From: an uncultured Prevotella sp.
Lineage (GTDB): Bacteria > Bacteroidota > Bacteroidia > Bacteroidales > Bacteroidaceae
Direction of reading: 5' to 3'
DNA: 36,408 nt
Assembly (NCBI GenBank): GCA_934254985.1
Contig: CAKQMS010000031.1
Span: 1-36,408, forward strand
Under the pieces are notes generated by a model. The model saw nothing but the letters and a program-made list of their open reading frames with translations, was not told the DNA's origin and did not search any database. The translations under genes were made by a program, and so were the position numbers. Positions 1 through 36,408 of this stretch are shown piece by piece (position 1 is the first letter of the stretch; every line of letters begins with the position of its first letter).

Positions 1-66
1 CTGAATATAAAATATCAGCATAAATTAAAAATAATGGTCAAAATATTTGGATATTAACATAGAAAG

Positions 67-286
67 CGAATGAGCCCGATGGGCTATATAGCTGGAGTTT
101 CTTGCTTGAATTTTATCTATATTCGGTAGATTCGCACGATTCGTGTTCGTTTTAACCACAAACAGCTGGAGGTTTTACGAACACGAATCTTTCAAATAAC
201 ACGAATGAGCCCGATGGGCTCTATAGCTGGAGTTTCTTGCTTGAAGGTTTAATCCACATTCGCATTCGCACGATTCGTGTTCGTTT
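67..286. repeat. Pair of imperfect direct repeats, intergenic
   Basis: Two copies of an about 85-base unit lie at 67-153 and 202-286. Both begin with CGAATGAGCCCGATGGGCT, share TATAGCTGGAGTTTCTTGC, differ in the middle, and end with TTCGCACGATTCGTGTTCGT. Between them sits a further AACAGCTGGAGGTTTTACG fragment and inverted copies of the ACGAATCGTG theme (GAACACGAAT against ATTCGTGTTC). No gene is visible in 1-357. The unit looks like a dispersed intergenic repeat of the kind common in Bacteroidota genomes; its function is unknown. Confidence 0.7.
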
Positions 287-357
287 AAAAACAAATATCG
301 TGTTCTTAAAAAAAATCAGTGTTCTCTGTGGAATCCGGGTGGGACAAGGCAAAAAAC

Positions 358-1464
358 TTATACTGTCTGTTTATCTCTCCATTCGGTAGGAGTGCACCCT
401 TCCTTTTCTTTGAAAAGGCGGTAGAGATAGGTGCGGGAAGAGAAGCCACATTCGGCAGAAATGATGTCGTTGCTATAGTCAGGATATTCCGACATCATCT
501 TCTTTGCAGCATTGAAACGAATATCGCTAAGCCATATTCTGAAAGTAGACTTCTGGCACTGGTCGAAGAAGGCAGAAAGATCGTCTTTTGGGATGTCAAG
601 CGAGCGAGAGAGGGTGAGCATATTCACAGTAGTATCCTTATATCCCAAATGCTCACACCATTCATCAAGACTTTTTTGAATCTTATTTCTGCTCTCTGCC
701 GAGAGTTGTGGGTATAAAGATTCTGCAGCTGTTTTCGCAGGCTCGTTGTTTTCCTCTTCTTTGTCAAGGAGTTCTTCGGTAGGAATGTAGTGGCTACCGA
801 GAGCTATAAACGTGAGATTGAAAAACAGCAAGGCTATCAACGCCAAAGGACCTATTATATATAATAAGGTGGTGGAGAGAATGGCAACAGGCATTGTGAG
901 GAATGAAAAACAGAGAATGAATACGCTGGCACGCGAATATCTCACATAGGGCAACATATCTGTTGCTGCCATTGTCTCAAGCATATTCTTACGCCTTATC
1001 ATCTCACGCGCTATCATGGATATGCAGTAGGCTACACTTACGCAAAACAAAGCAAGCATAATATATAGCCCTTCTTTGATATACAGGCTATGATGGAGAC
1101 TGAGACTAACGCAAAAGACTATGAGGATGGCTGCACAAATGCCACCACACACAAGATTCATCTTCCTGCTGTTGGCACGGGTGGTCTCTAAGTTGAAGAT
1201 AGCCATAGAAATAAGCGAGAAACAGGGAGTATATATAATAATGTTGATGACGGCACCAATATCATCGTGAGTAGCACGGAATTCGAAAGCCATCTGCATA
1301 GCATATTGTATCGCCAATCCTACCATGGCGGCAACTATCATCCAACGTGAATGCTCATACCGCTTGTTCTCCCATCTTACATGCAGATGAGAGACTGCCA
1401 CGATGAAGGCATTGATGAGCATGAATATTAAACATGCAAACTGTAGTAGAAATAATGGGTCCAT
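358..1464 (-). CDS. Membrane-embedded AraC-type transcriptional regulator
   Basis: This 368-residue protein joins an integral membrane N-terminal half to an AraC/XylS helix-turn-helix C-terminal domain. About six or seven hydrophobic segments run from residue 3 to about 225; an acidic linker (DKEEENNEPAK) follows, and the DNA-binding domain occupies about 265-368, with the second helix-turn-helix visible in CGFSSRTYLYRLFKEKEGC followed by TPTEWR. The family binds promoter DNA as a transcription factor; here it would have to do so from the membrane. The start at 1464 opens directly into the first membrane segment. It is a single-gene unit, divergent from nothing and facing the repeat-rich left end. 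The signal and target genes cannot be read from the sequence. Confidence 0.85.
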   Translation of the reverse strand: MDPLFLLQFACLIFMLINAFIVAVSHLHVRWENKRYEHSRWMIVAAMVGLAIQYAMQMAFEFRATHDDIGAVINIIIYTPCFSLISMAIFNLETTRANSRKMNLVCGGICAAILIVFCVSLSLHHSLYIKEGLYIMLALFCVSVAYCISMIAREMIRRKNMLETMAATDMLPYVRYSRASVFILCFSFLTMPVAILSTTLLYIIGPLALIALLFFNLTFIALGSHYIPTEELLDKEEENNEPAKTAAESLYPQLSAESRNKIQKSLDEWCEHLGYKDTTVNMLTLSRSLDIPKDDLSAFFDQCQKSTFRIWLSDIRFNAAKKMMSEYPDYSNDIISAECGFSSRTYLYRLFKEKEGCTPTEWRDKQTV

Positions 1465-1769
1465 TAGCTTCTTTATTTTGCTATACCTTTATTATACATA
1501 GGAGAGTTCGCAATTATATATATTCTAGCGAATTCGCTTGCTAAATTACAACAAATTTTAAGAAAAATGAAGAAATACAATTAAAAAGTTGTTGACATCA
1601 CAAAAAAAATGTGTAGTGTTTAATGTGTAGATGGTCTTTTAAAAATAAACCGTTACTTGAGAATGTCGCACACCCATTAAACACTAAACATTAAACACTA
1701 AACAAAAGACGAAAGCGTGAAGGACTGGATGTTCTTCACGCTTTCGTCATATAATAAAATAGCGTACGG
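1465..1769. other. Intergenic region, 305 bases
   Basis: Between the AraC-type gene and the desulfidase gene lies AT-rich DNA without a convincing reading frame. It holds short TTAAACACTAAAC direct repeats (about 1677-1703) with a related TGTAGTGTTTAATGTGTAG stretch at about 1612-1630, and the terminator described separately at 1708-1748. I saw no clear TAnnTTTG promoter for the AraC-type gene. Confidence 0.6.
1708..1748 (-). terminator. Intrinsic terminator of the metG operon
   Basis: A perfect 15-bp stem, GACGAAAGCGTGAAG paired with CTTCACGCTTTCGTC, encloses an 11-base loop. Read on the minus strand it is followed by TTTTGTTTAG, so it ends transcription coming from the minus-strand gene that stops at 1770. 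Confidence 0.9.
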
Positions 1770-3062
1770 CTATTTGCTTGTCATAATCTTCAATACCATG
1801 TCGTCGGTAGCACACATAGCCTCTTTGCCAATGCTGGTGAGGTTGTGGATGCACTTATCGACATCGCTATCGATGATACCCTCTACCTCAGAAACATATT
1901 TGCCTTCCATGCTGAGGAGAGCTGAGAGAAGGGCAGTAGACACACCAGAACAAATCTTGAGCGAGCAACTTGGTTTTGCTCCATCGCAAATCATACCTGT
2001 AAGGTTGGCAATCATATTCTTTACAGAGTGGCAGATGCGCTGATAGTCGCCTCCCATAAGGTAGGTGATGGCGCAGCTTGAACCAATGCTGGCAACAACG
2101 CAACCACAAAGGGCTGAGAGTTTGCCAAGGCTCTGCTTGATATAGATAGCTGTGAGGTGGCTAAGGGTAAGAGCGCGGATGAGTTCTTCTTCGGTATTCT
2201 CGTTCTCATCGGCAAACACAGCCACAGGGTTTGTGGCACAGATGCCCTGGTTGCCCGAACCGCTATTGCTCATGACAGGAATCATGGCGCCACCCATACG
2301 AGCATCGCAGGCAAGGGCGGTGCGAGAAATCATCTTCGAGAAGATGCTTGTGCCAAAGATACCATGAGAAAGCGGACGGTCCATAGTCTTGCCAAGGCAA
2401 TGACCATAGTTGCCCTTGATACTCTCGGCAGCAGCCTTCATGTTGTACTCCTTAGTCTTGAGTATGAAGGCGAGCTTCTCTACAGGTGTTGTCATAGCGA
2501 AGTCGTAGACCATGCGCATATTGAGAGCGATGTCGCCATCTTCAGCCACTTCGCCTGTAGCAGTACGCTTGTCGTAAGCCACGTTGCCATCCTTTTCTTC
2601 ATAAACGAAGTTGGTGTGGCTGGTGGTGATGATAGCTGTTGCAGAATGTCCACAGCCTTCGCATATAACCTCGATATAGAGTTTGTCTACATTGCCATCC
2701 TTAAGGCGGATGTCAATCTTGTCTTCCGCTATATACTCCTTGCCCATGGCGAGGGTAGAAGGAGTGAGGTCGCGGATGACCTCGAGCTGATATTCCGACT
2801 TGCCGACTATAGCACCGAGGGCTATAGCTATAGGAAGTCCAACCATGCCAGTACCAGGAATGCCTACGCCCATAGCATTTTTCAGCATATTGGCAGAAAG
2901 CATAACGGTGATTTTCTCTGGTCTACGTCCAAGGATTTCAGTAGCCTTGGCGGTGCAAAGTGCAACCGCCATAGGCTCTGTACATCCCACAGCTGGCACT
3001 ACCTCTTTATTAATAAGAGATAGGATGCTGTCTATTGTATTGTTGTCAAACATAGTTTTCAT
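1770..3062 (-). CDS. L-cysteine desulfidase family protein (UPF0597 / serine dehydratase alpha-like)
   Basis: The 430-residue product matches the CdsB/YhaM (UPF0597) family, iron-sulfur enzymes related to the serine dehydratase alpha chain that split L-cysteine into pyruvate, ammonia and sulfide. Visible marks are the N-terminal AVGCTEP motif with Cys27, the glycine-rich GVGIPGTGMVGLPIA stretch, NSGSGNQG in the middle, and a C-terminal set of cysteines (GCVVASIGSSC and then ICDGAKPSCSLKICSG) expected to hold the cluster. Length is normal for the family. It lies 5 bases after dsbD, last in the metG operon. The exact substrate (cysteine or another beta-substituted amino acid) is not fixed by sequence. 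Confidence 0.85.
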   Translation of the reverse strand: MKTMFDNNTIDSILSLINKEVVPAVGCTEPMAVALCTAKATEILGRRPEKITVMLSANMLKNAMGVGIPGTGMVGLPIAIALGAIVGKSEYQLEVIRDLTPSTLAMGKEYIAEDKIDIRLKDGNVDKLYIEVICEGCGHSATAIITTSHTNFVYEEKDGNVAYDKRTATGEVAEDGDIALNMRMVYDFAMTTPVEKLAFILKTKEYNMKAAAESIKGNYGHCLGKTMDRPLSHGIFGTSIFSKMISRTALACDARMGGAMIPVMSNSGSGNQGICATNPVAVFADENENTEEELIRALTLSHLTAIYIKQSLGKLSALCGCVVASIGSSCAITYLMGGDYQRICHSVKNMIANLTGMICDGAKPSCSLKICSGVSTALLSALLSMEGKYVSEVEGIIDSDVDKCIHNLTSIGKEAMCATDDMVLKIMTSK

Positions 3063-3067
3063 GATGA

Positions 3068-5092
3068 TTATTTTCTTGCAGCTTCAAGTCCCTTGTTGAG
3101 GAAGTCGAGGTATGCAGGAATATCTTCCTTGAATGAGAAGCTTCCGGTGAGAGGATTGCCATCGGCATCGACAGCAACATAGAAAGGCTGAGCATTAGCG
3201 CCAAACTTAGTGCTCTGGAGATAGCTCCACTTATCGCCTACGGTGCGAAGAGTGCGCTTCTGACCATTCTGCTCTACCTCGATAGGCTCAGCAAGCTTTG
3301 TCTTATCGTCAACGAAGAGCGAGATGAGAACATAGTCCTTAGTTAGCTTGTCGGCTACCTGAGGGTCGGTCCATACAGAAGCCTCCATCTTACGGCAGTT
3401 TACACAACCAAAGCCTGTGAAGTCAACCAATACTGGTTTGCCCTGAGCCTTGGCAGCAGCCATACCCTCTTCATAGTTGGTATACTTAGCCTCAACAATC
3501 TTGGTATTGAGGTTGAAGTCTTGAGTGTTGACAGGAGGAGCGAAAGCGCTGACAGCCTTGCAAGGAGCACCCCAAAGACCAGGAATCATATATACCATGA
3601 AAGCCAAAGAGCACAAGCCGAGCATGATACATGCTACAGGCATAGGACGATCTATCTCGCCACCGATCTCGTCGGTACGGAACTTCAACCAGCCTACGAG
3701 GTAGCAGCCAAGAGCACCGAAAATGACAATCCACAATGAGAGGAATACCTCACGGTCGAGGAGGTGCCATCCGTAAGCGAGGTCGGCTACAGAGAAGAAC
3801 TTCAATGCAAATGCCAACTCTACGAAGCCCAATACCACCTTGATGGTGTTCATCCAAGAACCTGAGCGAGGAGCCGACTTGAGCAATGATGGGAACATGG
3901 CGAACAATGTGAATGGCAATGCCAACGCCAATGCGAAGCCCAACATACCTACGGCAGGACTTATCCAGTTGCCCGAAGTAACGGTCTCTACCAACAGCAA
4001 GCCGATGATAGGTGCGGTACAAGAGAATGATACCAAAACAAGGGTGAATGCCATGAGGAAGATAGAAATCAAACCTGTGGCATTAGAAGCCTTGGTGTCT
4101 ACAGAGTTTGCCCAGCTATCTGGCAACTTGATTTCGAACCATCCGAAGAACGACAATGCGAATACTACCAACAGCAAGAACAAGAAGATGTTGAATACAG
4201 CATTGGTAGAAAGTTCGTTGAGCTTGCTTGGACCAAAGATTGCTGTCACCAAGATACCTAAGCCAAGATAGATGATGACGATAGAGATACCATAGGTAAC
4301 GGCGTCGCGGACACCCTTCTTCTTATCATCCTTAGCACGCTTCAAGAAGAAGCTTACGGTCATTGGGATGATAGGCCAGATACATGGCATAACCAAAGCG
4401 AGCAAACCACCGATGAGTCCCATCAAGAAGATGTAGAACAATGAGTGGTTAGCAATATCGGCATTACCACCGAAAGCCTGAAGCTCTTTAACTACAGGTT
4501 TCCAGAGCTGGTCATTGTCGACAGCAATTGGAGCAGCAGCCACGGTGCTATCAGCTGTAGCTGTAGTATCAGCAGCAGTCTGGTCTTGAGCCTGAGCAGC
4601 TTCGGCAGCTGCATCAGCCTTAGCATCAGCGTCGACGGCAGGCGACTTACCACTCTTCTTGATATCAACGGTGGTAGGAGGCATACAGTTTTCGTCGTTG
4701 CAAGCGCCAAACTCCAAGTAGGCGTCGATGGTATAGTTAGGCTTAGTGAACTTAACCTTCTGAACAAACTTCACACTATGCTCGAAGTATCTAAGGTTCA
4801 TGCCAAACATCTGGTCGAAGTTTGAAATCTCGTGGCCTACAGGCTTGAGTTTGCCAACGAGCTGCACACCATCGAGTTTGTTGACATTAAACGATGCTGA
4901 CACAGGACCGTCAGAACCAAGGCCTGTTGAATACACGTGCCAACCCTTCTCTATCTTACCAGAGAAAATGATTTCACCCTCTGATGTGTTTCCTGTCTTT
5001 AGTGTCGATGTGAACTTAACAGGATCGAGCATCTGTGCATTAGCGCAGATTGTCGCAATAAGCAACAATGCTAAAGATAGTATTTTCTTCAT
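3068..5092 (-). CDS. dsbD: Thiol:disulfide interchange protein DsbD
   Basis: DsbD carries electrons from cytoplasmic thioredoxin across the inner membrane to periplasmic thiols. The 674-residue protein shows a signal peptide (1-19), an immunoglobulin-like DsbD-alpha domain (about 22-145) with the cysteine pair Cys131 and Cys136, a low-complexity Ala/Asp/Thr linker (about 152-190), about eight membrane segments (215-510) with one redox cysteine at VMPC237 and another at SC358TAP, and a C-terminal thioredoxin domain with C563-V-N-C566. All three redox modules are therefore intact. It sits 32 bases after metG and 5 before the desulfidase gene, so it is probably co-transcribed with both. A cytochrome c maturation role is possible, but DsbD fits the domain order. 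Confidence 0.93.
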   Translation of the reverse strand: MKKILSLALLLIATICANAQMLDPVKFTSTLKTGNTSEGEIIFSGKIEKGWHVYSTGLGSDGPVSASFNVNKLDGVQLVGKLKPVGHEISNFDQMFGMNLRYFEHSVKFVQKVKFTKPNYTIDAYLEFGACNDENCMPPTTVDIKKSGKSPAVDADAKADAAAEAAQAQDQTAADTTATADSTVAAAPIAVDNDQLWKPVVKELQAFGGNADIANHSLFYIFLMGLIGGLLALVMPCIWPIIPMTVSFFLKRAKDDKKKGVRDAVTYGISIVIIYLGLGILVTAIFGPSKLNELSTNAVFNIFLFLLLVVFALSFFGWFEIKLPDSWANSVDTKASNATGLISIFLMAFTLVLVSFSCTAPIIGLLLVETVTSGNWISPAVGMLGFALALALPFTLFAMFPSLLKSAPRSGSWMNTIKVVLGFVELAFALKFFSVADLAYGWHLLDREVFLSLWIVIFGALGCYLVGWLKFRTDEIGGEIDRPMPVACIMLGLCSLAFMVYMIPGLWGAPCKAVSAFAPPVNTQDFNLNTKIVEAKYTNYEEGMAAAKAQGKPVLVDFTGFGCVNCRKMEASVWTDPQVADKLTKDYVLISLFVDDKTKLAEPIEVEQNGQKRTLRTVGDKWSYLQSTKFGANAQPFYVAVDADGNPLTGSFSFKEDIPAYLDFLNKGLEAARK

Positions 5093-5124
5093 ATCTCATT
5101 AATTAATAATAAAACCTTTTATTT

Positions 5125-7191
5125 TTATCCTACTTGGCTTCCTGGCTTCACCTTGCCAAGGAGTGATGTGACTGTAAGATTGCCATCGAAGTTGACAGCG
5201 CTAAGAATCATTCCCTGACTCTCTATGCCCATCATCTTGCGAGGAGCAAAGTTGGCAACGAACAATACATCCTTGCCTATAAGCTGCTCTGGCTCATAGT
5301 AGGCAGCGATACCGCTGAGGATGGTGCGCTCTACGCCAGAACCATCGTCGATAGCAAACTTCAAGAGTTTCTTCGACTTCTTAACCTTCTCGCAGTTAAC
5401 GATATGACCTACGCGGATGTCGAGTTTCTCGAAGTCGTCGAAGCTAACCTCAGGCTTGATAGGTGCTGCCTGGTATGAAGCCTCTTCGTTTGCCTTCTTG
5501 GTGTCAGCAAGCTTCTTGAGTTGTGCTTCTACTACCTCGTCTTCAATCTTCTCGAAGAGCAACTCTGGTTCGCCAAGCTGGTCGCCAGCCTTAAGGAGGT
5601 CGGTGCTGCCGAGCTGTGTCCACTCAAAGTTAGGCATATTGATCATCTTGCGGAGCTTCTCAGAAGAGAATGGCAAGAATGGTTCGAAAGCTATTGCAAG
5701 GTTGGCAACGAGCTGGAGCGAGATGTTGAGGATTGTCTCTACACGCTTAGGATCGGTCTTCCAAACCTTCCAAGGCTCACACTCTGTGATATATCTGTTG
5801 CCGATGCGGGCGAGGTTCATAGCCTCTTTCTGTGCCTCACGGAACTTGAATACGTCGAGATACTGCTCTACCTTCTCCTTTACATCCTTGAACTCAGCGA
5901 TAGCCTTTTGGTCAACCTCCAGCAATTCGCCACAAGCAGGAACAACACCGTTCCAATACTTCTTGGTGAGCTGCAAAGCGCGGTTTACGAAGTTGCCATA
6001 GATAGCCACAAGCTCAGAGTTGTTGCGTTCCTGGAAATCCTTCCATGTAAAGTTGTTGTCCTTGGTCTCAGGAGCATTGGCTGTAAGCACATAGCGCAAA
6101 ACATCCTGCTTGCCAGGAAGGTCAACGAGATATTCGTGCAACCATACTGCCCAGTTGCGTGATGTAGAAATCTTGTCGTCTTCAAGATTCAAGAACTCAT
6201 TAGCAGGCACATTGTCTGGCAAGATATAGTCGCCATGCGCCTTGAGCATAGTAGGGAAGATGATGCAATGGAACACGATATTGTCCTTGCCGATGAAGTG
6301 AACGAGACGAGTCTCCGGGTCTTGCCACCACTTCTGCCATGTGCCCCACTTCTCAGGCTGAGCATCGCAGAGTTCCTTGGTGTTAGAGATATATCCGATA
6401 GGAGCATCGAACCATACGTAGAGCACTTTGCCCTCGGCACCCTCTACAGGGACAGGAATACCCCAATCGAGGTCGCGAGTCATAGCACGTGGCTGAAGAT
6501 CCATATCGAGCCAGCTCTTGCATTGTCCGTACACATTAGAGCGCCACTCCTTGTGACCTTCCAAAATCCATTGTTTGAGCCAATCCTGATATTTGCCCAA
6601 TGGTAGATACCAGTTCTTTGTAGGCTTCTTCACGAGACCGTGGCCTGGATTATTTTTGTTAGTAGGATTGATAAGTTCCTCTGGCGAGAGTGTAGCGCCA
6701 CACTTCTCACATTGGTCGCCATAAGCACCTTCTGCGCCACAACGAGGACATGTGCCAACGATGTTGCGGTCGGTAAGGAATTCTCCTGTTACCTCATCAC
6801 AGAACTGCTCCTCTACCTTTTCCTCCAATACGCCCTTATCGTAGAGAGTGCGGAAGAAATCAGAAGCAAACTTGTTATGAATGTCGGAAGTGGTGCGGCT
6901 ATAAATATCGAAAGAAATACCGAAATCCTCGAACGATTTCTTGATGAGGTTATGATAGCGGTCTACCACCTCCTGCACGGTGATGCCCTCTTTCTTAGCA
7001 CGGATAGTAACAGGCACTCCATGCTCGTCAGAACCTCCAATAAAAACAACTTCTTTCTTCTTTAGTCGGAGATAGCGAACGTAGATATCTGCAGGCACAT
7101 AAACACCTGCCAAATGGCCGATATGTACGCCGCCATTAGCATAAGGGAGAGCTGCCGTAACGGTAGTTCTCTTAAAATTCTTTTGTTCCAT
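5125..7191 (-). CDS. metG: Methionyl-tRNA synthetase
   Basis: MetG charges tRNA-Met with methionine using ATP. The 688-residue protein contains the class I signature H23-I-G-H26, a zinc knuckle with two CxxC pairs (CPRC and CEKC, about 154-172), and the signature loop in the form K340-I-S-T-S, a variant of KMSKS. The C-terminal about 100 residues form the EMAP-II/Trbp-type tRNA-binding domain ([13 protein letters not shown], later [10 protein letters not shown]) that makes the long form dimeric. The start is supported by a promoter 35-65 bases upstream. It is the first gene of a three-gene minus-strand operon with dsbD and the desulfidase gene. Nothing is missing. Confidence 0.98.
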
Positions 7192-7225
7192 CTAAATATA
7201 TTAAGCTTAATTTATTATTTTTGTG

Positions 7226-7256
7226 CAAAGTTACGGAAAACTAACGGAACAGCAAA
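7226..7256 (-). promoter_or_regulatory. Promoter of metG
   Basis: On the minus strand TTTG (7256-7253) is followed after 19 bases by TAACTTTG (7233-7226), matching the Bacteroidota primary sigma consensus TTTG-N19-TAnnTTTG. The predicted start of transcription lies about 25-30 bases before the metG ATG. Confidence 0.8.
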
Positions 7257-7329
7257 GGAAAACACATAGTTTTTGCCATATCTCATTAATACGTGTTTAG
7301 TAGCCAACTATAAATATTTTTAATATCAC

Positions 7330-7360
7330 TTGGTTAATACGAATAATTATGCTATCTTTG
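7330..7360 (+). promoter_or_regulatory. Promoter of the L7/L12-domain membrane protein gene
   Basis: TATCTTTG at 7353-7360 is a consensus -7 box; TTGG at 7330-7333, 19 bases upstream, is a one-mismatch -33 box. It faces away from the metG promoter and lies 40 bases before the ATG at 7401. Confidence 0.7.
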
Positions 7361-7400
7361 CAAACAGAGAATTATTCACTTAAACTAAATACACTATTTT

Positions 7401-7796
7401 ATGAACTTATTAAACAATGGATTCAGCCGTTTCCTACTATCAGGATTTGGCACAGGTACAGCAGCTGGGAAGGCGCTTGGTATCACAATTTTTCTTACCC
7501 TTTTTGTGTTTATTGTTGCCGTATATATCATTATCGGCATAGTAAAAATCTGCAGAGGTCCGCAGATACCAAACTTCAAAAATGGTCCTTACGCTGTAAG
7601 GGTAGATACTGTAGGTAATTCTTCAGACTTGTATAACCAACTGAATAGAATTACAGGCTATCGTCCAGCACTTGCAAAGAAGGTTATCGACAACGTGCCT
7701 ACCCTTGCTGCAAAAGGCTTGTCAAGACAAGATGCAGAAGACTTCGTGACTATTTTCGAAGCTACAGGAGCAACAGCAAGCGTTGTTGCAATGTAA
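7401..7796 (+). CDS. Membrane-anchored protein with ribosomal L7/L12-like C-terminal domain
   Basis: This 131-residue protein has one clear membrane segment (about 25-48, ITIFLTLFVFIVAVYIII) followed by a cytosolic part (about 60-131) that reads like the C-terminal domain of ribosomal protein L7/L12: the pattern RITGYRPALAKKVIDNVP, then LAAKGLSRQDAEDF and FEATGATASVV, copies the ITGLGLKEAK...VKEGVSKEEAEE...GA layout of the true L7/L12. In the ribosome that fold recruits translation factors; here no stalk or dimerisation part is present and a membrane anchor replaces it, so the role is unknown. It has its own promoter and terminator and is thus monocistronic. Confidence 0.75.
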   Translation: MNLLNNGFSRFLLSGFGTGTAAGKALGITIFLTLFVFIVAVYIIIGIVKICRGPQIPNFKNGPYAVRVDTVGNSSDLYNQLNRITGYRPALAKKVIDNVPTLAAKGLSRQDAEDFVTIFEATGATASVVAM

Positions 7797-7821
7797 AGAT
7801 TAAAAAACATCCCGTAAAAGT

Positions 7822-7872
7822 AAAAAAGATTGCATTTCCACATATATTTTATGTGGAAATGCAATCTTTTTT
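7822..7872. terminator. Strong intrinsic terminator, symmetrical
   Basis: A perfect 21-bp stem (7822-7842 with 7852-7872) surrounds a 9-base loop; its outer 6 pairs are A on the left and T on the right, so it can act in both directions. It ends the L7/L12-domain gene and insulates the next operon, whose -33 box begins only 8 bases further on. Confidence 0.93.
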
Positions 7873-7879
7873 ATAATAA

Positions 7880-7911
7880 TTTGTCAATATTCATTTTATT
7901 GTATACCTTTG
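7880..7911 (+). promoter_or_regulatory. Promoter of the polysaccharide-secretion operon
   Basis: TTTG at 7880-7883 and TACCTTTG at 7904-7911 are separated by 20 bases, matching the Bacteroidota consensus. Transcription would start near 7918 and leave a leader of about 75 bases before the first kinase ATG. No other promoter of this quality was seen up to 18329, so the eight genes are probably driven from here. Confidence 0.78.
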
Positions 7912-7992
7912 CAAACGAAATATTAAGGAAACTTAATTCACCTAACAAACGAGGCTAATAGAGCCTTTAAACAGAAAATCTACTTATTTTAC

Positions 7993-9510
7993 ATGAAATC
8001 TGAAAGAACTAACTCTGACCATCTGATAATGCAGATGAGCAACATCAAAGATGTGCTTGAGACTGCATCGATGGGAATATGGCGCATCATCTTTAAAGAT
8101 GGATGTAGACCCCGCCTAAAAGCTTCAGATGAAATGCTTAAACTCTTGGGCATAGAAAAAGGACGCCAGTTGACAGAGGAAGAACTCTGCGACTGGTGGT
8201 ACAAGAGAGTTTATCCCGACGACATCAACATTGCCGAAGGCTATATGAAGGTATTGGCTTCTGGACAACGCAAAGAAGTGACATATCGATGGATTCACCC
8301 AACACTTGGTGTGAGACATGTGAGATGCGGCGGCATAGGACACAATGAAAATGATGGCACCATAGTGATAGAAGGCTACCACTATGATGTGACAGAGCAA
8401 ATGGAGCAGCAGATGAAAGATGCTTTCATTGCTGACGCTTTGGCAAAGACATATGCGTGCTTGGTATATTTGGACTTAGAAAAAGATTGGTATACTTCTT
8501 ATCTAAGCTCAAATACTAATATAATAAAAAATATTCCAAGAGAGGGACGTATTTCGGAAGCCATGAAGATTATGCCCAAGAATATATGTGCACCTTTCGA
8601 ATATGAAAATCTGCGCAAGTTTACTGACTTAAGTACACTAAACGAGCGCATGAAACATAACAACTCGATCTCTATAATCTTCAGTGGAGCAGTTGTGAAA
8701 TGGATAAGATTCACACTCATCGTTAGCGACCGTCATGCAGACGGTACTATACACCACATGGTGGCTACGATGAAGGACGTTTCGGAACTAAGAGACAAAG
8801 AGCTAAAAAGAGTTGAGGAGCTAAGAGAGAATATCGACGCAAACAAGTCGAAGACTATGATGCTCCAGAATATGACCCACGAGATAAGAACTCCACTTAA
8901 TGCGATGTTTGGTTTCTCACAATTGCTGTGTATGCCAGACACCACCGTTACGGAAGAGCAGAAGTTGGAGTATTTCAACTATATATATAATAGTTTCAAC
9001 ATGCTGTCGATGCTCGTTGACGATGTTATGGACATTGTTGACGCAGAGCATGGCAACTACAGAATACAGAAAAGTCCATTTATGGTGAACGATGTTTGCC
9101 GTAACGCTGTACAGATGGCAGAAATGCGACTACAGGCAGCAGTAAAACTATATTTCACCTCGGATGTGGCAGACGATTACACGCTCGACTCTGATGGAAG
9201 GCGTATACAACAGGTACTGGTGAACTTCCTGACAAATGCCTGTAAGCATACTTTGAAGGGAGAAATACACTTGCATGTGTCGACATCAGAAAATCCAGGA
9301 CGACTAACATTCTCGGTAACAGACACTGGCGAGGGTGTAGCTCCTGAAGCAGCAAAAGATATATTCCAACGATATAAGAAGGCACACAACAATGTCCAAG
9401 GTTCAGGAATTGGACTGCATATCTGCAGTATCATTGCCGAGAAGTTGGGAGCTGAGATAAAGCTCGACCAGAACTATACTAATGGAGCAAGATTCCTATT
9501 TATCATTTAA
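7993..9510 (+). CDS. Cytosolic PAS-domain sensor histidine kinase
   Basis: A 505-residue kinase without membrane segments or signal peptide. Residues about 20-135 form a PAS/PAC unit (ending IEGYHYDVTEQ) and about 145-265 a second, more diverged PAS-like unit ending in ATMKDVSELRD. A short coiled-coil leads to the dimerisation domain with the H box THEIRTPLN, His296 being the phosphate acceptor. The ATPase domain is complete: N box NFLTNACKH, G1 box DTGEG, F-type IFQRYKK and G2 box GSGIGLHI. There is no receiver domain, so the phosphate must pass to another protein, most simply the receiver encoded last in this operon at 18368. It is the first gene, 55 bases before the second kinase. The ligand is not known; a cytosolic metabolite or redox cue is likely from the location. 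Confidence 0.9.
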   Translation: MKSERTNSDHLIMQMSNIKDVLETASMGIWRIIFKDGCRPRLKASDEMLKLLGIEKGRQLTEEELCDWWYKRVYPDDINIAEGYMKVLASGQRKEVTYRWIHPTLGVRHVRCGGIGHNENDGTIVIEGYHYDVTEQMEQQMKDAFIADALAKTYACLVYLDLEKDWYTSYLSSNTNIIKNIPREGRISEAMKIMPKNICAPFEYENLRKFTDLSTLNERMKHNNSISIIFSGAVVKWIRFTLIVSDRHADGTIHHMVATMKDVSELRDKELKRVEELRENIDANKSKTMMLQNMTHEIRTPLNAMFGFSQLLCMPDTTVTEEQKLEYFNYIYNSFNMLSMLVDDVMDIVDAEHGNYRIQKSPFMVNDVCRNAVQMAEMRLQAAVKLYFTSDVADDYTLDSDGRRIQQVLVNFLTNACKHTLKGEIHLHVSTSENPGRLTFSVTDTGEGVAPEAAKDIFQRYKKAHNNVQGSGIGLHICSIIAEKLGAEIKLDQNYTNGARFLFII

Positions 9511-9565
9511 TCTTTCATGCTAAAGAGAGTAAGAGATAAAAAGAGGATAATAAAAAACAAGCTAT

Positions 9566-10915
9566 ATGACTAGAAACATGTATTGGATATCAGCAGTATG
9601 CTTCGCCATAATAATGCTGGTAATATTGGTAAAAGAGAGAAGGCGACATAGCAATCCGAGCAGATCGGACAGGGCGTTTTTCTTGATGATAAACTTCACA
9701 CTATTAAACTGTGTGCAGGATGTTGTTTGGGGCTTATGCTACAGCAATATCATAAACAACAACGCTATATACTTCGGAGCATCCGCAGTATTCCATGTGG
9801 TATGTGTTGCCAACATGTTCTTCTGGTTGTATTTCATCCTAACATACACGAAATGTAGGGAACCATACGGCTCGATATTGTTAGGATTAGACGGCTTGCT
9901 GGTAGCGGCAGAGATGGTAATGGTGGCATTAAACTTCTCAGAGCCTATACTTTTCGACATTAAGGATGGTGAATATGTGGTGGGAAAGTATCGCCCTTTG
10001 ACAATATTGTTCCAAGATATTGTTTGTATAGCGGCAGGTTTTTATACTTTAATAAAGATAATACGCAACCGTATACTCAACAATAGCTACGACCCACGAC
10101 ACTGGGCTGTGTGTATAGCGTCGCTGATACCTATATTCCTCAGCATCTTCCAATTGCATTATCCTGATGCGCCATTCTGTAGCACAGGTGTTGCTATGTC
10201 GTGCTTGATATTATATATATATGTGGTGTCGTATGAGCGCGAGGGATTGCAGCATAGCAAGGAGCTATTCTTGCAGAATATGAGCCACGAAATTCGCACA
10301 TCGCTAAACTCAGTATATGGTTTTGCACAGTTGCTGAGTATGCCTAACGGCACATGGAGTGATGAAGAACGTAACGCCTATGCCACTCATATCCACAATA
10401 GCTATAATATGCTGGATATGCTACTCAACGACTTGATGGTGTCTACTCGCTACGACACCCATAAGTATAGCGTAAAGATAAGCACGGTAGATGTGGCAAC
10501 AGCGGTGAAAGAAGCTGTAGAAGCTGTAGACGTATGCAAGCCTGCAAGCGTAGAAGTCAGTCTAACGTCGCATTTGCCAGAAAGCTTCACCATACAGAGC
10601 GATGGACGAAGAGTGCGCCAGGTGGTGCAGAACTTGCTCACCAATGCTTGCCAGTTTATCAATAAAGGCAAGATAAATATGAAGGTGCGCATCAACGAAG
10701 ACGACAAAGTGGAGATTTCGGTTGCGGCAAATGTGCCATATTCACAGGGTAACTCGTTTTTCCAAGATATTGAACAAAGTCTGAAAGACCACAAACAAGG
10801 CTTAGGACTGCGACTAAGGATATGCCAAAAGATGGCGAAGCTCTTAGGTGGCAGAGTATACCGAGATATCGGCTATACTGATGGCATAAGATATATGTTT
10901 GAACTAAGCGCTTAA
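9566..10915 (+). CDS. 7-TM histidine kinase with degenerate catalytic boxes
   Basis: This 449-residue membrane protein has about seven membrane segments (roughly 5-23, 38-60, 68-93, 102-125, 145-167, 183-200, 207-226), in the style of 7TM sensor kinases. The dimerisation domain follows, with His241 in SHEIRTSLN, where the usual proline of HExRTPLN is serine. The ATPase domain keeps the N box NLLTNACQF and a G2-like GLGLRL, but the G1 box DxGxG is absent: the region reads VAANVPYSQG. It may be a pseudokinase, a phosphatase-biased kinase or a partner of the intact kinase just upstream, whose H box and spacing it copies (FGFSQLL against YGFAQLL), suggesting an old duplication. It lies 25 bases before the HEAT-like gene. 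Confidence 0.87.
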   Translation: MTRNMYWISAVCFAIIMLVILVKERRRHSNPSRSDRAFFLMINFTLLNCVQDVVWGLCYSNIINNNAIYFGASAVFHVVCVANMFFWLYFILTYTKCREPYGSILLGLDGLLVAAEMVMVALNFSEPILFDIKDGEYVVGKYRPLTILFQDIVCIAAGFYTLIKIIRNRILNNSYDPRHWAVCIASLIPIFLSIFQLHYPDAPFCSTGVAMSCLILYIYVVSYEREGLQHSKELFLQNMSHEIRTSLNSVYGFAQLLSMPNGTWSDEERNAYATHIHNSYNMLDMLLNDLMVSTRYDTHKYSVKISTVDVATAVKEAVEAVDVCKPASVEVSLTSHLPESFTIQSDGRRVRQVVQNLLTNACQFINKGKINMKVRINEDDKVEISVAANVPYSQGNSFFQDIEQSLKDHKQGLGLRLRICQKMAKLLGGRVYRDIGYTDGIRYMFELSA

Positions 10916-10940
10916 GAAAGGTAAAAGAATAAACTATTTA

Positions 10941-12158
10941 ATGGTACTAACAACAGGTATTGAATATCCAACAGGGCATGGTTTGGACTTTTATGGATTT
11001 GAAGTCCTTGGATTCTACTTAAAGAAATTCCTGCTCTACTATTCGGACTATGCATGGAATATCCGTCTACTTTATGGACTGATATTAGCATGCATAGTCA
11101 CGATGCTTATTCTATTTGTTTTATTCATCAGGAAAATCCGACAAAACCGACGTGCAAGAAAAGAGTATAACACTGCTCGCAAGAATCTTTATAATGGTTT
11201 TTATCAGATATTGATTTCTGCTGATAAGCCAAGCGTAAGGGATCTTGAGATAGCATGCGGTACACCAATAAAAAACATACAATCGTATAAAGCCGAGACA
11301 TTGTCGCGACTTATTTCGGAAATATGTATGGACTTAAGTCGCGAGCTTGGTGACATACCAAATGCTGATATTTTGTGTCAGTATACTGGTGTGAAAGCTC
11401 TATACGAAAAAAACCTTGCTACTTCAAAGAATGTGATGCTGACACTGCAGAATCTTGCTAACATGCATATTCCGGTGACAGAAGGTTTGTTGGCTATATA
11501 TATCAACTATTATGATGCTAACATTCGCCACATGGCACGTATCTGCTATGTGATATCGTCGAAGGCTGAACCATACCAATATTTCCTTGAGGAGTTTAAC
11601 GACAAGTTAGGACTGTGGCGAATAATGATGCTACACCGCTTGTTTGCTTGGGCTTCTGCCAACGAACACCAGATGCCTCAATTCCTGGTTCTTGCAAAGA
11701 AGGTGAAGAACGAGGATTCGGTGGCTTTCCTTATTCAAGAAACAGCATACTGGGGTAGCGAAAAGGAGAAGGCTACGCTACACGAATGGTTCTTATCGCC
11801 AAACTATAAATATCGCACGGCTGCACTACATGCTATCGCCATATTGCGGGACACTAAACAAGAACAGGCAGCAATAGACTCTTATGAACACCAGCCAGAA
11901 TTTATCCGTCAGGAAGTTCTTAGAGCTGTCTATGCCATCAACTCGGGTAAACATACCGAATTCTTTGCTAACGCTTATCGCACATCAACTTCGAAACTCA
12001 CTCGCGAGGTTGCGCTGACATGCCTATATACCTATGGTCGTGACGGCAGACGAACTTTCGAGCTGTTGAGAGATGAATATATAAAGACAAATACCGATCG
12101 TACGCTGATGGACCAGATTGATTCTATGGGCGTACTTAATCAAATGAGAATGCTTTAA
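10941..12158 (+). CDS. Membrane-anchored HEAT-like repeat protein
   Basis: No named family was recognised with certainty. The 405-residue product has one strong membrane helix (about 43-63) followed at once by a basic stretch (RKIRQNRRARK), which puts the N terminus outside and the long C-terminal part in the cytosol. Residues about 150-400 are all helix-rich and show HEAT/Armadillo-like pairs, for example YKYRTAALHAIAIL, PEFIRQEVLRAVYAI and SKLTREVALTCLYTY at about 30-residue spacing. Such arrays bind proteins. Only 5 bases separate it from the glycosyltransferase, so I infer a scaffold that couples the polymerase to the operon's kinases or receiver. There is no catalytic motif. Codon use and base composition match the neighbours. 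Confidence 0.72.
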   Translation: MVLTTGIEYPTGHGLDFYGFEVLGFYLKKFLLYYSDYAWNIRLLYGLILACIVTMLILFVLFIRKIRQNRRARKEYNTARKNLYNGFYQILISADKPSVRDLEIACGTPIKNIQSYKAETLSRLISEICMDLSRELGDIPNADILCQYTGVKALYEKNLATSKNVMLTLQNLANMHIPVTEGLLAIYINYYDANIRHMARICYVISSKAEPYQYFLEEFNDKLGLWRIMMLHRLFAWASANEHQMPQFLVLAKKVKNEDSVAFLIQETAYWGSEKEKATLHEWFLSPNYKYRTAALHAIAILRDTKQEQAAIDSYEHQPEFIRQEVLRAVYAINSGKHTEFFANAYRTSTSKLTREVALTCLYTYGRDGRRTFELLRDEYIKTNTDRTLMDQIDSMGVLNQMRML

Positions 12159-12163
12159 TTGCT

Positions 12164-13609
12164 ATGTGGGAATTTTTAGTATATTTCTATGGATATGTCA
12201 TCTTCGCTTATTCGCTTTTGCTATTGGCGTCGTATGTGATGTTGTTGATATTCTCATATCAATACAGCACAAAATGTAAGCAATGGTCGGACGACTATAT
12301 CCGCCACATGGTACAGAGTTCACCATACGTACCAGGCATTTCTATCGTTGCACCAGCATATAACGAGGAGAAGACCATCATCGACAATGTGGAATCGCTT
12401 TTGAAGATGGATTATCCTAACTTCGAGGTCTGCATCGTCAACGATGGTAGTAAGGACAAGACATTGGAACTGCTCATCGACACATTCGACTTGGTAGAGG
12501 TGCCATTCGAATATGTTGAGAAGGTGCACTGTGCACCATTCAAACGACTGTTTAAATCTACTAATATCAACTACTCGAAGCTTGTAGTGGTTGACAAGGA
12601 GAATGGTGGAACAAAGGCGGATGCCGTGAATGGTGGACTAAACGTTATAGAGAACCCTTATTTCATCAATACCGACGTAGACTGTATCTTGTCGAAGGAT
12701 GCCATGTACCAATGTATATTCCCTGTGATTACAGACGAAAGCATCATTGCTGTGTCAGGAACCATGTCGATGAGTAACGGTTCAACCATCGACAACGGAG
12801 AGTTGGTAGACATTCGCCCTTCTAACCGTCCTATACCTTTGTTCCAGGATTTGGAATACAAGCGCTCATTCCTTGTTGGCAAGATGGGATGGAGCAAGAT
12901 AAACGCCATGAACAACGTGTCGGGAGGTTATGGTCTGTTCTCTACCGAGGTGGTTAGAGATGCTGGTGGCTATAGTAGTTCATCATTTGCCGAGGATATG
13001 GATATGCTGACACGAATGATAGCATATTGCTGCGACTTTAAGCGCAAATATAGAGTGGTACAGATACCACACAACTGCTGTTGGACTGAGGGTCCATCGA
13101 ACCTACGAATGCTATATCGTCAGCGTGTGCGCTGGGGACGAGGATTGATACAGATGATGTGGGAACATCGCAGAATAATATTGAATCGCAGATATAGAAA
13201 GTTAGGTCTTATCACGATGGTATACACGTTTCTCTTTGAGTTTATGGCACCTATCATCGAGTTTACAGGTTTGTTGTTCATGATTTACCTCGTCTTTGCA
13301 GGTGGTATAAACTGGGACACATTCTTTGTAACATTCTTTGCGATATATACTTTCAGCTTTATGCTCTCAACCTTTGTGGTGTTCTATGACTTCATCTTAG
13401 GAACATCATACACCACTATCAGAAGTTATCTGAAACTACTGTTGGCAGCAGCATTGGAGCCTTTTATATATCACCCTATAATCGTAGTGTGCTCTATTGT
13501 AGGCTACTTAAAGTTCATAACTCGCCAGAAAGCTGTATGGAAGTCTATGGAGCGTACTGGTATGAAGCGTAAAAACTCTGCAGCTTCTACAACAACTGGA
13601 GCTGCATAG
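12164..13609 (+). CDS. Processive family 2 glycosyltransferase (polysaccharide synthase)
   Basis: The 481-residue inner-membrane enzyme belongs to the GT2 group that includes PgaC, hyaluronan synthase and BcsA, which build a polysaccharide from nucleotide-sugars and push it through their own membrane channel. It shows an N-terminal membrane helix (about 8-32), a cytosolic GT-A domain starting SIVAPAYNEE, the sugar-nucleotide motifs NDGS, D171-V-D173 and E277-D278, the processivity motif Q320-R-V-R-W324, and three to four C-terminal membrane segments (about 348-455). No PilZ domain follows, unlike BcsA. Spacing is 5 bases to the HEAT-like gene and 22 to the TPR porin, so synthesis and export parts are likely made together. 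The sugar used cannot be told from sequence. Confidence 0.92.
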   Translation: MWEFLVYFYGYVIFAYSLLLLASYVMLLIFSYQYSTKCKQWSDDYIRHMVQSSPYVPGISIVAPAYNEEKTIIDNVESLLKMDYPNFEVCIVNDGSKDKTLELLIDTFDLVEVPFEYVEKVHCAPFKRLFKSTNINYSKLVVVDKENGGTKADAVNGGLNVIENPYFINTDVDCILSKDAMYQCIFPVITDESIIAVSGTMSMSNGSTIDNGELVDIRPSNRPIPLFQDLEYKRSFLVGKMGWSKINAMNNVSGGYGLFSTEVVRDAGGYSSSSFAEDMDMLTRMIAYCCDFKRKYRVVQIPHNCCWTEGPSNLRMLYRQRVRWGRGLIQMMWEHRRIILNRRYRKLGLITMVYTFLFEFMAPIIEFTGLLFMIYLVFAGGINWDTFFVTFFAIYTFSFMLSTFVVFYDFILGTSYTTIRSYLKLLLAAALEPFIYHPIIVVCSIVGYLKFITRQKAVWKSMERTGMKRKNSAASTTTGAA

Positions 13610-13631
13610 GAATGTAAAAGAAAGAAGAAAT

Positions 13632-16463
13632 ATGAGAATTGCTTTGATATATAGATGGTGCATAGTATTGATGCTGGGCTTAGTGGCTCAGCCAATATTG
13701 GCACAAGGACAAAAGAATAGTAGACGTAACGAAAACTATACGCCTACCATGAAAGGTACGCCTGGATATTACGACAAAACAGTGCGCCATCTATTTAGAC
13801 AAGGACTTTGGGGAACAGGCAAGAAGTTGCTCGACGAAGGACTTAGCAAATACGAAACACTTTCGGCACTAAATGAGCTTATGGGTTCATATTGGTTGCA
13901 CTATAAGAAATATGACAAGGCTCGCTATTTCCTTATCCGCTCTTTGCGCGACGACAACAAGAATCCACAGACATTGCAGATGCTGATGAAGGTGGAAGAA
14001 ATGACTCAGCACTATAGCTCGGCTATTGTTTATTGCAACCAACTGTTGGAGCTTGCACCTTATGAATATACGCTATGGCGCAAAAAGATAGAACTGTACA
14101 GACTGCAAGGAAATAATGTAGAGGCTATAAAAATGCTGAAACGATTGGGAGAGATATATCCTGATCGCGAAGAAGTGAGACGCGAGATTGCTGGCGACTA
14201 CGAGACAAGATATCGCAGATTCAAAGAAAAGAGGAATATTGTAGGACAGGAAGAGACGCTGAGAGAACTGGTAAGACTGGTACCAAAGGAAGCAGAATTC
14301 CAAATGGCATTATGCAATCTGCTGATACAATCGGGACGCATGGAAGAGGCATTGGATGTTGCCGGTCATGCAGCAACAATTGTGGCACACCCCTACCCTT
14401 TTGTAGAAAAGAAAGCTTCGATACTTGGTGAGATGTCGCGATATGGCGAGGCTTTGTCGTATGTAAGAACTGTACAAAGCAATATTCCTGCACTTGCACC
14501 AAGCTATGGAAAGTTGAATGGTCTAAAGAGCAACCTTGAGAGAGAGCAAGCACGAATAGCTGCACAAAACGACCCTTATACTGCCTATGGCAGACTATAC
14601 GAGAAGGAACATTCGGAAGAGGCGCTGACATATCTGCTCAACACGTCTATGTCGCGTGGATATCTCGACGATGCATTGATGTATATACGTGAAGCTCGCC
14701 GCAGACGTGGCGACTCGCAAAACTTGATGTATAGAGAGTATATAGTGCAGCGACGTTTGGGCAACACAAGAGCAGCAACAGCGATGTTGGAGAAGATTCA
14801 CTCAAGATGGCCTAACAATGAGGACGCAAATGAGGAACTGTGCGCTATACGCATGGAGGAAGTGCGCCACATGATGGACTTACAGCAATGGGGCGAAGCT
14901 GCGACATTGTTGGAGAGGCTGGAGACATACAAGGTGGATAGCGAGACTAAAGAGGCTATAGAGCGTAGACTCTTTACATGCTATGTGAATGCAGGCTATC
15001 GCCAAAAGGCATTGATGCAGCTTGACAAGATTAGCAACAATCAGGAGATGACGGCAGAACTATATGAGGAAATTATGATGCCGTATATCAAACAGCTGAT
15101 GAGCAATGGCTTGATGCATAAGGCGCAGGAAGAGATACAGAAGGTGATTGACAAGGGTCATCCTTCTGCCGATATTCTGAGTATGGCTATTACAACAGAG
15201 CTTGTATTGAAGAACCAAGAAAAGGCTCGTGAGTTGGTAGAGAAAGGAAAGACGCTATATCCCGAAAACCCCTTCTTCTTGCTAAAGGATGCTCAGCTAA
15301 CGGCAGCAGAAGGCGACTATGCTAAAGCCTATAATATGTTGCACGATATGGTAGACACATATATTGGCGACACAGCGATGGTGAAAGCTTATGCAGGCTG
15401 TTGCGAGGAATTGGCGATGAACTATGCCAAAGCTTCAGGCTATGAAGCAGCACTACGACTCATCAACGAAGGATTGGAATACTATCCTAATAGCCAATCG
15501 CTGATATTGGCAAAGTCGATGGTATACGAAAAGATGAAGGATTGGGATAAGGCAATAGATGCCTACAAGCTTTATCACCCAACATATGACGAGATACACG
15601 AATACTATCTTCGTATGGAGGCACTAAAACGCCACTTGCTTAAGAATCTTGTCACCATAGACTACCAGAGAGCACGACCATCGAGCGAGGATAATATCAC
15701 ATCGCAAGCCACAGTGTCGTATTCGCGAATACTTAAGAACAATACCTATACTCTGAGCACAGTGTATGTGGGTCGTGACGGATTGACTACTGCTACAGAC
15801 TCTACAGAAGCCGAAGGCGGTAACGGCATACAGGTGGTAGGAGAATGGCAGCACAAATGGGATGAGCGATTTACATCGAGCATCTCGGCAGGTGTGGCTA
15901 CGAAGTTTTTGCCACGAATTAAGCTTGGTCTCGGCGGAAACTATGAGTTTGATAATGACTGGACAGGAAGGGCTGATATCTCATACCGACTGATAGGTAA
16001 TAATTATAAGACATCGCTGATATGCGCAGGCATTGGTGCGACAAAGGATATCGAGCCTTTTAGTCTGGGTGCTGATTTTCGTGCATTCTTTATGACAGGT
16101 CAAGATACGAAATTGCTAAGCAACAGACTATTTGTGAATGGTGGCGTTACGGCAAGATGCTTCCCTATAGAGGGTAACCGCTCTAACTTCTTCGTGACAG
16201 GAAGTGTGGGTAATGCCCCTGAACTATCGCTGATAGACAACTCTATGCCTGTGAAGTTTAACCAGCTAAACACCATGCTGGGCTGCGGTGGACTATATGT
16301 AGTAAACTCTATGATAGACTTTGGTATCTCTGGCACATGGTACAATATGGCGATATCTACAAAAGAGATAAAGGACATAAATGCCGGAACTACGTTGGTA
16401 ACAAATGGAGATAAGAATAAGAACTATTTATATCTGGATGCATATGTTACGATACATTTCTAA
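13632..16463 (+). CDS. TPR / outer-membrane beta-barrel export porin (PgaA/PelB-like architecture)
   Basis: The 943-residue protein has a signal peptide (1-25, ending ILAQG), a long run of tetratricopeptide-type helical pairs (about 45-660) and a C-terminal strand-rich domain (about 672-943) that ends in YVTIHF, a terminal phenylalanine typical of barrels inserted by the BAM complex. This is the architecture of PgaA and PelB, in which the TPR part lines up periplasmic enzymes and the barrel lets the polymer out. YaiO-type barrels are an alternative match for the C-terminal part. It follows the polymerase by 22 bases and its last 20 bases overlap the next gene. Sequence identity to PgaA is not obvious, so the role is inferred from architecture and context. 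Confidence 0.85.
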   Translation: MRIALIYRWCIVLMLGLVAQPILAQGQKNSRRNENYTPTMKGTPGYYDKTVRHLFRQGLWGTGKKLLDEGLSKYETLSALNELMGSYWLHYKKYDKARYFLIRSLRDDNKNPQTLQMLMKVEEMTQHYSSAIVYCNQLLELAPYEYTLWRKKIELYRLQGNNVEAIKMLKRLGEIYPDREEVRREIAGDYETRYRRFKEKRNIVGQEETLRELVRLVPKEAEFQMALCNLLIQSGRMEEALDVAGHAATIVAHPYPFVEKKASILGEMSRYGEALSYVRTVQSNIPALAPSYGKLNGLKSNLEREQARIAAQNDPYTAYGRLYEKEHSEEALTYLLNTSMSRGYLDDALMYIREARRRRGDSQNLMYREYIVQRRLGNTRAATAMLEKIHSRWPNNEDANEELCAIRMEEVRHMMDLQQWGEAATLLERLETYKVDSETKEAIERRLFTCYVNAGYRQKALMQLDKISNNQEMTAELYEEIMMPYIKQLMSNGLMHKAQEEIQKVIDKGHPSADILSMAITTELVLKNQEKARELVEKGKTLYPENPFFLLKDAQLTAAEGDYAKAYNMLHDMVDTYIGDTAMVKAYAGCCEELAMNYAKASGYEAALRLINEGLEYYPNSQSLILAKSMVYEKMKDWDKAIDAYKLYHPTYDEIHEYYLRMEALKRHLLKNLVTIDYQRARPSSEDNITSQATVSYSRILKNNTYTLSTVYVGRDGLTTATDSTEAEGGNGIQVVGEWQHKWDERFTSSISAGVATKFLPRIKLGLGGNYEFDNDWTGRADISYRLIGNNYKTSLICAGIGATKDIEPFSLGADFRAFFMTGQDTKLLSNRLFVNGGVTARCFPIEGNRSNFFVTGSVGNAPELSLIDNSMPVKFNQLNTMLGCGGLYVVNSMIDFGISGTWYNMAISTKEIKDINAGTTLVTNGDKNKNYLYLDAYVTIHF

Positions 16464-17748
16464 AGGAACGGTAGCTCTCACAACAGCTCTCATCATAGGT
16501 GGCTGTTCGAGTACTGCTCAGACTATTGTGGAGCCACCACTATCGGAATATCATGGACTATACACTCCTTCAAACACAAAGGAAGTGCAGGAAGCCATGC
16601 ATACTAATCATCCGGACTATGATTGGGGATTATGGGGCCACAATCTCGTAAAGGTGATAAAAGACGAGGTTAAGGATGAGATGTATGCCACCATAAATGG
16701 CAAGAGGAACAGCAAGCAATTATGCTTCTCAAGCGATGCACTATACGATGTGGTGCGCAACTATATCATTGACCAATATGGATATGGCAACGATAACTAC
16801 AGCGAGCGCATAAGCATAATGCCTATGGACAACAAGATGGCTTGCACATGCAAGAGATGTAAAGCCAAGGGCAATACAGAGGGCAACGCCACTCCGGCAG
16901 TGACAGCATTCGTAACAAAGCTCGCAAAGGAGTTTCCTCGTCATCATTTCTTCACCTCTGCCTATCATACCACAAAGCAGGCTCCTACCACTATGCTACC
17001 AAAGAACGTTGGAGTATTCGTTTCAAGCTTTCCACTACCTGTGCAGGTAGACTTTAGCAAGAGCAAAGGGTATAAAGAGTTTCAGGCAATGGTAAAGGCA
17101 TGGAAAGAGAAATGCCAACGTATATATGTGTGGGACTACGAGCGCAACTTCAGCGACTATCTGTCACCATTTCCATGTTTGCTTGCTATGCAATCACGAT
17201 TGCAGCTGTACAGTCAACAAGGAGTGTTGGGAGTATTCTTCAATGGCAGTGGCGACGACTATTCAGCCTTCGATGATATGCAAACGCATGTGTTGGCTTT
17301 GATGATGGACGACCCTGATACGAACGTTCATGATGCCATTAGCAACTATTTCAAGGAGCACTATCCTATCACCGCACCAATATTAACAAAATATTATTGG
17401 ACATTGGAGCAACGCACCAAGAAAACAAATCATGAGTTACCGCTATATGGCACTATGAAGGATATGTGCGAGGCTTATCTCAACGTAGACGAGTTTGTAG
17501 ACTTCCGTAGAGAGCTTGATGCAGCAAGCAAGCAGACTATGGGCGACGAACGCAAACGACTAAACATATTGCTTACATCGCTTGCATATACGCAGTTGGA
17601 GATGTATCGTTGTGGTCTACTTGCAAAAGACGAGGAGATGGCAGACGAGATGAAGGAGATACTAAAAGGACATAGTGAAATAAAGGGTATGAAGAACCGT
17701 GATGAGGTGGGACATACTATTGATGAATATTTGAAACTATGGAAATAA
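16444..17748 (+). CDS. DUF4838-type lipoprotein, glycosidase-like
   Basis: I chose the ATG at 16444 because it gives a clean lipoprotein signal (MLRYISKGTV, then LIIGGC with Cys21); upstream in-frame ATGs at 16405 and 16438 would place extra charged residues before it. The mature part, about 414 residues, resembles DUF4838 proteins: the segment RISIMPMDNKMACTCKRCK is the typical CxC-x2-C stretch of that family, followed by PAVTAFVTKLAKEFP and aromatic-rich strands (VWDYERNFSDY). DUF4838 proteins are thought to have a TIM-barrel, glycoside-hydrolase-like fold. Placed after a polymerase and a TPR porin, it holds the position of PgaB or PelA, so polymer trimming or modification in the periplasm is inferred. 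No deacetylase motif is visible. It overlaps the porin gene by 20 bases and the next gene by 10. Confidence 0.8.
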   Translation: MLRYISKGTVALTTALIIGGCSSTAQTIVEPPLSEYHGLYTPSNTKEVQEAMHTNHPDYDWGLWGHNLVKVIKDEVKDEMYATINGKRNSKQLCFSSDALYDVVRNYIIDQYGYGNDNYSERISIMPMDNKMACTCKRCKAKGNTEGNATPAVTAFVTKLAKEFPRHHFFTSAYHTTKQAPTTMLPKNVGVFVSSFPLPVQVDFSKSKGYKEFQAMVKAWKEKCQRIYVWDYERNFSDYLSPFPCLLAMQSRLQLYSQQGVLGVFFNGSGDDYSAFDDMQTHVLALMMDDPDTNVHDAISNYFKEHYPITAPILTKYYWTLEQRTKKTNHELPLYGTMKDMCEAYLNVDEFVDFRRELDAASKQTMGDERKRLNILLTSLAYTQLEMYRCGLLAKDEEMADEMKEILKGHSEIKGMKNRDEVGHTIDEYLKLWK

Positions 17749-18329
17749 AGATAAAGAATATAGCACAGAGCATTATCGGTACCGCAGTAGTACTGATGGT
17801 AGGCATGATGTTGCTGACATCATGCCATAAAAAGCTTGAGCCTACAGCAATAGAGATAGAAGACTCTATACGCCATTATCCAGCAACCGTACTTGGTGAC
17901 GATTTAGAGATGGTGTATGTGGTTCGCAATATTGGCAATGAAATGCTTATGATAAGCGACATACAGCCTGCGGTGCCAACAATAGAGGTGGATAAGGCAA
18001 ATGTCAATATGATACCACCAGGCGAAGAAGCTCTGCTGAAATTTGTATATCATTCTGATAAGAACATAGGATTGGCGCGACATATCATCCGACTATTCGG
18101 TAATATATACCCTTCGGGAGTAGCAGAGATAATCTTCGATACCCACGTGGTAAGACCATCGATAGACTTATCTGACTATGAGGAGTATTATCACGAGAAG
18201 CTGAAGAATGATGCTGAAAGCATTCTCGACGAACAAAAGGGCGCTAAAGAATATCTCACTGATACCATAACAGATGGCACTGACAAGATAAACGAAAGAA
18301 ATCGATATACTGATTATCCTATAGAATAA
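17739..18329 (+). CDS. DUF1573-type lipoprotein
   Basis: A 196-residue protein with a lipoprotein signal ending LLTSC (Cys29) and one immunoglobulin-like DUF1573 domain (about 45-150): the family signature is seen as YVVRNIGNEMLMISDIQPAV, then VNMIPPGEEALLKFVYHS, and the strand VAEIIFDTHVV. DUF1573 domains are common in Bacteroidota surface and periplasmic proteins and resemble ASPM/SPD-2/Hydin beta-sandwiches; no enzymatic function is known. The charged tail (about 150-196) could be a linker. Its ATG lies within the end of the DUF4838 gene (10-base overlap), which argues for coupled translation and a shared complex. A role as a periplasmic clamp for the secretion machine is a guess. Confidence 0.82.
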   Translation: MEIKIKNIAQSIIGTAVVLMVGMMLLTSCHKKLEPTAIEIEDSIRHYPATVLGDDLEMVYVVRNIGNEMLMISDIQPAVPTIEVDKANVNMIPPGEEALLKFVYHSDKNIGLARHIIRLFGNIYPSGVAEIIFDTHVVRPSIDLSDYEEYYHEKLKNDAESILDEQKGAKEYLTDTITDGTDKINERNRYTDYPIE

Positions 18330-18367
18330 AAATAGTCTTGAATAAATAACTAAACCATATATATATT

Positions 18368-18838
18368 ATGAAACAAATTGCAGGAATTGACACAAACAAT
18401 TTTAAATTGCTTTTGGTTGATGATATACCATTGAACTTGATTCTGCTGGAGAAGATGCTAAAGCCTTACGAGTTTCAAATTTCAAAGGCTCACAATGGTC
18501 GCGAGGCTCTGCAGATGATACAAGAGACCCAAGACACACCAGATGCCTTCGACTTGGCTATCGTAGACCTGATGATGCCTGAGATAGATGGCTATCAGGT
18601 AATAGAAAGCGTGAGAAAAGGATGCTGTAACGATGAATTTAAAATCAACACCAAGGATAAAGAGCAATTCCCTTTGATAATACTATCGGGAATGAACTTC
18701 AACGACGACATCACCAAGGGATTGACACTTGGAGCAAACCAGTTTCTTACAAAGCCTGTGGTAATGGAGAGATTGTATACTGCCGTTACAGAGGAACTAA
18801 CAAGATTAGTTCAGACAGGAAATAAGCAATTGTCATAG
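18368..18838 (+). CDS. Stand-alone response regulator receiver
   Basis: This 156-residue protein is a single CheY-like receiver with no output domain. All the phosphorylation residues are present: Asp18 and Asp19 in LLVDDIPLN, the acceptor Asp67 in AIVDLMMPE, Ser107 in IILSG, and Lys129 in LTKPV. An insertion rich in charge (about 86-100) lengthens the loop before strand four. It is 38 bases downstream of the DUF1573 gene and is last in the operon, just before a terminator. The two kinases at the start have no receiver of their own, so this is the likely phosphate target. Lacking a DNA-binding domain, it must act by protein contact, perhaps on the HEAT-like scaffold or the polymerase. Confidence 0.9.
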   Translation: MKQIAGIDTNNFKLLLVDDIPLNLILLEKMLKPYEFQISKAHNGREALQMIQETQDTPDAFDLAIVDLMMPEIDGYQVIESVRKGCCNDEFKINTKDKEQFPLIILSGMNFNDDITKGLTLGANQFLTKPVVMERLYTAVTEELTRLVQTGNKQLS

Positions 18839-18871
18839 AAGACAATATACATCGGTTTACCGAAATAATTA

Positions 18872-18912
18872 CCGCGTACACTCTCAGCATGATTATGCTG
18901 AGGATGTACGCG
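18872..18912. terminator. Terminator between convergent operons
   Basis: CCGCGTAC at 18872-18879 pairs with GTACGCGG at 18905-18912, and CTCAGCAT with ATGCTGAG inside, giving a long two-part hairpin with a four-base loop. CTATTTTATG follows on the plus strand and AATTATTTCGG on the minus strand. It separates the response regulator gene from the oppositely oriented DUF5723 gene. Confidence 0.82.
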
Positions 18913-18956
18913 GCTATTTTATGTTAGTATGAAATACTTAGTTTTCCAGAAAGAAA

Positions 18957-20366
18957 TTACCAAGCTATGCTCATACCTAAGGCTACACTTGAATTTGTGA
19001 AGAGAGGAACACCATTCTTGCTGAATGAACCCAAGAGTTGGTCCATAGAAACATAGAGGTTGTATCCCTTAGGATGGATATTTAATATCCAACCCATGCT
19101 TGCACCAAAATTATTTGCTGCAAAACTTACACCACCATCAATCCAGCTAAGTGGTTCCCAGTTAGCGCTAAGACGACCTTCTGTCCAGGTATACTTACCA
19201 CGAATGTGGGTTGTAGAGAGTGCACCAAACTTCATCTTACGGTATACAGGCAATGTGTATTCGCCAGCGAGGTTAAGAGTGGCACCAATACCTGTGGTAC
19301 GTCCGCCCTTGTCGCCCTTGTCAGAGAGGTGAGCAAAGTCCATAAACTGGTCGCCTATCTTATCGCTCTTATCGCTAAGCTTGTCGCCACCGAAGTCTGA
19401 AGATACTGATACATCATGGAAACCATCAAATTCGAAAGTCTCACCACTGCTCTGTGCAGTCATATTATTGCTCCAAGAGATGAAACCAAGGTCTGTAACA
19501 GAAGCACTTACTGTCCAGTCATCGTTGATCTTGTAGATACCTCCGAAGTCGAAAGCCATACCGAAGCCACCAAGACCTCCGCCATCTACATCAACATCGT
19601 TTACTTGCTCGTATTGTCCACGACCCTCTTCATTGTAGTCCTTCATCTCTGTCTTATAAGTGAAGCCCTTGAGCGACACGTTAGCCTCAGCTTGACCAGA
19701 GAGAGTCCATTTATCAGTACCAGAGAGGTCGGCACGAATATTCTTAAATGCTACATCGCCTCTTGCACCACCAAAAAGCAATTTCACTTTAGCACCAAGA
19801 CGCAGTTTGTCGGTAATCTGACGAGAGTGACCGAAAGCCAACTCTGCATAAGCTTGAGCAGAAGCATCAATATCACCGATATTATATACGTTGTTGCCTG
19901 TATTCTTTGCAAACTCAAAGAGACCATAAGGGAGTGATAAGCCCATAAACTCATGCACGTTGAGTTCTACGGTATTGTAACCACAAAAACCCTTGAAACC
20001 AGCAGAGAAGATTGCGATATTGAGGTCTTGCATGAACTTATTGTCACCGCTGTTGAAGCCTGAAAGAGCATCGCCAACAGAGATATTTGGGTTCATAAAT
20101 GTGGTAAGACGATCGTCACTTCCATTGCCATACATAGGGTTGTCCATGATGACGTCTTTAACGCCGAAGTTTCCATGTACACCAAGATTAAGATTACCCA
20201 AGGCAGGCAAAGAGACGTAGTTTTGGTCGTTGCCATAAGCAGGGTTCATGGTGTGGCGGAACTTATAGTCGTTAGTGAAATAAGCGGCGGTAGTATTTTG
20301 TGCAGTCGCTACAGTGGCAGTGGCTGCAATCAAGGCAGAAGCCATGAATTTATATATTGTATTCAT
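18957..20366 (-). CDS. DUF5723-type outer-membrane protein
   Basis: A 469-residue protein with a signal peptide (1-22, ending ATAQ) and a body of alternating strands with Gly/Asn/Asp turns, closing with VALGMSIAW, a terminal aromatic expected of an outer-membrane barrel. Features such as NPAYGNDQNYVSLPALGNLNLG near the N terminus and GFCGYNTVELNVHEFMGLSLP resemble DUF5723 proteins, Bacteroidota outer-membrane proteins of the FadL/PorV-like class with no assigned function. It follows the large lipoprotein gene by 31 bases and ends close to the shared terminator. The glycine-aspartate-rich stretch at about 240-265 (DVDVDGGGLGG) is probably a surface loop. Family call is by pattern, so moderate. 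Confidence 0.75.
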   Translation of the reverse strand: MNTIYKFMASALIAATATVATAQNTTAAYFTNDYKFRHTMNPAYGNDQNYVSLPALGNLNLGVHGNFGVKDVIMDNPMYGNGSDDRLTTFMNPNISVGDALSGFNSGDNKFMQDLNIAIFSAGFKGFCGYNTVELNVHEFMGLSLPYGLFEFAKNTGNNVYNIGDIDASAQAYAELAFGHSRQITDKLRLGAKVKLLFGGARGDVAFKNIRADLSGTDKWTLSGQAEANVSLKGFTYKTEMKDYNEEGRGQYEQVNDVDVDGGGLGGFGMAFDFGGIYKINDDWTVSASVTDLGFISWSNNMTAQSSGETFEFDGFHDVSVSSDFGGDKLSDKSDKIGDQFMDFAHLSDKGDKGGRTTGIGATLNLAGEYTLPVYRKMKFGALSTTHIRGKYTWTEGRLSANWEPLSWIDGGVSFAANNFGASMGWILNIHPKGYNLYVSMDQLLGSFSKNGVPLFTNSSVALGMSIAW

Positions 20367-20397
20367 AGTTGTTTCTTTTTTACGATGATGAGACTGC

Positions 20398-22185
20398 TTA
20401 GTTTAGATCTGCGATTACTTGACCCACAAGCTTAATCTTAATATTCTTAATGATAAGGGTGTGGTTCTTTGCATTAAGGGTCTGGCCAACTACTGATTCT
20501 GTATTCTTTTCAGACTTAGCAGAGCCAGAAACAGTAAACTTCAAACCGTCAAGCTTCTTGAGTGCTGACTTTGTAGGCTTCATTGAAATCTTTAGAGTAG
20601 AAACTGCAGGAGTCTTACCATCAGCAGAAGCCTTGATTTCACCATCTACCGCAACTTCTACCTCAGACTCCGGCATCTCATTGCCATTGATATCAATAGC
20701 TACTGCTGAAGCATTGAGATAAGCAGGCACCTTGCTCTCTACATCGCCAGAGAATTCTATATAAGTATTATCTCCAACCTCGATATCTTTAATATCACTA
20801 TTGAAGTCGTCGAAGCTGTCTGTATATACGATTCTTGCATTCTCACCAAAGGCAAGAGGAGCCTCAATACGGTAGCTTGGCTTAATGGTATACTGCTTGC
20901 CAAGTACGAAGTCAGCTTCTACAGTCTTGTCGGCACGAGCATGTCCGGCAAAGTTGATGTGGTCAGGGATAGGATTGAGAACTTTTGAGAGGTTAGGAAC
21001 CTCAACAACCTCAGTATATGGAGCCTGATCAACCTTGCTCTTATTGCGGCAGATGCAAATCTTAGATGTGGCATTAGCCAACACCTTAACCTCAGGAATT
21101 GTGATATTAGCAGTCTTCTGACCATTCTTTACAGCAGTAAGTGTACCCCCGATGAAGCCTGGAATATCAAGATTGCTCTCCAAGTTAAGTATAATCTGTG
21201 GATTGTCAATATCGATAACAACACCGTCATTGGTCAAGAAGTCAGGAATACCTGTAACATCGGTAGAACCAAGGTCGTCAAGCTCGATACTTGGGTTGAA
21301 CTTACCCCTTACTTTCTCTATAACCAAGTCGTTGTTGATAATCATATCGGCAGTAATCTTACACTTGTCAGCACCTTCGATAGAAGAACCTAAAGTAATA
21401 TTGTCGATCTTAATTCCCATCTGGATATCAGCATCCATGCTAAGATGACGGTTGCTTGTAGAAAGTGAGCCAAGAGTTGAAGACTTCTTTTTAAAGTCGA
21501 TTTTATCAATGGTAAAGTCTACCTTTAGATTAGAAGCAGTACTTACATTCTTGAATACGAGCTTGCTTCCATTCTGTGTGTAGGTCTGTGTTGACTTCAC
21601 ATTCTCAATAGTGAGGAATGAAGGTAGCTCCAAAGAAAGTTCTGCGATAACAGGCACAAACTTCTTCACCTCAGGAGAGAATGAGGTGTTGATAGTAATC
21701 TTGCCATCTGTATTGGCAACAATAAGTTCCTCTACTTCATTAGGCATAGAACCTTGGTAAGCGAAACTATATACAACTTGCTTCTGGTTGAAATCTACAG
21801 GGATGTTTGTAGCTCTGGTACGTTTGCCAGATTGATGTAGATAGTTGGCGACAGAGAAACTGAAATCTTGCAACTCACCTTTCTTCTTTACAACAGTGAT
21901 TTTATCAACCTTTGTGTGAGTAGGGCTAACGTTGTTACCATCCTGCAGATAGTAATAGTCGCCATTGGATTGTTCAACTACAGTTTCTGATTCGTTAAGT
22001 TCGAGTACTTCGCTAAGCCTGATGCTATCGGTAGAGCATGACGGCAATAAGAATTCACCATTTCCAATGCCAATAGTCATGTCGACGCCATCAAGGTCGT
22101 AATCGTTGTCTATACACCCTGTAAAAGTTCCCATGCTAAGGATTGCAAAGGTGAATAGAGACAACTTCTTTGCTTTGCTTTTCAT
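20398..22185 (-). CDS. Large lipoprotein of unknown function
   Basis: This 595-residue protein was not recognised. It begins with a lipoprotein signal (LSLFTFAILSMGTFTGC, Cys24), followed by an acidic start (IDNDYDLDGVD) of the kind often found on Bacteroidota surface lipoproteins. The rest is almost wholly beta-rich with repeated sandwich-like segments, e.g. TINTSFSPEVKKFVPVIAEL, KITADMIINNDLVIEKVRG and TYIEFSGDVESKVPAYLNA, suggesting several immunoglobulin-like domains. A small cysteine pair (KICICR) lies near the middle. It is the first gene of a two-gene operon with the outer-membrane protein at 18957, and three promoter-like boxes in a tandem repeat stand upstream. A barrel-lipoprotein pair acting in binding or adhesion is an inference. 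Confidence 0.72.
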   Translation of the reverse strand: MKSKAKKLSLFTFAILSMGTFTGCIDNDYDLDGVDMTIGIGNGEFLLPSCSTDSIRLSEVLELNESETVVEQSNGDYYYLQDGNNVSPTHTKVDKITVVKKKGELQDFSFSVANYLHQSGKRTRATNIPVDFNQKQVVYSFAYQGSMPNEVEELIVANTDGKITINTSFSPEVKKFVPVIAELSLELPSFLTIENVKSTQTYTQNGSKLVFKNVSTASNLKVDFTIDKIDFKKKSSTLGSLSTSNRHLSMDADIQMGIKIDNITLGSSIEGADKCKITADMIINNDLVIEKVRGKFNPSIELDDLGSTDVTGIPDFLTNDGVVIDIDNPQIILNLESNLDIPGFIGGTLTAVKNGQKTANITIPEVKVLANATSKICICRNKSKVDQAPYTEVVEVPNLSKVLNPIPDHINFAGHARADKTVEADFVLGKQYTIKPSYRIEAPLAFGENARIVYTDSFDDFNSDIKDIEVGDNTYIEFSGDVESKVPAYLNASAVAIDINGNEMPESEVEVAVDGEIKASADGKTPAVSTLKISMKPTKSALKKLDGLKFTVSGSAKSEKNTESVVGQTLNAKNHTLIIKNIKIKLVGQVIADLN

Positions 22186-22315
22186 AAAGTTAATTTTTGT
22201 GTGTTGATAATGATGTTTTCACTCTCGGTTTATCTCGTTTTAGTACTTGAGAATTCTATGTTACTTATAAATGGGCAATATTTAAACAATAAGCACTTAA
22301 GCTTATATTGCTTAC

Positions 22316-22466
22316 CCTATCTTTTGCAAAGATAGTGCAAACGAGTGCAATGAAAGTTTACTTTCAGATTGCCGAGTGCAGCCTATCTTCTGCAAAGATA
22401 GTGCAAACGAGTGCAATGAAAGTTTACTTTCAGATTGCCGAGTGCAGCCTATCTTCTGCAAAGATA
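22316..22466 (-). repeat. 66-bp tandem repeat carrying promoter boxes
   Basis: Units start at 22316, 22382 and 22448; the first two are complete and nearly identical, the third is cut after about 19 bases. Each carries CAAAGATA (22327-22334, 22393-22400, 22459-22466), which on the minus strand is TATCTTTG, a consensus Bacteroidota -7 box. Each full unit also contains the hairpin TGAAAGTTTACTTTCA, 7-bp arms. The minus-strand lipoprotein gene begins 140 bases downstream of the nearest box, so these may be up to three stacked promoters. The unit length is a multiple of three, which explains an apparent reading frame through it. Confidence 0.88.
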
Positions 22467-22533
22467 AGTTATTTTTTTTGTATTAACGTGAATAATAGAA
22501 AAAAAAGTGAATTTTTTGGTAAAAAAGAAAAAA

Positions 22534-22562
22534 GGGTCGCAACGCTCAATGCGCTGCGACCC
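22534..22562 (-). terminator. Terminator of secDF
   Basis: GGGTCGCA at 22534-22541 pairs with TGCGACCC at 22555-22562; the inner bases extend the stem. Read on the minus strand it is followed by TTTTTTCTTTTTT, a textbook U-tract, about 60 bases after the secDF stop codon. Confidence 0.9.
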
Positions 22563-22619
22563 TTTTATGTGTATATATATAATAAGGTGTAAGCCCTATA
22601 TATATAATAAGGTGTCTAA

Positions 22620-25607
22620 TTATGCTTCAGCAACTTCTTCCTTAATCTTACGACCCATTACGAGGTAAGCGATAGGAGAAGCGATGAAGATAGAACTCAA
22701 GGTACCGAATACCACACCCAATGTCATAGCGAATGCGAATGGTTGGATGCTCTTACCACCAAGGAAGAGGATGCACAACAATACGATCAATGTAGAGAGA
22801 GATGTATTGATGGTACGTGCAAGAGTCTGGTTGATAGAGTCGTTGAATACCTTCTGAATATCCTGCTTAGGATGTAGACGGAGGTTCTCACGAATACGGT
22901 CGAATACAACCACCTTATCGTTGATAGAGTAACCGATAACGGTAAGGATAGCTCCGATGAATGTCTGGTCAACCTCAAGAGAGAATGGAAGAACACCCTG
23001 GAGGAGTGAGAACAATCCGATTACTACCAATGCATCCAATGCCAAAGCTACGGTAGAACCGATAGAGAAGGCAATGTTGCGGAAACGCACGAGGATGTAG
23101 AGGAAGATTGCAGCCAAAGCGATGATGACACTGATGATAGCACCATTTGTGATATCCTTAGCTACAGAAGGACCTACCTTAGAACTGCTGATGATAGAAC
23201 CACCCTGACGGATGTCTGGGTTCTTGAAGTCCTCAACACTCTTCTGAGAAACGAGGTTGGCCTTCTTCAAAGCATTATAGAGGATTGTCTCTGCCTCGTC
23301 GTCAACTGCAGGATTGTTAGATTCAATCTTATAGTTGGTAGAGATACGGATAGTCTTGTTGTCGGTACCGAGTGAGAGAGCACCTGTTGTACAATCAGGG
23401 AATGCCTCAGCAATGATGCCACGAACATCCTCAGGCTGTACGCTCTTCTCGAACTGTACTACATAGTTACGACCACCAGTGAAGTCGATGCTCTGAGCCA
23501 AACGACGTACGAAGAAGCTTACGATGAAGATTACTACAGCTGCGATAGCTACAGTGAATGTCTTCTTGTACATAGCCATGAACTTATACTTGGTACCCTG
23601 CATCAAGTTGCGTGAGAATGGAGTTGTGAAAGTCTCCTTAAGCCACTTGTCTTTGCTGAGCTTCTTTTCCCATACAAGGCGTGTGAGGTAAACAGCACTG
23701 AAGAATGAGCAAACGATACCAATCATCCATGTGGTAGCGAAACCACGGATAGGACCTGTACCAAATGCATAGAGGATGATACCTGTAAGCAATGATGTGA
23801 AGTTAGAGTCGAAGATAGCAGAGAAGGCGTTGCTGTAACCAGCAGCTACGGCATCCTTGATTCCCTTACCAGCCTTGAGCTCTTCCTTAGTACGCTCATA
23901 GATAAGCACGTTAGCGTCGACCGCAGTACCTAATGACAATACCATACCGGCAATACCACTCATGGTAAGCGCAGCCTGGAACGAGGTTAGAATACCGAGG
24001 GTGAAGAAGAGGTTGACGAGAAGTGCGCAGTTTGCCAACATACCTGGTACGAAGCTATACATGAGAACCATGTAAACCATCAATACGATGAAGGCAATAA
24101 CGAATGAGATAACACCCTGCTGGATAGACTGAGCACCGAGGGTAGGACCTACAACCTCTTCCTGTACGATACGTGCAGGTGCAGGCATACGACCAGACTT
24201 CAAGGTGTTAGCCAAGTCCTTAGTATCTTCGATGGTGAAGCTTCCTGTGATAGAAGACTGTCCACCAGTAATCTCACCATTTACACGAGGAGCTGAGTAA
24301 ACAACACCATCGAGAACGATAGCGATAGCCTTGTCGATGTTAGCCTTTGTGAGGGCTGCCCAACGACGAGCACCATCTGTATTCATGCTCATGCTAACCT
24401 GTGGCTGACCTGTAACCTGATCGAACTGGTCCTTAGCGTCGGTGATAACATCACCCTCGAGTGGAGCACGACCTGTAGTAGTGGTAACCTTCAAAGCGTA
24501 GAGCTCGAAGATGTTCTTTACAGAAAGTCCATCAGCAGGCTTAGCACCCCAAAGAAGCTTAACGTCAGAAGGAAGAACCTGCTTAGCAAGCTTAGAGTAG
24601 ATGAGCTTATTGATAGCAGCTGTATCGCGAACGCTTGCATAACCTACGAGGGCAAGTGAGTTGCCGTTAGTGGTCTGAAGCATAGCGAGCAAAGGATGCT
24701 GCTTCTTAGCCTCAGCGAGCTGAGCCTCTGGAGTAGCCTTTACATCAGCCTTCTTTGTATCTTTCTTAATCTGGAACTTGCTCTTTGGAGCCTCCTTTAC
24801 AGCAGCTGTTGTGTCAGCCTTAGCTGCAGCAGTAGTATCAGCCTTAGTCTCTTCCTCGCCACCATTAGCCAACTGGCTGTCGAGCTGAACGAGATAAGGG
24901 ATAATTTCCTGAGCATTGTATGTCTCCCAGAATTCGAGGTTTGCACTACCCTGAAGGAGTTTACGCATACGCTCAGGCTCGCTAATACCAGGCATTTCTA
25001 CCATGATACGGCCTTCCTGACCTTCGAGCTTCTGGATGTTAGGCTGTACAACACCGAACTTGTCGATTCGAGTACGAACAACGTTGAATGAGTTGTCGAT
25101 AGCAGCAGCAACCTCTGTACGGAGAGCCTTCTCAACTTCTGAATCAGAGCTCTGTGGGCTTACTTTGCCCTGAAGCTGCTGAGTAGCGAAGATTTCAGCC
25201 AACTTGTGACCAGGAGCATTCTTGTGGTAAGCGTTGATGAAAAGAGTGATGAAATCATCCTGGCTCTTCTCCTCTTCGGCTCTTGCCTGCTCCATAGCTT
25301 TTGTGAAAGCCACGTCAGTCTTGTGGTCTGCCAATGTTTCTACTACGTCTGGAACGGAAATCTCAAGGATGACGTTCATACCGCCCTTGAGGTCAAGTCC
25401 AAGACCGATCTTAGTTTCCAAGCACTTCTGGTAAGAGTAGATACCCAAATACTTCACAGAGTCCTTATAGTCCTGCTGTGCGATAGGGTCCTTAATCTTA
25501 GCAGCCTCGCTGTCATAATAGTAAGTGGCAGCAGAGAAAGACAAATAGAAGATGCTTGCAAGCGTCAATAAGACGGCTGTTACAATTACAATTCCTTTGT
25601 TTTGCAT
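22620..25607 (-). CDS. secDF: Protein translocase fused subunits SecD-SecF
   Basis: The 995-residue protein is a SecD-SecF fusion that uses proton flow to pull proteins out of the SecYEG channel. The SecD half starts with one helix and the D1 motif GLGLDLKGG (68-76), has a large periplasmic head, and its membrane bundle carries GTAVDANVLIYERTKEE. The SecF half (from about 660) shows its own first helix, SIDFTGGRNYVVQF and GYSINDKVVVFDRIREN. Within the periplasmic head a Lys/Ala/Thr-rich linker at about 255-305 contains a repeated ADTTAA motif and is longer than in many relatives. Fusion of the two is normal in Bacteroidota. It is a single-gene unit with its own promoter and terminator. Confidence 0.97.
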   Translation of the reverse strand: MQNKGIVIVTAVLLTLASIFYLSFSAATYYYDSEAAKIKDPIAQQDYKDSVKYLGIYSYQKCLETKIGLGLDLKGGMNVILEISVPDVVETLADHKTDVAFTKAMEQARAEEEKSQDDFITLFINAYHKNAPGHKLAEIFATQQLQGKVSPQSSDSEVEKALRTEVAAAIDNSFNVVRTRIDKFGVVQPNIQKLEGQEGRIMVEMPGISEPERMRKLLQGSANLEFWETYNAQEIIPYLVQLDSQLANGGEEETKADTTAAAKADTTAAVKEAPKSKFQIKKDTKKADVKATPEAQLAEAKKQHPLLAMLQTTNGNSLALVGYASVRDTAAINKLIYSKLAKQVLPSDVKLLWGAKPADGLSVKNIFELYALKVTTTTGRAPLEGDVITDAKDQFDQVTGQPQVSMSMNTDGARRWAALTKANIDKAIAIVLDGVVYSAPRVNGEITGGQSSITGSFTIEDTKDLANTLKSGRMPAPARIVQEEVVGPTLGAQSIQQGVISFVIAFIVLMVYMVLMYSFVPGMLANCALLVNLFFTLGILTSFQAALTMSGIAGMVLSLGTAVDANVLIYERTKEELKAGKGIKDAVAAGYSNAFSAIFDSNFTSLLTGIILYAFGTGPIRGFATTWMIGIVCSFFSAVYLTRLVWEKKLSKDKWLKETFTTPFSRNLMQGTKYKFMAMYKKTFTVAIAAVVIFIVSFFVRRLAQSIDFTGGRNYVVQFEKSVQPEDVRGIIAEAFPDCTTGALSLGTDNKTIRISTNYKIESNNPAVDDEAETILYNALKKANLVSQKSVEDFKNPDIRQGGSIISSSKVGPSVAKDITNGAIISVIIALAAIFLYILVRFRNIAFSIGSTVALALDALVVIGLFSLLQGVLPFSLEVDQTFIGAILTVIGYSINDKVVVFDRIRENLRLHPKQDIQKVFNDSINQTLARTINTSLSTLIVLLCILFLGGKSIQPFAFAMTLGVVFGTLSSIFIASPIAYLVMGRKIKEEVAEA

Positions 25608-25708
25608 TTTGATTGTTGTTTATTTATTTATGATTTTTGTTTCTGTTTAAGCGTGTCTTGGTGTAGTTTGATACAGTATACCTCTGTTAAAAAACACTAT
25701 AAGACGTG

Positions 25709-25716
25709 CAAAGATA
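25709..25716 (-). promoter_or_regulatory. -7 box of the secDF promoter
   Basis: CAAAGATA on the plus strand is TATCTTTG on the minus strand, the consensus Bacteroidota -7 element, about 100 bases before the secDF ATG. No clean TTTG stands at the expected distance upstream. The long leader (about 95 bases) may hold control elements but I saw no clear structure. Confidence 0.6.
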
Positions 25717-25774
25717 ATATTTTTTTCACACTTTGGAAAATTATTCCCTGTTTATTATTCATTTTTTAAGCATT

Positions 25775-26854
25775 TCACCTCTTTTTTAGCCAGCAAATGA
25801 TAGGATAATGGTCGCTTGTGGCAATTTTGTTGTCTACAATACATTTCAAAGGCTCTAAATCTGTGGAACAGAAAATGTTATCAATTCTTACATAGAAGCC
25901 GCCTTTATGGTAGCTAATACCAGGACCATTTCCTGCTGTTACATAGCAGTCTGTGAGCTTGTTAGCAATAGTCTGATGGGTATAAGAGTTAGGACCATCA
26001 TTGAAGTCGCCACAACAGATCATTGTGGTACCACGATGCTTGGCAATAAACCTTGCAACAGCTTCTGCTTGAGGAGCTCGCTTAATGGTGGCTTCCTTGA
26101 GTTTTGTGTATAGTAGCTTGGATGTTGTCTCCACGCTATCTGTGGCATATTCGCCCTTCACCATGTGCTTGAAGTGAGCTTTATCGTCGGCATCAAGACC
26201 TGTAGTCTCGAAATGAGCATTAACAACAATAACCGTATCGCCATCGACATTGAGCCATACCGCACCAGCAATATTGCCGTGCGACTCAAACGGTATGCGC
26301 TCTTTCTTCAAGATAGGGTATTTGCTATAGAAAGCCAACACGTCGCCACTATTTTCTTTCTTCATAGTGTCGCGATATTGATAAAGCGGATAAATGATGT
26401 CTTGTATTTCCTTATTTACAGGCGAGGCTTCGCCAGCCTCTTGCAAGCAGACAATATCGGCACCTTGTTCGGCAATATAGGCAGGAATAGAATAATCATC
26501 TTCACTATGCCCCATATGTCCAAAGCCCCAGACATTATACGACAACACTTTAAGATTAGACTTTGCAGTATCGTCATTAAGATTGAAAGGACAATAGTTG
26601 CGAGTGGGGAGGAATCCGAATACAAAACCTAATAGCGGGATTACCACCCATCTTATCCTTACAAAACACCAAAAGATAAGGAACAAAAGATTAAAAAGAA
26701 GGAATACAGGATATGCTAAGCCTGCATTAGCAAACAGGTGGAACGACACAGGGTTCACTCTGTCGCTATAACCTATTAATAGCATGATGATGACAGTAGC
26801 AACATTTGCTCCTGCCATCATCTGAAATATCATATTCTTGAGTTTACTAATCAT
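25775..26854 (-). CDS. Endonuclease/exonuclease/phosphatase (EEP) family membrane protein
   Basis: The 359-residue protein has three N-terminal membrane segments (about 9-29, 38-62, 66-83) and then a complete EEP hydrolase domain, metal-dependent enzymes that cut phosphodiester or phosphomonoester bonds in nucleic acids, lipids or sugars. Catalytic marks are SYNVW (105-109), Glu139 in CLQEAGE, NAHFETTG, the GD283FND motif and SD348H349YP near the end. By topology the domain would lie in the periplasm if the short loops stay inside. Its ATG shares one base with the rhomboid stop (TAATG), so translation is likely coupled. The substrate is not readable from sequence. Confidence 0.88.
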   Translation of the reverse strand: MISKLKNMIFQMMAGANVATVIIMLLIGYSDRVNPVSFHLFANAGLAYPVFLLFNLLFLIFWCFVRIRWVVIPLLGFVFGFLPTRNYCPFNLNDDTAKSNLKVLSYNVWGFGHMGHSEDDYSIPAYIAEQGADIVCLQEAGEASPVNKEIQDIIYPLYQYRDTMKKENSGDVLAFYSKYPILKKERIPFESHGNIAGAVWLNVDGDTVIVVNAHFETTGLDADDKAHFKHMVKGEYATDSVETTSKLLYTKLKEATIKRAPQAEAVARFIAKHRGTTMICCGDFNDGPNSYTHQTIANKLTDCYVTAGNGPGISYHKGGFYVRIDNIFCSTDLEPLKCIVDNKIATSDHYPIICWLKKR

Positions 26855-27783
26855 TATTTTCTTTTCTGCTCAAAAAGAGTGTTTTTCTCTTCTTTTGTTA
26901 GGCTCTCATAGCCGCTTTTTCTCACTTTGTCCAAGATGCGGTCTATCTCCTCTTGCTTAGCTCTTTGACGTGCATTATAGTCCCAGTCGCTATTGCCAGT
27001 AGTATAGCTTGAGCCACCATTATTTCCAGTCTTCTTCTGATTATGCGCTTCCCACTTTGTGCGCATACTATCAAAGAAGCTTGAACCATTATTGATATTA
27101 TATCTACCGCCTCCATTCGATTGCTTTCTCCAATATCTGATAAGGAAGAAACCGAATATCATACCTCCAAGGTGGGCAAGGTGGGCAACATGGTCGCCAG
27201 GTGTGGCAAGGGCAGAGAACAATTCAATACCAGCATATCCTATCACAAACCATTTTGCTTTGATAGGAATAGGCAATGGGAAGATAAATATACGCTCTTC
27301 CGGGAAAAGCATACCGAAAGCCAACAATATAGAATAGATGGCTCCAGAGGCTCCTACCGTGGTGAGTCCATTAAGCTGATGCGACAATTTAGACATCCAT
27401 CCAAATGCCTCAAACACTCCCATTGGCTGCTGAGCATTGAACTCTAAATATACAGAGAAGAATTGTGCTATCTCTTGCAACATTCCTGCACCGACACCAC
27501 AGAAAATGTAATAAAAAAGAAACTTCTTTGGTCCCCACACATTCTCAACCACGCAACCAAACATCCACAATGCAAACATATTGAACAGAATATGCTCAAA
27601 GTTAGCATGCATAAACATGTATGTCACGAGCTGGTATACTTGGAAGTCGGAAGCCATAAAGAAATGCAGACCAAGCAGATTGTTGAGGTCTACCCCCATA
27701 GCTCCTTTCAAAACATACATAGCGAGAAACGCTAATATGTTGATGATGAGAAGATTCTTTGTTATTGTCGGTATATTGCGCAT
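26854..27783 (-). CDS. Rhomboid family intramembrane serine protease
   Basis: A 309-residue polytopic membrane protein that cleaves membrane-spanning substrates. It has about six membrane segments, the helix 2 motif HANFEHILFNM, the catalytic serine in GAS146G, and the partner histidine H203 in VAHLAHLGG. A hydrophilic cytosolic tail of about 90 residues follows (Gly/Asn-rich, then a charged RAKQEEIDRILDKVRKSGY segment), longer than in the minimal E. coli GlpG core. It is the first gene of a two-gene unit with the EEP protein. The substrate is unknown. Confidence 0.93.
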   Translation of the reverse strand: MRNIPTITKNLLIINILAFLAMYVLKGAMGVDLNNLLGLHFFMASDFQVYQLVTYMFMHANFEHILFNMFALWMFGCVVENVWGPKKFLFYYIFCGVGAGMLQEIAQFFSVYLEFNAQQPMGVFEAFGWMSKLSHQLNGLTTVGASGAIYSILLAFGMLFPEERIFIFPLPIPIKAKWFVIGYAGIELFSALATPGDHVAHLAHLGGMIFGFFLIRYWRKQSNGGGRYNINNGSSFFDSMRTKWEAHNQKKTGNNGGSSYTTGNSDWDYNARQRAKQEEIDRILDKVRKSGYESLTKEEKNTLFEQKRK

Positions 27784-27830
27784 AAACTTATAAAATCAAT
27801 TGCTAAATGATGTTTTTTATTTTATGGCTG

Positions 27831-27838
27831 CAAAAGTA
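27831..27838 (-). promoter_or_regulatory. -7 box of the rhomboid-EEP unit
   Basis: CAAAAGTA on the plus strand gives TACTTTTG on the minus strand, matching TAnnTTTG. It lies about 48 bases before the rhomboid ATG. The expected -33 position holds only a weak match (GTTG). Confidence 0.6.
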
Positions 27839-27930
27839 CTAAAAAACTCTGTTATTCAACACATTTACAAGCCATTTAAGGCAAAAATTCATTATTTATA
27901 TCTAATTATATCATTTTTTTTAGATTTTTG

Positions 27931-27961
27931 TTTGATTTATGAAAAGAATAAACTATATTTG
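27931..27961 (+). promoter_or_regulatory. Promoter of the HU gene
   Basis: TTTG at 27931-27934, 19 bases, then TATATTTG at 27954-27961: a full match to the Bacteroidota consensus, 54 bases before the HU ATG. Confidence 0.82.
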
Positions 27962-28014
27962 TCAGCAGAATATAGAACAAACCAAATAATTATCAATTTT
28001 ACATTTACAAAATT

Positions 28015-28284
28015 ATGAACAAGACTGAATTAATCGACAACATCGCAGCTTCTGCAGGTATTAGCAAGGCTGATGCAAAGAAGGCTTTGGACGCTACAAC
28101 AGAGGCTATCAAGAACGCACTTGTAGCAGGTGATAAGGTACAGCTCGTAGGTTTTGGTACATTCGCTGTAACAGAGCGTCCTGCTCGTCAGGGTATCAAC
28201 CCAAGAACAAAGGAGACTATCACTATCGAGGCAAAGAAGGTTGCTAAGTTCAAGGCTGGTGCAGAATTGGCTAACGCCCTCTAA
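28015..28284 (+). CDS. HU family DNA-binding protein
   Basis: An 89-residue nucleoid protein, the usual length for HU. It starts MNKTELIDNIAASAGISKAD, shows GDKVQLVGFGTFAVTERPAR in the beta-arm approach, and the arm tip GINPRTKETITI with the DNA-intercalating proline in NP. HU dimers bend and compact DNA and help recombination and replication. It is monocistronic, with a consensus promoter and a strong terminator. Confidence 0.97.
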   Translation: MNKTELIDNIAASAGISKADAKKALDATTEAIKNALVAGDKVQLVGFGTFAVTERPARQGINPRTKETITIEAKKVAKFKAGAELANAL

Positions 28285-28311
28285 TAATTCCGCAACTTTT
28301 TTTACTTACAT

Positions 28312-28343
28312 AAAAAGGACATGCCGCATGGCATGTCCTTTTT
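28312..28343. terminator. Bidirectional terminator after HU
   Basis: AAAAAGGACATGCC (28312-28325) pairs perfectly with GGCATGTCCTTTTT (28330-28343) around a four-base loop. The A-tract and T-tract on the two sides let it serve both HU and the minus-strand GH27 gene ending at 28387. Confidence 0.93.
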
Positions 28344-28386
28344 TGTTAGTATATTCCTTTCGCCTGTTTTTGCTTTTTCTAATGGA

Positions 28387-29985
28387 TTATTTCTTAGTCT
28401 TCAATTCAAACTTATCGATATCCATAGCCCAAGCATACGGGTTTCCTATTTCTATAATGTTATAACCTGCAGTAAGCTGCACAGGTACAGTAACAGTAGT
28501 AAGTTTGCCCGTGGTCTTTAGATTATCCACAACTATGGTCTTGCCATTTATGGAAACTTGAAGTCCACGATGTTCGGCAGGAAGATATGTGATAATCATA
28601 TCATAATTGCCACCTTTCTCGCTATACACTTTATCCCAGCGAAGCAAGTTTTCCTTTCTTCCTCCAAGATATGAAACCATCATTCCGCATGAAGCGTCAG
28701 GATTGTTGGCATATAGCACCTGGCGCTTGGATTTGCCCAAATTGTCGTAGCAAGGTAGATAGCCCCATTCTGCCTCATATCGTGATGGCTCTATACGCTG
28801 CTGTGCCTCTGCCTTCATAATAAGCACACTATGTGGAGGTAGTGTTGCCACGATGCTATCTTTTACAGGCTTCATATTCTGATGGGTTATAAGATTGCGA
28901 AGCTTAACCTTGCCAGCAAACTCCAATTCTGAAATTGGAACAGAGAAATGGGCAATAGTGTCAGAAGCATTGTATAAAGCCACAGCTCTCGTTTTGCCTC
29001 TTTCCTCAATGATATCCTTTACCAATACGTATGTGTCGCCATTGCTCATAATAGGATATGCTTGCAAAGCCAATGGGTCTTGGTTGATAGCAATAAGTTC
29101 CTTATTCTTCAGCAAGTCCATCGTAGCAGGCTTTATCTTGGTCATGTCGCATCCGATAAGAAGTGGTGAACTCATCATACACCACATTCCAAAGTGTACC
29201 TCTTCTTCATTAGGTTTAAGTCCTCGTCCCATCTCCAGCATATCCATGTCGTTATAATGTCCGTCACGGCAATAGGCAGAGAGAGGAATATTAAGATCAA
29301 TGATTCTCTTCACCGACGACCAATGTGGACGAATGTCGGGACTGATACGCCATGAGGTAGCGATATTCTTTGCCCAAGTGCCAGGAAAGGTCCATCTACA
29401 GATATTAAGAGAAACATCCTTGCAACCAACACTATCGATGGCTCGTCTGATTTCTGTATATCGTTTGCATTCTTCAAGATTTAAGTCGGTGCCTGCACCA
29501 CAATAATCAATCTTGATAAAGTCGAAATTCCATTCTTTGAAATACAGCAACGCATCTTGATATTCATGACCATAAAGACCTGCCCCAAAGCCATTTGGGT
29601 CGTTGTCATAGCGTGAGCCACATGTATTGCTTCCTGCGTCGGAGTAGATTCCTGCTTTAAGACCGAGCGAATGGATATAGTCCGACACACAGCGCAAGCC
29701 ATTAGGAAAACGTTGTGGATGGGGTTGCATCTTGCCTGTAGCATCGCGATAGCCGAAAAAGCCATCATCGATATTGATATACTGATAACCATAGTCTTTG
29801 AGTCCTGTGTTGATCAAAGCGTCTGCCTGACGCATAATCAGCGAGTCGCTGATATTTACATGATAGGTATTCCAAGAGCTCCAACCCATAATTGGTGGTG
29901 CAACTATCTGTGCATGGCTCTCAGCAGAGGCCATTGTTGTCATAATGGCAACAAGGTAGTAGATGAATAAGCTTTTCTTTTTCAT
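28387..29985 (-). CDS. Alpha-galactosidase, glycoside hydrolase family 27
   Basis: The 532-residue secreted enzyme removes terminal alpha-galactosyl units. It has a signal peptide (1-25, ending SAESHA), a GH27 TIM barrel (about 28-310) opening with PIMGWSSWNTY, then INIDDGFF, the nucleophile Asp160 in FIKIDYCG, and the acid/base region NDMDML (Asp246). A small beta domain follows, and the last about 130 residues (from IEPSRYEAEWG) form a beta-sandwich likely to bind carbohydrate. It follows the GH78 rhamnosidase gene by 77 bases in the same direction. Some GH27 members act on beta-L-arabinopyranosides, so that substrate remains open. Confidence 0.93.
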   Translation of the reverse strand: MKKKSLFIYYLVAIMTTMASAESHAQIVAPPIMGWSSWNTYHVNISDSLIMRQADALINTGLKDYGYQYINIDDGFFGYRDATGKMQPHPQRFPNGLRCVSDYIHSLGLKAGIYSDAGSNTCGSRYDNDPNGFGAGLYGHEYQDALLYFKEWNFDFIKIDYCGAGTDLNLEECKRYTEIRRAIDSVGCKDVSLNICRWTFPGTWAKNIATSWRISPDIRPHWSSVKRIIDLNIPLSAYCRDGHYNDMDMLEMGRGLKPNEEEVHFGMWCMMSSPLLIGCDMTKIKPATMDLLKNKELIAINQDPLALQAYPIMSNGDTYVLVKDIIEERGKTRAVALYNASDTIAHFSVPISELEFAGKVKLRNLITHQNMKPVKDSIVATLPPHSVLIMKAEAQQRIEPSRYEAEWGYLPCYDNLGKSKRQVLYANNPDASCGMMVSYLGGRKENLLRWDKVYSEKGGNYDMIITYLPAEHRGLQVSINGKTIVVDNLKTTGKLTTVTVPVQLTAGYNIIEIGNPYAWAMDIDKFELKTKK

Positions 29986-30062
29986 TATAATATATTATTT
30001 ACCTTAATACACATATTTATATTATATTTACATGTAATAGATGGCGATAAGCCAAGTAGGCA

Positions 30063-32780
30063 TTATCTACTTTGCATGCAGGCTATACGGAATTGCCATT
30101 TTCCAGAACCAATATGTTTGACTTTGCCATTAGGCATGTGTACCTCCGCTGTAGTATTGGCAGGGATAGCGATATTCCATACTATAGTTTTATTCTTATA
30201 CTCGTAGGCACTCTCAACAACACCATATTGTGAAGCATGAGAAGCCTTCACTCCTTTGATTCTATTGCATCCGAAATCAGGCTGCAATACAATATGCTTA
30301 AAACCTGGCTTTTTAGCATCTGGACGTATACCACCCAGACATTCATAGCACCAAGGCAACAAGTCGCCAAGGAGCATCACATGGTTGCCGCTATTCATAG
30401 AAGGATTGGCTGTATTGCCATTCCATAGTTCCCAAATGGTAGTAGCACCATTCTTAACCATATATCCCCAGCCTGGATAGGTGTCGACAATAGCCAACTG
30501 GTATGCTAAATCTGTTTTCCCGATGGCAGAAAGATAGCGCATCAGCCATTGTATTCCTATTACACCAGCAGAAAGATGTGTGTTGTTTTTATCTATTATG
30601 GTTGTCAACAGACTATTTCTTACTTCTGCCTCATGTTCCTGTGGCACCATCTCCATAGCCAATGGCAGAAGATTGGCTGTTACCGTGGCATTGGCATATT
30701 GACCATCCTTAAAGTATGTGCTGTTTACTGCTGCAAGGGTGGTATCAGCTTGTGCTGCAAAATAGCTGGCATCCTCGTTATGTCCAAGCATTCGTCCATA
30801 TTTTGCCATCATCTTGCATAGATAGTAATAATATGTAGACGAAATCAATTGTCCATCGGTCTTGCGTGCAGGGTCTTTGCTATGTACCAATTTGGGCGAT
30901 TCTGGTGGCACACACCAATCGCCATAGCGATCGTATGGCACAAGTCCGTCTTTATAATTTTTTCGACGTATCATCAGCAAAAATTTCTTTATTGCGTTAT
31001 AACTTTTGCTCATCGGCTTAATGTCTCCATACTGTCGATAAAGCATATCGCACGAGAAAGGCAATGCTGCAGGCCATGTGATATTGGTGTTGTAGAGCCT
31101 CCAATAGGCAGGAGTAACATCGCTAATACGACCATCAGGCAACTGACCGTCGCAGATGTCTGCAACCCACTTGCTATACAGAGCATGATTATTCACAACA
31201 TAGCTTTCGCCCAAGCATCCTGTGGTACGATCGCCCAACCATGGCATACGCTCATCGCGTTGAGGACAGTCTACTGGCATACCCTTATAATTGCTTCTTA
31301 TTCCTCGGCGTGCATTGTCAATAATACGATTAAGCATGTCGTTGCCATCTCTATCAACAACAGAGAAATATGTATTTTCGTCGTCCATGCGGTCGGCTAT
31401 CAACTCACGAACAATGTCAGACGATGACAAATTCTCTATGCCTGTAATCTCTGCATATCTGAAACCATAATACGTAAACTCAGGCGACCAGTCTATTGGC
31501 TTGCCATCTGCAACATAGCGTGCTGTAGCTTCTGCACTTCGCAAATTGTTGCAATAAAGCATGCTGTCACCAGGCTGTAATAGTTCTGCATGACGTATAC
31601 GGATGGTATCTCCTTTTATAGTCTGTGCGGCTTTAATATGAACTCGTCCTGCATTGTTGGTTCCGAAATCTACGATATATCGGTTGCCGAACTTGTGGAT
31701 TGCAAGAGGTAGCTCGGTTTTATATACGTGCATGTTTGGTGCCAAAGCTCCACGAAGTGTTCCTCCTGGTGCAGGCATCGTTTGCGACTTAAGCCAATGG
31801 CTATCGTCATATTCTGTGGTGTTCCAACCATTTAGACTTAAATTGGCATTATACAATTCTCCATCATACTCATTGGCATATCGCATCGGACCATCAGCAG
31901 TAACGCGCCATGTAGTATCTGTAGCTATTGTCTCTGTGGTACCATCAATATATTCTATTACAAGATTTGCCAACAATAGTGGCTGACCATAAGTTGTTCG
32001 GACATTGGTTTGATAGTTTTGCGTTTGTGCAAAATAATGTCCGCTTGCCAATGTCACACCAATAGCATTGTTAGCTTTCAGATATGATGTCACATCGTAT
32101 GCATCATAGGCAATGGTCTTGGTGTAATCAGTAGGCAATGGTGTAAGCACATCCTTTCCCACACGGCAACCATTGATATGCAAAGAATAATAGCCCAATC
32201 CAGATATGTAGATCATTGCTCGTCTAACATCAAGATTTCTACCAGATGCAGCAGACTGTTTTAGATTAAATATCTTGCGAAGGTAACGCGCTGAAAGACG
32301 GCTGTGGCGTTCCACTTTATCCCAAGGCATAACACTATCTATACCTATCCAACACCCCTGCCATTGGTCTTCATCCATAAGACCTGTAGACCATCTTGCA
32401 GGTTGGCTCCAAGCTGATTTTCCTTTATTGGTAGAGATTTGTACCTTCCAAAAGTATTCATGTCCTGGTTGTAATTGTCTATCTTGTGGTAATGCTATCC
32501 ATTGAGAACTATCAGTCTTCATCACTCCACTATCCCAAATGTCGCCCTCATCATGTTCAAGTTTTGCCAATGATGAAGCAACAAGCAGATGATATGATTT
32601 CTGCACGACATTCCTTTTTGACGACAAGACTTGCCAACCAAAACGAGGATGCGTCTCGTCCAATCCTATTGGGGTTTGCCTTCCTTCGATGGTAAGATTC
32701 GTTAATTTTATCTGAGCTTCAACCTCGTAGGGAAGCCAAAAGAATAGAGACAAAAGGGTAAGATAAAGCGATTTTCTCAT
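30063..32780 (-). CDS. Alpha-L-rhamnosidase, glycoside hydrolase family 78
   Basis: The 905-residue enzyme frees alpha-linked L-rhamnose, for example from rhamnogalacturonan or plant flavonoid glycosides. After a signal peptide (1-22) come an N-terminal fibronectin-like domain (from IKLTNLTIEGRQTPIGLDE), beta-sandwich domains, the (alpha/alpha)6 barrel and a C-terminal sandwich. The GH78 catalytic stretch is visible as CPQRD509E510R and GD517R, with a further acidic motif TIWELWNG near the barrel end; CWIGID is the typical early signature. Length is normal for the family. It is the first gene of a unit with the GH27 enzyme, which points to stepwise trimming of one plant glycan. Confidence 0.93.
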   Translation of the reverse strand: MRKSLYLTLLSLFFWLPYEVEAQIKLTNLTIEGRQTPIGLDETHPRFGWQVLSSKRNVVQKSYHLLVASSLAKLEHDEGDIWDSGVMKTDSSQWIALPQDRQLQPGHEYFWKVQISTNKGKSAWSQPARWSTGLMDEDQWQGCWIGIDSVMPWDKVERHSRLSARYLRKIFNLKQSAASGRNLDVRRAMIYISGLGYYSLHINGCRVGKDVLTPLPTDYTKTIAYDAYDVTSYLKANNAIGVTLASGHYFAQTQNYQTNVRTTYGQPLLLANLVIEYIDGTTETIATDTTWRVTADGPMRYANEYDGELYNANLSLNGWNTTEYDDSHWLKSQTMPAPGGTLRGALAPNMHVYKTELPLAIHKFGNRYIVDFGTNNAGRVHIKAAQTIKGDTIRIRHAELLQPGDSMLYCNNLRSAEATARYVADGKPIDWSPEFTYYGFRYAEITGIENLSSSDIVRELIADRMDDENTYFSVVDRDGNDMLNRIIDNARRGIRSNYKGMPVDCPQRDERMPWLGDRTTGCLGESYVVNNHALYSKWVADICDGQLPDGRISDVTPAYWRLYNTNITWPAALPFSCDMLYRQYGDIKPMSKSYNAIKKFLLMIRRKNYKDGLVPYDRYGDWCVPPESPKLVHSKDPARKTDGQLISSTYYYYLCKMMAKYGRMLGHNEDASYFAAQADTTLAAVNSTYFKDGQYANATVTANLLPLAMEMVPQEHEAEVRNSLLTTIIDKNNTHLSAGVIGIQWLMRYLSAIGKTDLAYQLAIVDTYPGWGYMVKNGATTIWELWNGNTANPSMNSGNHVMLLGDLLPWCYECLGGIRPDAKKPGFKHIVLQPDFGCNRIKGVKASHASQYGVVESAYEYKNKTIVWNIAIPANTTAEVHMPNGKVKHIGSGKWQFRIACMQSR

Positions 32781-32846
32781 AACACTTAGTGTATTTATAT
32801 ATACACGAAATTTTGATGATTATATTATTAGGTATTTTATACCATG

Positions 32847-32854
32847 CAAAATTA
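32847..32854 (-). promoter_or_regulatory. -7 box of the GH78-GH27 unit
   Basis: CAAAATTA on the plus strand reads TAATTTTG on the minus strand, matching TAnnTTTG, 67 bases before the GH78 ATG. A -33 TTTG was not found at the right distance, so the promoter may need an activator. Confidence 0.5.
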
Positions 32855-32969
32855 ACAGATAACACTCAGCTTAAATATTAAAATCCTACATATAATAAAA
32901 CATTTCTTCAACTTTATTCTGCCTTTTCTGATACATTTACCTATTCTCAGAACAAGCCAAATACAAAAT

Positions 32970-33008
32970 AAGGGTGCATCAAAGTCTTGCGACTTCAGAT
33001 ACACCCTT
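32970..33008 (-). terminator. Terminator of the kduI unit
   Basis: AAGGGTG (32970-32976) pairs with the CACCCTT that ends at 33008, with a further inner helix of AAGTC and GACTT around a TTGC loop. Read on the minus strand, TATTTTG follows. It lies about 30 bases after the stop codon of the dehydrogenase gene. Confidence 0.75.
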
Positions 33009-33036
33009 GGATATTATCTACAAAAGAGAATACGAA

Positions 33037-33846
33037 TTACTTTGGCTGCTTACCGATGTATGCGAGGATACCACCATCAACATACAATACGTGACCATTG
33101 ACAGCATCAGAAGCCTTAGAAGCCAAGAATACTGCAGGACCACCAAGCTCAGAAGGATCGAGCCAGCGACCAGCTGGAGTCTTAGCGCAGATGAAGCTAT
33201 CGAATGGGTGACGGCTACCGTCAGCCTGACGCTCACGAAGAGGAGCTGTCTGAGGAGTTGCGATGTAGCCAGGGCCAATACCATTACACTGGATGTTGTA
33301 CTCACCATACTCAGAGCAGATGTTGCGAGTAAGCATCTTCAAACCACCCTTAGCAGCTGCGTATGCAGAAACAGTCTCACGACCGAGCTCACTCATCATA
33401 GAGCAGATGTTGATAATCTTACCCTCACGACGCTCCATCATCTCAGGGATAACAGCGCTTGAGCAGATGAATGGACCAACGAGGTCGATATCGATAACCT
33501 GCTGGAATTCAGCACGCTTCATCTCGTGCATAGGAATACGCTTGATGATACCTGCATTGTTTACCAAGATATCTATCTGACCAACTTCCTCGTGGATAGT
33601 CTTAACGAGTTCAGCAACCTGATTCTCGTTTGTAACGTCACAAACGTAACCCTTTACATTCTCGATACCTGCTTCTTTGTAAGCTGCGAGACCACGATCA
33701 ACGAGCTCCTGCTTGATGTCGTTGAAGATGATTGTCTTGATACCTGCAGCAGCGAAAGCTGACGCAATGTTGAAACCGATACCATAAGAGGCACCTGTAA
33801 TCCAGGCATTCTTGCCCTCAAGTGAAAAATCTTTTAAACTTGTCAT
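33037..33846 (-). CDS. Short-chain dehydrogenase, KduD / gluconate 5-dehydrogenase type
   Basis: The 269-residue enzyme is a classical SDR: the NAD(P)-binding TGxxxGIG motif (17-24), NNAG (96-99), and the catalytic triad Ser149, Tyr162 and Lys166 in SAYAAAKGG. Its length and the GRETVSAYAAAKGG region fit both gluconate 5-dehydrogenase and 2-dehydro-3-deoxy-D-gluconate 5-dehydrogenase (KduD). Because kduI lies 44 bases upstream in the same direction, I favour KduD, which reduces the KduI product to 2-keto-3-deoxygluconate. The C-terminal about 30 residues complete the dimer face. No symbol is given because the two activities cannot be told apart here. Confidence 0.88.
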   Translation of the reverse strand: MTSLKDFSLEGKNAWITGASYGIGFNIASAFAAAGIKTIIFNDIKQELVDRGLAAYKEAGIENVKGYVCDVTNENQVAELVKTIHEEVGQIDILVNNAGIIKRIPMHEMKRAEFQQVIDIDLVGPFICSSAVIPEMMERREGKIINICSMMSELGRETVSAYAAAKGGLKMLTRNICSEYGEYNIQCNGIGPGYIATPQTAPLRERQADGSRHPFDSFICAKTPAGRWLDPSELGGPAVFLASKASDAVNGHVLYVDGGILAYIGKQPK

Positions 33847-33890
33847 TGTTATATATTTTAGTTAATCCAAAAACGGCATTTTTAGGTCTT

Positions 33891-34736
33891 TTATTTCAAG
33901 TCTGTGATAGCGAAGAAGTCTTGATCGCCATAATCAAGGTTTTCGCCTCCCATACCCCAAATAAAAGTATAGTTATGTGTAGCTGCTGCAGAGTGGATGC
34001 TCCATTCTGGTGAAAGCACAGCCTCGTTGGTCTTCATCCAAATATGACGTGTTTCTTGTGGCTCGCCCATAAAATGGCAGACTGCTTGGTCTTCAGGCAT
34101 ATCGAAATAGAAATAAGCCTCCATACGACGGCTATGAACATGCGCAGGCATGGTGTTCCATACAGAGCCTGGTGCAAGTTCGGTCATTCCCATCTGTAGC
34201 TGACATGTTGGCAACACCTGGTTTACTATCATCTTATTGATAGTGCGCTCGTTAGAAGTCTCCAATGCTCCCATCTTAACGCTTACAGCATCAGCCTTGG
34301 TGATTTTCTTACATGGGTATGAAGTATGAGCTACAGCACTATTGAAATATAGTTTTGCAGGATTTGCCTTATCTTCGCTTTCGAAGACAACGTTTCTGTC
34401 ACCACTTCCAATATACAAAGCCTCTTTGAAAGCAAGCGAGAATGTTTCGTCGCCAACTTTCACGATAGCATTGCCGCCACCTACATTGAAGATGCCGACT
34501 TCACGACGTGTAGTAAAATATGGAGCTTTTAATGGATCTATGGCTTCAAGAAGTAAAGCCTCATCTACAGGCATAGCACCACCTACCACCATACGGTCGT
34601 ACATAGAATAAACCATATTTACCTCATCTTTAACAAAGAGATTTTCTATAAGGAAATCCTTGCGCAAGCGTGTGGTATCATAAGATTTTGCATCTACAGG
34701 ATGTGCTGCATAACGTAGTTCGTAATTAGTAATCAT
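33891..34736 (-). CDS. kduI: 5-dehydro-4-deoxy-D-glucuronate isomerase
   Basis: KduI turns 5-keto-4-deoxyuronate, released from pectin or glycosaminoglycans by lyases, into 2,5-diketo-3-deoxygluconate. The start at 34736 (MITNYELRYAAHP) matches the usual KduI N terminus and gives 281 residues; an upstream ATG at 34766 would add 10 residues and lies between the promoter and this start. The zinc ligands of the cupin fold are visible: H199, H201 and E206 in AHVHSRRMEAY, and H248 in SIHSAA. It precedes the KduD-type dehydrogenase. Confidence 0.96.
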   Translation of the reverse strand: MITNYELRYAAHPVDAKSYDTTRLRKDFLIENLFVKDEVNMVYSMYDRMVVGGAMPVDEALLLEAIDPLKAPYFTTRREVGIFNVGGGNAIVKVGDETFSLAFKEALYIGSGDRNVVFESEDKANPAKLYFNSAVAHTSYPCKKITKADAVSVKMGALETSNERTINKMIVNQVLPTCQLQMGMTELAPGSVWNTMPAHVHSRRMEAYFYFDMPEDQAVCHFMGEPQETRHIWMKTNEAVLSPEWSIHSAAATHNYTFIWGMGGENLDYGDQDFFAITDLK

Positions 34737-34792
34737 TGTATTATTTATTAGGTTTTGCAAAGACAAGAATACTCAAAAAAGCATCTTTCAAT

Positions 34793-34872
34793 TGCAAAGA
34801 TAATGCAAATGAGTGGAATAACAAAAGAAATACGAAGTTTTCTTTTTTATTCCCGAATGTAGCTTATCTTTG
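34793..34872. repeat. Hairpin element with outward promoter boxes, related to the 22316 repeat
   Basis: The left end GCAAAGATAATGCAAATGAGTG matches the 22-kb unit GCAAAGATAGTGCAAACGAGTG at 20 of 22 positions, and the right end CCCGAATGTAGCTTATCTT matches its GCCGAGTGCAGCCTATCTT. The middle differs in sequence but still folds back: GGAATA (34815-34820) with TATTCC (34848-34853) and AAAAGAAA with TTTTCTTTT. TATCTTTG occurs at both ends, pointing outward on both strands (34802-34795 on minus, 34865-34872 on plus). Confidence 0.7.
34795..34825 (-). promoter_or_regulatory. Promoter of the kduI unit
   Basis: On the minus strand TTTG (34825-34822) is followed after 19 bases by TATCTTTG (34802-34795), a full Bacteroidota consensus, about 60 bases before the kduI ATG. 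It forms the left end of the hairpin element listed separately. Confidence 0.82.
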
Positions 34873-34961
34873 TTAAGGGTTAGTGAAATCTAGTGAATCA
34901 CTATATATAATATAGGTGTAATTACATGCAACTATCTTCATCTTTTCATCATCCTATCATC

Positions 34962-34992
34962 ATTGCTTTGCAACATAGACAGAATATCTTTG
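34962..34992 (+). promoter_or_regulatory. Promoter before the gene remnant
   Basis: ATTG (34962-34965), 19 bases, then TATCTTTG (34985-34992). A strong Shine-Dalgarno-like AAAGGAGG at about 35000-35008 follows, unusual in this phylum, with an ATG at 35013 that opens only seven codons (MITIYKM, then stop at 35034-35036). It seems to be the surviving control region of the destroyed gene that follows. Confidence 0.6.
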
Positions 34993-35042
34993 CAACGAAA
35001 AAAGGAGGACATAATGATAACAATATATAAGATGTAGAAAAG

Positions 35043-35206
35043 ATGAAGGTAATTTTTGTAGTTCAAGGGGAAGGTAGAGGACACTTGACCCAAGCAATGC
35101 CGAAACTCGTATTATGCCTGCAATAGAAAATGCTTACGACGACTACTATATCAAACAAAGCAATACCGCCTATCTATTGCCACACACAATGGCTAAATAT
35201 AGATAA
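35043..35206 (+). pseudogene. Remnant of a glycosyltransferase gene with internal deletion
   Basis: The first 19 codons (MKVIFVVQGEGRGHLTQAM) match the start of the Bacteroidota glycosyltransferase family that begins KVIFxVQGEGRGHLTQA (GT28/MurG-like). The frame then breaks and stops at 35126. A second frame, from 35102 to the stop at 35206, reads ETRIMPAIENAYDDYYIKQS and ends MAKYR, apparently a C-terminal piece of the same or another protein. The whole is far too short for a functional enzyme (over 300 residues expected). I read it as deletion decay. Little else is visible in 34873-35350. Confidence 0.65.
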
Positions 35207-35291
35207 AAGATAAAATAATCACATTTAGAGCAACGATATAATATCAATTTAATTAGTTTATGATTATGCATAGTAAAAATAATCTAAAGAA

Positions 35292-35323
35292 TTTGGATGT
35301 GTTGAGTGAATTGCTTATTTTTG
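35292..35323 (+). promoter_or_regulatory. Promoter of the Rpn-type gene
   Basis: TTTG at 35292-35295, 20 bases, then TATTTTTG at 35316-35323: a full consensus match 28 bases before the ATG at 35351, leaving a leader of about 20 bases. Confidence 0.8.
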
Positions 35324-35350
35324 CAAAAAGAATAACTTATCCGCATAGCT

Positions 35351-36304
35351 ATGGCACAATTCATAAACCCCTTTACCGACATAGGTTTCAAGCGAATCTT
35401 CGGTCAGGAGATATCTAAACCATTGTTGCTCGACTTCCTCAACAACTTGTTGGCAGGCGAGGAGCATATCGTGAACCTCAGTTTCCTCGACAAGGAGCAA
35501 CCTGCTCTGTATGAAGACGACCGCTCGCTAATATATGATATATATTGCGAGACCGATGAGGGTAAGAAGATTATTGTGGAGATGCAAAATAAGTCGCAAC
35601 CTTATTTCAAGAACCGCAGTATCTACTATGTCTCTGAAGCTATAGCCCGCCAAGGCGAAAGAGGATCGGGATGGAACTATGCCATAGATGCTGTGTATCT
35701 TGTTGCCTTCCTCAACTTCTGTCCTATGGACTTTAAACAAAAGTTCAGAACAGACGTAGTGTTGAAAGATAAGGAAACAAATGATGAGTTTTCTGACAAG
35801 ATACGCATGACATATATGCAGCTACCTTTGTTTAATAAGGAAGCTGATGAGTGTGAGAATGAATTTGAACGTTGGATTTTTGTATTGAAGAATATGGAAA
35901 CATTGACAAGACTACCTTGGGCTGCACAGAATGCAGTATTCAAGAAGCTGGAAGACATAGCCGATGTAGCTGCGCTTTCAAGACAAGAGCGCATGAAATA
36001 CGACGAGGGACTGAGAAAGTATCGCGATACTATCTCTGTGCTTCAGGGTGCACGCGAGGATGGATATGCTGAAGGTATGGCACAAGGTATTGAACAAGGT
36101 ATTGAACAAGGTATGGCACAAGGAATTGAACAAGGAATTGAACAAGGAATTGAACAAGGAATTGAACAAGGAATTGAACAAGGAATTGAACAAGGAATTG
36201 AACAAGGCGAGCAAAAAAAAGCATTGGCTATTGCTGAGAAAATGAAAGCTATGGGCCTTAGCTCAAAAGACATCTTAGAAGCAACAGGAATATCATTAGA
36301 TTAA
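35351..36304 (+). CDS. Rpn family PD-(D/E)XK nuclease / putative transposase
   Basis: The 317-residue protein matches the PDDEXK_2 (Rpn) family, nucleases that promote RecA-independent recombination and are often annotated as transposases. The family start FINPFTDIGFKRIFG is at residues 5-18; the nuclease core shows Asp63 in YDIYC and the E-x-Q form of the D/E-x-K motif at 77-79 (IVEMQNK). The middle (about 150-235) is helical, ending in KYRDTISVLQGAREDG. Residues 242-285 are a repeat of GMAQ and GIEQ, and the tail ends in MGLSSKDILEATGISLD, a short helical motif typical of this family. Multi-copy paralogs are common in Bacteroidota. Confidence 0.9.
   Translation: MAQFINPFTDIGFKRIFGQEISKPLLLDFLNNLLAGEEHIVNLSFLDKEQPALYEDDRSLIYDIYCETDEGKKIIVEMQNKSQPYFKNRSIYYVSEAIARQGERGSGWNYAIDAVYLVAFLNFCPMDFKQKFRTDVVLKDKETNDEFSDKIRMTYMQLPLFNKEADECENEFERWIFVLKNMETLTRLPWAAQNAVFKKLEDIADVAALSRQERMKYDEGLRKYRDTISVLQGAREDGYAEGMAQGIEQGIEQGMAQGIEQGIEQGIEQGIEQGIEQGIEQGIEQGEQKKALAIAEKMKAMGLSSKDILEATGISLD
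36074..36205 (+). repeat. 12-bp coding microsatellite in the Rpn-type gene
   Basis: Eleven 12-base units encode GMAQ, GIEQ x2, GMAQ, GIEQ x7. The last seven units are the same at the base level (GGAATTGAACAA), whereas the earlier ones use GGT for glycine, so the seven-unit block is the recent expansion. Loss or gain of units keeps the frame and only changes the length of a helical, Gln/Glu-rich stretch. Confidence 0.95.
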
Positions 36305-36331
36305 AATTTAGATAAAAAAACTTCCCTTCTC

Positions 36332-36408
36332 GAGAGTGTAAAATAAACTGTGTCAGGCTATAATAATAATAGTTTAACACAGTTTTTATAATATGGACAA
36401 TTTGGAAA
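36332..36408 (+). mobile_element. Possible left end of an insertion sequence (partial)
   Basis: After the Rpn-type gene the sequence GAGAGTGTAAAATAAACTGTGTCA resembles terminal repeats of IS256/mutator-type elements, and a 9-bp inverted pair AAACTGTGT (36345-36353) and ACACAGTTT (36377-36385) lies just inside. An ATG at 36393 then opens a frame (MDNLE) that runs off the window. The hairpin might instead be a weak terminator for the Rpn-type gene. The call rests on resemblance recalled from memory, so it is tentative. Confidence 0.3.

Follow-up and report, generated by a model that had tools for sequence, protein, structure and literature searches.

The best-known switch of synthase-dependent exopolysaccharide secretion is c-di-GMP, and the locus described here raises the question of whether a processive synthase may be switched by a phospho-receiver instead, as the initial annotation of this DNA had proposed. 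The locus lies in a stretch of 36,408 nucleotides from an uncultured Prevotella sp., the whole of which is referred to below as the window. An uninterrupted run of eight plus-strand ORFs was confirmed at 7993-18838, all eight at the place and on the strand initially assigned to them, with the following features:

7880-7911, plus strand: match to the Bacteroidota-type promoter pattern TTTG-N-TAnnTTTG (pattern scan of the sequence)
7993-9510, plus strand: HK1, a PAS_3, HisKA and HATPase_c sensor histidine kinase (domain and motif search)
9566-10915, plus strand: HK2, a membrane histidine kinase with HisKA and HATPase_c (domain and motif search)
10941-12158, plus strand: HEAT protein (domain search and structure model; clearer HEAT matches in relatives)
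12164-13609, plus strand: GT2, a processive-type family 2 glycosyltransferase (domain and motif search)
13632-16463, plus strand: putative outer-membrane exporter, a TPR protein whose C-terminal part is a YaiO-like barrel (domain search)
16405-17748, plus strand: DUF4838 lipoprotein (domain search and alignment)
17739-18329, plus strand: DUF1573-like lipoprotein (sub-threshold match)
18368-18838, plus strand: stand-alone receiver with complete phosphorylation residues (domain search and residue check)
18872-18913, plus strand: hairpin, probable terminator (folding)

The intergenic distances are, in gene order, 55, 25, 5, 22, -59, -10 and 38 bases. The promoter match is located ~80 bases upstream of the first ATG, and its pattern occurs six times in the whole window, compared to 0.84 matches expected by chance; a second plus-strand match, inside HK1 at 8439-8472, is probably due to chance. 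Downstream, a folding energy of -41.4 kcal/mol (z -6.96) was obtained for positions 18836-18956, and 0/200 shuffles equalled it. This upstream match and the strong hairpin behind the run are consistent with the promoter and terminator that had been placed there. A generic scan for sigma-70 promoters and terminators listed neither of the two, its 39 promoters being at chance level (35.0 expected) and its terminators numbering 14 (9.6 expected), while megablast of window positions 1-25000 against plasmids and an Rfam search at the gathering threshold returned no match.

The HEAT protein exhibits one membrane segment (residues 43-61) followed by an all-helical HEAT-like solenoid; its HEAT_2 match is weak (20.4 bits against a cut-off of 27.7), and its model matched armadillo/HEAT-type and designed repeat proteins in the PDB. 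The HEAT gene directly precedes that of GT2, which carries the motifs NDGS, DVD, ED and QRVRW and hydrophobic segments in a 1+4 arrangement, and whose profile matched general GT2s as well as chondroitin and cellulose synthases among PDB sequences. TPR repeats are clear in the putative exporter, which matched one designed TPR protein in the PDB by sequence; its YaiO barrel scores 22 bits against a cut-off of 23.9, and that of a shorter relative (locus L118) 176.9 bits. The DUF4838 protein probably starts at ATG 16444, a start chosen by eye because a signal peptide with the lipobox IIGGC follows it. Its domain match is strong (147.9 bits, cut-off 26.6), with residues D142, D244 and E434 invariant in alignments of 29 and 28 proteins, and that of the DUF1573-like protein falls below threshold (23.2 bits, cut-off 26.1).

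The gene order was looked for in other genomes and was found. The synthase and TPR-exporter operon proved to be conserved through Bacteroidota. Of 80 genome loci, 79 were analysed (related genomes being taken as separate in this and the other locus and genome counts), and the neighbours of GT2 were present, where testable, in 75/76 (HEAT), 77/77 (TPR/barrel), 69/71 (DUF4838) and 51/63 (DUF1573) cases. The conserved unit is not the proposed eight genes but five, i.e., HEAT-GT2-TPR/barrel-DUF4838-DUF1573, the kinases and receiver being accessory in the window's branch. GT2 directly follows HEAT at 38/38 places in HEAT-profile samples of class and phylum. Outside the phylum, HEAT-GT2 pairs were present in 11/11 cases viewed, which came from haloarchaea, Alphaproteobacteria, Deinococcus, Bacilli and Legionella. 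Profile comparison of HEAT-GT2 across phyla gave 95.3%, a figure which the repeats may inflate. The archaeal pairs suggest that the pairing is old or has been widely transferred. No description of the module was found in searches of open-licence PMC papers.

With regard to c-di-GMP, GGDEF and PilZ were each found in 0/50 locus-bearing genomes (relatives, representing 50 of the 80 loci), in agreement with the initial claim of control other than by c-di-GMP. This does not, however, represent a special replacement, because GGDEF is rare across the whole class (2/247 genomes, E 1e-10) and across the order (6/198). In a phylum sample, GGDEF occurred in 0/21 HEAT-positive compared to 108/177 HEAT-negative genomes (Fisher); mutual exclusion of HEAT and GGDEF was rejected as evidence, since the class-wide rarity of GGDEF accounts for this pattern. 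The HEAT protein, initially suggested to replace PilZ control together with the receiver, would correspond to a PgaD-like partner more closely than to PilZ. How synthases are switched is thus an issue in a class in which GGDEF was detected in 2/247 and the HEAT partner in 25/247 genomes, and HEAT-GT2 together with a receiver represents a testable candidate.

The tie between a phospho-receiver and HEAT-GT2, as initially claimed, was found to recur as a genomic link both inside and outside the phylum. A stand-alone receiver is encoded within -3 to +4 genes of HEAT-GT2, on either strand, at 31/38 places in the HEAT-profile samples of class and phylum, compared to 0/114 among more distant genes, and in 7/11 of the pairs viewed outside the phylum. 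Receivers are not universal: among the loci found with the HEAT profile, four (L022, L108, L122 and L123) showed none within the stretches covered, and only 3/41 Bacteroidales rows of the GT2 tree have one at the locus, some of these contigs being short. The tree, obtained by a quick method and with the placement of long rows outside Bacteroidota unsure, requires 10 changes of receiver label. It is conceivable, if rather unlikely, that HEAT does no more than scaffold or help to assemble the GT2-exporter complex, with receivers and kinases acting elsewhere in answer to the same signal: HEAT-GT2 is invariant (38/38) while the receiver is not, and many loci of the window's branch possess HEAT without a receiver. 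Yet the HEAT-linked receivers leave no room for an output domain, unrelated phyla and archaea likewise have them next to HEAT, and where a receiver directly precedes HEAT the spacing is -4 to 10 bases in 11/14 cases.

We lean, with some confidence, towards a polymer-export locus whose synthase is switched by the receiver via the cytoplasmic HEAT solenoid. HEAT would accompany the GT2s of this clade as a constant partner, its single membrane anchor placing the solenoid beside the catalytic domain. Kinases, in the window HK1 with HK2 as membrane sensor partner, would phosphorylate the stand-alone receiver, which would dock on the solenoid and so switch the synthase; in other systems c-di-GMP with PgaD or PilZ plays this role. 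The genes, their motifs, the HEAT-GT2 pairing and the frequency of the receiver come from computation, whereas we infer the two HEAT contacts, the acting kinase and the direction of the switch, as well as the polymer. Against a receiver-HEAT switch, most loci of the window's own sub-branch lack a neighbouring receiver, as do the four HEAT-profile loci named above in the stretches covered, and no REC-HEAT fusion was found among the ORFs examined. Furthermore, the acceptor position is occupied by Asn in the HEAT-adjacent receivers of L067 and L002, and therefore phosphorylation is not always the input.

As for the product, an exported polymer, probably beta-linked and perhaps containing GlcNAc, would be polymerised and extruded by the inner-membrane GT2, taken across the outer membrane by the TPR/barrel protein, and trimmed or handled by the two lipoproteins, either periplasmically or on the surface. 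The locus resembles Pga/Ica systems in that PgaC/IcaA is the best NCBIfam match of GT2 and in having a membrane partner beside the synthase, a putative glycan-active enzyme of the periplasm and a putative TPR-plus-barrel exporter, the barrel match of which is just below its cut-off. It differs in that GT2 is not an equivalog (122 bits against the TIGR03937 cut-off of 422.3), that none of the eight window proteins matches a polysaccharide deacetylase (PgaB/IcaB), that HEAT would stand in the position of PgaD, and in the lack of GGDEF and PilZ in the locus-bearing genomes described above. In comparison with cellulose synthase (Bcs), GT2 scores 39.5 bits against a CelA cut-off of 699.1 and has no PilZ match. 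In E. coli, YaiO-type exporters accompany a GT2 synthase (YaiO/YaiP and Nfr); the window would share with these the putative TPR/YaiO-like barrel paired with a GT2, and several HEAT-GT2 loci encode a short YaiO protein, while the HEAT partner and stand-alone receiver set the window apart.

The DUF4838 domain may relate the lipoprotein to GH163, a label given to a DUF4838 protein of P. dokdonensis in a single paper (PMC9870897); a B. thetaiotaomicron GH163 enzyme is reported to cleave GlcNAc-beta-1,2-Man in N-glycans (PMC10154615). The window copy is distinct in residing in a synthesis-type locus and in consisting of the central domain only, without the outer N- and C-terminal domains of longer relatives. 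Among PDB sequences, the DUF4838 profile matched 6q63 via outer domains only and 6hze/6hzf weakly at the N-terminus, and no GH163 structure was seen among the matches listed. Against GlcNAc, the HEAT-GT2 pair of the Legionella locus is surrounded by genes for epimerases and a nucleotide sugar dehydrogenase, and several relatives possess a PF00884 domain; the polymer may therefore differ between branches. The GT2 glycan could be something other than an exported homopolymer, such as a polymer that is decorated or anchored at the surface, as GT2 is fused to a PF00884 sulfatase domain in L108 and L111 and a PF00884 gene is near the pair in L101, L107 and L002 (the last annotated as LTA synthase family). 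For the window this is improbable: PF00884 is found in none of its eight proteins, which instead include the long TPR/barrel and DUF4838 proteins.

Among the window's own signalling proteins, a motif search of HK1 returned the H-box, G1 and G2, and the N-box pattern was unmatched, yet NFLTNA is visible by eye; its single hydrophobic stretch, at 226-244, is borderline, with none N-terminal. HK2 has six hydrophobic segments, an H-box, N-box and G2. Counting against the switch, no DxGxG (G1) was found in HK2 by motif search, and the receiver gene is the last of the operon and not before HEAT. The receiver itself keeps DD, D, S and K, so that acidic pair, acceptor Asp and Lys are all present. That these kinases and receiver are an unrelated two-component set, merely co-transcribed with the five-gene operon, is least probable: B. 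finegoldii and most Bacteroidales rows do carry the five genes without them, but a receiver is likewise part of the locus, in other positions, in the close relatives L004 and L006, that of L004 sharing 46% identity with the window receiver across 148 columns, and the wider HEAT-GT2 family shows the same association. Of the 84 receiver families matched, EpsW (NF041866, response regulator of exopolysaccharide biosynthesis) is likewise a single-domain receiver in an exopolysaccharide cluster, but the window receiver scores 44.5 bits against its cut-off of 200, and we know of no HEAT-GT2 pair in EpsW systems.

Whether REC-HEAT-GT2 forms a general cross-domain control module, in which a phosphorylated receiver would bind HEAT and gate a processive synthase, we regard as evenly balanced. 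If so, phosphorelay through this module would do in Bacteroidota, Proteobacteria and haloarchaea what c-di-GMP control does elsewhere, and the module would be a main candidate for post-translational synthase switching in the GGDEF-poor class of the window's relatives. As a separate observation, BLASTP of an Emticicia HEAT-like protein against the window HEAT protein gave no significant match; the family profile nevertheless labelled one ORF of the Emticicia locus as HEAT.

The eight ORFs of the initial annotation (7993-18838, plus strand) were found at the positions assigned to them, spaced by 5 to 55 bases or overlapping. They encode two kinases (HK1 and HK2), a membrane-anchored helical-repeat protein (HEAT), a processive-type family 2 glycosyltransferase (GT2), a TPR/barrel protein, DUF4838 and DUF1573 proteins and a lone receiver, i.e., a stand-alone phosphorylation domain. 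The operon is flanked by the following features:

Upstream, minus strand: methionyl-tRNA-synthetase-like gene, named by eye
7401-7796, plus strand: small ORF between that gene and the operon
7880-7911: match to a promoter pattern of the Bacteroidota kind, 5' of the operon
18872-18913: strong hairpin 3' of the last operon gene
Downstream, minus strand: DUF5723 gene, convergent with the operon

A 20-pair hairpin, terminator-like on both strands, lies at 7825-7869, between the small ORF and the promoter match. HK2 (9566-10915) lacks a DxGxG motif, and may represent a degenerate kinase dependent on HK1.

Conservation of the gene order was assessed in the best 80 of 514 loci confirmed by a GT2 alignment scan, with L013, which has no GT2 ORF, left out of the locus counts, and with neighbour counts restricted to loci whose contig permits the test. 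Within this best-80 set, HEAT adjoins GT2 in 75 of 76 testable loci (the sole miss, L029, begins 350 bases into its contig), while the TPR/barrel gene is present at 77/77, DUF4838 at 69/71 and DUF1573 at 51/63. Of the twelve loci lacking DUF1573, ten belong to the Chitinophagales or Pedobacter type, which often possesses two GT2 genes in tandem. The B. finegoldii locus holds the same five genes (identities to the window: HEAT 23%, GT2 53%, TPR 32%, DUF4838 38% and DUF1573 41%), while kinases and receiver are absent. Based on these neighbour counts and the B. finegoldii locus, the conserved unit is HEAT-GT2-TPR/barrel-DUF4838-DUF1573, five genes rather than the proposed eight.

Long DUF4838 relatives (about 700-820 residues) carry N- and C-terminal domains flanking a central domain, several of about 570-620 residues are without the N-terminal part, and the proteins of the window and L004 lack both; the invariant residues are retained, including D142, W243-D244-Y245, E434 and the CxCxxC group. 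A further protein family, annotated DUF4842 in L001 and perhaps a matrix protein, is encoded no more than a few genes away in ten loci (L001, L017, L021, L022, L024, L025, L027, L030, L032 and L057). Two loci from records titled Limnohabitans (L034) and Gastranaerophilales MAG (L040) are of Bacteroidota type and branch among the Bacteroidota sequences in the GT2 tree, reflecting either binning error or transfer.

To avoid choosing loci by GT2, genomes were also sampled with a HEAT profile. The phylum of B. xylanisolvens (G016) yielded 24 places in 21 of 198 genomes (E 1e-20 or better) and its class 26 places in 25 of 247 genomes, twelve being common to both; the places comprise 21 in L101-L120, two in L121-L122, one in L022 (G016 itself) and 14 further class places in L123-L136. 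GT2 directly follows HEAT at all 38 places (24/24 in the phylum). GT2 ORFs of 1134-1260 aa occur in L108, L110, L111, L112, L119 and L120; the two scanned (L108 and L111) carry a PF00884 sulfatase domain after GT2, and in L101 and L107 PF00884 is found in a separate gene, so these branches perhaps make a decorated polymer. The HEAT proteins of L104, L105, L106, L127 and L129 have an N-terminal extension preceding the membrane segment, which in L104-L106 begins, by eye, like a signal peptide, and is possibly a periplasmic sensor part.

The pairing extends beyond Bacteroidota. A tblastn search of plasmid records returned 14 with a GT2 of about 33% identity or more over at least 80% of the query, two being Bacteroidota; among the other twelve, eleven were examined (one Mesorhizobium record was left out), and HEAT directly precedes GT2 in 11/11, i.e., in Mesorhizobium (2), Erythrobacter, Devosia (whose GT2 is split into two pieces by annotation), Legionella adelaidensis, Deinococcus, Planococcus, Paenibacillus and three haloarchaea. 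Seven of these have a receiver nearby, four of the seven with an intervening TPR or YaiO gene. No HEAT gene is annotated within 2.5 kb of six GT2s at about 30% identity or less; one of these adjoins a response-regulator transcription factor as well as a kinase, another a diguanylate cyclase.

Regarding the receiver, receivers of up to 160 aa occur within -3 to +4 genes of HEAT, on either strand, at 31 of the 38 HEAT-profile places (21/24 in the phylum), as opposed to 0/114 genes further off, and at 17 (15/24 in the phylum) the receiver stands immediately before HEAT on the same strand; a kinase-like ORF immediately precedes it in L102, L103, L111, L112, L115 and L119. Of the seven negative places, L126, L133 and L135 are interrupted by contig ends, and the stretches of L022, L108, L122 and L123 contain no receiver. 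Among the loci selected by GT2, the plus-strand gene preceding HEAT encodes a lone receiver at 13/65 places, compared to 2/598 other ORFs (Fisher p 2e-12, kinship ignored).

HEAT accompanies this GT2 clade, probably facing the cytoplasm, and a phosphorylation-competent receiver without output domain, often located beside it, would control the synthase through HEAT, which gene order and topology suggest as the simplest account. Counting against such control is the rarity of receivers in the window's own branch (3/41 tree rows): among the five loci nearest the window, L004 and L006 have one, while L005, L007 and L008 have none within the stretch examined. Directly behind DUF1573, L006 (17200-21388) carries two lone receivers in tandem and a kinase-matching ORF (1109 aa, incomplete at the locus end), a fuller two-component set than that of the window. 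Receivers adjoining HEAT in L067 (8375-8746) and L002 (4810-5208) have Asn at the acceptor place, and are possibly pseudo-receivers retained at the locus. No paper on a HEAT-GT2-receiver module was found among open-licence PMC full texts.

The initial annotation placed the operon under two-component rather than c-di-GMP control. In agreement, GGDEF and PilZ were each detected in 0/50 locus-bearing genomes (covering 50 of the 80 loci), while controls were positive in 8/14 and 5/14, respectively. However, GGDEF occurs in 108/198 genomes of the phylum of G016 as against 2/247 in its class (at E 1e-10; neither among the 25 HEAT genomes) and 6/198 in its order (five above cut-off), class and order being taken from the organism as Bacteroidia and Bacteroidales. 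The absence of GGDEF therefore follows the class, and is not special to the HEAT-GT2 locus, and no locus-specific swap is indicated. HEAT exceeds 130 bits in 17/198 order genomes, none among the six with GGDEF; at E 0.001, 53/198 match, many being short general repeat matches.

Published expression data for Polaribacter dokdonensis MED152 report GT2 (MED152_03905) as 8.8-fold and MED152_03915 (DUF4838/GH163) as 18.5-fold higher in Micromonas co-culture than on glucose (PMC9870897), where both are listed as CAZymes outside PULs and, in that listing, are not linked by the authors. Their tags leave room for one gene in between, as in the Polaribacter loci analyzed here, and from this spacing we infer that both genes belong to the same locus type.
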